Source: an uncultured Oleiphilus sp. (GTDB lineage Bacteria > Pseudomonadota > Gammaproteobacteria > Pseudomonadales > Oleiphilaceae). From it: 53,790 bases of DNA. A model generated the notes under the pieces. That model had not been told where the DNA came from. It searched no databases and saw only the letters and a list, made by a program, of their open reading frames with translations. Every line of letters starts with the position of its first letter. The stretch's first letter is position 1. This document shows positions 1-53,790 of the stretch, one piece after another. The translations under genes and the position numbers were made by a program. The DNA lies in NCBI GenBank assembly GCA_913020495.1, contig CAJWBJ010000012.1, forward strand, positions 1 through 53,790. Direction: 5' to 3'.

Positions 1-1113
1 TCGGGTAACAACAATAAAGGCGGAAATAATCAGGGGCCACCTGATTTAGATGAAGCGCTTAAACAGATGATGAACAAGATTAATGGTATCTTTGGTTCAG
101 GAAAAGGTAGTGGTAGTTCAAATGGAGGCTCGAAGCAAGGTGCTGGTGGGATCTTGGCGATTGGTTTTATCTTATTGCTGGTCTTTTTGGTCTTTAAGTC
201 CATCTACACTATCGATGAGCAGCAACGAGGCGTAGTTCTACAGCTAGGTAAGTACAACAGAACACTTGATCCTGGTTTACAGTTTGTAATTCCTTTATTT
301 GAAAAAGTTATACCGGTCAATGTGACGAATGTTCGTAATGCTGAAATCAGAGAAGAGATGCTGACTCAGGATGAAAATATTGTTGAGGTTGAACTGAACG
401 TTCAATATACAGTTTCTGACCCGGTAGCTTTTGCTTTGAGAGTTGAAGATCCAGAGCGTAGTTTGCAGCATGCAGCTGAATCAGCATTACGTCATGAAGT
501 GGGTAGTACTAACTTAAACCCAATTATGACTGCAGGTCGTGCAGTATTAGCAGAGGATACACGAACTCGACTTCAGGGTTTTATGAATGAATACGATACA
601 GGTATCAACATTAGCGTTGTTAATATAAAAGGGGCGAGAGCGCCGGCAGCCGTTCAGTCAGCTTTTGATGATGTTCAAAAAGCAATCCTGGATAAAGAGC
701 GTTATGTGAACGAAGCAGAGGCTTATGCGAACTCCGTTGTGCCTGAGGCTCGTGGTAAAGCGCAGCGTATGTTGTCCGAAGCGAATGCTTATAAAGAACA
801 AGTTGTGTCGAAGGCACAAGGTGAAGCTGACCGATTCGAAAAACTATTGGTTGAATATAAAAAAGCACCTAAGGTCACGCGTGAGCGTTTGTACTTGGAT
901 GCAATCTCTTCAGTTTATGGGAGTAGCACGAAAGTAATGGTTGATGTTGAAGGTGGCAATAACATGATGTACTTACCACTTGATAAATTAATGTCTAATC
1001 GTTCATCTGTCTCTTCACGCAACACAAGTGGCAGTGAGGTTTCAGAAATCACTGATCAGGTAATTGAAGAGATACGTTCTCGTAATACTCGTACAGTACG
1101 GGAGGGTAGATAA
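1..1113 (+). CDS. hflK: HflK, modulator of FtsH protease (5' end outside window)
   Basis: This is the SPFH-family membrane protein that forms, with HflC, a large cage around the FtsH protease and limits its access to substrates. The reading frame is open from base 1 and the first visible residues are the Gly/Asn-rich tail typical of HflK N-termini, ending in PDLDEALKQMM, so the true start lies upstream and the ATG at 67 is internal. One membrane segment lies near visible residues 50-67 (GGILAIGFILLLVFLVFK) and is followed by the SPFH/band-7 domain and an Ala/Glu-rich coiled-coil region. The stop codon directly abuts the hflC start, so the two genes are translationally coupled. Identity is secure; only the N-terminus is missing. 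Confidence 0.96.
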   Translation, partial: SGNNNKGGNNQGPPDLDEALKQMMNKINGIFGSGKGSGSSNGGSKQGAGGILAIGFILLLVFLVFKSIYTIDEQQRGVVLQLGKYNRTLDPGLQFVIPLFEKVIPVNVTNVRNAEIREEMLTQDENIVEVELNVQYTVSDPVAFALRVEDPERSLQHAAESALRHEVGSTNLNPIMTAGRAVLAEDTRTRLQGFMNEYDTGINISVVNIKGARAPAAVQSAFDDVQKAILDKERYVNEAEAYANSVVPEARGKAQRMLSEANAYKEQVVSKAQGEADRFEKLLVEYKKAPKVTRERLYLDAISSVYGSSTKVMVDVEGGNNMMYLPLDKLMSNRSSVSSRNTSGSEVSEITDQVIEEIRSRNTRTVREGR

Positions 1114-1986
1114 ATGTCTAAAGCTTCAATGTTTTCTATAATAGTAATACTGATTGGTCTGGTTGTGGTTTCATCGTGTGTATATGTCATTGATGAGCGT
1201 GAAGTGGGCATTAAGTTCCAGTTTGGTGAAATTGTTGAATCAAATTTGCAGCCAGGTCTTCATTTTAAATTGCCTGTAATGCAAAATGTGAAAAAGTTTG
1301 ATGCGCGTATTCTGACTTTAGATTCCAGACCAGAGCGCTTCCTGACTGTTGGTAAAAAGTTTGTCATTGTTGATGCTTTCATTAAATGGAAGATTATTGA
1401 TGTTAAAGCTTATTATAAGGCAACGGCGGGTAATCGTTTTCAAGCAACAAACTTGTTGTCTAACTCTATGAATAAAGGGTTAAGAGATGAGTTTGCTTCT
1501 CGAACACTAACTGAAGTTGTTTCCGGAGAGCGTGATCAGTTGATGGCTAAAATTGGCCAAACACTTAATAAGCAAACTCAAGCTGAGTTTGGTATTGAGG
1601 TGGTTGACGTTCGTGTGAAGGGGATTGATCTTCCTGAAGACCTTAACAAAAACGTTTATCGTAGAATGTCTACGGAGCGTGAGCGTGAAGCTCGTGAGAC
1701 TCGGTCTCAGGGTAAAGAGCTTGCGGAAGGTATTCGTGCCGATGCTGATCGTCAAAAGACTGTTATTGTTGCGAATGCTTATAAAGAATCTGAGCAAATG
1801 CGTGGTAGTGGCGATGCGATTGCAGCGAGTGCTTATGCAACGGCATATAATAAAGATTCGGAATTCTATTCATTTACACGTAGTTTGAAAGCTTATACTG
1901 AAACATTTTCTGGAAAAGAAGATGTATTGCTGTTGAAGCCTGATAGTGACTTCTTCAAATATATGAAGAGCTCAAGCGGTAAATAG
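1114..1986 (+). CDS. hflC: HflC, modulator of FtsH protease
   Basis: HflC is the partner of HflK in the inner-membrane complex that regulates FtsH. The 290-residue protein has one N-terminal membrane anchor (about residues 7-25), the SPFH domain starting at VIDEREVGIKFQFGE, and a charged coiled-coil stretch around residues 185-225 (STEREREARETRSQGKELAEG is split across its start). Length and domain order match the family. The start follows the hflK stop with no gap, with GGAGGG about 8 bases upstream inside the hflK end as the ribosome site. A strong terminator follows, so hflKC ends its transcription unit here and hisZ is a separate unit. E. coli has the same hflX-hflK-hflC order, although hflX is not visible here. 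Confidence 0.96.
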   Translation: MSKASMFSIIVILIGLVVVSSCVYVIDEREVGIKFQFGEIVESNLQPGLHFKLPVMQNVKKFDARILTLDSRPERFLTVGKKFVIVDAFIKWKIIDVKAYYKATAGNRFQATNLLSNSMNKGLRDEFASRTLTEVVSGERDQLMAKIGQTLNKQTQAEFGIEVVDVRVKGIDLPEDLNKNVYRRMSTEREREARETRSQGKELAEGIRADADRQKTVIVANAYKESEQMRGSGDAIAASAYATAYNKDSEFYSFTRSLKAYTETFSGKEDVLLLKPDSDFFKYMKSSSGK

Positions 1987-2004
1987 ATAAATTGTGATTT
2001 AAAG

Positions 2005-2040
2005 AACGCGACAGGCGATTATGCCTTTCGCGTTTTTTTA
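2005..2040 (+). terminator. Rho-independent terminator after hflC
   Basis: AACGCG pairs with CGCGTT and AGGC pairs with GCCT around a short loop, followed by a run of seven T. It lies 18 bases after the hflC stop and separates hflKC from hisZ. Confidence 0.85.
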
Positions 2041-2143
2041 TGTCTTTTGAAAATAAACGCACAAACACAAAAAACTGGTTTGTTTGTGGGCCATAAAGCG
2101 GTAAAATCGCGGGCTTTCGGGTGTTACGTAGAAGAGTGTTGAT

Positions 2144-3340
2144 ATGAGTGTGTCAGAACGCTGGCTATTGCCGGACGGAGTAGATGAGTTACTACCGCCA
2201 GAAGCGTGGGCTGTTGAGAAAATGAGACGGTCTATGCTGGATACTTATGCTCGTTATGGCTATGAGCTTGTTTCACCACCATTGATTGAGTATATCGAAT
2301 CCTTATTGACAGGAACTGGTAATGATCTTGATTTACAAACCTTTAAGATAACGGATCAACTCACAGGTAGAATGATGGGGGTTCGAGCGGATATCACGCC
2401 TCAAGTCGCTCGAATTGATACCCATTTGCTAAAAAGTAAAGGTATTAGTCGCCTTTGTTATGTCGATACTGTCTTACATACACGCCCTGCGCACAGGCTT
2501 ACAAATCGTAGTCCTTTACAGGTAGGTTGTGAGTTATTTGGCGAATCAGGGCAGAGCGCCGATGTTGAAATTATTTCTTTGATGTTAAATACATTGGAGT
2601 TGGCGGGCGTTAAACAGATTCATATTGACCTGGCGCATGTTGGTATTTACCGCGGCTTGGTAGAATCTACCAAAATGAATAATGAGGTAGAAACCAAGTT
2701 ATTTGATGCGTTAAGTCGTAAGTCTTTACCTGATTTAGATGCCTTGGCTGTCGAGGCAAAGGATGATGCCGTTGTTATTCGTTTGATTCGTGACATTGCA
2801 AACCTAAGTGGTGGCGTTCAGGCTCTGGATCAAATTAGAGCGAAAGTTGAAAAACTTGTGCCATCATTGCCTTCTGTTATTTCTGCAATTGATGAGCTTC
2901 AAAGTATTACCAAACAGATTCAACAAAGGTTTTCAGGGGTTGAGATCGGTTTTGATTTTTGTGAATTGCGTGGTTATAACTACCATACCGGTATACTATT
3001 TTCAGCCTTTAGTACCAGTTATGGTCATGCCTTAGCAAAAGGTGGTCGTTATGACAATGTGGGCAAAGACTTTGGTGAGTCGCGCCCTGCAACAGGTTTT
3101 AGTGCTGATCTAAAATCATTGGTAAGGTTACTTGAAAATAACAGTAGCGATATTCACAAAGCACCTTCGGGCATCTTGGCTCCAGCGGGAAGTGATGATG
3201 CTCTATTAATAAAGATCGCAGAACTACGCAAGACTGAACGTGTTGTGCAGCAATTAAGTGCACAAGATGAACATGAAACTTATAATTGCCAGAAACGTTT
3301 AGTACTTGAAAACGAACAATGGCAGCTGAAAGAAATTTAG
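2144..3340 (+). CDS. hisZ: HisZ, ATP phosphoribosyltransferase regulatory subunit
   Basis: HisZ is a catalytically idle histidyl-tRNA synthetase paralogue that forms the octameric ATP phosphoribosyltransferase with short-form HisG, the first step of histidine synthesis. The 398-residue protein has the class II fold (GVRADITPQVARID; CELRGYNYHTGILFSAF; GGRYDNVG) but no C-terminal anticodon-binding domain, which distinguishes it from HisS. Placement between hflC and purA is a common gammaproteobacterial arrangement. PurA makes adenylosuccinate for AMP, and the histidine pathway consumes ATP, so the neighbours are metabolically linked. The ribosome site (GAAGAG) is modest. Its presence implies that this organism uses a short HisG encoded elsewhere. 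Confidence 0.93.
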   Translation: MSVSERWLLPDGVDELLPPEAWAVEKMRRSMLDTYARYGYELVSPPLIEYIESLLTGTGNDLDLQTFKITDQLTGRMMGVRADITPQVARIDTHLLKSKGISRLCYVDTVLHTRPAHRLTNRSPLQVGCELFGESGQSADVEIISLMLNTLELAGVKQIHIDLAHVGIYRGLVESTKMNNEVETKLFDALSRKSLPDLDALAVEAKDDAVVIRLIRDIANLSGGVQALDQIRAKVEKLVPSLPSVISAIDELQSITKQIQQRFSGVEIGFDFCELRGYNYHTGILFSAFSTSYGHALAKGGRYDNVGKDFGESRPATGFSADLKSLVRLLENNSSDIHKAPSGILAPAGSDDALLIKIAELRKTERVVQQLSAQDEHETYNCQKRLVLENEQWQLKEI

Positions 3341-3378
3341 CACGTGTACATCGGGTATTGATCCGGTCCTACAGATAA

Positions 3379-4689
<1,311 letters not shown>

Positions 4690-4730
4690 GCTTAAACCTA
4701 ATATTTAATCCAATAATTATCGCTAGAGCG

Positions 4731-4762
4731 GCTCCTACAGATTATTTTTTATTTGTAGGAGC
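4731..4762. terminator. Shared hairpin between convergent purA and dehydrogenase genes
   Basis: GCTCCTACA pairs with TGTAGGAGC (9 bp) around an AT-rich 14-base loop. T-rich sequence follows on the plus strand. The arm TGTAGGAGC resembles intergenic palindromic repeats common in gammaproteobacteria, so it may also be a REP-like copy. Confidence 0.55.
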
Positions 4763-4784
4763 GATCTTCTTTTATTTTTGCTTT

Positions 4785-5657
4785 TTATTTCTTTGGTCTT
4801 AATCGCTCAAGTAAGCTAGAGGTATCCCACCTGTTTCCTCCCATGTCCTGTATGTCTGCATAGAATTGATCAATTAATGCTGTTGCAGGTAGCTTGGCCC
4901 CAAGTTTACGGGCTTCAGACAGGCAGATGTCCAAATCCTTACGCATTAAATCAACAGCAAAGCCATGTTCATATTCTCCTTGAATCATCGTGTCAGAACG
5001 ATTATCCATCTGCCAGGATTGAGCAGCACCTTTAGAAATTACTTCAATGACTTGTCGGCAGTCCAGACCAGCTTGTTCGGCAAAGTGAATCGCTTCAGCT
5101 AAACCTTGAACAACCCCGGCCACAGCGAGTTGGTTCGACATTTTAGTTAGCTGCCCAGCGCCATTTTTTCCAAGAAGTGTAACGGCTTTTGCGTAATTGG
5201 ATATAATGGGTTTGGCTTTTTCAAATGCTGATACTTCTCCACCACACATAACGGTTAACTGGCCGTTGATAGCGCCTTGTTCACCGCCTGAAACAGGTGC
5301 ATCTATGAAATATAATCCTTTCTCGTGTGCTTTTACTGAAATTTCTCGTGCAATACTGGCTGACGCCGTCGTGTGGTCAATTAAAATGGTACCCTTTTGG
5401 CTACGATTAACTAAACCGTTCTCAGATAAATAGATTTCCCTTAAATCCTGGTCATTACCAATACAGGTGATAATGAAATTGAAGTCCTGTAATTGAGTGT
5501 CTAAGGTTTCAAAATTAGCGCCTTTAAACTCATTTAGCCATGCTTTGGACTTGGAGCTAGTTCGGTTAAAAACCGAGGTCAGGACTTGTTTTGAGAGGTG
5601 ACCTGCCATGTGATAACCCATAACGCCTAAGCCAATAAATAACGTTTTTTGTGACAT
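4785..5657 (-). CDS. NAD(P)-dependent beta-hydroxyacid dehydrogenase
   Basis: This is a member of the 3-hydroxyisobutyrate dehydrogenase / tartronate semialdehyde reductase / GLYR1-like family. The N-terminal Rossmann motif is GLGVMGYHMAGHL (residues 10-22), the substrate-binding signature is DAPVSGGEQGA, and the catalytic lysine lies in GQLTKMSNQL, followed by the all-helical C-terminal domain. At 290 residues it is full length. The specific substrate cannot be told from sequence: succinic or glyoxylic semialdehydes are typical for GLYR1-like members, and hydroxyisobutyrate for others. It appears to be a single-gene unit convergent with purA and separated by 86 bases from the kinase gene upstream of it on the same strand. 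Confidence 0.88.
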   Translation of the reverse strand: MSQKTLFIGLGVMGYHMAGHLSKQVLTSVFNRTSSKSKAWLNEFKGANFETLDTQLQDFNFIITCIGNDQDLREIYLSENGLVNRSQKGTILIDHTTASASIAREISVKAHEKGLYFIDAPVSGGEQGAINGQLTVMCGGEVSAFEKAKPIISNYAKAVTLLGKNGAGQLTKMSNQLAVAGVVQGLAEAIHFAEQAGLDCRQVIEVISKGAAQSWQMDNRSDTMIQGEYEHGFAVDLMRKDLDICLSEARKLGAKLPATALIDQFYADIQDMGGNRWDTSSLLERLRPKK

Positions 5658-5743
5658 GAATTTACCATTTAGATTGAAGTTTATTTTTTATATTTATGGT
5701 ACTGCTTTGAGTGTATAAAGTGTCTGAGTGAATAAAAATATTT

Positions 5744-8347
5744 TTATGATTGATTCACAAGTGCAGGAAGCATAATCGTAAAACAAGTACCATGGCCAAG
5801 CTCACTCTCCACAGAAATCGTACCTTTATGCTTTTCTACTACAACCTTCACAAAATTTAAGCCAAGTCCAGCGCCTTTCTCACCATTCATTTCAGTATGA
5901 CGCTGACGACGGAAACGATTGAATATATAGGGTAGCTCATTCTTATCAATACCGAAGCCTTGATCTGTAATGCATAGCTTTGCCATGTTGTTTGTCAGGC
6001 TTAAGGTGAGGGTGATTGATGTGCTACGATCACTGTACTTGATTGAATTTGAAAGTAGGTTGGTAACCATGCGTTCCATCAGCTCTGCATTACCTGATAA
6101 CCATAAGGGGTCATCTTCTTTAAAGATGATTTTAATATCCTTCGATTGAGCAAAATGTGCTTGGGAATCGATGCTGTTTTCTAGTGTATTGGCCAGATCA
6201 AATTCATAAAATTCTTGTTCTGCACTTTGCTCTGCTCGTGTGATCTGCAGAAATTGATCAGACAGACTTAAACTTCGTTTTGCGTGTTGTTCGATATCTT
6301 CAATTAAATCGTTATGCCATTCAATTCTGCCAGAGCGTAAGCCGTGAAGCATAGCAAGCTGAGACACCAGCGGAGAACGTACATCGTGTGAAAGGAAGTC
6401 GATCAATTGGTTTTTTTCACGTTGTTGTTGGCGAATTTTGGTGATATCAGACAGCGTTATCATCAGTCCTGCATCGCTATCTTGATCAACTAAAAAGGGC
6501 ACGCAGTGAATGAGCAAATCGCGTTCATCAAGTTGAATCTCGTCATTACTTTGCTCCCCAGAAATTAGGGCATGACCAATATGTTCAATAATACTGCTGT
6601 GTAGAGATGCGTTGAATAGAGAATGTAGTGGTTTTCCGATTAAACCTTGCTCTGTTTTCTTTAACCAGTTTAGAGCTTGGCTATTACAAAACACTATAAT
6701 TCCGACAGGGTCCGTGACGATAACCGCCCCGGGCATTTCCTCGAAACCTTTGGTGATAAATGTTCGCATGTCTTGCATGGAATTAATTGCATCACGAACT
6801 TTAGCTATTCGACCGGCAATGCGCTCGTAATAACGTCTGTTTACTCGGTTGGGTGGGGGGAGTAAATTGAGCTTGTTGAGGAATTCCTTGACGTAGGCCC
6901 TATTACTTTCGGTACCTGAAGCGGTTTTATCCCATGAAAAACCTAGTTTGAATGTATCCTGATTTTGTTTCAGTTTTATCCAGCTTTCCTGTTCTGTGTG
7001 CTGCCAATGACCTAATGTTTTGATTTTAGCTTTGGTTAAACCTTCTTTTTCGAAGCTGTGTAAGGGCTGGTTATTCTTAATTAGCAGGTAATGTTGTGGT
7101 TTTAATAGTGCGGTTAAGGATAGAAATACTTTTTCTAATGGGTGTTGGTCTAACTTACGAAAATCAATATTTTGTTCTTCGGTTAATCTTGTAAGTTCAT
7201 GATTTAAAAAACTATTAAGATGACGCATTCTCTGCCAGCTCCAAAGTGGATAAGCGAGTAATATGCCTATAACGCTATTGATCGGTGGAAACCAGGTGTG
7301 ATCATAAACGATCAATGCATAACTAAATGCAATAATGAGAAAAACCAATAGAATCGTTGATGGCATTACATGGGTGGGCTTTAAACGAGGGAACATCAAA
7401 ATAGGGATCATAATAAAAGCGAATGTCAGTAAATACCCCCAGATTGAAGATACGGGTTGAATCGCAGTATTTGTCATTAATGCAGAATAAGCATTTGCAT
7501 GTAGCTCTACACCAGACATCGGCGCCCGGGATTTAGAAACGGGTGTGGGAATGATATCGCCTAAACCTGTGGCGCTAGCACCTATTAATACGATTTTATC
7601 CCGGAACATTTCGGCGGGCACTTGATCGAGCATGACATCAAGGTAGCTATAAGTTGGGAATGTGCCGCCAGGGCCAGCAAATGGAATCAACCTATATTGC
7701 GTTTTTACAGACATATAAGGCGCCGCTTTAATGCTTTCGACTTCCCTTATATATTTAATCATGGGGTTTATTTCGCTTGCCATCGCCATAGAAATGCTTG
7801 GCCAGAAGGCATCACCGACCCCTGAGTTTAAAAATAATCCTCTAGCCAAACCATCTTCATCGATATCTACATGAACATGACCCAAGCTTTTTGCTGATTT
7901 TACTAACTCGGGTATGGGGAGTATTTCAGAAAGGGTATTGCCTAGGCTTAAAGGGTTAATGTGTAATGGTAAAATTACATTGCCATTATTTTTTATAGCG
8001 CGTGCAAAAACTGCATCGTCTTCAGGGTAAATTGCCCCACGTTCAGAAAATATAATATCGAAAGAAACTAGTGCGGTATTGTATTCAGTTAGCTTATCAA
8101 TCAGTTGGGCATGAATTCCTCGCCGCCAAGGCCATTGACCTATGCCGTTAAGACTTTTCTCATCAATGGCTATAATAACCGTATTTGGGTCAATAGGTGC
8201 CGGTGCAACATTTATCGCAGTATCATAAGCGAGTAAATCAAGTCGTTTTGCGGCTTGAGTATATACAAGTAGCCCGCTAATAATTAATAACGCGAGGGTT
8301 AGCAGGTATTGCTCATACGGGCGAGGGTCATTAAGCTTAGATGACAT
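5744..8347 (-). CDS. CHASE2-PAS sensor histidine kinase
   Basis: This 867-residue membrane kinase has a short cytoplasmic N-terminus, a first membrane segment (about 17-33), a large extracytoplasmic CHASE2 domain (about 40-300, with VIIAIDEKSLNGIGQWPWRR and the conserved IVLIGASATGLGD near its end), three membrane segments (about 305-372), a linker, a PAS domain (about 540-640) and a HisKA/HATPase core. The phospho-accepting histidine is His654 in FLSHDVRSPL. The N box is NLLSNSIKYS and the G boxes are DQGFGIDKNE and GAGLGLNFVK. There is no receiver domain, so the OmpR-type regulator encoded two genes upstream is the likely partner. CHASE2 ligands are unknown. The gene follows the LysM-FecR gene by 56 bases and is probably in the same operon. 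Confidence 0.92.
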   Translation of the reverse strand: MSSKLNDPRPYEQYLLTLALLIISGLLVYTQAAKRLDLLAYDTAINVAPAPIDPNTVIIAIDEKSLNGIGQWPWRRGIHAQLIDKLTEYNTALVSFDIIFSERGAIYPEDDAVFARAIKNNGNVILPLHINPLSLGNTLSEILPIPELVKSAKSLGHVHVDIDEDGLARGLFLNSGVGDAFWPSISMAMASEINPMIKYIREVESIKAAPYMSVKTQYRLIPFAGPGGTFPTYSYLDVMLDQVPAEMFRDKIVLIGASATGLGDIIPTPVSKSRAPMSGVELHANAYSALMTNTAIQPVSSIWGYLLTFAFIMIPILMFPRLKPTHVMPSTILLVFLIIAFSYALIVYDHTWFPPINSVIGILLAYPLWSWQRMRHLNSFLNHELTRLTEEQNIDFRKLDQHPLEKVFLSLTALLKPQHYLLIKNNQPLHSFEKEGLTKAKIKTLGHWQHTEQESWIKLKQNQDTFKLGFSWDKTASGTESNRAYVKEFLNKLNLLPPPNRVNRRYYERIAGRIAKVRDAINSMQDMRTFITKGFEEMPGAVIVTDPVGIIVFCNSQALNWLKKTEQGLIGKPLHSLFNASLHSSIIEHIGHALISGEQSNDEIQLDERDLLIHCVPFLVDQDSDAGLMITLSDITKIRQQQREKNQLIDFLSHDVRSPLVSQLAMLHGLRSGRIEWHNDLIEDIEQHAKRSLSLSDQFLQITRAEQSAEQEFYEFDLANTLENSIDSQAHFAQSKDIKIIFKEDDPLWLSGNAELMERMVTNLLSNSIKYSDRSTSITLTLSLTNNMAKLCITDQGFGIDKNELPYIFNRFRRQRHTEMNGEKGAGLGLNFVKVVVEKHKGTISVESELGHGTCFTIMLPALVNQS

Positions 8348-8403
8348 GTTGTGGCTGTTACTAGTCCTTATCCTTGGTTTTAATTCTTAAGATGTTTTTA
8401 CTT

Positions 8404-10014
8404 CTAGTCTTTTATAAAGAGTTCTTTTACCGGACCATAATTTGAAGTGTAAAGTTCATTTCCTATTCCTTTAACTCTGGCATAGTAATGCTTTCCAGGG
8501 CTAAGTCTTAAGTGTGCTTTTGATTTTCCAATTGTTTCTTCTTTTAATATGTTTTGGAAGGTACTTGAATCAGAAATCTGCAAAATATAACCATTAGCGT
8601 TTTCAATATTAGCCCAAAATAAGCCTACTTGGCTCTCAATGTAATTAACACTTAATATTTTAACAGGCTTAAGTAGGCCGCGAATAGATAGTTTTCGGGT
8701 AGCGCTCGTACTTTCCTGGCTATTGTTAGCTAATGCAATAATTCGCCAGAAGTAACTGCCCGGGGCCAAATTTTTATTTAGGGAAACCTGTGGGTATGGC
8801 TCAAAATTATAACGAGTTAGAACTGTTTTAAAGTCAGGGTCACTTGAAACTTCTAATTTACCTTTTACGCTGGCATCTTTGAATTTCCAGATAAATGTGG
8901 GTTTAGGATTGTCTAAAATACTTCCATCATGTGGAGCTAGTAGTTCCGCCATTTCAGAGGCGATATCGATGGATAAATTTGAATTTTCATTCATTCCTTC
9001 AAAACCTTTGTTATTCACAGCTCGCATTGCAACACGATAATCGCCATTTTTAACATGCTCTAATGTCACCTCCGGTTTTTTGAGTTTCGAGGAGTGTATT
9101 AGTTTGTTGTTGTTATCAGAAAGTTCATAGCGATAACCTGTTGAGTTTTGCCTATCTTCCCATTGAAGTTTTGCAGGCAGGTCTGTAATAGTATTTTCTG
9201 CAAACTGGGCTTTAGGTGCGATTGGTAAAGAGCTTTTTTCAATGCTTGTAGTTCCTTGTTTAACTCTAGCGCCTTCACCTGCATGTACAGCAACCTTTCC
9301 ATGTTTATGGATGAAATCTACAGTGCCTTCCGTTACTTCAACTTTAGTTTCACCATTGGAGCTCTCTAGACGAAATTTTGTTCCCCTGACTGCCGCAACA
9401 GCTGAAGGTGTCGTTATTTCGTAACGGGAGCCTTTAACTAAGGGGGTTACTTCTGTTGATAGTGAACCTCTTTTTAAACGCATTCGAGTATCGACCATGC
9501 CCGTTTGACCATAATGAGACAATTTATTGAAAACCAAGTTGGAGTTTTTTTCTAAACGAATAATGGTGCCGTCGGCCAATTTGATTAATAGGGTTCCATT
9601 TCTAGTAGCTACTTCATCACCGACATTAATTGCCATATTAGCTTTTAAAATTTTAAAGTAGCTGGCTTTAGTGCGTTTTACTTGTGCGCTACCAGAAATA
9701 GACATGACTTTAGCTGGTTTGGGTTGATGTTTTAACCATTTCATTGGTACGCGGATGATAGAACCGGGTTCCAATGAAGCAATATTATCAATGTGGTTGT
9801 AGCGAACTAGGTCAGACCAGGTGTGCTTTGTATTGAGTAATTGTTTGCTGACTTGCTGTAAATTGTCTGAAGGCCTTAATGTGTAGTGCCATTCTTGTTC
9901 TTTAGTTTCTTTTTCCTGAGCAAAAGTGTTAGGTGAAAGGGTGCAAGCAAGTAATACACAGCATAGTATCGCTATAAACTGTGTTTTTGCTGAAACGAAG
10001 ACGCTCACTTGCAT
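8404..10014 (-). CDS. Secreted LysM-FecR domain protein
   Basis: The 536-residue product has a signal peptide (hydrophobic residues 13-30, likely cleaved after TFA), a LysM peptidoglycan-binding module (about 41-92), a FecR-type domain (about 130-225, with ITTPSAVAAVRGTKFRLES) and three beta-sandwich-like repeats to the C-terminus that each carry a tryptophan followed by Gly-Tyr/Phe-type strands (QWEDRQNSTGYRYELSD; GLFWANIENANGYILQISD). A weaker lipobox-like LLAC inside the signal means lipidation cannot be excluded. FecR domains usually relay periplasmic signals. Here the gene sits between a response regulator and a CHASE2 kinase, so I infer a periplasmic accessory or ligand-sensing protein anchored to peptidoglycan that feeds the kinase. 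The exact role is not known. Confidence 0.85.
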   Translation of the reverse strand: MQVSVFVSAKTQFIAILCCVLLACTLSPNTFAQEKETKEQEWHYTLRPSDNLQQVSKQLLNTKHTWSDLVRYNHIDNIASLEPGSIIRVPMKWLKHQPKPAKVMSISGSAQVKRTKASYFKILKANMAINVGDEVATRNGTLLIKLADGTIIRLEKNSNLVFNKLSHYGQTGMVDTRMRLKRGSLSTEVTPLVKGSRYEITTPSAVAAVRGTKFRLESSNGETKVEVTEGTVDFIHKHGKVAVHAGEGARVKQGTTSIEKSSLPIAPKAQFAENTITDLPAKLQWEDRQNSTGYRYELSDNNNKLIHSSKLKKPEVTLEHVKNGDYRVAMRAVNNKGFEGMNENSNLSIDIASEMAELLAPHDGSILDNPKPTFIWKFKDASVKGKLEVSSDPDFKTVLTRYNFEPYPQVSLNKNLAPGSYFWRIIALANNSQESTSATRKLSIRGLLKPVKILSVNYIESQVGLFWANIENANGYILQISDSSTFQNILKEETIGKSKAHLRLSPGKHYYARVKGIGNELYTSNYGPVKELFIKD

Positions 10015-10060
10015 TTAATTCTCCAATTAGATTTCTTTGTGGAAAGTTTTCATCCCTGTT

Positions 10061-10750
10061 TTATTCGTTTACACGCTCTAAGCGATAACCATGTTGATAA
10101 ATTGTTTTTACCCTAAAACCGTTTTCAGGTTTGATGTTTAGTTTTCGTCGCAAACGGCTCATATGTGTGTCAACTGTTCTGGTATTAATATCACTGGTAA
10201 TGCCCCAGACACGCTCAAGTAAGAAATCTCTTGAAAGTAAACGTCCGATGTTTTGAAACATAAATACTGCCAAATCAAAATCTTTATCTGTTAGAGAAAT
10301 ATCTTCTCCGCTTGACAGAATCGTGCGCTTATTTAAGTTAATGACGTAAGGGTCAATAACTAACTCTTCTTGTTCTTCTGCTTCGTTACTCATTCGTCGG
10401 CTAAGTGCATTTAATCTTGCTTTAAGTTCAGCAGGGCGAGCAGGTTTGACAAGGTAATCATCTGCACCCGCATCTAAAGCAGTAACAATGTCATTTTCCC
10501 CATCTTTTTGTGTCAAAAATAAAACAGGTATGCGCCAGCTTAATTCTGAACGTATTTCTTTTAATACTTCTGTGCCTTCCATATCTGGAAGCTGCCAATC
10601 TAGAATTAATAGATCATAACTATTATGTAGTACCGCATAAGCAAATGATTTTCCTGTATGGAAGTAATCACAGCTATGTCCATTTTCAACCAACAGCGCA
10701 CTCAAATTTTGGGCTTGTTCAATTTCGTCTTCAAGTAGTGCTATTTTCAT
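10061..10750 (-). CDS. OmpR/PhoB-family response regulator
   Basis: The 229-residue regulator has an N-terminal receiver domain with the acidic pocket at residues 8-9, phospho-acceptor Asp51 (LLILDWQLPDMEG), Thr80 and Lys102, and a C-terminal winged-helix domain (about 130-227, ending in VKTIYQHGYRLE). It is the first gene of a three-gene minus-strand operon with the LysM-FecR protein (46 bases downstream) and the CHASE2 kinase, its probable cognate kinase. Targets are unknown. The 294 bases upstream, shared with bolA, must hold its promoter, and autoregulation is plausible but not shown. Confidence 0.92.
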   Translation of the reverse strand: MKIALLEDEIEQAQNLSALLVENGHSCDYFHTGKSFAYAVLHNSYDLLILDWQLPDMEGTEVLKEIRSELSWRIPVLFLTQKDGENDIVTALDAGADDYLVKPARPAELKARLNALSRRMSNEAEEQEELVIDPYVINLNKRTILSSGEDISLTDKDFDLAVFMFQNIGRLLSRDFLLERVWGITSDINTRTVDTHMSRLRRKLNIKPENGFRVKTIYQHGYRLERVNE

Positions 10751-11044
10751 TCTTTTCCCCTGACTTTTTACTTACGCTTTTTTACTACGTAGTTTTGTTT
10801 TTGTATTGTTTTCAGTGTAGATGGTTTTTCAAAAATTCCATTTTTCTTTTTGGATTCAAAGCTTTCCGTTTTAAGTGGCAATTAGTAACTATCTTCGCAA
10901 AAAACACCCTATCAATCATTAATAACACTGTGACGCTTTGTAGTTCTTTTGTATTTGTATGAAATACCTCGCTTTATATGGGGATAAGCAGTAGTATTTT
11001 TGCCCTTCGTAAATACATGTTGAGTTTAATATATGGAGTGCAAC

Positions 11045-11362
11045 ATGAATCGCCAGCAAAAAATTGAATCAATGGTTAATGCTGAACTTAATGTCGCTTT
11101 TATAGAGCTTGTTAATGAAAGTCATAAGCATAGTGTTCCTGAAAATTCTGAAACACATTTTAAACTGACTTTGGTCAGTGATGACTTTAACGGTAAGTCA
11201 AAGGTAGCCCGACATCAGAAAGTGTATGGCGCTGTTAGTACTTTAATGCAAGAAGGGCTACATGCTTTAGCATTACATACCTATACTCCAGAAGAGTGGG
11301 AACAAACACAGCAGGAATCACCGGCATCGCCTAACTGTATGGGCGGGTCAAAAGGAGCTTAA
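11045..11362 (+). CDS. bolA: BolA-family protein
   Basis: BolA proteins partner with monothiol glutaredoxins in iron-sulfur trafficking and, in E. coli, influence morphology and biofilm genes. The 105-residue product has the class II KH-like fold with ETHFKLTLVSDDFNGKSKVARHQKVYG and the C-terminal helix GLHALALHTYTPEEW, which matches BolA itself rather than IbaG. The start is set at ATG 11045 because GGAG lies six bases upstream; an ATG at 11033 overlaps that site. The C-terminal tail carries SPNCMGG, common in BolA relatives. The next gene begins one base after the stop, so they form a bicistron. Confidence 0.92.
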   Translation: MNRQQKIESMVNAELNVAFIELVNESHKHSVPENSETHFKLTLVSDDFNGKSKVARHQKVYGAVSTLMQEGLHALALHTYTPEEWEQTQQESPASPNCMGGSKGA

Positions 11363-11363
11363 T

Positions 11364-11984
11364 GTGAGCCAGTTTTTTCAAATACATTCAGACAACCCAC
11401 AGGCAAGATTAATACGTCAAGCAGTAGATATTATAGAGCAGGGCGGTGTCATTGCTTACCCAACAGATTCCGCTTACGCTTTAGGTTGTCATTTAGATGA
11501 TAAGCGTGCAGTAGACCGGATTCGTCAAATACGGAAATTGAGCGATAAGCATAACTTTACGTTGATGTGTCGTGATCTTTCAGATATTTCTACCTATGCA
11601 AAGGTCGATAATATTCAGTATCGGCAAATTAAGGCGCATACACCGGGCGCTTATACTTTTATTTTAGATGCCACTACTGAAGTTCCTAGACGTTTAATGA
11701 ACCCTAAGCGTCGACAAATTGGTATTCGTATTCCTGATAATCAAATTGCTTTGGCTTTATTAGAAGAATTAGCGCAACCGTTGATGAGCACGACGCTTAT
11801 GTTACCGGGTGATGACGCTCCTTTGACTGACCCTTACGATATTCGTGCCACCTTGGAGCACGTATTAGATTTAGTGATTGATGGCGGTTTCTGTGGTTTT
11901 GATGCAACCTCAGTCGTTGACTTGGCAAGTGAACCACCGATTGTTATTAGAGAGGGTTGTGGTGATGTATCAGCCTTTGGTTAA
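11364..11984 (+). CDS. YciO-like protein of the Sua5/YrdC family
   Basis: The 206-residue protein contains the YrdC-type fold that makes threonylcarbamoyl-AMP in t6A synthesis: GGVIAYPTDSAYALGC, the KHNFTLMCRDLSDI segment and the RRQIGIRIPDN region. The motifs and length fit the YciO branch rather than TsaC, so the in vivo role is uncertain; YciO has been reported to have weak or no t6A activity in cells. The start codon is GTG, strongly supported by AAAGGAG a few bases upstream that overlaps the end of bolA. It ends 16 bases from the convergent hypothetical gene. Confidence 0.85.
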   Translation: MSQFFQIHSDNPQARLIRQAVDIIEQGGVIAYPTDSAYALGCHLDDKRAVDRIRQIRKLSDKHNFTLMCRDLSDISTYAKVDNIQYRQIKAHTPGAYTFILDATTEVPRRLMNPKRRQIGIRIPDNQIALALLEELAQPLMSTTLMLPGDDAPLTDPYDIRATLEHVLDLVIDGGFCGFDATSVVDLASEPPIVIREGCGDVSAFG

Positions 11985-12000
11985 AATGGCCTTAAGCCGC

Positions 12001-12642
12001 CTAAGCATTTAATGTGAAGTGGTACGAATCATTATTAAGTGATGATTCGTTATATGCATTAACTGTTTTGGTCGTGTTATTTGACTCCTCTCTATTTTTC
12101 AATGCATCGTAACGATGAGCGATATCATTTAACTTATTGAATTCACTATCATCACTAATTAGTGAGTTAAATAAATTATTACCCACGCCATAAGCACTCG
12201 AGATTTTCACAACATTATCTACATAATCAAGTGTTGGTTGTTGTTGGCTAAGAAGGCTAAATGCATCTTTAAAGACGGCACTATTATTCAAATCATCTCC
12301 AATACGTTCCAGATCGCTTTGTAGTAATGCCCCTTTAAGCACTATGTTACCGAACATATCTTTTTCAACTTTCATTTGAGTATTTGTACTTAAATTGTAC
12401 TCGGCAAGCTTATTTTTCAATGTTTCTTGAACAACAGCGTTCTCTTTACCAAGCTCATTTTTATAATTTTCAACTTTTAGCTTTTTTATATTCGGGTTTG
12501 CCTGAAGTCTAAGTATGGTTACATCATCATCAGAGAGAAGTTTTTTACCATTTTCACCTGTTGACCCTGACCCCGAATGAGAGCCTTGCTGTTTGAGCTG
12601 TTGAGGGATTTGAAGTGCTTGTTCAGTTGATATGTGTGCCAT
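12001..12642 (-). CDS. Hypothetical protein, 213 residues
   Basis: I do not recognise this protein. It is soluble, with no signal peptide or membrane segment, and has a Gly/Ser-rich low-complexity stretch (residues 20-32) followed by a charged helical region and an Asn/Ser-rich C-terminus. The start is well supported by GAAGAGAG a few bases upstream of the ATG. It contains no cysteine and no obvious catalytic motif. It is separated from its minus-strand neighbour by a 231-base gap containing a strong hairpin, so it is probably transcribed alone. Codon use looks like the rest of the window. Confidence 0.7.
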   Translation of the reverse strand: MAHISTEQALQIPQQLKQQGSHSGSGSTGENGKKLLSDDDVTILRLQANPNIKKLKVENYKNELGKENAVVQETLKNKLAEYNLSTNTQMKVEKDMFGNIVLKGALLQSDLERIGDDLNNSAVFKDAFSLLSQQQPTLDYVDNVVKISSAYGVGNNLFNSLISDDSEFNKLNDIAHRYDALKNREESNNTTKTVNAYNESSLNNDSYHFTLNA

Positions 12643-12805
12643 AGCTCTCTTCTCGTATCATTCCATTATTGGCAAAGCGTATCCGGTTTTTGACGCTTTT
12701 ATGTTTCTTGTTTAGTAAGAAGCAATATCGATACCAAAAAGTATTAATCGACGAGGGAATGACTTGAGGGCGCAGCGGTTGTTAAGATTTTAGAGTAAAT
12801 TTAAG

Positions 12806-12839
12806 GGTTGGTGATGAGGTAAGGGCCTCGACACCAACC
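12806..12839. terminator. Strong hairpin between two small minus-strand genes
   Basis: GGTTGGTG pairs with CACCAACC, and inside it GAGG pairs with CCTC. Neither side has the T-run of a classical terminator (the plus side continues with AAAAAA). It could end the transcript of the 70-residue membrane protein gene or act as an RNA structure upstream of the hypothetical gene. Confidence 0.4.
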
Positions 12840-12873
12840 AAAAAATGCCTTATTTGGGATTAAAAGTCGTGAT

Positions 12874-13086
12874 TTAGTGGTCTTGTTGAGCGTGAAGGCG
12901 CTGAAAATAAATAACGGCTAAAATCGGTAAAGTGATAACAAGGGTTGATAAACTATAGCCTGTGGTTGTGCCGTTAATCAGGCAGTGAGTAAGAAACATA
13001 AACAGATCTAAAGTAACTAAACCAAAAAATGCGCCTGCTATATATTCATTTTGTGCCTTGGGTAAATCAGTTGACTGATTACTCAT
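12874..13086 (-). CDS. Small two-helix membrane protein, 70 residues
   Basis: The product has a polar N-terminus (MSNQSTDLPKAQNEY), two predicted membrane helices (about residues 18-37 and 43-61) and a charged tail ending in QRLHAQQDH. No family is recognised. A purine-rich AGGAAAA lies just upstream of the ATG. No neighbouring gene suggests a role. Its clean hydrophobic pattern and ribosome site favour a real gene. Confidence 0.6.
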   Translation of the reverse strand: MSNQSTDLPKAQNEYIAGAFFGLVTLDLFMFLTHCLINGTTTGYSLSTLVITLPILAVIYFQRLHAQQDH

Positions 13087-13339
13087 AGTGTTTTCCTTTT
13101 CGATATTATTTTTAGAGTTATAAGCTTTTGTGGTGTTGTGAATGCAGTATAGCGACGAAAGTTAAATGACTACAAGTTCAATTTACATATTCTATTAGAG
13201 GCGCTGTTGTTTTAGGGACCTCTTATCACGACTGTTTAAGCATGATTTGAAATGAGCAAGAAACGGGTCGTTTTCACGGTCAGGTTTACAGTAGAATAAA
13301 GTGGTTTTTATTAGATAAATAAATGGAGTTGGTTTGGGA

Positions 13340-14197
13340 ATGACACCTATTGAGCAACATAAAAACTATCAAAAAATTTCTAAAGCGATCGATTACCTAA
13401 GTAATAATAGAGGTTTGCAACCTAGCTTGTCTGATGTTGCAGGTTATGTTGGTTTAAGTGAGTATCATTTTCAGCGTTTATTTTCTAATTGGGTGGGGGT
13501 TTCCCCAAAACAGTTTTTAATGTACCTCACTAAAGAATACGCTAAATCCAGGTTGCAGAAGTCGAGTGTTTTACAATCAGCTTTAGAAAGTGGGTTAAGT
13601 GGTTCCAGTCGTTTGCATGACTTAATGGTTACTTGTGAGGGTATTACTCCTGGCGAGTATAAAACGCTAGGTGCAGGGCTAGAGATTAGTTATGGCGTAC
13701 ATGAGACGCCTTTTGCGTATTGTTTGATTGCAACAACTCATAGAGGTGTATGCAAGCTGTCCTTTTTTGATGATCCGCTTGAGTCTGATACTTATATTCA
13801 AGAGCTCATGAGTGAATGGTCGAATGCAGTCATTATTCGCCAACAAAAAGACACAGAGATGCTTATAAATCGAATTTTTAATCAAACAGGCAGCGACCAA
13901 ACAGGGCCCTTAAACTTGTATCTAAAAGGTACTCCATTTCAGTTGAAAGTTTGGCAGGCGTTATTATCTATCCCTAGTGGTGAGCTCTGTTCATATCAGC
14001 AAGTCGCTGATTTAATTAATGCTAAATCAAGTGTCAGAGCGGTCGCTTCTGCGATAGGGAAAAACAATATTGCTTATTTAATACCGTGCCATCGCGTTAT
14101 AAAAAGCACAGGAGGATTTAATCAGTACCGTTGGGGAGCGTCACGGAAAAGAGTGATGATTACGCAAGAAGCTGCCTTAAAATTATCTGACGTTTAA
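13340..14197 (+). CDS. Ada-like protein: AraC-type HTH fused to DNA alkyltransferase
   Basis: The 286-residue protein joins an AraC-type DNA-binding domain (about 1-105, GLSEYHFQRLFSNWVGVSPKQFL) to an O6-methylguanine-DNA methyltransferase domain (about 115-280), with acceptor Cys250 in the signature PCHRVI and the Arg finger region SVRAVASAIGKN. It lacks the N-terminal zinc/methylphosphotriester domain of E. coli Ada, so the usual Cys-based activation switch is missing. The start is uncertain: TTG at 13334 has GGAG five bases upstream, while ATG at 13340 is a better codon but 11 bases away. Its last four bases overlap the end of arsJ on the other strand. The role is direct reversal of alkylated guanine, possibly with autoregulation. 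Confidence 0.9.
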   Translation: MTPIEQHKNYQKISKAIDYLSNNRGLQPSLSDVAGYVGLSEYHFQRLFSNWVGVSPKQFLMYLTKEYAKSRLQKSSVLQSALESGLSGSSRLHDLMVTCEGITPGEYKTLGAGLEISYGVHETPFAYCLIATTHRGVCKLSFFDDPLESDTYIQELMSEWSNAVIIRQQKDTEMLINRIFNQTGSDQTGPLNLYLKGTPFQLKVWQALLSIPSGELCSYQQVADLINAKSSVRAVASAIGKNNIAYLIPCHRVIKSTGGFNQYRWGASRKRVMITQEAALKLSDV

Positions 14198-15399
14198 TGC
14201 TTTTTTTGTAGAAAGAATGAAATCAAAGCAGCTAAAGCGATAAAAACTGATGAGAAAAAAAGACACGTTGCAAAACCATAATGCAGGTATAAAAAACCTG
14301 AAAGCACGGTGCCAATTAACCGGCCTGCAGCATTCGCCATATAGTAGAAACCTACATCAAGTGAAACACCATCCTGATCTGCATAAGCAACAATAAGGTA
14401 GGAGTGAATCGAAGAGTTGATAGCAAAAAAAGCACCAAATATGAGCAGTGCAATAATGATGGTTCCAGAAGATAAATAACTGGTTGCCACCAAAGAGCTA
14501 CCAAAGAATGAAAGCAGGGCTGTAATGCCAATCAAAGGTAAAGCCCATAAGAATGCAGAGCGAGCATCGGGTGCTTTTTTAGAAATAATTTTTGTCAGTT
14601 TAGGCGAAAAGGACTGAACCAAGCCATAAGCAATAACCCAAGCGGCTAAAAAAGAGCCAACTTCAATATGTTGCCAATTCAATTGGGTCTGCAAATATAC
14701 CGGCAGCGCCACGACAAACCAAATATCGCGAGCACCAAATAAGAATAAACGCGCAGCTGATAAAAGGTTGATTCGAGTACTTTTAGAGAATAGCTGTTTA
14801 AATTTAGCTTTAAATGGCCGAGAACCCAAATCATGCTGCAGTAATCGTAAACTTGCGAACAGCACTGCGCTAAGCATGGCTATCATTGTTAAAATAGCCC
14901 CTTTAAAGTCGACTATGGTGAGAAGGGCAGCACCTAAGAAAAAACCGATTCCTTTTAACGCATTTTTAGAGCCAGTCAGTAAAGCCACCCACTTATAGAG
15001 TTTGTGATGAGCATCTTCTGGAATCAAAACTTTGATGCTACTTTTTGCGCTCATTTTACTTAAGTCTTTAGCGATACCTGAAAGGGCTTGAACGACCATG
15101 ACATAAGCAACTGACAGAAGCGAAGGTGGTAGAAGTAGCATGGATAGAGAAATAATTTGTAATGCTAAACCGAGCTTTAAGGTTAAATTAAGCCCTTTGT
15201 GAGCAGCTAACCACCCTCCAAACAGGTTTGTCACCATGCCAAAAAATTCATATAAAATGAACAAACTGGCAATCTCTAAAGCACTGTAACCGAGTTGGTG
15301 AAAGTACAGCACCACTAACATGCGCAAAGCGCCATCTGTTAACGTAAATGCCCAATAGCACCCAGTAACAGTGAGGTATTGTGAAAGCTGTCTATCCAT
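14194..15399 (-). CDS. arsJ: ArsJ organoarsenical (1-arseno-3-phosphoglycerate) efflux permease
   Basis: ArsJ is an MFS permease that exports 1-arseno-3-phosphoglycerate made from arsenate by GAPDH, and the exported product hydrolyses back to arsenate outside. The 401-residue protein has about 11-12 membrane helices and the family-typical N-terminal half (TDGALRMLVVLYFHQLGY; GIAKDLSKMSAKSSIK; LTGSKNALKG). It follows the GAPDH gene by four bases and completes an arsR-GAPDH-arsJ operon, which makes the assignment firm. It ends overlapping the Ada-like gene tail to tail. Confidence 0.93.
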   Translation of the reverse strand: MDRQLSQYLTVTGCYWAFTLTDGALRMLVVLYFHQLGYSALEIASLFILYEFFGMVTNLFGGWLAAHKGLNLTLKLGLALQIISLSMLLLPPSLLSVAYVMVVQALSGIAKDLSKMSAKSSIKVLIPEDAHHKLYKWVALLTGSKNALKGIGFFLGAALLTIVDFKGAILTMIAMLSAVLFASLRLLQHDLGSRPFKAKFKQLFSKSTRINLLSAARLFLFGARDIWFVVALPVYLQTQLNWQHIEVGSFLAAWVIAYGLVQSFSPKLTKIISKKAPDARSAFLWALPLIGITALLSFFGSSLVATSYLSSGTIIIALLIFGAFFAINSSIHSYLIVAYADQDGVSLDVGFYYMANAAGRLIGTVLSGFLYLHYGFATCLFFSSVFIALAALISFFLQKKH

Positions 15400-15403
15400 T
15401 TGT

Positions 15404-16456
15404 TTAAGGTCTGATGGTTTTAAGGCTTAAAGACTGACCAACTAAGCAAACAAGTTCCATCATGCGGTTTACATAGCCTATTTCATTGTCATACCACACA
15501 AATAGTTTTAATTGTGTATTGTTGATGACCATGGTTGAAAGCGCATCAACAATACCTGAGCGAGGGTCATTTGTGTAATCGATAGAAACTAAAGGTTTCT
15601 CCTCATAGCCTAATATATTACTTAGATAAGTTAGTGAAGCCTCTTTAAGAGCTTGGTTAACCTGATCTTTGGTCACGCTTTGTTTAAGTTCAAAAACGCA
15701 GTCAGTCAAGGATGCGTTAGCTAGCGGGACTCTAACTGCCATTCCATTTATTCGGCCTTTCAGTTCAGGAAAAATCTCGGCAATGGCGGTGGCTGACCCT
15801 GTTGATGTGGGAATGAGTGATTGACCAGATGCGCGTGCTCGGCGTAAATCTTTATGGTACTCATCTAATATACTTTGAGTGTTAGTGATATCGTGAATCG
15901 TGGTAATTGTACCGTGATGAATACCGAACTGTTTTTGAATCACATCAATCACAGGAGCAATGCAGTTTGTTGTACAGGATGCTGAGGTAACGATGTCATG
16001 TTGCTTTGCATCATATAAATGATGATTAACACCCATTACAATATTTAAGGTGCCATCTTTTACCGGAGAAGAAACAACTACCTTTTTAATACCTTGGTCC
16101 AAATAGCTTTTAAGTTTCTCTTTTGCTTTAAATTTACCCGTGCAGTCAATCAATATATCTATACCCATTGCTTTCCATGCTGTGTCTTCAATCCTTGTAT
16201 TTGAAGAAAAGCTCAAGGTTTTGCCGTCAATGGTTAAAGAAGGTCCCTGAGTAGAAATATCATGCTCCCAAGTGCCGTGTACTGAGTCATATTTGAGTAG
16301 GTGCGCTGCAGATTCGCAGCTTCCGGCAACTTCATTAATATGTACAAATTCAAACTCGCCCCCATTTGCTTGATCAAAGGAAGGCCATTCCCAGGCAGCT
16401 CTTAAGGCTAAGCGTCCCATCCTGCCAAAACCATTAATTGCGACACGAATTGTCAT
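15404..16456 (-). CDS. ArsJ-associated glyceraldehyde-3-phosphate dehydrogenase
   Basis: This GAPDH accepts arsenate in place of phosphate to make 1-arseno-3-phosphoglycerate, the ArsJ substrate; the assignment to arsenic rather than glycolysis is by operon context. The 350-residue protein has the NAD-binding motif [13 protein letters not shown], catalytic Cys161 in SASCTTNC, the phosphate-site [10 protein letters not shown] and the C-terminal [12 protein letters not shown]. Its ATG overlaps the arsR stop (ATGA, four bases shared), which indicates translational coupling. A housekeeping GAPDH should exist elsewhere in the genome. Confidence 0.94.
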
Positions 16457-16848
16457 AAATCACCTTGAGATAATATTGATGAGGTACTTGTTGAAGTTAG
16501 ATTTGTAGAACAGCCATCTGTGCTCAGATTTAATCGTTTTAAATCTACTTCACAATCGGAACATTGTTCAAAAGCTTGCTTTAAACTTTCGACTGAGAAC
16601 TGGGGTGCGCGAGTGGACTCGAGTAATGAAAACTCATAATACTGCCAATTTCCCTGACGTCGACTAGTGACTAATCGGTGCTTTTTTAAATAAGCTAAGT
16701 GTCTGGAAATAAGACTTTGAGGGAGCATCAAAGCTTCAACAATGTCGCACACACAAAGTTCACCCTTTTGCATGAGAAGGTTTAAAATTCGTAACCGAAC
16801 AGGTTCTGATAGTGCTTTAAAATAGCTTGCAAGTTGGTCTGTATCCAT
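16453..16848 (-). CDS. arsR: ArsR-family arsenic-responsive repressor
   Basis: The 131-residue winged-helix repressor carries the As(III)-binding signature ELCVCDI (Cys pair in the DNA-recognition region), followed by [19 protein letters not shown] and the wing RRQGNWQYY. Two further cysteines sit in EQCSDCEVD, and the last residues are Ser/Thr-rich and unconserved. It is the first gene of the arsR-GAPDH-arsJ operon. A near-perfect palindrome lies 9-30 bases upstream of its start, so it is probably autoregulated. Arsenite release from the DNA is the family mechanism. Confidence 0.94.
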
Positions 16849-16856
16849 TAGAAAAG

Positions 16857-16878
16857 TATATTCGCTTAAGCAAATATA
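16857..16878. promoter_or_regulatory. Candidate ArsR operator
   Basis: A 22-base palindrome centred on GCTTAAGC, with arms TATATT and AATATA and one mismatched pair, lies just upstream of arsR and in the region shared with the divergent AlkC-like gene. Size and position fit an ArsR dimer site; binding is inferred. Confidence 0.6.
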
Positions 16879-16968
16879 GGCAAGTTCAAGTTTAAAATGA
16901 AACTTACCGTTACTATTGTGGTCCCTGATTATCTCTTTACATAGTTTATATTCAAAGGTGAAAACTGC

Positions 16969-18063
16969 ATGGCTGAATTACTTAAACACCGATACAACAA
17001 AGCGTTAATAAAATCTTTATGTGGTGCTTTGGTGTCAGAGTATCCCAGCTTTGATCATGAAAAATTTAATGATTATGTTTTTGATGAGCTTTGGGAAGGT
17101 AAGGAACTAAAGACGCGCATGCTACATGTTTCTAGTGCGCTATATGAATTTCTACCTATGAAATATGAGGAGGCGTTGCAAATCCTTAAACCGGTCAGTT
17201 CAAATTTCTCTGGTTTTGAATTTATGATTTTTCCAAGCTTTGTCGAAATTTATGGCTTCTTACCTGAAAATTTAGATCAATTATCTGAATCTATTAAGGC
17301 ATTAGAATATTTCACGGCGTATTCCAGTTCTGAGTTTGCTGTTAGGCCATTTATTCAACAATATCCGGAAAGAATGATGGTGCAGATGGCAGAATGGGCA
17401 CGTTCACCCAATGAACATGTTCGTCGTCTATCAACAGAGGGTTGTCGGCCAAGGTTACCTTGGGCAATGGCTTTGCCGATGTTTAAAGAGGACCCTGATC
17501 CTGTTCTGAGCATCCTTGAATTACTTAAAGATGACAACAGTGTTTATGTTCGAAGAAGTGTTGCGAATAATCTCAATGATATTTCTAAAGATCACCCTCA
17601 ACTGGTGATTAACGTTGCTCGTGCGTGGCAAGGTTTGAGTAAAGAAACGGATTGGGTTGTCAAACATGCCTGCCGTACCCTGCTTAAACAAGGTGAACCT
17701 AACACCATGGCGTTGTTTGGTTTTTCTGAGCCCAAACATATTCGGGTTGATGATTTTTATGTGCAGGATAGCTTGAAAATGGGTGGGGGGCTCCAATTTT
17801 CATTTACTTTAAGTAGTCAAAAAACCAAGCTAGGAAAGCTTAGAGTTGAATATGCTATCGACTTTGTAAAAAATAATGGCAAGCTTGCCCGAAAGGTTTT
17901 TTGTATTTCCGAGTCTGAAAATAATGTCAGCCAAAAAGTGATAAATAAAACGCATTCGTTTAAGAAAATATCAACACGAAAGTACTACTCCGGTAAGCAT
18001 AGTCTGGCGATCATCGTAAATGGTTATGAGCTTGGCTCAGGCCAGTTTGAGTTGCAGGTTTAA
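16969..18063 (+). CDS. AlkC-like DNA alkylation repair glycosylase
   Basis: The 364-residue protein resembles AlkC, a HEAT-like-repeat DNA glycosylase that removes 3-methyladenine and 3-methylcytosine without base flipping. The helical repeat part spans about residues 1-235; family-like sequences are SNEFAVRPFI-type (here SSEFAVRPFIQQYPERMM), RRLSTEGCRPRLPWA and SVYVRRSVANNLNDISKDHP. Residues about 245-364 are beta-rich and match the Ig-like C-terminal domain of some AlkC proteins. AAGGTG lies eight bases before the ATG. It diverges from arsR across 120 bases and converges on the GGDEF gene. With the Ada-like gene it forms a DNA-alkylation pair flanking the arsenic operon. Confidence 0.88.
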   Translation: MAELLKHRYNKALIKSLCGALVSEYPSFDHEKFNDYVFDELWEGKELKTRMLHVSSALYEFLPMKYEEALQILKPVSSNFSGFEFMIFPSFVEIYGFLPENLDQLSESIKALEYFTAYSSSEFAVRPFIQQYPERMMVQMAEWARSPNEHVRRLSTEGCRPRLPWAMALPMFKEDPDPVLSILELLKDDNSVYVRRSVANNLNDISKDHPQLVINVARAWQGLSKETDWVVKHACRTLLKQGEPNTMALFGFSEPKHIRVDDFYVQDSLKMGGGLQFSFTLSSQKTKLGKLRVEYAIDFVKNNGKLARKVFCISESENNVSQKVINKTHSFKKISTRKYYSGKHSLAIIVNGYELGSGQFELQV

Positions 18064-18071
18064 TTAGAGTT

Positions 18072-19172
18072 CTATATTTCCTTCAGGCAAATCATTCCTT
18101 TGCCATCGTTTTTAGCTTTATAACAGGCCTGATCTGCCGCTTTTAATAAATCGGTATATTCAATAGAGGTGTAGCTATAGCCAATGCCAATACTAGCGCC
18201 TAGCTTAACGGTTGTTTGTTTTAGCTCTTGCTGAAAATATTTAATTTTATCTAATATTTTTTGAGCGACCACATTTGCTTCATCAATAGAGTCAGACTGG
18301 ATGAGAATCATAAATTCATCGCCTCCAAACCTTGCAGCAGTATCTGACTTTCTTAACGATGAACGAATAATATCGCTGATTTTAATTAATGCATCATCAC
18401 CTGCTTGGTGACCAAAGGTATCGTTCAAATTCTTGAAATTATCCAGATCAATAAAAATAATAGACGTTGTGGAATTTTTAATAGGGGTGGAGGCTACCGT
18501 AGCATTAAAAATATTTCGAAACTCCTCTCTGTTCAATAATCCCACCAAACCATCATGCGTCGCCCGGTAATGTAAAGAATAATTCATTTCAATATTGTCT
18601 ATCATTACGTCGTGATACTGTTTCGCAGCTCTTAACATGATCAGCATTAGTAAGCAGAGCATTGCCGAAGTCACGGCATGTGCTTCAGTGCCTTCAAGAA
18701 AAACGCGTATTACTAACGGAACTACTGATAAAAATAAGAATAATCGATAGGTTAGTAAGTCAATGGAATGCGTGCCGACAGCTGCCGCTCCCATGCCAGC
18801 AGGTAATAAAATAACTAACATTTGATAAAGGTGGTTTTCAGAACTAAAAAAGAAAATAGCAAGCAGGCCGTAGAGTAAACCAGACAAAGTTGTGAATATT
18901 CGGCTGAGTAATAACCATGTTTGAGTGCTCAGGCGAGTGCTATCTTTAAAGTAACGTTTATGAGCGAAATACCTTACTAAATTCAATATTTCACCAGCTA
19001 AAAACCACGTGAATATTTCAATTGCGGGGAAAATATTTAACAGTACTGCTGAAATGATGGCAATATTAGTGACGCTTCCAATCATTGCGCCGTTGCCATT
19101 TTTATAGAGGAGGGAAACTATTTTTTCTTCCTTCCATTGCTTGCTTGTTGTCATGTTATTAAGTTGAGTCAA
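18072..19172 (-). CDS. Membrane diguanylate cyclase (GGDEF)
   Basis: The 366-residue protein has about six N-terminal membrane helices (roughly residues 28-190) and a C-terminal GGDEF domain (about 200-365) with intact catalytic GGDEF at 283-287 (ARFGGDEFMI), so c-di-GMP synthesis is expected. No RxxD inhibitory site is obvious five residues upstream. The start is uncertain: TTG at 19172 has AAGG ten bases upstream, and the first ATG is at 19154. It lies 22 bases downstream of the EAL-HDOD gene on the same strand, probably one operon, pairing a cyclase with a likely c-di-GMP-binding protein. Confidence 0.88.
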   Translation of the reverse strand: MTQLNNMTTSKQWKEEKIVSLLYKNGNGAMIGSVTNIAIISAVLLNIFPAIEIFTWFLAGEILNLVRYFAHKRYFKDSTRLSTQTWLLLSRIFTTLSGLLYGLLAIFFFSSENHLYQMLVILLPAGMGAAAVGTHSIDLLTYRLFLFLSVVPLVIRVFLEGTEAHAVTSAMLCLLMLIMLRAAKQYHDVMIDNIEMNYSLHYRATHDGLVGLLNREEFRNIFNATVASTPIKNSTTSIIFIDLDNFKNLNDTFGHQAGDDALIKISDIIRSSLRKSDTAARFGGDEFMILIQSDSIDEANVVAQKILDKIKYFQQELKQTTVKLGASIGIGYSYTSIEYTDLLKAADQACYKAKNDGKGMICLKEI

Positions 19173-19194
19173 TTACTCGATACCTTTGTAAAAT

Positions 19195-20421
19195 TTAACT
19201 AGCGTCTAATGTATTAATCACATCAGCAGCCCAATCCTGAGCCGATGAGAATTGATTGATTAACTCAATATCAAGTGTAGAAATTTTCTCTGGAGCTTGA
19301 GAAAGAAAAAACTCAATTTGTTTGATATTTTCAATTAAATGACCGAGCTCTCCAGTATGGTTCAAAATAGCTGCTTGAATTGTAGAGCTTAAATTCATTT
19401 GGTGAATTAAAATTTTGGGTTCTAACTCTAATAATAAATCAACACCTGAGAGCAAGCCTGCAAGAAAAGCAGTATCAGCTTGTTCTTTATTATTGGTTTG
19501 CTTCATGGTAAATAACTCGCAGGTTTTGGCCCGTGTTAGTACTATTCTGCATGACTCAATCGGCGATTTTGCATCGCAGACAAATGCAATCATAAGTGCC
19601 CATTGCTTGAGTACGTCGATGCCCAAAAAAGTGATCGCTTCTTTTAAATCGTGGATCGGGCGAGGCAGAGTAAATAAAGAGCTATTTATGAGTTTTAGAA
19701 GTTGAATTGATAGCTTGGGGTCTTGAGTAACAATGGTGGAAATTTCATCAATCGAGATATTTTTCTGATTACATTTCTTTATGATTTCAGTGGTTACTGC
19801 TGACGAGGGGCGAATTGAACTCCCTAAAACAGCTTTTGGTTTTGCGAGGTAGTAGCCCTGAAATAATTCAAAGCCCATTTCTTTGCAATGATCAAACATG
19901 TCACGATGCTCGATACGTTCAGCGAGCCAAACTACTTTAAGATGGCTTAAGTTCACCTTATTTGCTTTTACTATTTCTAGGTCTGCATCAAGTACATCAA
20001 CTTTAATAAACGACACATATGGCAGAACGGGGTTCCACTGTTCGCTAAAGTCAAAGTCATCCAAGGCGAATCGGAAGCCTTTTTTATGCCATGATTTTAT
20101 TGCAGATACGAACAGCTCTGTAACAGTAATACGCTCAAGCAATTCAATAATGACGGTATCTTTATCAATTGGCAAAAAGGCTTCTGACATCAGGAAGGAT
20201 TCAGAAACATTGATAAAAATAGGCTGGTGCTTTTGTCCGATTTCTTCAGTTGTGCCGGTACAATAATTGACTAAAACTTCACTGGTGGCTAAATCTTCAC
20301 CTGCTTCTACGGCTGTGAGGTAGTTATTGCTTCGGAATAACAATTCGAACCCAAATAGAGCGTGGTTTTTTTTATAAATGGGTTGCTTTGCAAGCAGTAT
20401 GCTCTCATCAGGTAAAACCAA
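19195..20421 (-). CDS. EAL-HDOD signalling protein (YuxH-like)
   Basis: The 408-residue soluble protein joins an N-terminal EAL-like domain (about 1-200) to a HDOD domain (about 205-395). The EAL signature reads ELLFR instead of EALLR; Asn in FINVSE, Asp-Asp in LDDFDFSEQ and Lys in IKVDV remain. Such YuxH-type proteins are often poor phosphodiesterases and may act as c-di-GMP readers. The start codon is TTG at 20421, supported by GAGGA seven bases upstream. It is the first gene of a probable operon with the GGDEF cyclase. Confidence 0.87.
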   Translation of the reverse strand: MVLPDESILLAKQPIYKKNHALFGFELLFRSNNYLTAVEAGEDLATSEVLVNYCTGTTEEIGQKHQPIFINVSESFLMSEAFLPIDKDTVIIELLERITVTELFVSAIKSWHKKGFRFALDDFDFSEQWNPVLPYVSFIKVDVLDADLEIVKANKVNLSHLKVVWLAERIEHRDMFDHCKEMGFELFQGYYLAKPKAVLGSSIRPSSAVTTEIIKKCNQKNISIDEISTIVTQDPKLSIQLLKLINSSLFTLPRPIHDLKEAITFLGIDVLKQWALMIAFVCDAKSPIESCRIVLTRAKTCELFTMKQTNNKEQADTAFLAGLLSGVDLLLELEPKILIHQMNLSSTIQAAILNHTGELGHLIENIKQIEFFLSQAPEKISTLDIELINQFSSAQDWAADVINTLDAS

Positions 20422-20551
20422 ACTGTATTCCTCTTTATTATTTTTTGCACTAAATAAGTATAGGTCGTAAGTTAAATAGGTGTTAACTGTGTTTACTTTA
20501 ATTTACGAAGTGAGCAGCTATACTTTTAGTACTATTTTTTTAGATGTGTAA

Positions 20552-23500
20552 ATGGAAATACAAATGCCACTAAAAGGTCAGATGATAGAAACTGAAACTG
20601 ACGCAGCTCAATCTGAGGATGCTACGCAGCCTATTGGTATCGCTCAACCCGCCTCATTCTTTCAACGCCTTTCTTTTCGGATGGGAGGGGGAGTGATCTT
20701 TTTTGTCATACTGGTCATGGTGGCAAATTACTACGTGACTCAAACTCGAGGGCGTGAAGTAATTGTTGAGCAAGTAAATAAGCTTAATGACAAAGTTGGT
20801 GAAGCGATTGTACTTAAATTAAATGAACGTTTAGTCGCCACAGAATCACTGACGACAGCGCTGGCAAACATTAGCTTGGTTTTACCTAAAGATGAAAAAA
20901 TGTTTCAAGAAGTCATTCCGCATCTAATTGAAAATGCTGGTATGAAAAAGCTCATCGCAGGTGGTGGTATATGGCCTGAACCTAACGCATTTAAGCAAGG
21001 TATTGAGCGTCGCTCGTTTTTTTGGGGGCGTAATAGAGAAGGGATGCTTAAGTTTTATGATGACTATAATGACCCAGAAGGTAATGGGTATCATCACGAG
21101 GAGTGGTATGTGCCAGCCCGCTTTATGGCAAAAGGTGAGGTGTATTGGTCAAAGTCTTATATGGACCCATATTCACGAGAACCCATGGTGACTTGCACCG
21201 TACCTATGTGGAATGAAGATGGTTTTCAAGGGGTTGCAACGATTGACTTAAAACTCACTGGTTTATCCGGGTTTATGGCTGAACAGGCTAAATTGATCGG
21301 TGGCTATGCTTTTGCTGTGGATCGTAATAATCGGTTGTTGACATTCCCAAGTGTCCAGGAAGAATATTTTGCTTCGATCAGTCAAAATGACTTCCCCTCA
21401 ATGCAAGTCTTAGCTGAAAAGAACGCTGGCTTTAATCAAATAGCTAAAATTTTGAGTGATATTGATGAAAAACAGCTTAAGGCTGTGAATAACTCAAAAA
21501 CAGATAACCTGCTTAAGTTGACTCAGGAAATTAATACAGGCTCGTATCAAATTGAAGAAAAAGAAGCGTTAATGATCGCAGCAATGTTATTAAGGGAAAA
21601 TGATCTATCAAGCGAAGATGAGCATTTCTTATTTGAATCAGACCCTATTTTAAATGAGCCTATTTCGGTTAGGGTGTTTACGATGATAAATACCAGCTGG
21701 AAGCTTGTCGTTTCGATGCCTGTTAAATATACCGATGCAGTAGTATTGGAAATCACTGAAAGGATGTTGAGCTTACTTTTTGTCTTATTAGCACTGAGTA
21801 CTATTATCTACTTCCTCTTTTTCAAAGCCGCATTTCTTTTCCCTGTAAATAAACTGACTTCTCAGGTTCGTAAGCTTGTGAGTCGTGAAGACTATGTGAC
21901 GAAATTAGACTTGGATGGCGTAGATGAGTTATCACAATTGGCAAGTTGGTTTAATATCAGAACAGCTCAATTAAGTGATGTATTAGATAAGCTAAAAGTT
22001 AAAAATATTGCCCTGGATGATGCTCGTTTAGAGTCTGATCAAGCTAATAGAACAAAGAATATATTTCTGGCCTCGATGAGCCATGACATTAGAACGCCGA
22101 TGAATGCAATCGTAGGTATGTCAGATGTTCTAGGAAAGAGTGAGTTAGACTTGGAGCAGAGTAATTATGTTCGGGTCATTAACTCATCAGCCCAAGCTTT
22201 ACTTTTGTTAATCAATGATATTATGGATTTTTCAAAAATTGAAGCGAATCAACTCAGCTTAGATACAACGCCTTTTAATTTGCGTGAAACCCTGGATGAC
22301 TGTGCAGATTTGATTTCTTTTCAGGCAGCAGAGAAAAACCTGGAGTTTATTTATTTCTTATCACCAAATGTCAATCCTAATGTATTTGGTGACCCAGGTA
22401 GAATACGACAAGTTATTTTGAACCTTAGTGCTAACGCTTTGAAGTTTACTTCTTCTGGCCGAGTTGAATTATGGATAGAACCAACGCACCAAAGTGATGG
22501 CGCGATTAATTTGCATATAGAGGTCAGAGATACTGGAATTGGTTTATCCCCGGCCGCTCAAGAGAGTTTATTTTTACCATTTTCTCAGGGGGACTCTTCG
22601 ATTGCACGGAAATATGGTGGAACCGGTTTAGGTTTGACGATCAGTAAACACCTTGCAGAATTAATGGGGGGGAATATTGAGTATAGAAGTGTAGAAAATA
22701 TTGGCACGACGTTTATTTTCAATGTGAAGCTAGAGGCTCAGCGTGTAACTGATGCGCCTTATGTTGAAGATGTGGGACCCCGGGAAAACAAAGTATTGCT
22801 TGTATTGGGACACAACCACTTTCAAAATGCAGTCATTGAGCGTTATGCGGAAGCTGCATTTTATGAGTGTCATATTTGTAGCACGTTTCAAAGCTGGCTT
22901 GACGCTTTAGAAAATTGCAAATCCAATATTTGTATTAGTTTGTGTAGTGACCAAGGCTTACTCGGTGATATTGATGTATTAAATGATAGTGTCCCAGAAA
23001 AATTCGATCATCATAGAATGATTATTCTGAAGCCTCAGAATGATCGACTTTGGGAGGATTTAAAAGTGTTAGCGCCGCATTTAACAGTCCTACCTTTAAC
23101 GTTGCCGCTAAAATTTGATGCATTAAAAAAACAACTTAGTGCTAACTCAAGTGTGGACGAGGTTAAACCTGTTTCTAACGCGTCACTAGAGCCGTTCAGC
23201 AAAAAACGGTTGTTGGTTGTTGAAGATAATAAAGTTAATCAACAAGTAATCATTATTATGCTGCGTCACCTAGGTTTGAGTGCTGATGTAGCAAATGATG
23301 GGGTTGAGGCTGTTGAAGCCTTGCAAAACAAAGACTATGATTTGATTTTGATGGACTGGCAAATGCCTAGAATGGACGGTCTTGAAGCTACTCGGCGTAT
23401 TAGAGCCTTAAGCTTTAAGGTAAAACCAATTATCATTGCCGTCACAGCAAATGCTATGTCAGGTGATATCGATAAGTGCATCGAAGCCGGCATGGATGAT

Positions 23501-23563
23501 TACTTAAGCAAGCCTATCAGGCGCGATAAAATAGAATCAACTTTACGCAAGTGGCTGACCTAG
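20552..23563 (+). CDS. dCACHE-HAMP hybrid sensor histidine kinase
   Basis: The 1003-residue membrane sensor has a membrane segment (about 42-63), a large periplasmic double-CACHE-type domain (about 65-400, with WGRNREGMLKFYDDYN and YWSKSYMDP), a second membrane segment (about 405-427), a HAMP-like linker, HisKA with His511 (FLASMSHDIRTPMNAIVG), an ATPase domain (GGTGLGLTISKHLAELMGG) and, after a poorly conserved pseudo-receiver-like stretch (about 745-880), a C-terminal receiver with Asp935 (LILMDWQMPRMDG). No separate output regulator is adjacent. It diverges from the EAL-HDOD gene and converges on nadB with only 22 bases between them. The dCACHE domain suggests sensing of a small external metabolite. 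Confidence 0.9.
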   Translation: MEIQMPLKGQMIETETDAAQSEDATQPIGIAQPASFFQRLSFRMGGGVIFFVILVMVANYYVTQTRGREVIVEQVNKLNDKVGEAIVLKLNERLVATESLTTALANISLVLPKDEKMFQEVIPHLIENAGMKKLIAGGGIWPEPNAFKQGIERRSFFWGRNREGMLKFYDDYNDPEGNGYHHEEWYVPARFMAKGEVYWSKSYMDPYSREPMVTCTVPMWNEDGFQGVATIDLKLTGLSGFMAEQAKLIGGYAFAVDRNNRLLTFPSVQEEYFASISQNDFPSMQVLAEKNAGFNQIAKILSDIDEKQLKAVNNSKTDNLLKLTQEINTGSYQIEEKEALMIAAMLLRENDLSSEDEHFLFESDPILNEPISVRVFTMINTSWKLVVSMPVKYTDAVVLEITERMLSLLFVLLALSTIIYFLFFKAAFLFPVNKLTSQVRKLVSREDYVTKLDLDGVDELSQLASWFNIRTAQLSDVLDKLKVKNIALDDARLESDQANRTKNIFLASMSHDIRTPMNAIVGMSDVLGKSELDLEQSNYVRVINSSAQALLLLINDIMDFSKIEANQLSLDTTPFNLRETLDDCADLISFQAAEKNLEFIYFLSPNVNPNVFGDPGRIRQVILNLSANALKFTSSGRVELWIEPTHQSDGAINLHIEVRDTGIGLSPAAQESLFLPFSQGDSSIARKYGGTGLGLTISKHLAELMGGNIEYRSVENIGTTFIFNVKLEAQRVTDAPYVEDVGPRENKVLLVLGHNHFQNAVIERYAEAAFYECHICSTFQSWLDALENCKSNICISLCSDQGLLGDIDVLNDSVPEKFDHHRMIILKPQNDRLWEDLKVLAPHLTVLPLTLPLKFDALKKQLSANSSVDEVKPVSNASLEPFSKKRLLVVEDNKVNQQVIIIMLRHLGLSADVANDGVEAVEALQNKDYDLILMDWQMPRMDGLEATRRIRALSFKVKPIIIAVTANAMSGDIDKCIEAGMDDYLSKPIRRDKIESTLRKWLT

Positions 23564-23585
23564 AAAACCACTAGAAAGTCATTGC

Positions 23586-25202
23586 TTACCAGTCTCGTGT
23601 TGAGTAGTTAGTTGGCGTTAAAATAGTATCAGAAGCCATTTCAAAAGCTTCAGGGTAATCTAAAGTGAAATGTAAGCCTCTACTTTCTTTCCTTTGAATC
23701 GCTGAGCAGATAATCAAATCAGCAACAGTGACAAGATTTCGTAACTCCAGTAAATCATTCGTGACACTGTAATTGCTGTAATAATCCAAAATTTCCTGAT
23801 GTAATAAGTCGACGCGGTGCTTTGCTCGCTGTAAACGCTTGTTAGTCCGAACAATACCGACGTAATCCCACATGAATCGTCGGAGTTCATCCCAGTTGTG
23901 AGCAATCACGACATCTTCATCAGAATCGGTTACTTGAGATTCATCCCAAACAGGGGCTTCAGGTGGGGGAGGGATTTGATTGATTTTACGATTGATATCT
24001 TTTGCCGCTTCCTGACCATAAACGACGCACTCAAGTAAGGAGTTGCTTGCCATCCGGTTAGCGCCATGAAGGCCAGTAAAAGAAGCTTCTCCCACTGCAT
24101 ATAATTGGTTGATATCACTTCTTCCACGATGGTCGACCATAATACCGCCACAAGTGTAGTGTGCTGCAGGTACAATCGGAATGGGCTGTTTGGTGATATC
24201 TATACCAAAACCAAGACAGGTCTCATAAATAGTTGGGAAGTGAGATTTAACAAAATCAGCCGTTTTATGGCTAATATCGAGCAATAAGTGATCTGCGCCG
24301 ATTCGTTTCATTTCATGGTCAATTGCTCTGGCAACAATATCTCTGGGTGCAAGTTCTTTTCGGTCATCAAAGCGATGCATAAAACGCTCGCCGTTTGGCA
24401 GCAATAAATGCCCACCTTCACCACGAACCGCTTCGGTAATCAAAAACGATTTAGCTTGAGGGTGATAAAGGCAGGTAGGATGAAATTGATTGAACTCCAT
24501 GTTTCCTACACGGCAACCACTACGCCATGCCATTGCAATGCCGTCGCCGCTTGCACCATCAGGGTTGCTTGTATATAGATAGGCCTTGCTTGCACCGCCT
24601 GTAGCGATAATGACAAAGCGCGCTCGAAATAATTCAACATGGTTATCTTCGCGATTAAGAACGTATGCACCAACGCATCGATTTCCAGGTAAAAATAGCT
24701 TTTTATGCGTGATCAAATCAATGGCGACTCGATTCTCATGAATATCGATATTCGTCGCGGCTAAAGCCTGATCACAAAGAGCGCTTGAGATGGCGAGTCC
24801 TGTTGCATCATCTGCGTGAACAACTCTTCGGTGGCTGTGACCACCTTCTTTAGTTAAATGGTAATCGTCTTGAGCATCAGTCTCATTATTTTTTGTAAAA
24901 TCCACTCCTTGTTGAATTAGCCACTCAATACTATTCCGTCCATTCTCTGCAGTTTGGCGGACAGCGTCTTTATGACATAAGCCTGCACCGGCGTTCAAGG
25001 TGTCTTTGATATGAGACTCAACATCATCTTCTTCGCTTAATACGGCTGCAATTCCGCCTTGTGCCCACGGTGTGGAACCACTGGATAGCGATGCTTTTGA
25101 AATTACCGCTATGGAGATGTCTTTGTTAAGGCATAGCGCAGCACTTAAACCCGCTGCGCCGCTGCCAATAATGAGAACGTCGTATAGAAAAGAAGCTTGC
25201 AT
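23586..25202 (-). CDS. nadB: L-aspartate oxidase
   Basis: NadB oxidises L-aspartate to iminoaspartate with FAD, the first step of de novo NAD synthesis. The 538-residue length is standard. Visible motifs are [13 protein letters not shown] (FAD binding), [22 protein letters not shown]-like [25 protein letters not shown] and AAHYTCGGI. Position immediately divergent from rpoE is conserved in E. coli and Pseudomonas. NadC is also in this window, about 24 kb away on the same strand, while NadA is not seen. Confidence 0.96.
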
Positions 25203-25248
25203 AGATTGAGGAGTCTTAAAATAAATATAGCGCGTATTATTAACGGAT

Positions 25249-25276
25249 TGAACTAAATTGCAAATCTCTAGTCTCT
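25249..25276 (+). promoter_or_regulatory. Possible sigma-E-type autoregulatory promoter
   Basis: TGAACTA, 16 bases, then TCTCT resembles the GGAACTT-N16-TCTAA pattern of RpoE promoters and lies upstream of rpoE, where an autoregulated promoter is expected. The match is partial, so this is weak. Confidence 0.3.
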
Positions 25277-25477
25277 TTAGTTACTGGTTTGTTTTATTAA
25301 GCGATAGATAGGGGCTGCAATGTGTCTGGTGTGTTGAAGCAGGAAAGTGATATAAATTTAGCGGTGTTCACGAGAGACAAACGCAATAAGGGCGTTTTAA
25401 TTTCCCAGCTTCTGGGTAATAATACCTATGATTTTTCTCACCCCATGTTGTCTGAAACTAAATATAAAATAAACTCT

Positions 25478-26095
25478 ATGCATAACAGCAGTTCAGCACA
25501 CTCAATTAATGCCAACTCAGAGGTCTCTGTTGATCAGAAACTTGTATTGCGGGTTCAGAAAGGGGATAAGAAAGCCTTTGATCTGTTAGTGGTGAAATAT
25601 CAAGGCAAAGTCGCGTCAGTTATCTCCCGTTATGTAAAAGACCATCATGAAATCGCAGATGTTAGTCAAGAAGCCTTCATCAAAGCTTATCGGGCGCTTG
25701 AGCGCTTTCGAGGCGATAGTGCGTTTTATACATGGCTGTATCGGATCGCTATCAATTGCGCTAAAAACTATCTAGTCGCAAAAGGCCGTCGTCCGCCTGC
25801 GGCAGATGTCGATGTAGCAGATGCGGAATTTTTTTCAGGAAATCAACGCTTAAAAGAAATTGCCACACCTGAAAGCTTATTAAATAAAGAACAACTCGAA
25901 AAAGTTGTAAATGACGCTATTTTGGCACTGCCCGAAGATTTACGTATCGCTCTAACACTACGAGAATTTGATGGCTTAAGTTATGACGAAATATCGGAAG
26001 TAATGGCGTGTCCTGTTGGAACGGTTCGCTCTAGAATATTTCGGGCGAGAGACGCGGTAGATAAAGAAATTCATACACTGATGGGGCATAGCTAA
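25478..26095 (+). CDS. rpoE: RpoE, extracytoplasmic-function sigma factor
   Basis: This is the envelope-stress sigma factor (RpoE/AlgU). Region 2 (FDLLVVKYQGKVASVISRYV; RFRGDSAFYTWLYRIAINCAK) and region 4 (ALPEDLRIALTLREFDGLSY; CPVGTVRSRIFRARDA) are nearly identical to E. coli and Pseudomonas. I set the start at ATG 25478 (205 residues) from family length. The frame is open upstream to a GTG at 25322, which has AGGGG seven bases before it and would give 257 residues, so an N-terminal extension of 52 residues is possible. The gene heads the rpoE-rseA-rseB-rseC-degP block and is held inactive by RseA. Confidence 0.93.
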   Translation: MHNSSSAHSINANSEVSVDQKLVLRVQKGDKKAFDLLVVKYQGKVASVISRYVKDHHEIADVSQEAFIKAYRALERFRGDSAFYTWLYRIAINCAKNYLVAKGRRPPAADVDVADAEFFSGNQRLKEIATPESLLNKEQLEKVVNDAILALPEDLRIALTLREFDGLSYDEISEVMACPVGTVRSRIFRARDAVDKEIHTLMGHS

Positions 26096-26153
26096 TGTTA
26101 CATGTATTACCAGCATTAATCGTAAAAACCCACGTAAGTCAGGAGGTATCGAA

Positions 26154-26819
26154 ATGGATGATCGTTTAAAAGAATCGATTTCGGCTTTGATAGATGATGA
26201 AGCAAATGAGTTGGAACTTCAGCGAGTACTATCTCATGCTGACAAAGATGAATTGCTTGATACCTGGGCATCTTATCACCGTGTAAGGTCTGTTTTGAAA
26301 AGTGATAATGAAGAGCTTTTAGGTATAGATATCAGTCAGTCGGTGTCACAGATAATTTCACAGGAAGCACCGTTACAATTAAATGATGAGCCCTCTGAAT
26401 CTACTTTTGATAGCTCGGATCAATTTCAAAAATCCTCGTCATCGCAGTCAGAAGAACTTGTTAAAGAGGCTGGAAGAAGTCGATATACTTCTCGAATCAG
26501 CGGAGGTCTTGCTATAGCTGCTAGTGTGGCATTTGCTCTATTTTTTGTATTACAAAGCAGCGTTAATGACCCTTTGAATGTAAATGATTCACAACTTGCG
26601 GCAGTATTACCTGTAGACGCTACTTCACCGCTTCAGCGTGTGAACGTTTCAAGTGGATCATTAAATAAGCAGCCCAAGATTATCGTCGAGTTTAGTGAAG
26701 AGCATGCGCGTCGCTTTAATGAATATTTGCTAAGGCACGCAGAGCATTCGGTTGTAAGTTCTTCTGCCGGTTTAATGCCTTTAGCGCGAGTTGCTAGCGT
26801 TAATGCTGTTGGGATTTAA
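26154..26819 (+). CDS. rseA: RseA, anti-sigma-E factor
   Basis: RseA (MucA) spans the inner membrane and binds RpoE until proteolysed by DegS and RseP. The 221-residue protein has the cytoplasmic sigma-binding domain (about 1-75, starting ESISALIDDEANELELQRVL), a Ser/Gln-rich linker, one membrane helix (about 116-135) and a periplasmic domain that RseB would shield. A strong ribosome site AGGAGG lies nine bases upstream. It is 58 bases after rpoE and 18 before rseB. The family is fast-evolving, and identification rests on the N-terminal domain, topology and position. Confidence 0.92.
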   Translation: MDDRLKESISALIDDEANELELQRVLSHADKDELLDTWASYHRVRSVLKSDNEELLGIDISQSVSQIISQEAPLQLNDEPSESTFDSSDQFQKSSSSQSEELVKEAGRSRYTSRISGGLAIAASVAFALFFVLQSSVNDPLNVNDSQLAAVLPVDATSPLQRVNVSSGSLNKQPKIIVEFSEEHARRFNEYLLRHAEHSVVSSSAGLMPLARVASVNAVGI

Positions 26820-26837
26820 AAGGTATTGTGAATTAAA

Positions 26838-27854
26838 ATGAGATGTTTGAATTATAAAATCACATATTTAAAAGAGATAGGGCAGCGTTTATTTATCTCT
26901 GTAATTAGCTGTTTGTTATTTGTTATTTCAGGTGTAGCGAATGCTGAAGCCATATCTGAACGTTCCCCGGAGCAGTGGTTGGAAAAAATGCAGTCAGCAA
27001 CTGTAAATGAAAACTACCGGGGTACATTCATGTTCTCCAGAGGGAAAATGTCTAGCTCCATGAGCATTGTTCATCGCCTTCAAAATAATGAGGAGCAAGA
27101 ATTATTAAAGCAGCTTGATGGTGAGATGGGTGAAATAGTACGAAATGGCACTCAGGTTATGTGTGTTTTTCCTGATAACAGGGTTGTGCAATTGGAACAG
27201 TCTAAGTACTCAAATAAAGTTGTACAGCTGTTTTCTAATTTTATGCCCGACCAAAAAAACTATCGTTTGAAAAATTTGGGTGCTTGCCGGCAAGTTGAAC
27301 GACCTTGTGTGAAACTCGCTATAGAAGCTGAAGATGAGCATCGTTATAGTTACTTTCTGTGGCTCGATAAACAAACAGGCCTACTGTTGAAATCTGTTCT
27401 GAAAAATCATGAAGGCATTGATCTTGAACGATTTCAATATACGCATATTGAGTTTCCAGATGTTATTGATGATCAAGACTTAGAACCAATGAATGCTGGA
27501 TCATTAATTGAACATGTCATGATACCTACAGTGAAGAAAGATATTCGTTGGCCAAATAAAATGATGTGGAAAAGTATGTGGATTCCCTCAGGTTTTATGA
27601 GAGTCAATGGTGAAAATAAGCCAGGCAGTAATGTTATGGTGTACAGTGATGGTCTTGCCAACTACAGTATTTTTGTCGAGAAAATCAAAGAAGGTATGAT
27701 GCCTGAAGGTGCTTCTCAGGTGGGTGCGACTGTAGCCTATACTCAGGTGTTACAATATAATTCACACGAATATGGCGTTACTGTCATTGGTGAAATACCT
27801 GCCATGACGGCAATGCTGGTCGCTGAGTCAGTTAAACCTGAAATGCAAAAGTAG
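26838..27854 (+). CDS. rseB: RseB, periplasmic regulator of sigma-E
   Basis: RseB (MucB) is a periplasmic protein that binds RseA and delays its cleavage, and is thought to sense mislocalised lipopolysaccharide or lipoprotein. The 338-residue precursor has a signal peptide (hydrophobic about 17-33, likely cleavage after ANA), the lipoprotein-carrier-like N-terminal domain (PEQWLEKMQSATVNENYRG, followed by GTFMFSRG) and the smaller C-terminal domain ending near the stop. No strong ribosome site is visible, consistent with coupling to rseA 18 bases upstream. Confidence 0.92.
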   Translation: MRCLNYKITYLKEIGQRLFISVISCLLFVISGVANAEAISERSPEQWLEKMQSATVNENYRGTFMFSRGKMSSSMSIVHRLQNNEEQELLKQLDGEMGEIVRNGTQVMCVFPDNRVVQLEQSKYSNKVVQLFSNFMPDQKNYRLKNLGACRQVERPCVKLAIEAEDEHRYSYFLWLDKQTGLLLKSVLKNHEGIDLERFQYTHIEFPDVIDDQDLEPMNAGSLIEHVMIPTVKKDIRWPNKMMWKSMWIPSGFMRVNGENKPGSNVMVYSDGLANYSIFVEKIKEGMMPEGASQVGATVAYTQVLQYNSHEYGVTVIGEIPAMTAMLVAESVKPEMQK

Positions 27855-27880
27855 CTTTTCACTTTTATAGAAAGAAATCG

Positions 27881-28354
27881 ATGATCGAAGAACAAGCATT
27901 AGTATTAAGTGAAGCAAAGCATGGTTATGTCAATGTCAAAATTCAACGACAGAGTGCTTGCGAAAGCTGTCAGCTAAAATCTGGGTGTGGACAAAGTGCT
28001 TTGACCAAATTTGCCAGTAATAAATGCATAGAGTTCAGTGTCTCGAATAATATTAATGCTAAACCTGGTGACATTGTCTCGTTGGCAATTTCCGAGCAAG
28101 GTTTACTGAGCGCTTCTTTACTGATGTTCATGATGCCCTTATTGTTGATGCTCTTTGTTTCAATCTTTACCAAAAGTATCTTAGGGTGGCCTGATGAAGG
28201 CGTTGCTGTAAGTGGCCTGATTTCATTATTAATAGGTTTTGGGTACGCAAGGTACTTTGCTAAGCAGCACTCGGATGATGAGCGTTTTAAGCCAGAAATG
28301 ATACGTATTGACGTTGCAACCGAGAGTCGTATTAATACAAAAAACCAATATTAG
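27881..28354 (+). CDS. rseC: RseC/MucC-family membrane protein
   Basis: The 157-residue inner-membrane protein has the family's N-terminal cysteine cluster (ACESCQLKSGCGQ), a beta-rich stretch and two membrane helices (about 70-90 and 100-118). RseC modestly modulates sigma-E, and its relatives RnfH/RsxC-linked RseC act with the Rsx complex to reduce SoxR in E. coli; which function applies here is not clear. The gene lies 26 bases after rseB in the sigma-E block. Confidence 0.9.
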   Translation: MIEEQALVLSEAKHGYVNVKIQRQSACESCQLKSGCGQSALTKFASNKCIEFSVSNNINAKPGDIVSLAISEQGLLSASLLMFMMPLLLMLFVSIFTKSILGWPDEGVAVSGLISLLIGFGYARYFAKQHSDDERFKPEMIRIDVATESRINTKNQY

Positions 28355-28483
28355 TCCCCCTTCTATCAATCCTTTCCTCGCCCTTAACTATCTTTAAGTT
28401 GAAAAGAAATCTTTAAAGGCCAAACTGTCTCGTCCATATGAATTATATCTAAGTGTCTATCAAGGCATTGTGTAGGAGTATCC

Positions 28484-29914
28484 ATGACGTATCGAAAATC
28501 ATTAATCTCAACGATTTGGGTGTTTTGTCTATTTGTTTTTTTTAGTAATCACTTATTTGCGTCAGGTCTGCCTGACTTTACTGAATTGGTTGAAGATCAC
28601 TCTGAGTCAGTTGTTAATATCAGTACTATCAGCCATGTAGACCAGCCATCCCAATTCCAATTTAAAGGTGATATGGAGCAATTACCTGATTTATTTAAAC
28701 ACTTTTTTGGCGGCGCACCAGAACGTCGCGATGATAAGGGCGGTCAGGACGGCAATGGCGGAAAGAGACAATTGAAGTCAATGGGCTCGGGTTTTATTGT
28801 CAGTGAAGACGGTATTGTACTCACCAATAATCATGTTATTGAGGGCGCAGATGAAATTTTTGTACGTTTCAATGATCGTCGAGAGTTGAAAGCAAAATTG
28901 ATAGGTTCAGATAAACGTTCAGACTTAGCAGTTTTGAAAGTGGATGCCGATGATTTGCCAGCTGTAAAAATGGGCAAATCAAAAGAGCTGAAAGTTGGAG
29001 AATGGGTTTTTGCCATAGGTTCTCCTTTTGGTTTCGACTACACCGTTACCGCAGGTATTGTGAGCGCGAAAGGTCGAAGCCTTCCTAATGAAAACTACGT
29101 GCCTTTTATCCAAACAGATGTCGCGATTAATCCAGGTAATTCCGGTGGCCCTCTTTTTAATATGGAGGGCGAGGTTATCGGTATTAATTCCCAGATTTAT
29201 ACCCGTTCAGGTGGTTTTATGGGGGTGTCATTTGCTATTCCTATTGATGTGGCAATGGAAGTTGTTGAACAGCTTAAAGGGCAAGGATATGTCTCTCGCG
29301 GCTGGTTGGGCGTATTAATTCAAGAAGTAAGCAAAGGTCTTGCTGAGTCATTTGGTTTAGATAAACCGTATGGTGCTTTAGTATCACAAGTACTTGAAGA
29401 CTCTCCAGCTGCCGATGCTGGTCTGAGAGCTGGTGATGTGATTATCAAATATGAAGGTGAAGAAATTGGACTTTCCTCAGAGCTTCCACAATTAGTTGGT
29501 CGAACAAAAGTTGGCGAGAAAGTTGAGATGGTTGTTGTTCGAGATGGGGGGGAGAAAGAAATTACCCTTAAAATTGGAGAGCTTCCTAATACCAACAAAA
29601 CGCCGGTTGAACTCGACTCACCCACGATTAAGAAAAATAATCGCTTAGGTGTTAACGTAAGAAAAATCGATGATAAAACACTGGCAGAATTGAACCTTGA
29701 TAGTGGTGTACAGGTTATTCAGGTGCTAGATCAACCCGCGCGGAAAGCAGGTATTCGACAAGGTGATATTATTACTCGTTTAAATAATCAAGGTTTCAAA
29801 ACCCTAACTGATTTTTTCAATGTCGTTGAAAGTTTACCTAGTAATCGCTCTGTTCCTGTTTTAGTGGTTCGACAAGGTAATCCTCTATTTATAGTGATAA
29901 AAATCGAAGATTAA
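28484..29914 (+). CDS. degP: DegP/MucD-type periplasmic serine protease
   Basis: This is an HtrA-family protease and chaperone of the periplasm. The 476-residue precursor has a signal peptide (about 1-27, ending LFASG), a trypsin-like domain with catalytic His117 (TNNHVIEGADE), Asp147 (SDLAVLKV) and Ser220 (GNSGGPL), and two PDZ domains (about 275-370 and 385-470). An insertion rich in Gly/Asp (about 80-95) corresponds to the LA loop. Placement after rseC matches mucD in Pseudomonas, where it degrades misfolded envelope proteins and restrains AlgU. TAGGAG lies six bases before the ATG. Confidence 0.95.
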   Translation: MTYRKSLISTIWVFCLFVFFSNHLFASGLPDFTELVEDHSESVVNISTISHVDQPSQFQFKGDMEQLPDLFKHFFGGAPERRDDKGGQDGNGGKRQLKSMGSGFIVSEDGIVLTNNHVIEGADEIFVRFNDRRELKAKLIGSDKRSDLAVLKVDADDLPAVKMGKSKELKVGEWVFAIGSPFGFDYTVTAGIVSAKGRSLPNENYVPFIQTDVAINPGNSGGPLFNMEGEVIGINSQIYTRSGGFMGVSFAIPIDVAMEVVEQLKGQGYVSRGWLGVLIQEVSKGLAESFGLDKPYGALVSQVLEDSPAADAGLRAGDVIIKYEGEEIGLSSELPQLVGRTKVGEKVEMVVVRDGGEKEITLKIGELPNTNKTPVELDSPTIKKNNRLGVNVRKIDDKTLAELNLDSGVQVIQVLDQPARKAGIRQGDIITRLNNQGFKTLTDFFNVVESLPSNRSVPVLVVRQGNPLFIVIKIED

Positions 29915-29923
29915 TATTTCGAA

Positions 29924-29953
29924 TGAGATGCATCATAGAAATGACGCATCTCA
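29924..29953 (+). terminator. Hairpin after degP
   Basis: TGAGATGC pairs with GCATCTCA (8 bp, with an inner CAT/ATG pairing), starting ten bases after the degP stop. A T8 run follows about 26 bases later, so termination is plausible but not classical. Confidence 0.5.
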
Positions 29954-29988
29954 AACTTCTGTCATCCCAATATCCCTTTTTTTTCGTC

Positions 29989-30014
29989 ATTCCCGTAGTC
30001 ACTTGTGCGGGAAT
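29989..30014. repeat. Intergenic palindromic repeat (ATTCCCG / CGGGAAT)
   Basis: Arms ATTCCCG and CGGGAAT flank a 12-base centre containing CAC/GTG. This resembles the dispersed GTCATTCCCG...CGGGAATC repeats seen in many proteobacterial intergenic regions. Only one copy is visible here. Confidence 0.4.
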
Positions 30015-30070
30015 CTAGTTCTATTAATGCCTGAGTGTAACATCATATATCGAGTAAACCGTCACTTATA

Positions 30071-30089
30071 GGATGCGCCATGCGCACCG
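30071..30089. repeat. Possible REP-like element (GGATGCGCCATGCGCACC)
   Basis: A GC-rich imperfect palindrome, GGATGCGC-CAT-GCGCACC, lies between degP and nnr. It resembles the TAGGATG-GCGC-CACC dispersed repeats of gammaproteobacteria. It is a single copy in this window, so repeat status is unproven. Confidence 0.35.
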
Positions 30090-30118
30090 GTTCAAACACC
30101 GCTTTCGTGTCAAGCGCT

Positions 30119-31624
30119 CTATTCAACCGGTTTATCATTCAATAATAAGCGAGCAATAGGAATTACATCAGTTGCTAATAGACCGCGCTGACCATTTTTA
30201 TCGGCAGCAATGTCTGCCGCATTGGCATGAAGACAAACCGCCAGTTCAAGTGCAAACCCTTTGTTTAGACCTTGTGCAAGTAAAGCACCTAATATGCCAC
30301 TTAATACATCACCCATTCCACCCGTAGCCATACCCGGATTGCCATAAGGGCATACTGTAACTGATTGATCTTCGTGAGTGATTAAACTTCCGCTACCTTT
30401 TAATAGCACTGAGCCCCCCCATTTTTTTTGGAGTGCTTGAACTGCTTTGAATCGATCCTCTTGAATAATGGCTGTTTCAGTACCTAATAAACGTGCAGCT
30501 TCGCCGGGGTGAGGCGTTAATATATGCTCAGCATGTAACACCCAGCTTGGGTTTATACAAATAAGGTTCAAGGCATCAGCATCAATGACAATGGGTTTCA
30601 TGCTTTTTAGAGCAAATAATAGCATTTGTTCTGACCATGCTGATTGTCCTAAACCCGGACCGATTACGATAACAGTCGCCTTAGCTAATAAAGGTAGAAG
30701 TTGACCCGTATTAGTAACAGTTTTAACCATGATTTCAGGTTGGCGTGATAGTAAGGCAGAAACATGCTCAGACTGGGTTGCGACACTGACTAGTCCTGCA
30801 CCTATTCTGGCAGCGGACTCAGCAGCCATTAAAATCGCGCCACCATAACCACGGTCTCCACCTATCAATAAAACATGCCCGCATTGGCCTTTGTGCATGT
30901 CTGCATTTCTAGGCTTTAAGTTCTTTAATAATGTGGGTAAATTTAGCAACTTGGCATCAACAGGGACTTGGCTATAGATGTTTTCAGTTATGTCTAAATC
31001 ATCATAAAAAATATCCCCGCAATAGTGCTGACCACGTGCTGTGAGCATTCCTCGTTTTAATCCGATAAAGGTGGCAGTACATTTTGCTTCAATGGCAATG
31101 CCTAATGCCTGACCTGTGTCCGCTGATAATCCAGAGGGTATATCAATCGCTAGAGTGGGGGCTTTAGATTGGTTGCAAAGTAAAATAGCTTTCTTATAAA
31201 GCCCGCTAACTTCAGCGTTAAGACCGGTACCTAGCAGTGCATCGATGATGACCATATCTTGATCTGCCGATAAAACAGCATCACTTTTTTTGGTGAATGG
31301 CAGGCATTCGACACCATTTTCGATACAGTACTGATATGCAAGTAAAGCATCCTTTTTAAGATTTTCAGGTGGGGAGATAAAATACAGGCTGACACGAAAG
31401 CCTCTTTTTTTAGCGATGCCTGCAAAAATATAACCGTCGCCAGCATTATTACCGCTGCCACAAAATACATAAATTTGTTTACAGCCGTCCCATTGTTTAA
31501 CAAATGTACGAAATGCAAAGCGAGCAGCTTTTTGCATTAGTTCAAAGCCATCGATACCATGGTCTTCAATGGCAATACGGTCAAGCTCGCGAACTTGCTG
31601 AGCGGTGTATAAATTTACTGTCAT
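30119..31624 (-). CDS. nnr: Bifunctional NAD(P)H-hydrate epimerase / ADP-dependent dehydratase
   Basis: Nnr repairs hydrated NADH and NADPH. The N-terminal epimerase (YjeF_N, about 1-215) shows GSGNNAGDGY and VIDALLGTGL. The C-terminal dehydratase (YjeF_C, about 225-500) shows GGDRGYGGAILMAAESA, GPGLGQS, DADALN, LTPHPGEAARLLG and the catalytic NPGMATGGMGDVLSG. The start is placed at ATG 31624, which has GTGGA six bases upstream; ATG 31630 overlaps that site. The protein is about 501 residues, the usual length. In E. coli nnr precedes tsaE, but here it stands alone and diverges from a GNAT gene. It complements the NAD synthesis genes nadB and nadC in the window. Confidence 0.94.
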   Translation of the reverse strand: MTVNLYTAQQVRELDRIAIEDHGIDGFELMQKAARFAFRTFVKQWDGCKQIYVFCGSGNNAGDGYIFAGIAKKRGFRVSLYFISPPENLKKDALLAYQYCIENGVECLPFTKKSDAVLSADQDMVIIDALLGTGLNAEVSGLYKKAILLCNQSKAPTLAIDIPSGLSADTGQALGIAIEAKCTATFIGLKRGMLTARGQHYCGDIFYDDLDITENIYSQVPVDAKLLNLPTLLKNLKPRNADMHKGQCGHVLLIGGDRGYGGAILMAAESAARIGAGLVSVATQSEHVSALLSRQPEIMVKTVTNTGQLLPLLAKATVIVIGPGLGQSAWSEQMLLFALKSMKPIVIDADALNLICINPSWVLHAEHILTPHPGEAARLLGTETAIIQEDRFKAVQALQKKWGGSVLLKGSGSLITHEDQSVTVCPYGNPGMATGGMGDVLSGILGALLAQGLNKGFALELAVCLHANAADIAADKNGQRGLLATDVIPIARLLLNDKPVE

Positions 31625-31650
31625 ATTCATTCCACGTTATAGTTTGAACT

Positions 31651-32184
31651 ATGAAAAACAGCTCGAATTTAGGAAAACAAAAGACTTATATGATTATTAG
31701 ACGAATCCACTCAGCTGACAACCTATTAATGGGAGAAATTATTCGTGAAGTCTTAACTGAGTTTGGTGCTAACCGGCCAGGTTTTGCTTGGCAGGACCCC
31801 GAATTGGATCATTTATCAGCAGCATATGCCGGAAAAGGGCATGCTTACTATGTCATAGAAAATGAAGGGCGCGTCATTGGTGGCGGTGGCGTTGGTCATT
31901 TCTCATGTCACTTAGAAAAATGTTGTGAGCTGCAAAAAATGTACTTACTACCTGAAGCAAGAGGTAAGGGCTGGGGGGAGAGGTTGATCGATGAGTTGTT
32001 AATTGAAGCTAAACAAATGAGTTATCGGTTTTGTTATCTTGAAACATTAAAAAGTATGTCTAAGGCTGTTTCCCTTTATCAACGAAAAGGTTTTGAAACT
32101 CTTAAAAGCCCTTTGGGAGATAGTGGACATAATGCTTGTGACGAATGGTATTTGCGAGATTTAAATATAATACAACCCCTTTGA
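31651..32184 (+). CDS. GNAT-family N-acetyltransferase
   Basis: The 177-residue protein has a GNAT fold with the acetyl-CoA-binding segment QKMYLLPEARGKGWGERLID and the C-terminal LYQRKGFETL. It contains GGGGVGHFSC at strand 4 and several cysteines (CHLEKCCELQ). The substrate is unknown. The start is uncertain: ATG 31651 lacks a ribosome site, and ATG 31690 (MIIRRIHSADN) begins where homology to GNATs would be expected. It diverges from nnr with about 25 bases between starts, so the promoters overlap the coding ends. Confidence 0.85.
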   Translation: MKNSSNLGKQKTYMIIRRIHSADNLLMGEIIREVLTEFGANRPGFAWQDPELDHLSAAYAGKGHAYYVIENEGRVIGGGGVGHFSCHLEKCCELQKMYLLPEARGKGWGERLIDELLIEAKQMSYRFCYLETLKSMSKAVSLYQRKGFETLKSPLGDSGHNACDEWYLRDLNIIQPL

Positions 32185-32316
32185 ATCACTGAAAATATTT
32201 TTAGAACTCATTATAAAAATCAGTCGTTTATTGAGGTACAATTCAGGTTTTTTCGCTTGCCTTAATCGGTATTATCAATCCCGTAAAGAAATAGAGATGA
32301 ACTTTAAGAGGTAAAA

Positions 32317-33222
32317 ATGATAGAAGCAACTGATAAAATTATCAGTCCAAAATTTGAACGCTTGATAATTCTAGCAACCAGAGCATCTGTTTTCGTTGCA
32401 TTTATTTTGTTAGTAATTAAAGTCTACGCTTGGTTAGCAACAGGATCTATGGGGGTTTTAGCAGCGTTAGTTGACTCACTATTAGACTTAGGCGCATCAC
32501 TTATTAATATGTTTGCAGTGCGTTATGCTTTGATGCCCGCAGATGAAGAACATCGTTTTGGTCATGGTAAAGCGGAAGCTTTAGCAGGATTAGGTCAGGC
32601 TGCATTTATTGTAAGTTCTGCTTTGTTTCTAATTATTTATACCTTGGAAAGAATCGTTCACCCTGAATTACTTGAGTCTTTTGAGGTGGGGTTTAGTGTC
32701 ATTGGTATTTCTATGATTATGACTTTTATTTTAGTCATTTTTCAACGACATGTGGTCAAATTAACCGGCTCTATTGCCGTGAAAGCAGATTCAGTTCATT
32801 ACGCTTCAGATCTAGTGACCAATGCCGGAATTTTGATTGGCTTGTTATTATATCATTTTGGATGGCTCTACTCTGACCCAGTGATTGGATTATTGATCGG
32901 GGTGTATATTTTGAAATGTGCATTGGAAATAGGGTATGAGTCCGTGCAATTGCTGCTTGACCGGGAGCTGCCCGATGAAGAGCAGGCGCTCATTCATAAA
33001 CTGGCAACAAAACATCCAGAAGTGATTGAAGTACATGATGTGAGAACAAGGCAGTCAGGGCAAACCAAATTTATTCAATTACATCTTGTTCTTGATGGTG
33101 GTTTAACGTTAGCTGAGGCGCACAGACTGAGTGATGAAGTAGAAATCAATATTAGAAAAGAGTTTCAGTATGCGGATATTCTGATTCATCAAGATCCACA
33201 TACCGAACGCTCCGATAGTTAA
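32317..33222 (+). CDS. Cation diffusion facilitator (FieF-like)
   Basis: This CDF antiporter exports divalent metals such as Fe(II) or Zn(II) in exchange for protons. The 301-residue protein has six membrane helices, the metal site in helices 2 and 5 (VDSLLDLGAS; HYASDLVTNAG, i.e. DxxxD and HxxxD), the HRFGHGKAEALAG loop and a cytoplasmic ferredoxin-like domain (about 210-295). The Asp/Asp/His/Asp set matches FieF. AGAGG lies seven bases before the ATG. It ends three bases from the convergent AdeT-like gene. Confidence 0.9.
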   Translation: MIEATDKIISPKFERLIILATRASVFVAFILLVIKVYAWLATGSMGVLAALVDSLLDLGASLINMFAVRYALMPADEEHRFGHGKAEALAGLGQAAFIVSSALFLIIYTLERIVHPELLESFEVGFSVIGISMIMTFILVIFQRHVVKLTGSIAVKADSVHYASDLVTNAGILIGLLLYHFGWLYSDPVIGLLIGVYILKCALEIGYESVQLLLDRELPDEEQALIHKLATKHPEVIEVHDVRTRQSGQTKFIQLHLVLDGGLTLAEAHRLSDEVEINIRKEFQYADILIHQDPHTERSDS

Positions 33223-33225
33223 AGG

Positions 33226-34248
33226 CTATTCTCTATTACTTGCCGTGCATTCGGCGCTTGTTGGGGATAACTTACAGCGAACCTTACGTAATAGTTTTAG
33301 GGTTCGTTTGTCGTAAATACCCCGCTCACCTAGTTCTAACCGACTTTCTCTAAAATCTTCAGTCCAATAGTCATAAAGATGATCGGGGATATCAATCCAG
33401 TATTTATCCGGAATGGTTGCCTCTGGATCAGTCAGGAACTTCACAAATTTGGAATAATCCTCGACGGCTTTATTTCGAGCTTTCTGGAAAAAACCTTCGG
33501 GAAATTTTTCCCAGCGCGCGATGACCTGCATAGTGATATAGAGGAAAGGCTCTCTATATATGCCTCCATCTGGTTCTAAACCTTTGTGCATCTCAAAGGG
33601 CTCATACACAATTGCTGGTGCAGCCGTTAGATCTACGGTGCCATTATTGAATTTTAGAATAGAATTAAAAATGGTTGAGTTAACAGGGGTCATACCATGT
33701 TTTTGAGTTAAGTATTCTGACTCAGGGATGCCATCTAGTACGGCTACTCGTTTTCCGGCGAAGTCTTTAGGTCGCAGTATTGTTTTGTCTCGAGTGAACA
33801 TAAAAATAGCGCCAGCTGGTCCCATAGCCAAAACTTCATATTCGCCTACCCGCATCAGTTTGGCTGCTTTAGGTGAGCTAAGTGATTTAATGATAATACC
33901 TAGATGCTCATAACTCGGAATGGCTCCAATGGCACCTAAACTCCCCGTAAAGGAATTGAATTCCCGCGCACGAAAGCCAAGCATATTAACCGCATCGCAA
34001 CGGCCTAGTTTGAATTCGTCAATAGCAATACGTTCATCTGTGTAAACTTCGTAAGAGAGGTCTACACCCCATTTGTATGCATAAATTTTGGCCTCTTTCA
34101 TTATCTGCCCAGCGGGCCCCGCTTTTCCAATAGGGTCCCAGACGCACATATGTATTGGTACAACTTCTTGAGCTAAAAGTCGTGTGCTCATGAATGAGGT
34201 TAATATGGAAAGTAATAGAAATAGCGTGATATTAGATTTTGAGTTCAT
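33226..34248 (-). CDS. AdeT-like putative solute-binding protein, copy 1
   Basis: The 340-residue precursor has a signal peptide (residues about 1-26, cleavage after LLA) and a periplasmic-binding-protein-like body whose first half (CVWDPIGKAG; VYTDERIAIDEFKLGRCDAV; REFNSFTGSLGAIGAIPS) matches the AdeT1/2 putative solute-binding family of Acinetobacter. AdeT was linked to drug efflux, but a transport role is unproven. The protein carries a C-terminal pair of cysteines (VRCKLSP; AECTAS) that may form a disulfide. It is about 90% identical to the protein at 38083-39114 (31 differences over some 313 mature residues). Both share the same promoter layout. No permease gene is adjacent, so the ligand protein may serve signalling or an unlinked transporter. 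Confidence 0.82.
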   Translation of the reverse strand: MNSKSNITLFLLLSILTSFMSTRLLAQEVVPIHMCVWDPIGKAGPAGQIMKEAKIYAYKWGVDLSYEVYTDERIAIDEFKLGRCDAVNMLGFRAREFNSFTGSLGAIGAIPSYEHLGIIIKSLSSPKAAKLMRVGEYEVLAMGPAGAIFMFTRDKTILRPKDFAGKRVAVLDGIPESEYLTQKHGMTPVNSTIFNSILKFNNGTVDLTAAPAIVYEPFEMHKGLEPDGGIYREPFLYITMQVIARWEKFPEGFFQKARNKAVEDYSKFVKFLTDPEATIPDKYWIDIPDHLYDYWTEDFRESRLELGERGIYDKRTLKLLRKVRCKLSPTSAECTASNRE

Positions 34249-34598
34249 AGCGAGTGATTGTTTTTATTGGGAAAGGCTCATCTTAACGATGAAGCGCATT
34301 GCTGTCATGCTTAAGTAGGCAAAATCAAAAATTATAAAAAGAAATTCTTTTGATTGTTGAATTGTTAAAAAGAGGGTGAGTAAACAAGTTATCAAGGTTT
34401 CCTCTAGATTTGTCTGAAATCACACAAAGAAGATCTATGATTAACTCGAGAGTTTTTGACTTTGATAACATGATTTTGGTCTGTTTTTGAGCCCTTAACG
34501 TCAGAGTATAGAGACATTAAGTGATTTCTCTTCTAGGTATTTATAGTCTATAACTTTATTTATCAAATAACTCTATTCAGGCGGAGAGTGGCCTCTGT
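34249..34598. other. 350-base gene-free region between AdeT-like copy 1 and the MASE1-CHASE kinase
   Basis: The region carries the minus-strand promoter of the AdeT-like gene and, on the plus side, the kinase ribosome site GGCGGAG. A spaced inverted repeat GTTATCAA (34388-34395) / TTGATAAC (34462-34469) is the only other symmetry seen. No convincing plus-strand promoter or small gene was found. Confidence 0.5.
34280..34314 (-). promoter_or_regulatory. Promoter of AdeT-like copy 1, conserved with copy 2
   Basis: Read on the minus strand it is TTAAGC, then -35 ATGACA, 17 bases, then -10 TAAGAT. The boxes and flanks are identical to those before copy 2 (39149-39183) while the spacer differs, so the boxes look selected. 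Confidence 0.65.
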
Positions 34599-37322
34599 AT
34601 GCCAGATATATTAAATAATAAGCGTTCTTTGGGCTTATATGGTGCATTATTTATAAGCTATTTTTTAATCGGCCATTTTCTATCATCCATCTCTTTTCAA
34701 TCACAAATTATACCTATCTGGCTGCCTGCAGGCATTGCCTTGGTGGGATGCTTTATCTGGTGGTGGCGGTTTCTACCTGCGGTGTTTATTGCCTCAATGG
34801 CTTTTAACTATTCTGTTCATCCCTTTGCAGATATTGCTAACTTATTTGGTGCGCCCGGGGCTGAATTACTGGTAATTGCCTCGGGTGCGACACTTCAGGC
34901 TCTGGTGGGAAGTGCGTTATTACGGTACTGGATTGGAAATCCGCTCACACAATCCTCAAACATTAAACTATTTTATTTCATTTTTGTGGTTGGTATTCTG
35001 GTTAACCTCATTTCCGCCAACATAGGGATTGTTGCGTTAAGTACCTTCAATCCTAATTACAGTCAGGACAATTACTGGTTGAATGTTGTCTACTGGTGGT
35101 TGGGTGACTCATTAGGCGTCTTATTAGTGACGCCCTTTGTGCTGAGTATATTAAGTTTGAATAAAACTGCTCAGCAAGACCGGAAGTCCCGTTTTATTAT
35201 TCCAGCTTCGGTTGTTTTTTTATTTTTTTCAGTATTAGTTTTGACAGCATTCTTTATCGAATTTTCAAATGAAAGTGCACGTAAATCAGCTGTCAGGGAA
35301 ATGAAAACGGTGGAAAACGGTTTATATCGAGAGCTAAACAATAGTTTGGCCCAGCTTCAAAATCTGGCGAGTTTTATTCAAAGCACTCCTGATATGGATA
35401 GAGACGAGTTTTCAATATTTGTTAATACACTTACACAGTCACACCCAACCATTAAAGCAATGTCTTGGAACCCTATTATCATGAGTGAAAATAGGCCAGA
35501 AGCTGAAGAAGAGTTAAGTGCAATTTACAATAAACCTATGGTGATCAAGGGGAAGCCTTTAAAAAGGGAAGACCCCATAGTTTTCGTAAAACTGATCAGT
35601 CCTGAGCAAGGGAATTCTAAAGCGATAGGCTTTAATGTGTATTCAAACAGTAAGAGAAAAGCAACTCTGAATACCGCTCAAAGACTCTTTCAACCTCAAG
35701 CAACGCCTATTATTAATCTGGTTCAATCAAACTCTCAAGAGCCTGCTTACTTACTATTTTTCCCTGTATTCAGGCCATTAAATGATGATTCGGGTTCATC
35801 ATCTAAAAAACTAATGGGTTATGCAACTGGCGTCTTCTTGGCTGAAAAAATGATACAACGGGCCTTTAATTTAGATGAAAGCCATTTGTTTAAATATGAA
35901 ATATATGAAAAAGGTCAGTCTGTTGCCTTCTCATCAAATACAGGGGGCTCTGAATTAATTTTAGGAAGTGAGACGACTTTACAAGAAATCGATTTTCATT
36001 TGGCAGGGCAAGTTTGGCATCTGAACTTGCTTGCCGATAAAGAAGCTTTAGCGCAGCAACAGAGCAAGTCTTATTTGGTTTTATTTGCGCTGGAAGTCGT
36101 TATTGTTATTTTTATTATTCTGTTGATTTTGATGATGCATGTTCGACAGGTGGGCTTAGACGCCTTGGTTAAGGAGAAAACGGAGTCTCTGCGCTTGGCT
36201 GTTAAATCGTCTAATGAGGCGAATATGGCAAAAAGTCGCTTCCTTGCAAATATGAGTCATGAGATAAGAACGCCTATGAACGCAGTGCTTGGTTTCTCTC
36301 GCTTGGCTAAAGCATCAGAGGATATTGGTGAGATAAAAGACCATCTAGAAAAAATTGAAGTGTCATCTGATATATTGTTAAACATCGTGAACGATATTTT
36401 GGATATTTCCAAGATTGAATCCGGGAAGCTGGTTTTATCTCATGAAGCCTTGGATATGCATCAAGTCTTAGCCCGAATTGACACCCTTTTTGATAGCCAG
36501 GTATCCAGTAAAAACCTAATTTGGGAACTAATAGATAATTTACCACCGGATTTATACTTTAATGGTGACCAACTCAGAATAGAACAAGTGTTGCTCAACT
36601 TGTGTGGAAATGCTTTAAAGTTTACAGAGTCGGGTAGTATTCAGCTTGTCGCAAATTTAAGCCAAAAAACTGATAAGCAGGCAGAAATCAGTATCGTCGT
36701 CAAAGACACTGGTATTGGGATAGCACGTGAAAATCAGGCACAACTATTTAATGTTTTTTCTCAGGCTGATGAGTCTACTTCTCGTACCTATGGCGGTACA
36801 GGGCTGGGTTTAGCTATTTCAAAAGAGTTAAGTCTGCTGATGCACGGAGATATCACGATTATAAGTCACAAGGGTAAAGGCTCAGCGTTTGAATTTACAT
36901 TTAAAATGGATCTTTCTGAGGAAAAACCACTAGAAAATGACAGCTACGAAACAAAAGATTTTTCTCACTTAAAGGTTTTAGTCGCTGAGGATAATAAAAT
37001 GAATCAACTACTGATTCAGGCGATATTAGAGAGTCTGGGGATTTTGCCGGTGATTGTTGATGATGGATTGCAAGCCCTTGAGATGGTTCAAGAAAAAGAA
37101 TTCGATTTGGTTTTGATGGACTGTCAAATGCCTGTCATGGATGGTTATGTTGCAACAGCTAAAATAAGACAAGTACCTCATCTAAAGAATTTGCCCATTT
37201 TCGCTTTAACCGCTGATGTGAATGTCGCAAGTAAACAGCGGGCACTAGAGGTTGGATTTAGCGAACACTTATCGAAACCCATTATTGTTGAGCAGCTCGT
37301 TAAGTGCCTTCAAAGTGTTTGA
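34599..37322 (+). CDS. MASE1-CHASE hybrid sensor histidine kinase
   Basis: The 907-residue membrane sensor has a MASE1-like domain of about eight helices (1-225, with IIPIWLPAGIALVGCF), an extracytoplasmic CHASE domain (about 230-490, with SARKSAVREMKTVENGLYRE and IKAMSWNPI), a further membrane helix (about 492-512), HisKA with His554 (FLANMSHEIRTPMNAVLG), an ATPase domain (GGTGLGLAISKELSLLM) and a receiver with Asp841 (LVLMDCQMPVMDGY). There is no output regulator nearby, so the receiver must relay through an unlinked partner. It is flanked on both sides by AdeT-like genes and ends 34 bases from the convergent globin gene. CHASE domains bind small extracellular ligands. Confidence 0.9.
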   Translation: MPDILNNKRSLGLYGALFISYFLIGHFLSSISFQSQIIPIWLPAGIALVGCFIWWWRFLPAVFIASMAFNYSVHPFADIANLFGAPGAELLVIASGATLQALVGSALLRYWIGNPLTQSSNIKLFYFIFVVGILVNLISANIGIVALSTFNPNYSQDNYWLNVVYWWLGDSLGVLLVTPFVLSILSLNKTAQQDRKSRFIIPASVVFLFFSVLVLTAFFIEFSNESARKSAVREMKTVENGLYRELNNSLAQLQNLASFIQSTPDMDRDEFSIFVNTLTQSHPTIKAMSWNPIIMSENRPEAEEELSAIYNKPMVIKGKPLKREDPIVFVKLISPEQGNSKAIGFNVYSNSKRKATLNTAQRLFQPQATPIINLVQSNSQEPAYLLFFPVFRPLNDDSGSSSKKLMGYATGVFLAEKMIQRAFNLDESHLFKYEIYEKGQSVAFSSNTGGSELILGSETTLQEIDFHLAGQVWHLNLLADKEALAQQQSKSYLVLFALEVVIVIFIILLILMMHVRQVGLDALVKEKTESLRLAVKSSNEANMAKSRFLANMSHEIRTPMNAVLGFSRLAKASEDIGEIKDHLEKIEVSSDILLNIVNDILDISKIESGKLVLSHEALDMHQVLARIDTLFDSQVSSKNLIWELIDNLPPDLYFNGDQLRIEQVLLNLCGNALKFTESGSIQLVANLSQKTDKQAEISIVVKDTGIGIARENQAQLFNVFSQADESTSRTYGGTGLGLAISKELSLLMHGDITIISHKGKGSAFEFTFKMDLSEEKPLENDSYETKDFSHLKVLVAEDNKMNQLLIQAILESLGILPVIVDDGLQALEMVQEKEFDLVLMDCQMPVMDGYVATAKIRQVPHLKNLPIFALTADVNVASKQRALEVGFSEHLSKPIIVEQLVKCLQSV

Positions 37323-37356
37323 TTCGCTGTATAAGTTTGTTTAGTTGATGTTTAGG

Positions 37357-37824
37357 TTATTGCTGTGAATCGGTATTTGAGGTTTCTTCCATCGCCTTGA
37401 TGATTTTCTTAGCAAAGTCGTTGTATGAATGTTCCCATGCCTGTCGTAACTCATCATTCCATATGTCGTTGAGATTTTTCTCTAATGCAAATAAGAGGCA
37501 GTGAAGGAAGGTGTTAAAATCATCGGGGTTGACTGAAAGTGCCTTGTGTTTTTTAGCAAGCGATGAAGCAATAGCGGTGCCGCTATCAGTGCCGTGCCCA
37601 TAGTACAACGAACTCTCACAGACTAGTTCGGTAACCATCGATAATAACCTGGCACGTTGTACACTTTTATCCTGTTTGAATAATTCAAACCTGCCGGGAT
37701 TAGCCTCGACAAATATGCGGTGAAAATCGATAGAAAAAGCATTAAGTTTGCCAGATCGTTTTAACGTACTCCAAGAGGACTTCATGATATCTAACTGCTT
37801 ATTATCTACTTGTAATTTCGGCAT
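37357..37824 (-). CDS. Single-domain globin
   Basis: The 155-residue protein fits the single-domain bacterial globin class related to flavohaemoglobin N-domains. The likely proximal histidine is His93 (SLAKKHKALSVNPDDF), the CD1-position aromatic lies in RFELF, and the C-terminal helices match ALEKNLNDIWNDELRQAWEHSY. No flavin-reductase domain follows. Roles in the family include oxygen or nitric-oxide binding or sensing. The position between a MASE1-CHASE kinase and an AdeT-like gene suggests, by inference only, a link to redox or gas signalling. It could also be a haem-based stress protein unrelated to its neighbours. Confidence 0.82.
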   Translation of the reverse strand: MPKLQVDNKQLDIMKSSWSTLKRSGKLNAFSIDFHRIFVEANPGRFELFKQDKSVQRARLLSMVTELVCESSLYYGHGTDSGTAIASSLAKKHKALSVNPDDFNTFLHCLLFALEKNLNDIWNDELRQAWEHSYNDFAKKIIKAMEETSNTDSQQ

Positions 37825-38082
37825 AGTATTTATCCCAATGGCTACAAATATAGAGATTCCTGCATAGGTTTTGAATATATCAGTACTTAGACTTAATCAC
37901 ATCAATACCCTGTTAATGATAGCAGTAAGAATGTGATATCGAGTACTTGTATTTGTGCCTAAGGTGCTTGATTACTATTCCAAAATTTGAAATGTCAGGA
38001 AAATGACCAGAACTGCTCGTTGTAATAAGTCGCGGTTCTGTTTGGATAGCTAAGGGCATAGCGCTTCGGTTTTCAAGTAATA

Positions 38083-39114
38083 TTATTCTCGGTTACTTGC
38101 CGTGCACTCAGCGCTTTTTGGGGCGAGTTTACAACGCACTTTGCGTAGAAGTTTTAAGGTTCGCTTATCATAGATACCGCGCTCTCCGAGCTCTAAACGA
38201 CTTTCCCTGAAATCTTCAACCCAGTAATCATAAAGGTGGTCGGGGATATCGATCCAGTATTTCTCAGGAATCGTAGCTTCCGGGTCTTTCAGGAATTTTA
38301 CAAACTCCGGGTATTTCTCAACAGCTTTATTTCGTGCTTTTTGGAAAAAACCTTCTGGGAATTTCTCCCAGCGCGCAATGACTTGCATGGTGATATAAAG
38401 GAAAGGTTCTTTATAGATACCGCCATCAGGTTCTAAACCTTTATGCATTTCGAAAGGTTCATAAACAATGGCTGGTGCGGCAGTAAGGTCAACAGTGCCA
38501 TTGTTGAATTTTAAAATGGAATTGAAAATGGTTGAATTAACAGGCGTGATACCATATTTTTGTGAAAGGTACTCTGATTCAGGAATACCATCAAGTACGG
38601 CCATTCGTTTTCCTGCAAAGTCCTTAGGTTGCAGAATTGAACGGTCACGAGTAAACATAAAAATAGCCCCTGCCGGTCCAATTCCCATAACCTCATACTC
38701 ACCTACACGCATTAACTTGGCAGCCTTAGGTGAACTAATAGTTTTAATGATAATGCCTAAATGTTCGTAACTTGGAATCGCTCCAATGGCGCCTAAACTG
38801 CCAGTAAAAGTATTGAATTCACGCACACGAAAACCTAGTAGATTGACGGCATCACAGCGGCCTAACTTGAATTCATCGATGGCGATGCGTTCATCGGTGT
38901 AAACTTCGTAACTCAGGTCTACTCCCCAATTAAACGCATGGATTTTAGATTCTTTCATAATTTGACCAACAGGGCCCGCCTTTCCGATAGGGTCCCAGAC
39001 GCACATGTTGATTGGAACAGTCTCTTGTGCGAATACTTGCGGGCTGATGATTGTTGCATTAGATATGATTAGAAGCAGGAATAAATTTAAAGTATTGAGA
39101 GACTTGATCATCAT
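38083..39114 (-). CDS. AdeT-like putative solute-binding protein, copy 2
   Basis: The 343-residue precursor is the paralogue of the protein at 33226-34248, with a signal peptide (about 1-29, cleavage near VFA) and the same conserved features: CVWDPIGKAG, VYTDERIAIDEFKLGRCDAV, GSLGAIGAIPS, and the C-terminal cysteines in VRCKLAP and AECTAS. The two proteins are about 90% identical but differ at many synonymous positions, so the duplication is not recent and the sequence is under purifying selection. It is a single-gene unit with its own promoter. The ligand is unknown, and no transporter gene is adjacent. Confidence 0.82.
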   Translation of the reverse strand: MMIKSLNTLNLFLLLIISNATIISPQVFAQETVPINMCVWDPIGKAGPVGQIMKESKIHAFNWGVDLSYEVYTDERIAIDEFKLGRCDAVNLLGFRVREFNTFTGSLGAIGAIPSYEHLGIIIKTISSPKAAKLMRVGEYEVMGIGPAGAIFMFTRDRSILQPKDFAGKRMAVLDGIPESEYLSQKYGITPVNSTIFNSILKFNNGTVDLTAAPAIVYEPFEMHKGLEPDGGIYKEPFLYITMQVIARWEKFPEGFFQKARNKAVEKYPEFVKFLKDPEATIPEKYWIDIPDHLYDYWVEDFRESRLELGERGIYDKRTLKLLRKVRCKLAPKSAECTASNRE

Positions 39115-39148
39115 ATATTATCGATTATTATTTGTTGAATGAGGCCTT

Positions 39149-39183
39149 ATCTTAACGAGCAACAACGCGACTGTCATGCTTAA
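39149..39183 (-). promoter_or_regulatory. Promoter of AdeT-like copy 2, conserved with copy 1
   Basis: The minus strand reads TTAAGC, -35 ATGACA, 17 bases, -10 TAAGAT, ending 34 bases before the ATG at 39114. The boxes equal those of copy 1 and the spacer differs. Confidence 0.65.
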
Positions 39184-39359
39184 AACTGTGCATAGTTCAT
39201 AATGTGAATTAAATTAATATTTATCGTTCTTTTTAAAGCTGATAATCACTGACTTTACTGCTCAGTCTTAGAATAAATTATAGAAATGAGTTATATTTCT
39301 CCCGTTAGATACGGGCTTGGAAAATCAAGTGTTCAAAAAGCTATTTTATCGGGATAAGT

Positions 39360-39830
39360 ATGACTAAATGGAATTTGGGTTGTTTGGGGTTAAAGCGATT
39401 TTGTACTTTTACTTTATTAAGTTTGATCATACATTGTTCTAATGCTTGGTCTGAAGTGTACCAATGGAAAGATGAAAACGGGCAAGTACATTTTGGTGAT
39501 CGGCCGCCAACTGGTCAGCATTCAGACAATATTTCTAGCCAGTTAGATCATATCAATATTTCTACAGACCTAAGTTCTCCAGAACTGATGTTGAAGCATG
39601 CAGAACAAAAAGAGGCCAAGCAAAATGAAAAGCGGCAAAAACTTATAGATCAACAAAAAAAAATGCCGTCATTATCTGAAGTATGTATAAATGCTAGAAA
39701 CTATCTATCAAAAATAGAAGGGCGAGTGGTGTTCACCGATGAGCAAGGTAAAGAAATGAAAGTGAGCGAGCAAGAACGAAAAAATGAAGTAATTAAATTG
39801 AAAAAAATAATTCGTCAAAAATGTCACTAA
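39360..39830 (+). CDS. DUF4124-domain exported protein
   Basis: The 156-residue precursor has a signal peptide (hydrophobic about 13-28, cleavage near AWS) followed at once by a DUF4124 module (EVYQWKDENGQVHFGDRPP, about 31-60), then a charged coiled-coil-prone tail with Lys/Gln-rich sequence and two late cysteines. DUF4124 modules occur on many gammaproteobacterial envelope proteins, and their function is unknown. GGGATA precedes the ATG. It lies 11 bases before a second DUF4124 gene and probably shares its transcript. Confidence 0.85.
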   Translation: MTKWNLGCLGLKRFCTFTLLSLIIHCSNAWSEVYQWKDENGQVHFGDRPPTGQHSDNISSQLDHINISTDLSSPELMLKHAEQKEAKQNEKRQKLIDQQKKMPSLSEVCINARNYLSKIEGRVVFTDEQGKEMKVSEQERKNEVIKLKKIIRQKCH

Positions 39831-39841
39831 GCAAAATTTAA

Positions 39842-40768
39842 ATGATGAAGATTAACTTGGTTTTCGCTTTAGCCTTATGTTGTTGTAGTTCCTCGCTTCT
39901 GGCTGAAATATATAAATATAAAGATTCTAGTGGGAAGTGGACTTTTTCGGATAAAAAGCCTGAGCTAATAGCACCTGCAAATATCGAAGAAATCAAGTAT
40001 GCCAAAACTAAGCAGAAGTTTACACGCCCCAGTTTGGATGTTGAAGCTGATGGCCGGTATATCACCTATAGGGTGCGTAATCCGTTTCATGCCATGGTCC
40101 AGTGTTTTCTTAGGTTTGATGACGATAAAGACGTAAAACGAGTTAGTAAAATGATCGCTGCTGACTCCACTAAAGTACTTTATAAATCAGAATCAAATAA
40201 GAGAAAAAGAGCTTATGATTTTTGGTGTGTGATTGGGGACCCTAAAAGTCAGCCTTTAACCTCCTTGGTTTTACCCCCTTTTTTAGACTTCAAACCGATG
40301 AGAATTAGTCAGGGATTTAAAGGTAAATTTAGCCACCACCGACAACCTAGTCTTTATGCTGTCGATATCGGCATGCCCGTGAGTACAAAAATAGTTGCGG
40401 TTAAAAAAGGTGTGGTGATAAGTACAAAAGATGATTATGCCGTAGCAGGTGTATCAAGCCCCTTTTTCTTCGATAAAGCAAATTATGTCGATATTATGCA
40501 TGATGATGGCTCTTATGCTATTTACGCGCATTTGTTGTTAGGTAGTGTAAAAGTAAAAAAAGGTCAAGCGGTAGACGCGGGGCAGGTTATTGGTTTATCA
40601 GGTAATACCGGTTATTCAACGGGACCGCATTTACACTTTGCAATTAGGCATAATGCCCGAGGCAGAACCAAATCTATTCCGTTTAAATTCACTCAACCCA
40701 ATAAGAAAGCTGTTACGCCAAAGCGTGGTGTATGGCTTCTTCCTGATACAGAATCTTTGGTTCATTGA
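39842..40768 (+). CDS. DUF4124 plus M23 peptidase-domain exported protein
   Basis: The 308-residue precursor has a signal peptide (about 1-20; cysteines CCCSSS lie within it), a DUF4124 module (about 22-60, EIYKYKDSSGKWTFSDKKP), a middle region and a C-terminal M23/LytM peptidase domain (about 155-290). Metal-site residues appear as His/Asp in FSHHRQPSLYAVDIGMP and His in GPHLHFAIRHN, so a zinc endopeptidase acting on peptidoglycan is possible. The His-Asp spacing is longer than in LytM, so activity is not certain. ATG codons at 39842 and 39845 are both possible starts. Confidence 0.86.
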   Translation: MMKINLVFALALCCCSSSLLAEIYKYKDSSGKWTFSDKKPELIAPANIEEIKYAKTKQKFTRPSLDVEADGRYITYRVRNPFHAMVQCFLRFDDDKDVKRVSKMIAADSTKVLYKSESNKRKRAYDFWCVIGDPKSQPLTSLVLPPFLDFKPMRISQGFKGKFSHHRQPSLYAVDIGMPVSTKIVAVKKGVVISTKDDYAVAGVSSPFFFDKANYVDIMHDDGSYAIYAHLLLGSVKVKKGQAVDAGQVIGLSGNTGYSTGPHLHFAIRHNARGRTKSIPFKFTQPNKKAVTPKRGVWLLPDTESLVH

Positions 40769-40882
40769 GCTAAAAAGGGGGGCAATCAGTATAAGGTGTC
40801 TTTTGAATAATGAACTGTGTTTGATTAACTATATAGAGTGGAATACTGACAATAGGCTTAGTTAGTACCACCTAGTGTTAAT

Positions 40883-40914
40883 TAGTAGCGGTGCTTTAAA
40901 AAGCACCGCTACTA
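40883..40914. terminator. Perfect 14-bp hairpin, probably a bidirectional terminator
   Basis: TAGTAGCGGTGCTT pairs perfectly with AAGCACCGCTACTA around a TAAA loop. It lies between convergent genes. No T-run follows on either side, so it may need Rho or act mainly as an RNA-stabilising end. Confidence 0.55.
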
Positions 40915-40934
40915 GCAAGATCAGTTAACGCTGA

Positions 40935-41342
40935 TTAGCAGACTTCAATCATTACCGGGTTTTCTTCACGATCAAAAATTACGTACTGAGCCATCGACTG
41001 CCCAGAAGAAAGATCATTTGTCATTTTGTTTAAGAACGGCTCCGCTTCATCAACGGTAGGTGCTACTCCATCTTTCCCGGAAAGGCCTACGGCAATCACA
41101 AAGTCCCAGTCTTTAGAGATGCTATCGGCTTCTTCTGACAGTGTTTTAAATGATTCAATTTCTTCAGGAAGCTTATCCACACACATAACGGGTGATAATG
41201 TTCCATGCTGTTCGTCATTTTTCTTTTTCTTTTTCTTTTTAGAGTCACTACTACCTTCGGCTTTGGCGAATAAAAACAATAGTCGTTGTGGTTGATCTTG
41301 TTCTGTCGCTGCGACAAGTAATTGCTCAAAGTTTGAAATCAT
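40935..41342 (-). CDS. Conserved hypothetical protein with poly-lysine tract
   Basis: The 135-residue protein matches a small family often mislabelled as ribonucleotide reductase subunit alpha. Features include LLVAATEQDQPQRLLFLFAKAEG, MCVDKLPEEIESFKTL, and WDFVIAVGLSGKDGVAPT. A run of seven lysines (residues about 35-41) comes from an A-rich tract that could slip. There are no membrane segments. The function is unknown; the family name in databases should not be taken as activity. It is a single gene convergent with the M23 gene. Confidence 0.75.
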   Translation of the reverse strand: MISNFEQLLVAATEQDQPQRLLFLFAKAEGSSDSKKKKKKKNDEQHGTLSPVMCVDKLPEEIESFKTLSEEADSISKDWDFVIAVGLSGKDGVAPTVDEAEPFLNKMTNDLSSGQSMAQYVIFDREENPVMIEVC

Positions 41343-41586
41343 TTAGCGTTAGCCTTTAAAAATTAATAGGAATAATTTATGAGCGTATAGTACCTTTTAG
41401 AGTGTCATTTTAAAATGATTCTTATCAAGCCCTGTCATTTGTTTTGCATCTGGTTATTAAGTTTTTACAAGCCTCGCAAGCTAACTATTAAGCTATAGTC
41501 AGGTGCTAGAAACTAAAACTGTCGTATTAAATGCTTTCAAGCTATATTCAGATAAAGCGACTTAACTCTATTTCGAAGAAGGGTGT

Positions 41587-42183
41587 ATGGATTTACCAGT
41601 TTTTTTAAATGCTTTGACAGCATTGTTTGTCATTATTGACCCCATTGGTACTGCGCTAATTTTTCATGCCATTGCACCGAGTGAGGTTCTACGTGTTCGA
41701 ATACAAATTGCTCTAAAAGCAATTCTTATTTCAGCGGTATTATTGGTGGCATTTGGTAATTATGGTGAAGTTTTACTCGAACAGCTAGGTATTAGCATTC
41801 ATGCTTTACGTATATCTGGCGGTTTATTACTGTTCTATACAGCGTTTAACATGGTTACCAGTGAATTGAAATTCTCAAAAGGGAGTGACATTGTTGATAT
41901 TTCAGTCTTTCCCTTATCTATCCCGTTGCTGGCAGGACCAGGCTCTTTGACAGTTTCCATTTTATTGTTTTCAAATGCGAGTCATGGAGCAGAGCGGTTA
42001 GGGGTATTGTTTGCGGTTATCATCGTTTGTGGCTTAACGTTTATCGCGATGATACTTTCTAAATATGTAAAACGCCTTATCGGGAAGACCGGAGATGAAA
42101 TTCTAAGGCGTTTTTTAGGCGTGTTATTAGCTGCATTGGCGATTCAGTTTATATTTGATGGCGCCATGAATATTATTCATTAA
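41587..42183 (+). CDS. MarC-family integral membrane protein
   Basis: The 198-residue protein has six membrane helices and the MarC/YchE-type features FVIIDPIGTALIFHAI near the N-terminus and SIPLLAGPGSLTVSILL in the middle. The family was once linked to multiple antibiotic resistance in E. coli, but that role was not supported later and the substrate is unknown. AAGGGTG lies just upstream of the ATG. Its last four bases overlap the tail of the small gene on the other strand. Confidence 0.9.
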   Translation: MDLPVFLNALTALFVIIDPIGTALIFHAIAPSEVLRVRIQIALKAILISAVLLVAFGNYGEVLLEQLGISIHALRISGGLLLFYTAFNMVTSELKFSKGSDIVDISVFPLSIPLLAGPGSLTVSILLFSNASHGAERLGVLFAVIIVCGLTFIAMILSKYVKRLIGKTGDEILRRFLGVLLAALAIQFIFDGAMNIIH

Positions 42184-42422
42184 TCGACTAAAACGGTGCC
42201 TTGTTTAAAGGGAGTTGAAGGTCTTGTTTCATCATTCACAGCCGATTTAAAAATATTCTTCACTAGGCTTTGTGATTGGAATAAATGTGAAAAATTGGTA
42301 TCGAGCGTTTGTTTCTTCAGCGTTTCGTACTGAAGCTTTTCATTTTCTATTTTTTCAAATTGTAAGGTTTGAACACGAGTTAAGTCTTGTACTGCTAGTA
42401 ACTGAGCTGCTGGCGTTGTCAT
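42180..42422 (-). CDS. Small hypothetical protein, 80 residues
   Basis: I do not recognise this protein. It is hydrophilic and mostly helical (AVQDLTRVQTLQFEKIENEK), with no signal or membrane segment, and ends in a Pro/Thr-rich tail. Its start ATG has AGG upstream (AAAGGTTTTTTATG). The end overlaps marC tail to tail by four bases. It could be a regulator-sized or structural small protein, or a spurious frame; the open frame and ribosome site slightly favour real. Confidence 0.5.
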   Translation of the reverse strand: MTTPAAQLLAVQDLTRVQTLQFEKIENEKLQYETLKKQTLDTNFSHLFQSQSLVKNIFKSAVNDETRPSTPFKQGTVLVD

Positions 42423-42542
42423 AAAAAACCTTTGTGAATACTGAATTGAAATTGACGTATGAAGTATAGAAGTTATCCTCTGGTTTGATTAGCAATAATC
42501 TGTACGGGAATGGTTAAGATTTGTTTCAAATGAATGTTGTTT

Positions 42543-42566
42543 GAGTTATTTCAATGTAAATAACTC
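42543..42566. terminator. AT-rich hairpin after alanine dehydrogenase
   Basis: GAGTTATT pairs with AATAACTC across an eight-base loop, 47 bases past the ald stop. It has no T-run and is a weak candidate. Confidence 0.3.
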
Positions 42567-42613
42567 TTAGTTATTTCTGGTGCATAGGGGGTCTATCCAC
42601 TCAGCATTCTTCT

Positions 42614-43738
42614 CTATAACAATGATTGCAAGGCTTCTTCGGGTAGAATGGCTCTCCTTCGTTGCGCCAAACCTACTGTTGAGCATGTGAGTTGATTGCG
42701 CATGATGCTTAGTCCTTGTAGTAAATCTGAATTTTCAGACAAAGCTGCTTTAATTCCTTTATTTGCTAATTCTAAGATATAGGGTAGCGTTGCATTGTTT
42801 AATGCTTGGGTTGAGGTTCTTGAAAGTGCTCCCGGCATATTAGCGACACAATAATGAACAACATTATCAACAACAAAAGTCGGTTCTGCATGAGTGGTCG
42901 GGTGAGAGGTTTCAACACAGCCTCCTTGATCAATGGCAACATCGACAATTACAGCACCTCTCTTCATTGTTTTTAGCTGCTTTCGGGCCACTAATTTTGG
43001 TGCTTCTGCGCCTGGAACAAGTACGGCGCCGATAACTAAATCTGCTAAACGGAGTTGGTCGGCCAAGGTATGTTTCGTTGAAAATAGTGTTTTTATACGG
43101 TTACCATATAATGAATCAAGGTGGCGTAAGGCATCGAGTGATTTATCTAACACGACGACATTAGCGCCTAAGCCAACAGCCATTTGTGTCGCGTTGGACC
43201 CTACGACTCCCGCACCAATAACTAATACCGTGGCAGGTTCTACGCCAGGAACGCCCCCAAGCAAGACCCCTCGGCCTTGCTGTGATTTTTCTAAGCAGTG
43301 AGCACCAGCCTGAATACTCATACGGCCTGCAACTTCAGACATTGGGGCGAGTAAAGGTAAGTGCCCATGACTATCTGTAACAGTCTCATAGGCGATGCAA
43401 GTCGCGCCGCTGGCAAGGAGTTCTTTTGTTTGAGGAATATCAGGGGCAAGGTGTAAGTAAGTAAATAATGTCTGGCCCTGATGAAGTAGCGCACGTTCCT
43501 CGGCCTGAGGTTCTTTGACTTTTATGATTAATTCAGCGGCTTTAAAAATTTCAGCCGCACTTTGGATAATGCTTGCACCAGCTGTTTTAAAGTCTGCATC
43601 TTCAAAGCCGCAGCCTACGCCTGCACTTTTTTCAACCTGAACCTCGTGACCAGCTTGGCATAATTCATGAACAGAAGCGGGTGTTAAGCCAACACGAAAC
43701 TCATTGTTTTTGATTTCTTTAGGTAAGCCAATCAGCAT
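42614..43738 (-). CDS. ald: Alanine dehydrogenase
   Basis: Ald catalyses reversible NAD-dependent deamination of L-alanine to pyruvate and ammonia. The 374-residue length from ATG 43738 (MLIGLPKEIKNNEFRVGLTP) fits the family; the in-frame ATG at 43807 would add 23 unconserved residues. Visible parts include VEKSAGVGCGFEDADF, KVKEPQ, MSEVAGRMSIQAGAHCLEK, the Rossmann VIGAGVVGSNATQMA and VIVDVAIDQGGCVE. It is a single gene. Use may be alanine catabolism or ammonium assimilation under low oxygen. Confidence 0.95.
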   Translation of the reverse strand: MLIGLPKEIKNNEFRVGLTPASVHELCQAGHEVQVEKSAGVGCGFEDADFKTAGASIIQSAAEIFKAAELIIKVKEPQAEERALLHQGQTLFTYLHLAPDIPQTKELLASGATCIAYETVTDSHGHLPLLAPMSEVAGRMSIQAGAHCLEKSQQGRGVLLGGVPGVEPATVLVIGAGVVGSNATQMAVGLGANVVVLDKSLDALRHLDSLYGNRIKTLFSTKHTLADQLRLADLVIGAVLVPGAEAPKLVARKQLKTMKRGAVIVDVAIDQGGCVETSHPTTHAEPTFVVDNVVHYCVANMPGALSRTSTQALNNATLPYILELANKGIKAALSENSDLLQGLSIMRNQLTCSTVGLAQRRRAILPEEALQSLL

Positions 43739-43901
43739 GTTTTGACCCTCAAAAATGAACGATCTATAAACACTATAAGTGTAGTTCAGAAATGAGGGTC
43801 TTGACACATCATTGATAGGCGAATCTTTTTAAAAGCTATGGCCGTGTCATATTCCTTAAAAGTTTAATAAATTCAGTGATGTGACCATACAATAAATCGA
43901 C

Positions 43902-44978
43902 TTATGCTTTGATTGATTTGGGCGATGAATACTTTAGAATTCTCTGCACAACAGTGATGTACTGCTTGCTAAGCGAACCTGTATTATAAGGAATACCATA
44001 TTTATGGCAGACAGCTTGTACTTTTATCGACATATCCGGGTAATGAGGTGCGGGTACGTCAGGGTACAAGTGGTGTTCAGTTTGGCAACTTAAATGGCCT
44101 GTTAATATATGGAACAATTTTTTTCCCTCAAGGTTTGAAGAACCTAATATTTGTCGGTAATACCATTCACCTTGTGTTTCATTTTCGATCTCTGCTGGTT
44201 GAAATGTATGGATGTCTTCAGTGAAATGGCCGCAGAAAATAATGGTAGATGTCCATAAATTACGAATGATATTAGCAATAAAATTCCCTGTCAGTACTTG
44301 CAAAGCAACTGGCCAGCAAAGTAGTGGAAAGAAAATATAATCTTTAAAAATTTGTCGCCCGGCTTTTTTAAAGAATGCATCTTTTAGCGCTTTTCGTGAG
44401 ATTGGCAGGCTGCTGACTTCGCGTCGCTTGCCCATGAATATACGTTCAGCAGCGACCTCATGATAGGCGACTCCCCATTCAAACAGAGCACTTAAACCTA
44501 AATAGTGTAAAAACTGAAAGCGATTTTTAGGCTTCCAGGGAAGGTCATCACTAAGACGAAGTGTTCCATAGCCAAAGTCTCGATCCTTACCAATTACATT
44601 GGTATAGGTATGATGTTCATGGTTGTGGTAACGCTTCCAGGAGCCACCATCGCCAGCGATATCCCATTCAAAATTACGCGAATTGATGTTTGGGTCATTC
44701 ATCCAGTCATATTGCCCGTGCATCACATTATGGCCAATTTCCATATTATCTAGAATTTTTGCCAGTGCTAATAATCCGACGCCTATTACCCATAGTGCAG
44801 GGCTAATAAACCCCAAAACCATGACTATTCGTCCGATAATTTCACTACTACGCTGAATACCTATTAAGCGTCGAATATAGCGGGCATCTTTTTCTCCAAC
44901 TTCACTCATTGCATCAGAGCGAATTTGATCAAGTTCTTCCGCGAACTGGTCTAAAGTTCTTGTATCTGGTTTTTGCAT
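43902..44978 (-). CDS. Acyl-CoA/fatty-acid desaturase (DesB-like)
   Basis: The 358-residue membrane di-iron desaturase has the three His boxes: HNVMH (83-87), HNHEHH (118-123) and TEHHLYP (His302-303). Hydrophobic segments flank them. It resembles Pseudomonas DesB and mycobacterial DesA3, which introduce a cis-9 double bond into acyl chains. I set the start at ATG 44978 with GGA eight bases upstream; a start at 45155 would overlap the reductase gene. The reductase gene precedes it by 19 bases and supplies electrons. It probably adjusts membrane fluidity and is likely regulated through the palindrome upstream of the operon. Confidence 0.92.
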   Translation of the reverse strand: MQKPDTRTLDQFAEELDQIRSDAMSEVGEKDARYIRRLIGIQRSSEIIGRIVMVLGFISPALWVIGVGLLALAKILDNMEIGHNVMHGQYDWMNDPNINSRNFEWDIAGDGGSWKRYHNHEHHTYTNVIGKDRDFGYGTLRLSDDLPWKPKNRFQFLHYLGLSALFEWGVAYHEVAAERIFMGKRREVSSLPISRKALKDAFFKKAGRQIFKDYIFFPLLCWPVALQVLTGNFIANIIRNLWTSTIIFCGHFTEDIHTFQPAEIENETQGEWYYRQILGSSNLEGKKLFHILTGHLSCQTEHHLYPDVPAPHYPDMSIKVQAVCHKYGIPYNTGSLSKQYITVVQRILKYSSPKSIKA

Positions 44979-44997
44979 GATTAATTCCTGATTTAAT

Positions 44998-46149
44998 TTA
45001 AAGTTCGAGCTCAACATGACCAACCGGTACTGAAAGGCAGAGCTGAATCTCTTCGCTTCCTGAGTCAGAGTATTGCTTGGTTTTTGTGTTATAAACCCGC
45101 CCTTGTTTTTTCTTGCAAATACATTGGTGACAAATACCGATTCGACAGCCTGCAATAGGGTTTAACCCTTCTTTTTCGGCCATATCCAAGAGAGTCTGAG
45201 GACTAGCTTCCGGTTTAAAACTTACTTGCTTATTTGAATTTAGGTAATCAACTTGAATAAACTCTTCTTCTTCAATATCGAGAGGAGAATCTTGAATGTT
45301 AATGGGAGTAGCGCCGAAATACTCAAAATGAATATTGGCTTCGGGAATAAGATTCTCTTTGAGTAAGTTGTTGGTTGTTTCAATCATTTTTGTTGGGCCG
45401 CATAGATAAACCTCTCGCTTACTTATGTCTTGGCAGAAGTTATCTAAGTGTTGCTGGCAGATTCTTCCGCTTTCTTCTGAATATATATATTTATAGTCTA
45501 GGCCGTAGCTTTCCAACATGTTTAGGTCTTGTGCAAATAAGCGTTCAGACCTGTTTTTGACATAGAAAAGTAGTTTGGATTGCTTAAACCAAGGTTCATT
45601 TTTATATTCTTTTAAAAGTGGTCGAATGGCGGTGATACCACTACCAGCCGCAATAAACAGTTTTCGAGTTGTGTTTTGTCTCAGCGTAAAACCGCCATTG
45701 GCTTGAGATAAATACACTGTGCTTTCTGGGTGAAGGTTTGAGCGTAGCCACGGGGTAAAAATACCATTCTCTTGACTCCGAATGGTTAACTCAATTTTAC
45801 CACTGGCTTTAAAATAAGATGGCTCTGATGAAATACTGAATGTACGGGTTATCAATGATCCGTTTTTTTCTGCGCTTAACTGCACAAACTGACCGGCCCT
45901 GAATGGTTTCCAGTTTGAGCTGGGTTTGAGGACTAAAGTGTAAATGCTTTCGCTTTCTTTGCGAACGCATGTGACTTTAGCGCTTAGATGATTACTTTTC
46001 CAATCCTTTTTAAATAGTTGAATGATTGGTTCAAGGTATGCGATGAAACTGCTTGTATTGGTGAGTGTTCTAGCTAAAGTTGGTATAAATTTATTATTAA
46101 AATAAGCTAAAAACCTATTCAAAAAAGTACTGTTTATTGCATTGAACAT
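44998..46149 (-). CDS. Ferredoxin-type oxidoreductase for the desaturase (DesC-like)
   Basis: The 383-residue protein carries an FAD-binding barrel (about 60-160, TRTFSISSEP), an NAD(P)-binding domain (about 165-275, FIAAGSGITAIRPLL; YLCGPTKMIE) and a C-terminal plant-type [2Fe-2S] domain with Cys335, Cys340, Cys343 and Cys371 (CRIGICHQC). This is the electron donor for the adjacent desaturase, as with DesC of Pseudomonas. The start is set at ATG 46149 because GGAG lies six bases upstream; ATG 46161 overlaps it. It is the first gene of the pair. Confidence 0.9.
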   Translation of the reverse strand: MFNAINSTFLNRFLAYFNNKFIPTLARTLTNTSSFIAYLEPIIQLFKKDWKSNHLSAKVTCVRKESESIYTLVLKPSSNWKPFRAGQFVQLSAEKNGSLITRTFSISSEPSYFKASGKIELTIRSQENGIFTPWLRSNLHPESTVYLSQANGGFTLRQNTTRKLFIAAGSGITAIRPLLKEYKNEPWFKQSKLLFYVKNRSERLFAQDLNMLESYGLDYKYIYSEESGRICQQHLDNFCQDISKREVYLCGPTKMIETTNNLLKENLIPEANIHFEYFGATPINIQDSPLDIEEEEFIQVDYLNSNKQVSFKPEASPQTLLDMAEKEGLNPIAGCRIGICHQCICKKKQGRVYNTKTKQYSDSGSEEIQLCLSVPVGHVELEL

Positions 46150-46170
46150 ATCTGTCTCCATAAATTCGGG

Positions 46171-46182
46171 GTACAGTTGTAC
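46171..46182. promoter_or_regulatory. FabR/DesT-like operator palindrome
   Basis: GTACAGTTGTAC is a perfect GTACA/TGTAC inverted repeat with a two-base spacer, 22 bases before the reductase start. FabR sites in E. coli contain GTACAnnTGT. A direct repeat AAAGTCTA (46188-46195 and 46197-46204) lies just beyond it. Confidence 0.5.
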
Positions 46183-46348
46183 TCTAAAAAGTCTAGAAAG
46201 TCTACTCAGGTTGGTGAAAAGTGGTATTAATGTTTGATCGTTTTTACGTGCTTGTTCAGTGCATGAGGCGGGGCGAACTAAATTTGACGGAATGATAAAG
46301 TTTAAATTGGAAGGTATTGGTTATGATATAAGGTGTTTAGCTTGAGTC

Positions 46349-49087
46349 TTAACGATATTTTATTTTATGGTCAAAAGGTAAAAATATTTGTTCACCTTCA
46401 CTTAGGTTATGGCCAGAATGAATTCGCTCAAACAATGCAGGTAGCTTGGTAAATGGAACTGGCTCAGAATATAAGTAACCTTGTGCGTACCTACAGCCAT
46501 TGATCTTCAAAAATGCTTCTTGCTCTTTTGTTTCAACTCCTGTTGCAAATGATTTCAAGTCCATTTGATCGGTGATAGCGAGCAGCGTCTCTGTAATCGC
46601 CATATCACTTTCATCTTCAGGAATTCCTTTTACGAATGTCCGGTCAATCTTAATAATATCAATAGGGATTTGCTTAAGTTGACGCAACGAAGAAAGCCCC
46701 GTACCAAAACTGTCTAGAGTGAGGGATATTCCCAAGTCTTTGAGTTGGTTGAGTATAGTGAAGGATGCTTCGATGTTTGAGGTGATGGTATTTTCCGACA
46801 TTTCGAAAATTAAGTTATGAGGGTTAAACTTTGTTTCTTTGAGAACGCTTTTTATCTGGTCAATCAAGTTGGGGTGATTGAATTGTCTGTTAGATAGATT
46901 TAGTGCAACTTGCATAGGGCTTCTTGACCATTCCTGAATGGCGCGTCCTTGAAGGCAGGCATTTCTAAGTGCCCATTGGCCTATTTCATGTAGTTGTCCG
47001 GTTTGCTCGGCTGTTTGTAAAAAATAGTCAGGTCTAAGGATGCCATTTTCAGGGTGTATCCAACGTAATAGAGCTTCAAGGGCGAGTACTTCGCCGGTTT
47101 CGATATCAATAATAGGTTGATAATAAAGCCGGAATTGGTTGTTTAATAGGGCTGATCTGAGTTCTTGTTCTATTTGCAACTGCCGTTTCATCTCGTTGTT
47201 CATTTCAGGGCTGTAAAATTGAATATTATTTCGGCCAGCCTTTTTTGCGCGATACATCGCCATATCTGAATTTTTTAGTAATTCCGGGTATTCATTACCA
47301 TCATTAGGACATAGGGTGATGCCTATACTTGAAGTGATAATTAGATCATTGCCTTTTATGTTGATTGGTTGTGTGATGGTTTCTAGAATGTTTCTGGCGA
47401 CTTTTTCTGCACCATCTTGCCCGGAAACATTTGTTAGTAAGATTGCGAATTCATCACCGCCCAATCGTGCAACGGTATCTTCTTTTCGGATGCATTCTTT
47501 TAAACGGCCGGCTAGAGCTATCAGAAACTGGTCGCCGGCATCATGCCCGAGTGTGTCATTAATACGCTTGAAGTGATCAATATCCAAACCTATCAAGGCA
47601 ATGTTATGTTTGTGCCGGATAGATGACTGAATAGATTGTTCGCAGCGATCTTCAAATAGACGGCGGTTCGCGGTGTCTGTTAAGGCATCAAAATGTGCTA
47701 AGTAATGTAATTGATTTTGAGTTTTTCTGATTTCCGAAATGTTTTGACCTATTAGGAGTAATTGACCTTGTCTCGGATCGTTGTCAGTATCGGTTAGGTG
47801 GTTCATATTCCAAAGCATTGTATGGGAAAGGCCATCATAACTGATAATTTCACATTCCATACTTTCCTTACTAATACCGCTTTTAATTACTTTGGTGAAT
47901 TTCCATGCGATTTCATCTTGCATGTTTTGAGGGATGAACATGTCAATAAAGTTTTTACCAACCACTTCGTCTCTTGTGTAACCAAAAAGAAATTCAGCAG
48001 CTGTATTCCATTGCTTAATACAAAATTTTTCATTAATGACAATAATAGGGATGCCTGCAGTTTCGAATAAGGCCTTATACCGCTTGGATGAGGTTCGGAA
48101 GGATTGTTCGGCTTGTTCTCTTACATAAGCCTCGTCTTTAAGTTCAAGGTTAGCCGTTTGTAATTCTTGAGTTCTTTGTAAGACCATTTCTTCCAGATTT
48201 GCTTCAGTTTTTATGTGATCCAGGCGAAGTGTATTGAGGTAAAGTGTGGTGATGATAAGTACTAACCAGGCAATGTTGATATTATATTGGAGGGTAATAT
48301 TGTCAGTATTAGTAAACGTTGGTGTGAGTTCGTTAAGAATAAATGAGGTTGTTATTAATATAGAAATAACGCAAGCCAGTTGTTTTAAGCGTGTAGAGGA
48401 CCACATTAGTAGAGGGATAGCAAAAATCAAAAAATTGTACTGTAGTGTGCTTGATGTGAAATCAAGAATTACACAGGTGGCAAACCATGCAATGTGTTCA
48501 AATGAAATCGAGTAATTTATTCTGTTCTGAAAATGGTTGTGCAACGAAAAATATAAAGCTGGAATAACAATCAGGCTCAATAGATTTGCAAAAAATAAAT
48601 TCAAGATTAGCGATAGTTGGAACTGACTTTGATGGATGAATGTAATGTGATTTATGTAAAGAAGAACAGAGGTCAATAATGAAATAGAAGTACAAAGGCC
48701 GATAAAGATCATTAAATTACTGCTATTTTTTAATGGATTCTCTTTGGTAGAGAGATATTTAAAAAATAGAAAAATACTAAGTGTTTGAAGTGTTAAGCAT
48801 ACTGCATGAAAGGCACTGTATACGATGGTGTTAGCGAGGTCGACTCCTTGGAAGCTTAGAAATATACCCATGCTAGAAGCGAAAAATATAGTAGATGTGA
48901 TTCTTTTGCCAAAAAGGAAGTACAAGCTAAGAACCAAACCTGAACTGAACCAAATTGGTGTGTGGAAAAACGTGTTTGCGTTGGAAAATGATTCGTAATA
49001 TTCAGACAGGAAAATAGAGCAAAAAACGGCCAGAGAAATAAGTATCTTTTGGTTTGTAGTAGGTGGCTTTGTAGTGCGCGCAGTCAT
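46349..49087 (-). CDS. Membrane PAS-GGDEF-EAL protein
   Basis: The 912-residue protein has a multi-helix N-terminal membrane domain (about 1-300, MASE1-like in pattern), a coiled-coil, a PAS domain (about 340-455), a GGDEF domain with intact GGDEF at 543-547 (ARLGGDEFAIL) and an EAL domain (about 655-895) with EALLRW at 671. Two usually conserved EAL positions differ: DSFGTG has Ser793 for the second Asp, and ATGVET has Thr849 for Glu. I expect cyclase activity and weakened or lost phosphodiesterase activity. It stands alone, 261 bases downstream of nadC on the same strand, so it probably has its own promoter. Confidence 0.89.
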   Translation of the reverse strand: MTARTTKPPTTNQKILISLAVFCSIFLSEYYESFSNANTFFHTPIWFSSGLVLSLYFLFGKRITSTIFFASSMGIFLSFQGVDLANTIVYSAFHAVCLTLQTLSIFLFFKYLSTKENPLKNSSNLMIFIGLCTSISLLTSVLLYINHITFIHQSQFQLSLILNLFFANLLSLIVIPALYFSLHNHFQNRINYSISFEHIAWFATCVILDFTSSTLQYNFLIFAIPLLMWSSTRLKQLACVISILITTSFILNELTPTFTNTDNITLQYNINIAWLVLIITTLYLNTLRLDHIKTEANLEEMVLQRTQELQTANLELKDEAYVREQAEQSFRTSSKRYKALFETAGIPIIVINEKFCIKQWNTAAEFLFGYTRDEVVGKNFIDMFIPQNMQDEIAWKFTKVIKSGISKESMECEIISYDGLSHTMLWNMNHLTDTDNDPRQGQLLLIGQNISEIRKTQNQLHYLAHFDALTDTANRRLFEDRCEQSIQSSIRHKHNIALIGLDIDHFKRINDTLGHDAGDQFLIALAGRLKECIRKEDTVARLGGDEFAILLTNVSGQDGAEKVARNILETITQPINIKGNDLIITSSIGITLCPNDGNEYPELLKNSDMAMYRAKKAGRNNIQFYSPEMNNEMKRQLQIEQELRSALLNNQFRLYYQPIIDIETGEVLALEALLRWIHPENGILRPDYFLQTAEQTGQLHEIGQWALRNACLQGRAIQEWSRSPMQVALNLSNRQFNHPNLIDQIKSVLKETKFNPHNLIFEMSENTITSNIEASFTILNQLKDLGISLTLDSFGTGLSSLRQLKQIPIDIIKIDRTFVKGIPEDESDMAITETLLAITDQMDLKSFATGVETKEQEAFLKINGCRYAQGYLYSEPVPFTKLPALFERIHSGHNLSEGEQIFLPFDHKIKYR

Positions 49088-49354
49088 GAATTACAAAATT
49101 CTCTAAGGTGGTTTCCATTCCTAAAATATATACATTCGCAAATGTTGAATTCATTGAATGGCAACATGTGGAATTATTTTATCCAAGTGATGTTGTCATT
49201 GATTGGTTATCAATTTTACCTATGCCTACATTTTTAAACTGCGAGTTATTTAAACGCTATTCCGGCAATAGTCTATCGGTAAAGGCCGGTGTGTGTGTGA
49301 AACGAACTGTATTTATATGTTACATCGTGTTAATTGAAAATAAGTGCATAGTAT

Positions 49355-50191
49355 TTAGATACTGATGCGCATTGAAAGGTCGATGGATTTACAGTCTTTT
49401 GTTAGTGCTCCAATGGAAATGAAATCGACACCGGTTTCGGCGATAGGTACTAATGTTTCGTGTGTAATGCCGCCAGATGCCTCTAATTTAGCTTTACCTG
49501 ATGTCACTGAGACAGCTTTTTCCAGCATCGCTATAGAGAAATTATCTAACATAATGATATCTGCTTTAGCGCTTAATGCCTGGTTTAGTTCTTCCAGAGA
49601 TTCAACTTCTATTTCAACGGGCTTCGATGAACAAATGTCACGGGCAGATTCAATTGCTTTAGTAATAGAGCCACAAGCCATTATGTGGTTTTCTTTTATA
49701 AGGAATGCATCAAATAAGCCTATTCGGTGATTATGACAACCACCACATTTGACTGCATACTTTTGCGCTAAACGAAGGCCGGGTAGAGTTTTTCGAGTAT
49801 CAAGGAGTTTAACGTTGGTGTGAGCAACAAGGTTTGCATAATGTTGACTGGTTGTCGCTGTGCCCGACAGTGTTTGCAGGAAGTTAAGTGCGCTTCTTTC
49901 GCCTGTCAATATTGCGCGGGCAGGGCCGTCGAGTGTAAATAAGGTGTCGTTAGCCTGAACGGTATCGCCATCTTTAAATGCCCATTCGATTTTTACATCG
50001 TTTGAAACTTTTTTAAATACCGTATTGACCCAGTCCGTCCCGCATAAAATAGCATTTTCACGTGTAATTATTTTTGCTTGAGCGTACTTATCAGCGGGAA
50101 TTAACTGTGCGGTAATGTCGCCCGAACCAATATCTTCATCTAGTGCTAATTCAACATTACGAGTGATGCTTTCTTGCTTGCTGAGGATCAT
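49355..50191 (-). CDS. nadC: Nicotinate-nucleotide pyrophosphorylase (carboxylating)
   Basis: NadC converts quinolinate and phosphoribosyl pyrophosphate to nicotinate mononucleotide, the third step of de novo NAD synthesis. The 278-residue length is usual. Active-site parts are [46 protein letters not shown] and LEASGGI. It stands apart from nadB (23.6-25.2 kb); no nadA is visible. The 327 bases upstream hold its promoter and that of the DUF1631 gene. Confidence 0.96.
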
Positions 50192-50518
50192 ATTGGTCTC
50201 AAAGTATAAAATTAAAAAAATGAAGCGTATTTAATCGCGCATATTATAAAGGTAAACGAAGGTAATGCTAAGTTGATTTATAAGCCTTTAGTTATTAATG
50301 ACAAAATTAATAACTGAACAGTTGTATAGGGTTATCGTCTTGGGTGGGTTTACGTACGAATGTATAACGTAATTTCATACTGTAATAAAATTGGTTAATG
50401 CTAAGTTGTTTATGTGAACCAAGTCGCTAGGACACAAAACGTGACAAACGTGACAAAATAGACGGTTTATACTATTTAACAATTGAATACATGTTAGTTA
50501 AGTTATTTATTAGAGTGG
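50192..50518. other. 327-base gene-free region between nadC and the DUF1631 gene
   Basis: It is AT-rich and carries divergent promoters that I could not pin down. The visible structure is a tandem repeat of AAACGTGAC (50437-50454) followed by TATACT at 50468-50473, 45 bases before the DUF1631 start. No small gene is evident. Confidence 0.5.
50437..50454 (+). repeat. Tandem 9-bp repeat AAACGTGAC
   Basis: Two perfect copies, with a third degenerate copy AAAATAGAC directly after, lie just upstream of TATACT. They may be activator half-sites for the DUF1631 gene. Confidence 0.5.
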
Positions 50519-53041
50519 ATGATCATGAGTAGTGCGAAAATTGTTGGAATTCATGGGGGGAGATCGATGTCAGGTAGTATAGATGCTCGGCCATTACCTG
50601 TGCCTCTAACAAAGCTTCGTGATGAAATGAAGGTTAAGCTAAAAGGTTTAATTCAGAAGTTATTTGAAAATGCAGACGATGCATTGTTTGCGATGGCAGA
50701 TAAATCTGGATCAAACGGTGACCAGACTATTTATTTTGATGCAATGCGTGAACTCCGTTTACAGAAGAAGGTGATAGCAACAAAACTGGTAAGAGGTGTC
50801 ATTAAATCATTTAATGAGTTGGGCCGATATCGTTCTAAATGTAACTCTAACGAAAACGATATGAATGACTTAAGTGATTGGGATGATTTAAGTTTGGTTC
50901 AAAATGATGATCTTGAATTAAATGTGGCTATGGAAGGGATGGTTTCCCGTCTAAGAAATGCTTCTGGTTCAAATTTAAATGACTTGAAAGCTCGTGTTGA
51001 AAGCTTGATGCCAGGTTTGGAGTTGGCCGCTGATCAAACCCCTCTGAGTCCGGAAATGTTATGTGACTGCTTTTCAGAAGGCTGTAGTGTTTTAGAAGTT
51101 GAGATCAAAGTACGTTTGGTTGTCTTTAAATTATTTGAAAAATACGTACTGTCAGAAATTCCAGGGCTCTATAGTGAAGCTAATAAATCGCTCATTCAGC
51201 AAGGTGTTTTACCGACTCTGAAAGCGCAAAAAATAAATGTCAAGCGTGCCAATACTAAACTTAGTGTTGAGACCCCGGCTAATCCTTCGGTAGGGAATAG
51301 TTCGCAGAGTGCTGGTGTGTTACGTGAGCCTTCAAGTAATAATAACACCCAATACTTATCTGGTAATAATGAGGGGGGCACAGGAAGCTCAAACGATGAT
51401 GTGCCCGTATTAAATGCAGATCAGTGCTTGAGTGGTGGTCAGTTTGAAAGTATTAGAGAGTTAATGCACCCTCAGCAAATTATGGCTGAGCAGTCAGCGC
51501 ATCAGCAGTCTTCACAATTTACACAGGGTGAGCTCGTTGCAGCTTTATCCGGCTTTCAGCAAAAGCAATTAAATCAGCCGTCAGAGTATGCGAGTAATAG
51601 TGTCATTGATTATCGAATGCTGCTTAAAGCATCACTGCCAAAACATTCGGCCCAAGCAAAATATTCAGAGTTGGACTCAGATGTAATTAATCTAGTTTCA
51701 ATGTTGTTTGAGTTTATTCTGGATGATCGTCAGCTTCAGCCCGTGATGAAAGTACTGTTGTCTAGGTTGCAGATCCCAATGCTAAAAGTTGCAATTATGG
51801 ATAGAAGCTTCTTTGACCGTAGTGGGCACCCAGCACGGAAATTGTTAAATGAAATTGCATCTGCAGCAATAGGTTGGAATGAAAAGCCTGAAGGTAAGCC
51901 TGATCGCCTGAAAGATAAAGTTGAAGAAACAATTCAAACGATACTGACTGAGTTTGATAATGATCAATCATTGTTTACAGATTTATTAGCAAGTTTTACT
52001 AAGTTTATTGACCTTGAGTCACGTAGAGGTCAGTTAGTAGAGCAGCGCACAAAAGATTCCGAACGTGGCAAAGCTGCAAATGATGTAGCGAAAAAAGAGG
52101 TTCAAGAGTTTCTGGATTCTGTCATTAAAGCTAAAGCCATTCCTGACTGTGTGGTGGCGTTATTATATGAGGCGTGGAATCGCCTCATGGTGCTTTATTA
52201 TTTGAAAGAGGGTAAAAAAAGCAATTCCTGGCGGTCAGCTTGTGATTTGGTAAAAGATTTAGTTTGGACCGTTTGTCCAGATGAATTCGATGGTGAACTC
52301 AGAACAGAGTTGTTACGTAAAATTCCAGGGGTTATGAGGCGTTTTCGTACGGGTCTTAAAGAAATATCATTTGATGAGTTTCGTGCAAATGAGTTGCTTG
52401 AGTTACTAGAAGCAGAGCACATTAAAATACTTGAAGATCTTCAGGAAAAAGAAGTCGACCAGAAAAATGATTCCCGATTTGAGGGAGTAGCTAAACCGGT
52501 TGAAGATATAGCTGAAACTGCTCCTCTAGCCACTGTGAAAAACGAAGAGCAGGATGAATTTGTTGCTGATTTTATGCGTGAAACCTTGGAGATGGAGGAA
52601 GAGTTCAAAAGCTTTCAGGCTCAATCAAATCTTCAAAACGAGGAGGTGAAAGAGGCGACAGGATCTAGGCTTGAGCAAATTGAAGCGGAAGCTCTTTCGA
52701 ATGAAGAGATTGTGTTATCGGCGGTAGAAAAAGACCTTGTTGTCAAAGATATTGATGAGGATGACCCTTTTGTTCAGCAAGTTTTAAGGTTTTCTCCCGG
52801 GTGTTGGTTTGAATTTCAGACCGATTCTCAACCAGAGCGTTGTAAATTGGCAGCAATTATTAAGACTACGGGCAAATATATATTTGTAAATCGTTCAGGT
52901 GTTAAAGTGGCAGAGAAAACAAAATCTGGTTTAGCTGTTGAATTAAAAAGAGGGGCGGTTCAGGTGTTGAATGATGGTTTGTTGTTTGATCGTGCGCTTG
53001 AATCTGTCATTGGAAGTTTAAGAGGACGGAGTAAGAAATAA
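50519..53041 (+). CDS. DUF1631-family protein
   Basis: The 840-residue soluble protein matches DUF1631, a large helical family of gammaproteobacteria with no firm function, sometimes mislabelled thymidine phosphorylase. Parts seen are VPLTKLRDEMKVKLKGLIQK (N-terminal), a Ser/Asn/Gln-rich linker (about 245-355), the central helical core (LVSMLFEFILDDRQLQPVMK; LQIPMLKVAIMDRSFF; HPARKLLNEIA), an acidic region (about 655-740) and a C-terminal beta-rich module (about 755-840, FSPGCWFEFQ; KYIFVNRSGVKVAEK) with PilZ-like character. ATG at 50519 or 50525 could be the start. The terminal module might bind a nucleotide or nucleic acid, but this is inference. Confidence 0.8.
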   Translation: MIMSSAKIVGIHGGRSMSGSIDARPLPVPLTKLRDEMKVKLKGLIQKLFENADDALFAMADKSGSNGDQTIYFDAMRELRLQKKVIATKLVRGVIKSFNELGRYRSKCNSNENDMNDLSDWDDLSLVQNDDLELNVAMEGMVSRLRNASGSNLNDLKARVESLMPGLELAADQTPLSPEMLCDCFSEGCSVLEVEIKVRLVVFKLFEKYVLSEIPGLYSEANKSLIQQGVLPTLKAQKINVKRANTKLSVETPANPSVGNSSQSAGVLREPSSNNNTQYLSGNNEGGTGSSNDDVPVLNADQCLSGGQFESIRELMHPQQIMAEQSAHQQSSQFTQGELVAALSGFQQKQLNQPSEYASNSVIDYRMLLKASLPKHSAQAKYSELDSDVINLVSMLFEFILDDRQLQPVMKVLLSRLQIPMLKVAIMDRSFFDRSGHPARKLLNEIASAAIGWNEKPEGKPDRLKDKVEETIQTILTEFDNDQSLFTDLLASFTKFIDLESRRGQLVEQRTKDSERGKAANDVAKKEVQEFLDSVIKAKAIPDCVVALLYEAWNRLMVLYYLKEGKKSNSWRSACDLVKDLVWTVCPDEFDGELRTELLRKIPGVMRRFRTGLKEISFDEFRANELLELLEAEHIKILEDLQEKEVDQKNDSRFEGVAKPVEDIAETAPLATVKNEEQDEFVADFMRETLEMEEEFKSFQAQSNLQNEEVKEATGSRLEQIEAEALSNEEIVLSAVEKDLVVKDIDEDDPFVQQVLRFSPGCWFEFQTDSQPERCKLAAIIKTTGKYIFVNRSGVKVAEKTKSGLAVELKRGAVQVLNDGLLFDRALESVIGSLRGRSKK

Positions 53042-53085
53042 GGCAAGGTTGTTTAAATGTCTTCATGGTTATAGGTATAAAAAAT

Positions 53086-53117
53086 AAAACCCCGATAATT
53101 TAAATTATCGGGGTTTT
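53086..53117. terminator. Bidirectional Rho-independent terminator
   Basis: A perfect palindrome of 16 bp per arm (AAAACCCCGATAATTT and its complement) with T-runs on both strands lies between the DUF1631 gene and the convergent EF-G gene. Confidence 0.9.
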
Positions 53118-53139
53118 TTATTGCTACTTTAAAGGCAGG

Positions 53140-53790
53140 CTATTTCTTAGCTTTAGCTTTAGCTGCTTTCTTTTCTCTTTCTGATTCAATGACTGCTTCA
53201 GAAACTGAATTAGGGCAAGGTAAGTAGTGAGCAAACTCCATAGAGAACTGGCCGCGACCTGAAGTCATTGTACGTAAGCTTCCGATATAACCAAACATTT
53301 CTGATAAAGGAACGTCAGCCTGGATACGTGCACCAGTAACACCAGCGATCTGGTCTTTGATCATGCCACGACGACGGTTCAAGTCACCAATAACATCACC
53401 TACGTGATCATCAGGTGTAAATACGTCAACAGCCATAATAGGTTCAATTAACTGAGGGCCTGCTTTTGGCATTGACTGACGGAATGCGCCTTTTGCTGCG
53501 ATTTCAAATGCTACTGCAGATGAATCAACTGCGTGGAAACCACCATCATATAGTTCAATTTCAACATCAAGAACAGGGAAGCCAGCTAACGGGCCTTCTG
53601 TCATCATGCCTTTGAAACCTTTTTCAATTGCTGGGAAGAATTCCTTAGGTACGTTACCACCAACAACTGTTGATGAGAAAGTGAATCCAGTTCCAGGCTC
53701 GCCAGGCTTGATGCGATAATCGATCTTACCAAACTGACCAGAACCACCTGACTGCTTCTTGTGAGTGTAGCTGTCTTCGATCGGTGTAGT
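53140..53790 (-). CDS. Elongation factor G, C-terminal part (5' end outside window)
   Basis: The frame is open to the window edge, so ATG 53607 is internal. The visible 216 residues cover domains [20 protein letters not shown] (domain IV), [51 protein letters not shown] and a Lys/Ala-rich tail. The sequence [13 protein letters not shown], rather than the HAKQSGGRGQYG type of E. coli EF-G, points to the EF-G2 branch that often coexists with canonical FusA. It translocates tRNA on the ribosome or acts in recycling; which one cannot be told from this fragment. Confidence 0.93.

Follow-up and report, generated by a model that had tools for sequence, protein, structure and literature searches.

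The question raised by this locus is whether a periplasmic protein carrying a FecR domain signals to the CHASE2 domain of the histidine kinase encoded next to it, as the earlier note had proposed. The three genes lie on the minus strand of the window (the whole 53,790-nucleotide stretch of DNA that was analysed, to which coordinates refer unless a locus is named), and the open reading frames and Pfam domains agree on the order regulator, LysM-FecR protein, CHASE2 kinase. The first gene (10061..10750, 229 aa) encodes an OmpR/PhoB-family response regulator with the Pfam domains Response_reg and Trans_reg_C. It is followed after 46 bp by the gene for a LysM-FecR-three-Fn3-like protein (8404..10014, 536 aa), called 'PBP' in PMC5192318, and, after a further 56 bp, by that for a CHASE2-PAS-HisKA-HATPase histidine kinase (5744..8347, 867 aa). 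Pfam places in the kinase a CHASE2 domain (7406..8287, 192.1 bits), a PAS domain (6440..6730, residues 540-636) and a HisKA and HATPase_c core (5765..6418, residues 644-861). An orthodox two-component domain set, a HisKA/HATPase_c kinase and a receiver/DNA-binding regulator, is present, and phosphotransfer between the pair is predicted.

The second protein starts with what looks by eye like a signal peptide, and LysM (9745..9885, residues 44-90; 20.9 bits, exactly the cut-off) and FecR (9319..9615, residues 134-232; 69.6 bits) are the only Pfam families that reach the cut-off in it. Its AF2 model (pLDDT 91) is beta-rich C-terminal to the LysM part, with tandem fibronectin-type and similar beta domains among the Foldseek matches listed, and the 'three beta repeats' read earlier from the sequence correspond in this model to three fibronectin-III/Ig-like domains (8407..9213, residues 268-536). 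The CHASE2 part of the kinase was predicted with a pLDDT of 87, and a Foldseek search of this model against the PDB gave no match with E below 0.001. Sequence searches against solved structures returned a single non-significant match each for CHASE2 (E 0.72) and for the LysM-FecR protein (E 0.41).

The operon cannot be regarded as new, since Voronina et al. (2016, PMC5192318) had already described the trio under the name BiofilmReg operon in Burkholderia contaminans. The available portions of that paper describe the gene order in Burkholderiales and report that biofilm formation was lost in a strain with an interrupted regulator gene; exact orthologs are mentioned there from Burkholderiales alone, next to a partial pair from Pseudomonas, and the three-gene form is taken as ancestral. 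The operon in the window shares with the one described there a response regulator, a LysM-FecR 'PBP' and a CHASE2-PAS kinase in the same order on one strand, and its kinase has the BiofilmReg-type domain set CHASE2, PAS, HisKA and HATPase_c. It belongs to the known BiofilmReg type, as far as this is defined in those portions, here in an Oleiphilus-like genome. The Burkholderia operon, as characterized there, adds a fourth gene for a DUF4136 lipoprotein, whereas at that place the window has, on the same strand, a 290-aa ORF that is dehydrogenase-like by eye. In one relative, a small lipoprotein-like gene (L162:8618-9061) separates the kinase from the dehydrogenase-like gene, and similar ORFs follow the kinase in L163 and L164; the closest Oleiphilus relatives are those with this extra gene, and the window has just 86 bp at that place.

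The FecR domain (PF04773) is common to the window protein and to FecIR/FecA sigma regulation, but the operon in the window has neither an adjacent sigma gene nor, in the Pfam list, an anti-sigma family. The closest Sigma70_r4_2 match in the window lies about 15 kb off (25913-26053). This match falls inside a 264-aa open frame. No cytoplasmic anti-sigma N-terminal domain was found in the LysM-FecR protein in the Pfam list to E 1, and LysM starts at residue 44. The sole FecR match of the source genome (G000) is the window's own.

We then examined whether the trio is conserved. The closest named relatives, among the matches listed, are Oleiphilus and Oleiphilaceae records with 62-70% identity across CHASE2. 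Of 80 named loci, the best of 445 relatives, 78 have the LysM-FecR gene immediately upstream of the kinase gene and in the same orientation, and the remaining two are cut by contig ends, so that all 78 readable named loci conserve the arrangement; as these loci were found by a CHASE2 profile built on trio kinases, the figure holds for close relatives. The regulator is also upstream on the same strand in 75 of the 80. In a set of 58 relatives, 54 of 63 CHASE2 matches have a FecR match no more than 4 kb away, and 37 of 39 kinase-sized CHASE2 proteins have a FecR gene upstream on the same strand; of the two exceptions, one (G026) is at a contig end and the other (G041) is a cyclase by local profile. 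FecR was present in 41 of 41 genomes having CHASE2, versus 6 of 17 lacking it.

To these can be added 100 regions (60 best-scoring phylum-sample matches and 40 relatives), which together with the window hold 103 CHASE2 ORFs as classified by local profiles. A FecR shares the region with 32 of the 35 CHASE2 kinases, with 25 of the 56 cyclases and with 5 of the 12 remaining ORFs. The kinase homologues in the regions read thus usually have the FecR gene beside them, contrary to what would have spoken against the earlier proposal. The 31 of 56 CHASE2 cyclases without FecR in the region read count against a coupling of the two domains; 34 genomes have a CHASE2 whose region is without FecR, and every one of them has a FecR match somewhere, sometimes beside another CHASE2. 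The outputs of the FecR-linked CHASE2 proteins comprise kinases, cyclases, one GGDEF-EAL protein and one SpoIIE protein. In the GGDEF-EAL case (L159:4788-8656), the gene for a FecR protein lies 30 bp upstream. A 3295-aa CHASE2 cyclase ORF (L090) was considered as a natural fusion and rejected; Pfam finds only CHASE2 and cyclase in it, and we judge its N-terminal part to be high-GC read-through.

A similar association appears in the literature. The available portions of PMC9239204 place FecR-domain proteins next to CHASE2 adenylate cyclases in Campylobacterota, so that a CHASE2 protein and a FecR-domain protein are clustered there as in the window; these clusters differ in having an adenylate cyclase as output and a phosphodiesterase and a TPR protein as neighbours. 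In the full-text literature, with subscription journals mostly outside it, we found no work joining the kinase and cyclase cases or testing FecR-CHASE2 coupling.

Co-variation between the two domains was estimated with a domain-level mirror-tree of 88 trios, obtained from 105 after duplicate and length filters. With ranked distances, the FecR-CHASE2 partial correlation (0.37) was the highest, but that of the DNA-binding domain of the response regulator with CHASE2 was 0.33. With unranked distances, FecR-CHASE2 (0.42) was second to the two halves of the regulator (0.55). The bootstrap range for FecR-CHASE2 was wide (0.03-0.42).

The loss of CHASE2 in some relatives provides a natural experiment. 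Within a Marinobacter-like genus, CHASE2 was found in 105 of 124 genomes; among the 19 without it, a LysM-FecR-like gene persists in 14, a single genome has a fragment where a contig ends, and four have no FecR, two of these four being genomes that are 76-82% complete. In three further genomes of the genus, CHASE2 occurs solely in another, GGDEF-EAL-sized protein. This gave 18 operons with a FecR gene but without a CHASE2 kinase (17 Marinobacter-like and G019 of another genus). Left out of this set were G510, whose genome is partial, G512, in which the reading frames of FecR and CHASE2 are broken, and G532, which has a piece of LysM at the end of a contig. Fifteen of the 18 have the kinase minus CHASE2, and the region of the other three (L257, L258 and L261) yielded no operon kinase; these three keep the LysM-FecR gene, and their regulator is truncated or missing. 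In the ten CHASE2-less kinases examined of the 15, either CHASE2 has been excised from between the membrane helices or the N-terminal end is missing; all ten have an intact H-box and G1 motif, and nine have the G2 pattern. The reverse case is seen in one genome (G494), which has the regulator and the CHASE2 kinase and lacks the LysM-FecR gene. Of 43 conserved CHASE2 positions, 42 and 40 are retained in two CHASE2 kinases that have no adjoining FecR gene, which is evidence against coupling.

In the LysM-FecR proteins, the clearest change concerns Arg210 of the VRGT motif (codon 9385..9387), which is present in 88 of 88 CHASE2-bearing trios and altered in 12 of the 18 CHASE2-less operons (Lys in three, Asp in three, Asn in one and Gln in five, the last being a decayed clade; Arg remains in six). 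This clade of five CHASE2-less proteins shows broad decay. In the 13 less-decayed proteins, with gaps set aside, 29 of 299 conserved FecR cells are altered; the figure is 0 of 182 for the Fn domains and 2 of 47 for LysM. The FecR glycines and Thr212 are unchanged in these 13, save Gly172. Two more FecR positions, within the stretch from Arg197 to Val206 (9397..9426), are altered mainly along CHASE2-less branches.

We mapped these changes on a tree built without FecR columns. The truncated L179 and L205 had been omitted by hand from sets A3 and A4. The parsimony minimum was four changes for the CHASE2 state, of which just two are forced by well-supported branches, and five for Arg210 (six in a second count), every one on CHASE2-less branches. 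Conserved columns were chosen with a 90% threshold on the 39 rows that do not belong to the affected clade; in these columns, changes on CHASE2-less versus CHASE2 branches numbered 29 versus 5 in FecR, 3 versus 10 in Fn and 4 versus 1 in LysM (Fisher p 0.0012 for FecR against Fn and LysM together), the Fn counts stemming almost wholly from one column, Tyr294. When the decayed clade was removed, the contrast was weaker (FecR 16 versus 5, p 0.009), and with a 95% column cut and the same removal it was not significant (p 0.21); a sign test on independent pairs had no power, the pairs being too few. These counts show statistically a dependence of FecR constraint on CHASE2, drawn from few independent events. 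The loosening is not confined to FecR, because LysM was undetected in 7 of the 18 CHASE2-less proteins and its conserved columns also changed more often on CHASE2-less branches. Nor is FecR useless without CHASE2, since CHASE2-less operons retain the gene and a third of them keep Arg210. As the protein persists without CHASE2 and its Fn positions are still conserved, a second role of the LysM-FecR protein, beyond CHASE2, is implied. This persistence is the main fact that a FecR-CHASE2 coupling does not explain.

We also looked at site 210 in other FecR contexts, in related sequences chosen from longer lists and, for linked domains, within 2 kb of CHASE2. Arg occupies the site in all 31 FecR domains linked to kinases, in 22 of 26 linked to cyclases or other outputs and in 3 of 47 that are ECF-linked. 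Two of the 26 are LysM-type operons with the kinase core cut off or unrecognised, and minus these Arg stands at 20 of 24. Unlike the window protein, the ECF-linked domains are hydrophobic at this site in 18 of 18 of one set and have Arg in 3 of 29 of the other; the three with Arg are identical around the motif. Six 'unlinked' FecR domains (Leu in five, Val in one), with the sigma gene unscored, stand outside the 47, and in one of the FecR samples 30 of 37 places gave loci. Orphan FecR proteins have Arg210 in 17 of 22; three orphans have CHASE2 nearby by local profile, and one with Arg (L244) comes from a genome without a CHASE2 match. On these sequences, Arg210 is a mark of FecR proteins that are not sigma-linked, and it is compatible with, though no proof of, a contact with CHASE2.

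The reading that we prefer, tentatively and at slightly less than an even chance, is an envelope-sensing two-component system whose accessory protein would be anchored to the wall and would signal to CHASE2 through its FecR domain. Judging from the domains, LysM would attach the accessory protein to peptidoglycan, its Fn3-like domains would serve as a spacer or binding arm, and FecR would communicate with the CHASE2 of the kinase, which would control the PAS/HisKA/HATPase core and, through it, phosphorylation of the regulator. The earlier proposal of such signalling is supported by the conserved trio, by FecR genes beside CHASE2 proteins of varied output and by the FecR positions that loosen after CHASE2 loss; the direct contact, which these positions may reflect, is the part that we infer. 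If LysM-FecR and CHASE2 instead sensed separate cues and merely shared an operon, as proposed for BiofilmReg in the available portions of PMC5192318, where the PBP and the kinase are held to sense different signals, the survival of the FecR gene without CHASE2 and the fixed CHASE2 columns without FecR would both be accommodated. Such parallel sensing predicts neither the change of conserved FecR positions after CHASE2 loss nor the FecR genes beside CHASE2 genes of other outputs, and we consider it unlikely.

The loosening itself might be a general relaxation, with the whole accessory protein drifting after CHASE2 loss and FecR and LysM being its more tolerant parts. The undetected LysM domains, the LysM column changes and the broad decay of the clade of five point that way, but the unaltered Fn cells of the 13 less-decayed proteins do not, and the change is patterned, because these proteins keep Thr212 and, with the one exception given above, the FecR glycines; we regard such drift as quite improbable. 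It is also conceivable, at low probability, that FecR uses its Arg210 face to bind some other protein of the envelope, either a barrel of the outer membrane or a lipoprotein, which feeds CHASE2, so that the loss of CHASE2 would make this binding needless. The FecR of FecIR systems binds a domain of an outer-membrane receptor. Moreover, in the available portions of the respective papers, the outer-membrane barrel NsrA acts upstream of CHASE2 cyclases (PMC13001267) and the FecR protein of the Campylobacterota CHASE2 clusters is termed an outer membrane protein (PMC9239204). Against such a third party, no shared downstream partner is evident as the next gene, because in the best 80 of 445 relatives, among the 76 loci with a gene call after the kinase, 54 have that gene in the opposite orientation.

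Signalling from FecR to CHASE2 could be generalized further: FecR may be a portable periplasmic input module for CHASE2 receptors of any output (kinase, cyclase, GGDEF-EAL or SpoIIE), with Arg210 of the VRGT turn as the key coupling residue, a doubtful extension to which we give an appreciable minority chance. If it is true, CHASE2 could respond to differing envelope cues through fusions of FecR with LysM, TPR or cadherin-like parts. The CHASE2 ligand is described as unknown in the available portions of PMC5192318, and one CHASE2 input is named in those of PMC13001267, a plant protein sensed via the barrel NsrA. With a neighbour that is conserved, a residue that can be named and strains that have lost CHASE2 naturally, CHASE2 perception would become open to experiment.

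The genome of the window holds a second CHASE2 protein (G000 contig C4, L157:4684-6525), which has a cyclase-like C-terminus by local profile and is followed by a small secreted-looking protein. Across 4600-11200 of the window, promoter- and terminator-like sites were fewer than in shuffled sequence, and a repeat search upstream of the regulator detected a single direct repeat and a single inverted one. Divergent BolA-like and YciO-like genes lie upstream of the regulator (11033-11984), and each has a blastp match in 60 of 80 loci (the best 80 of 445 relatives).
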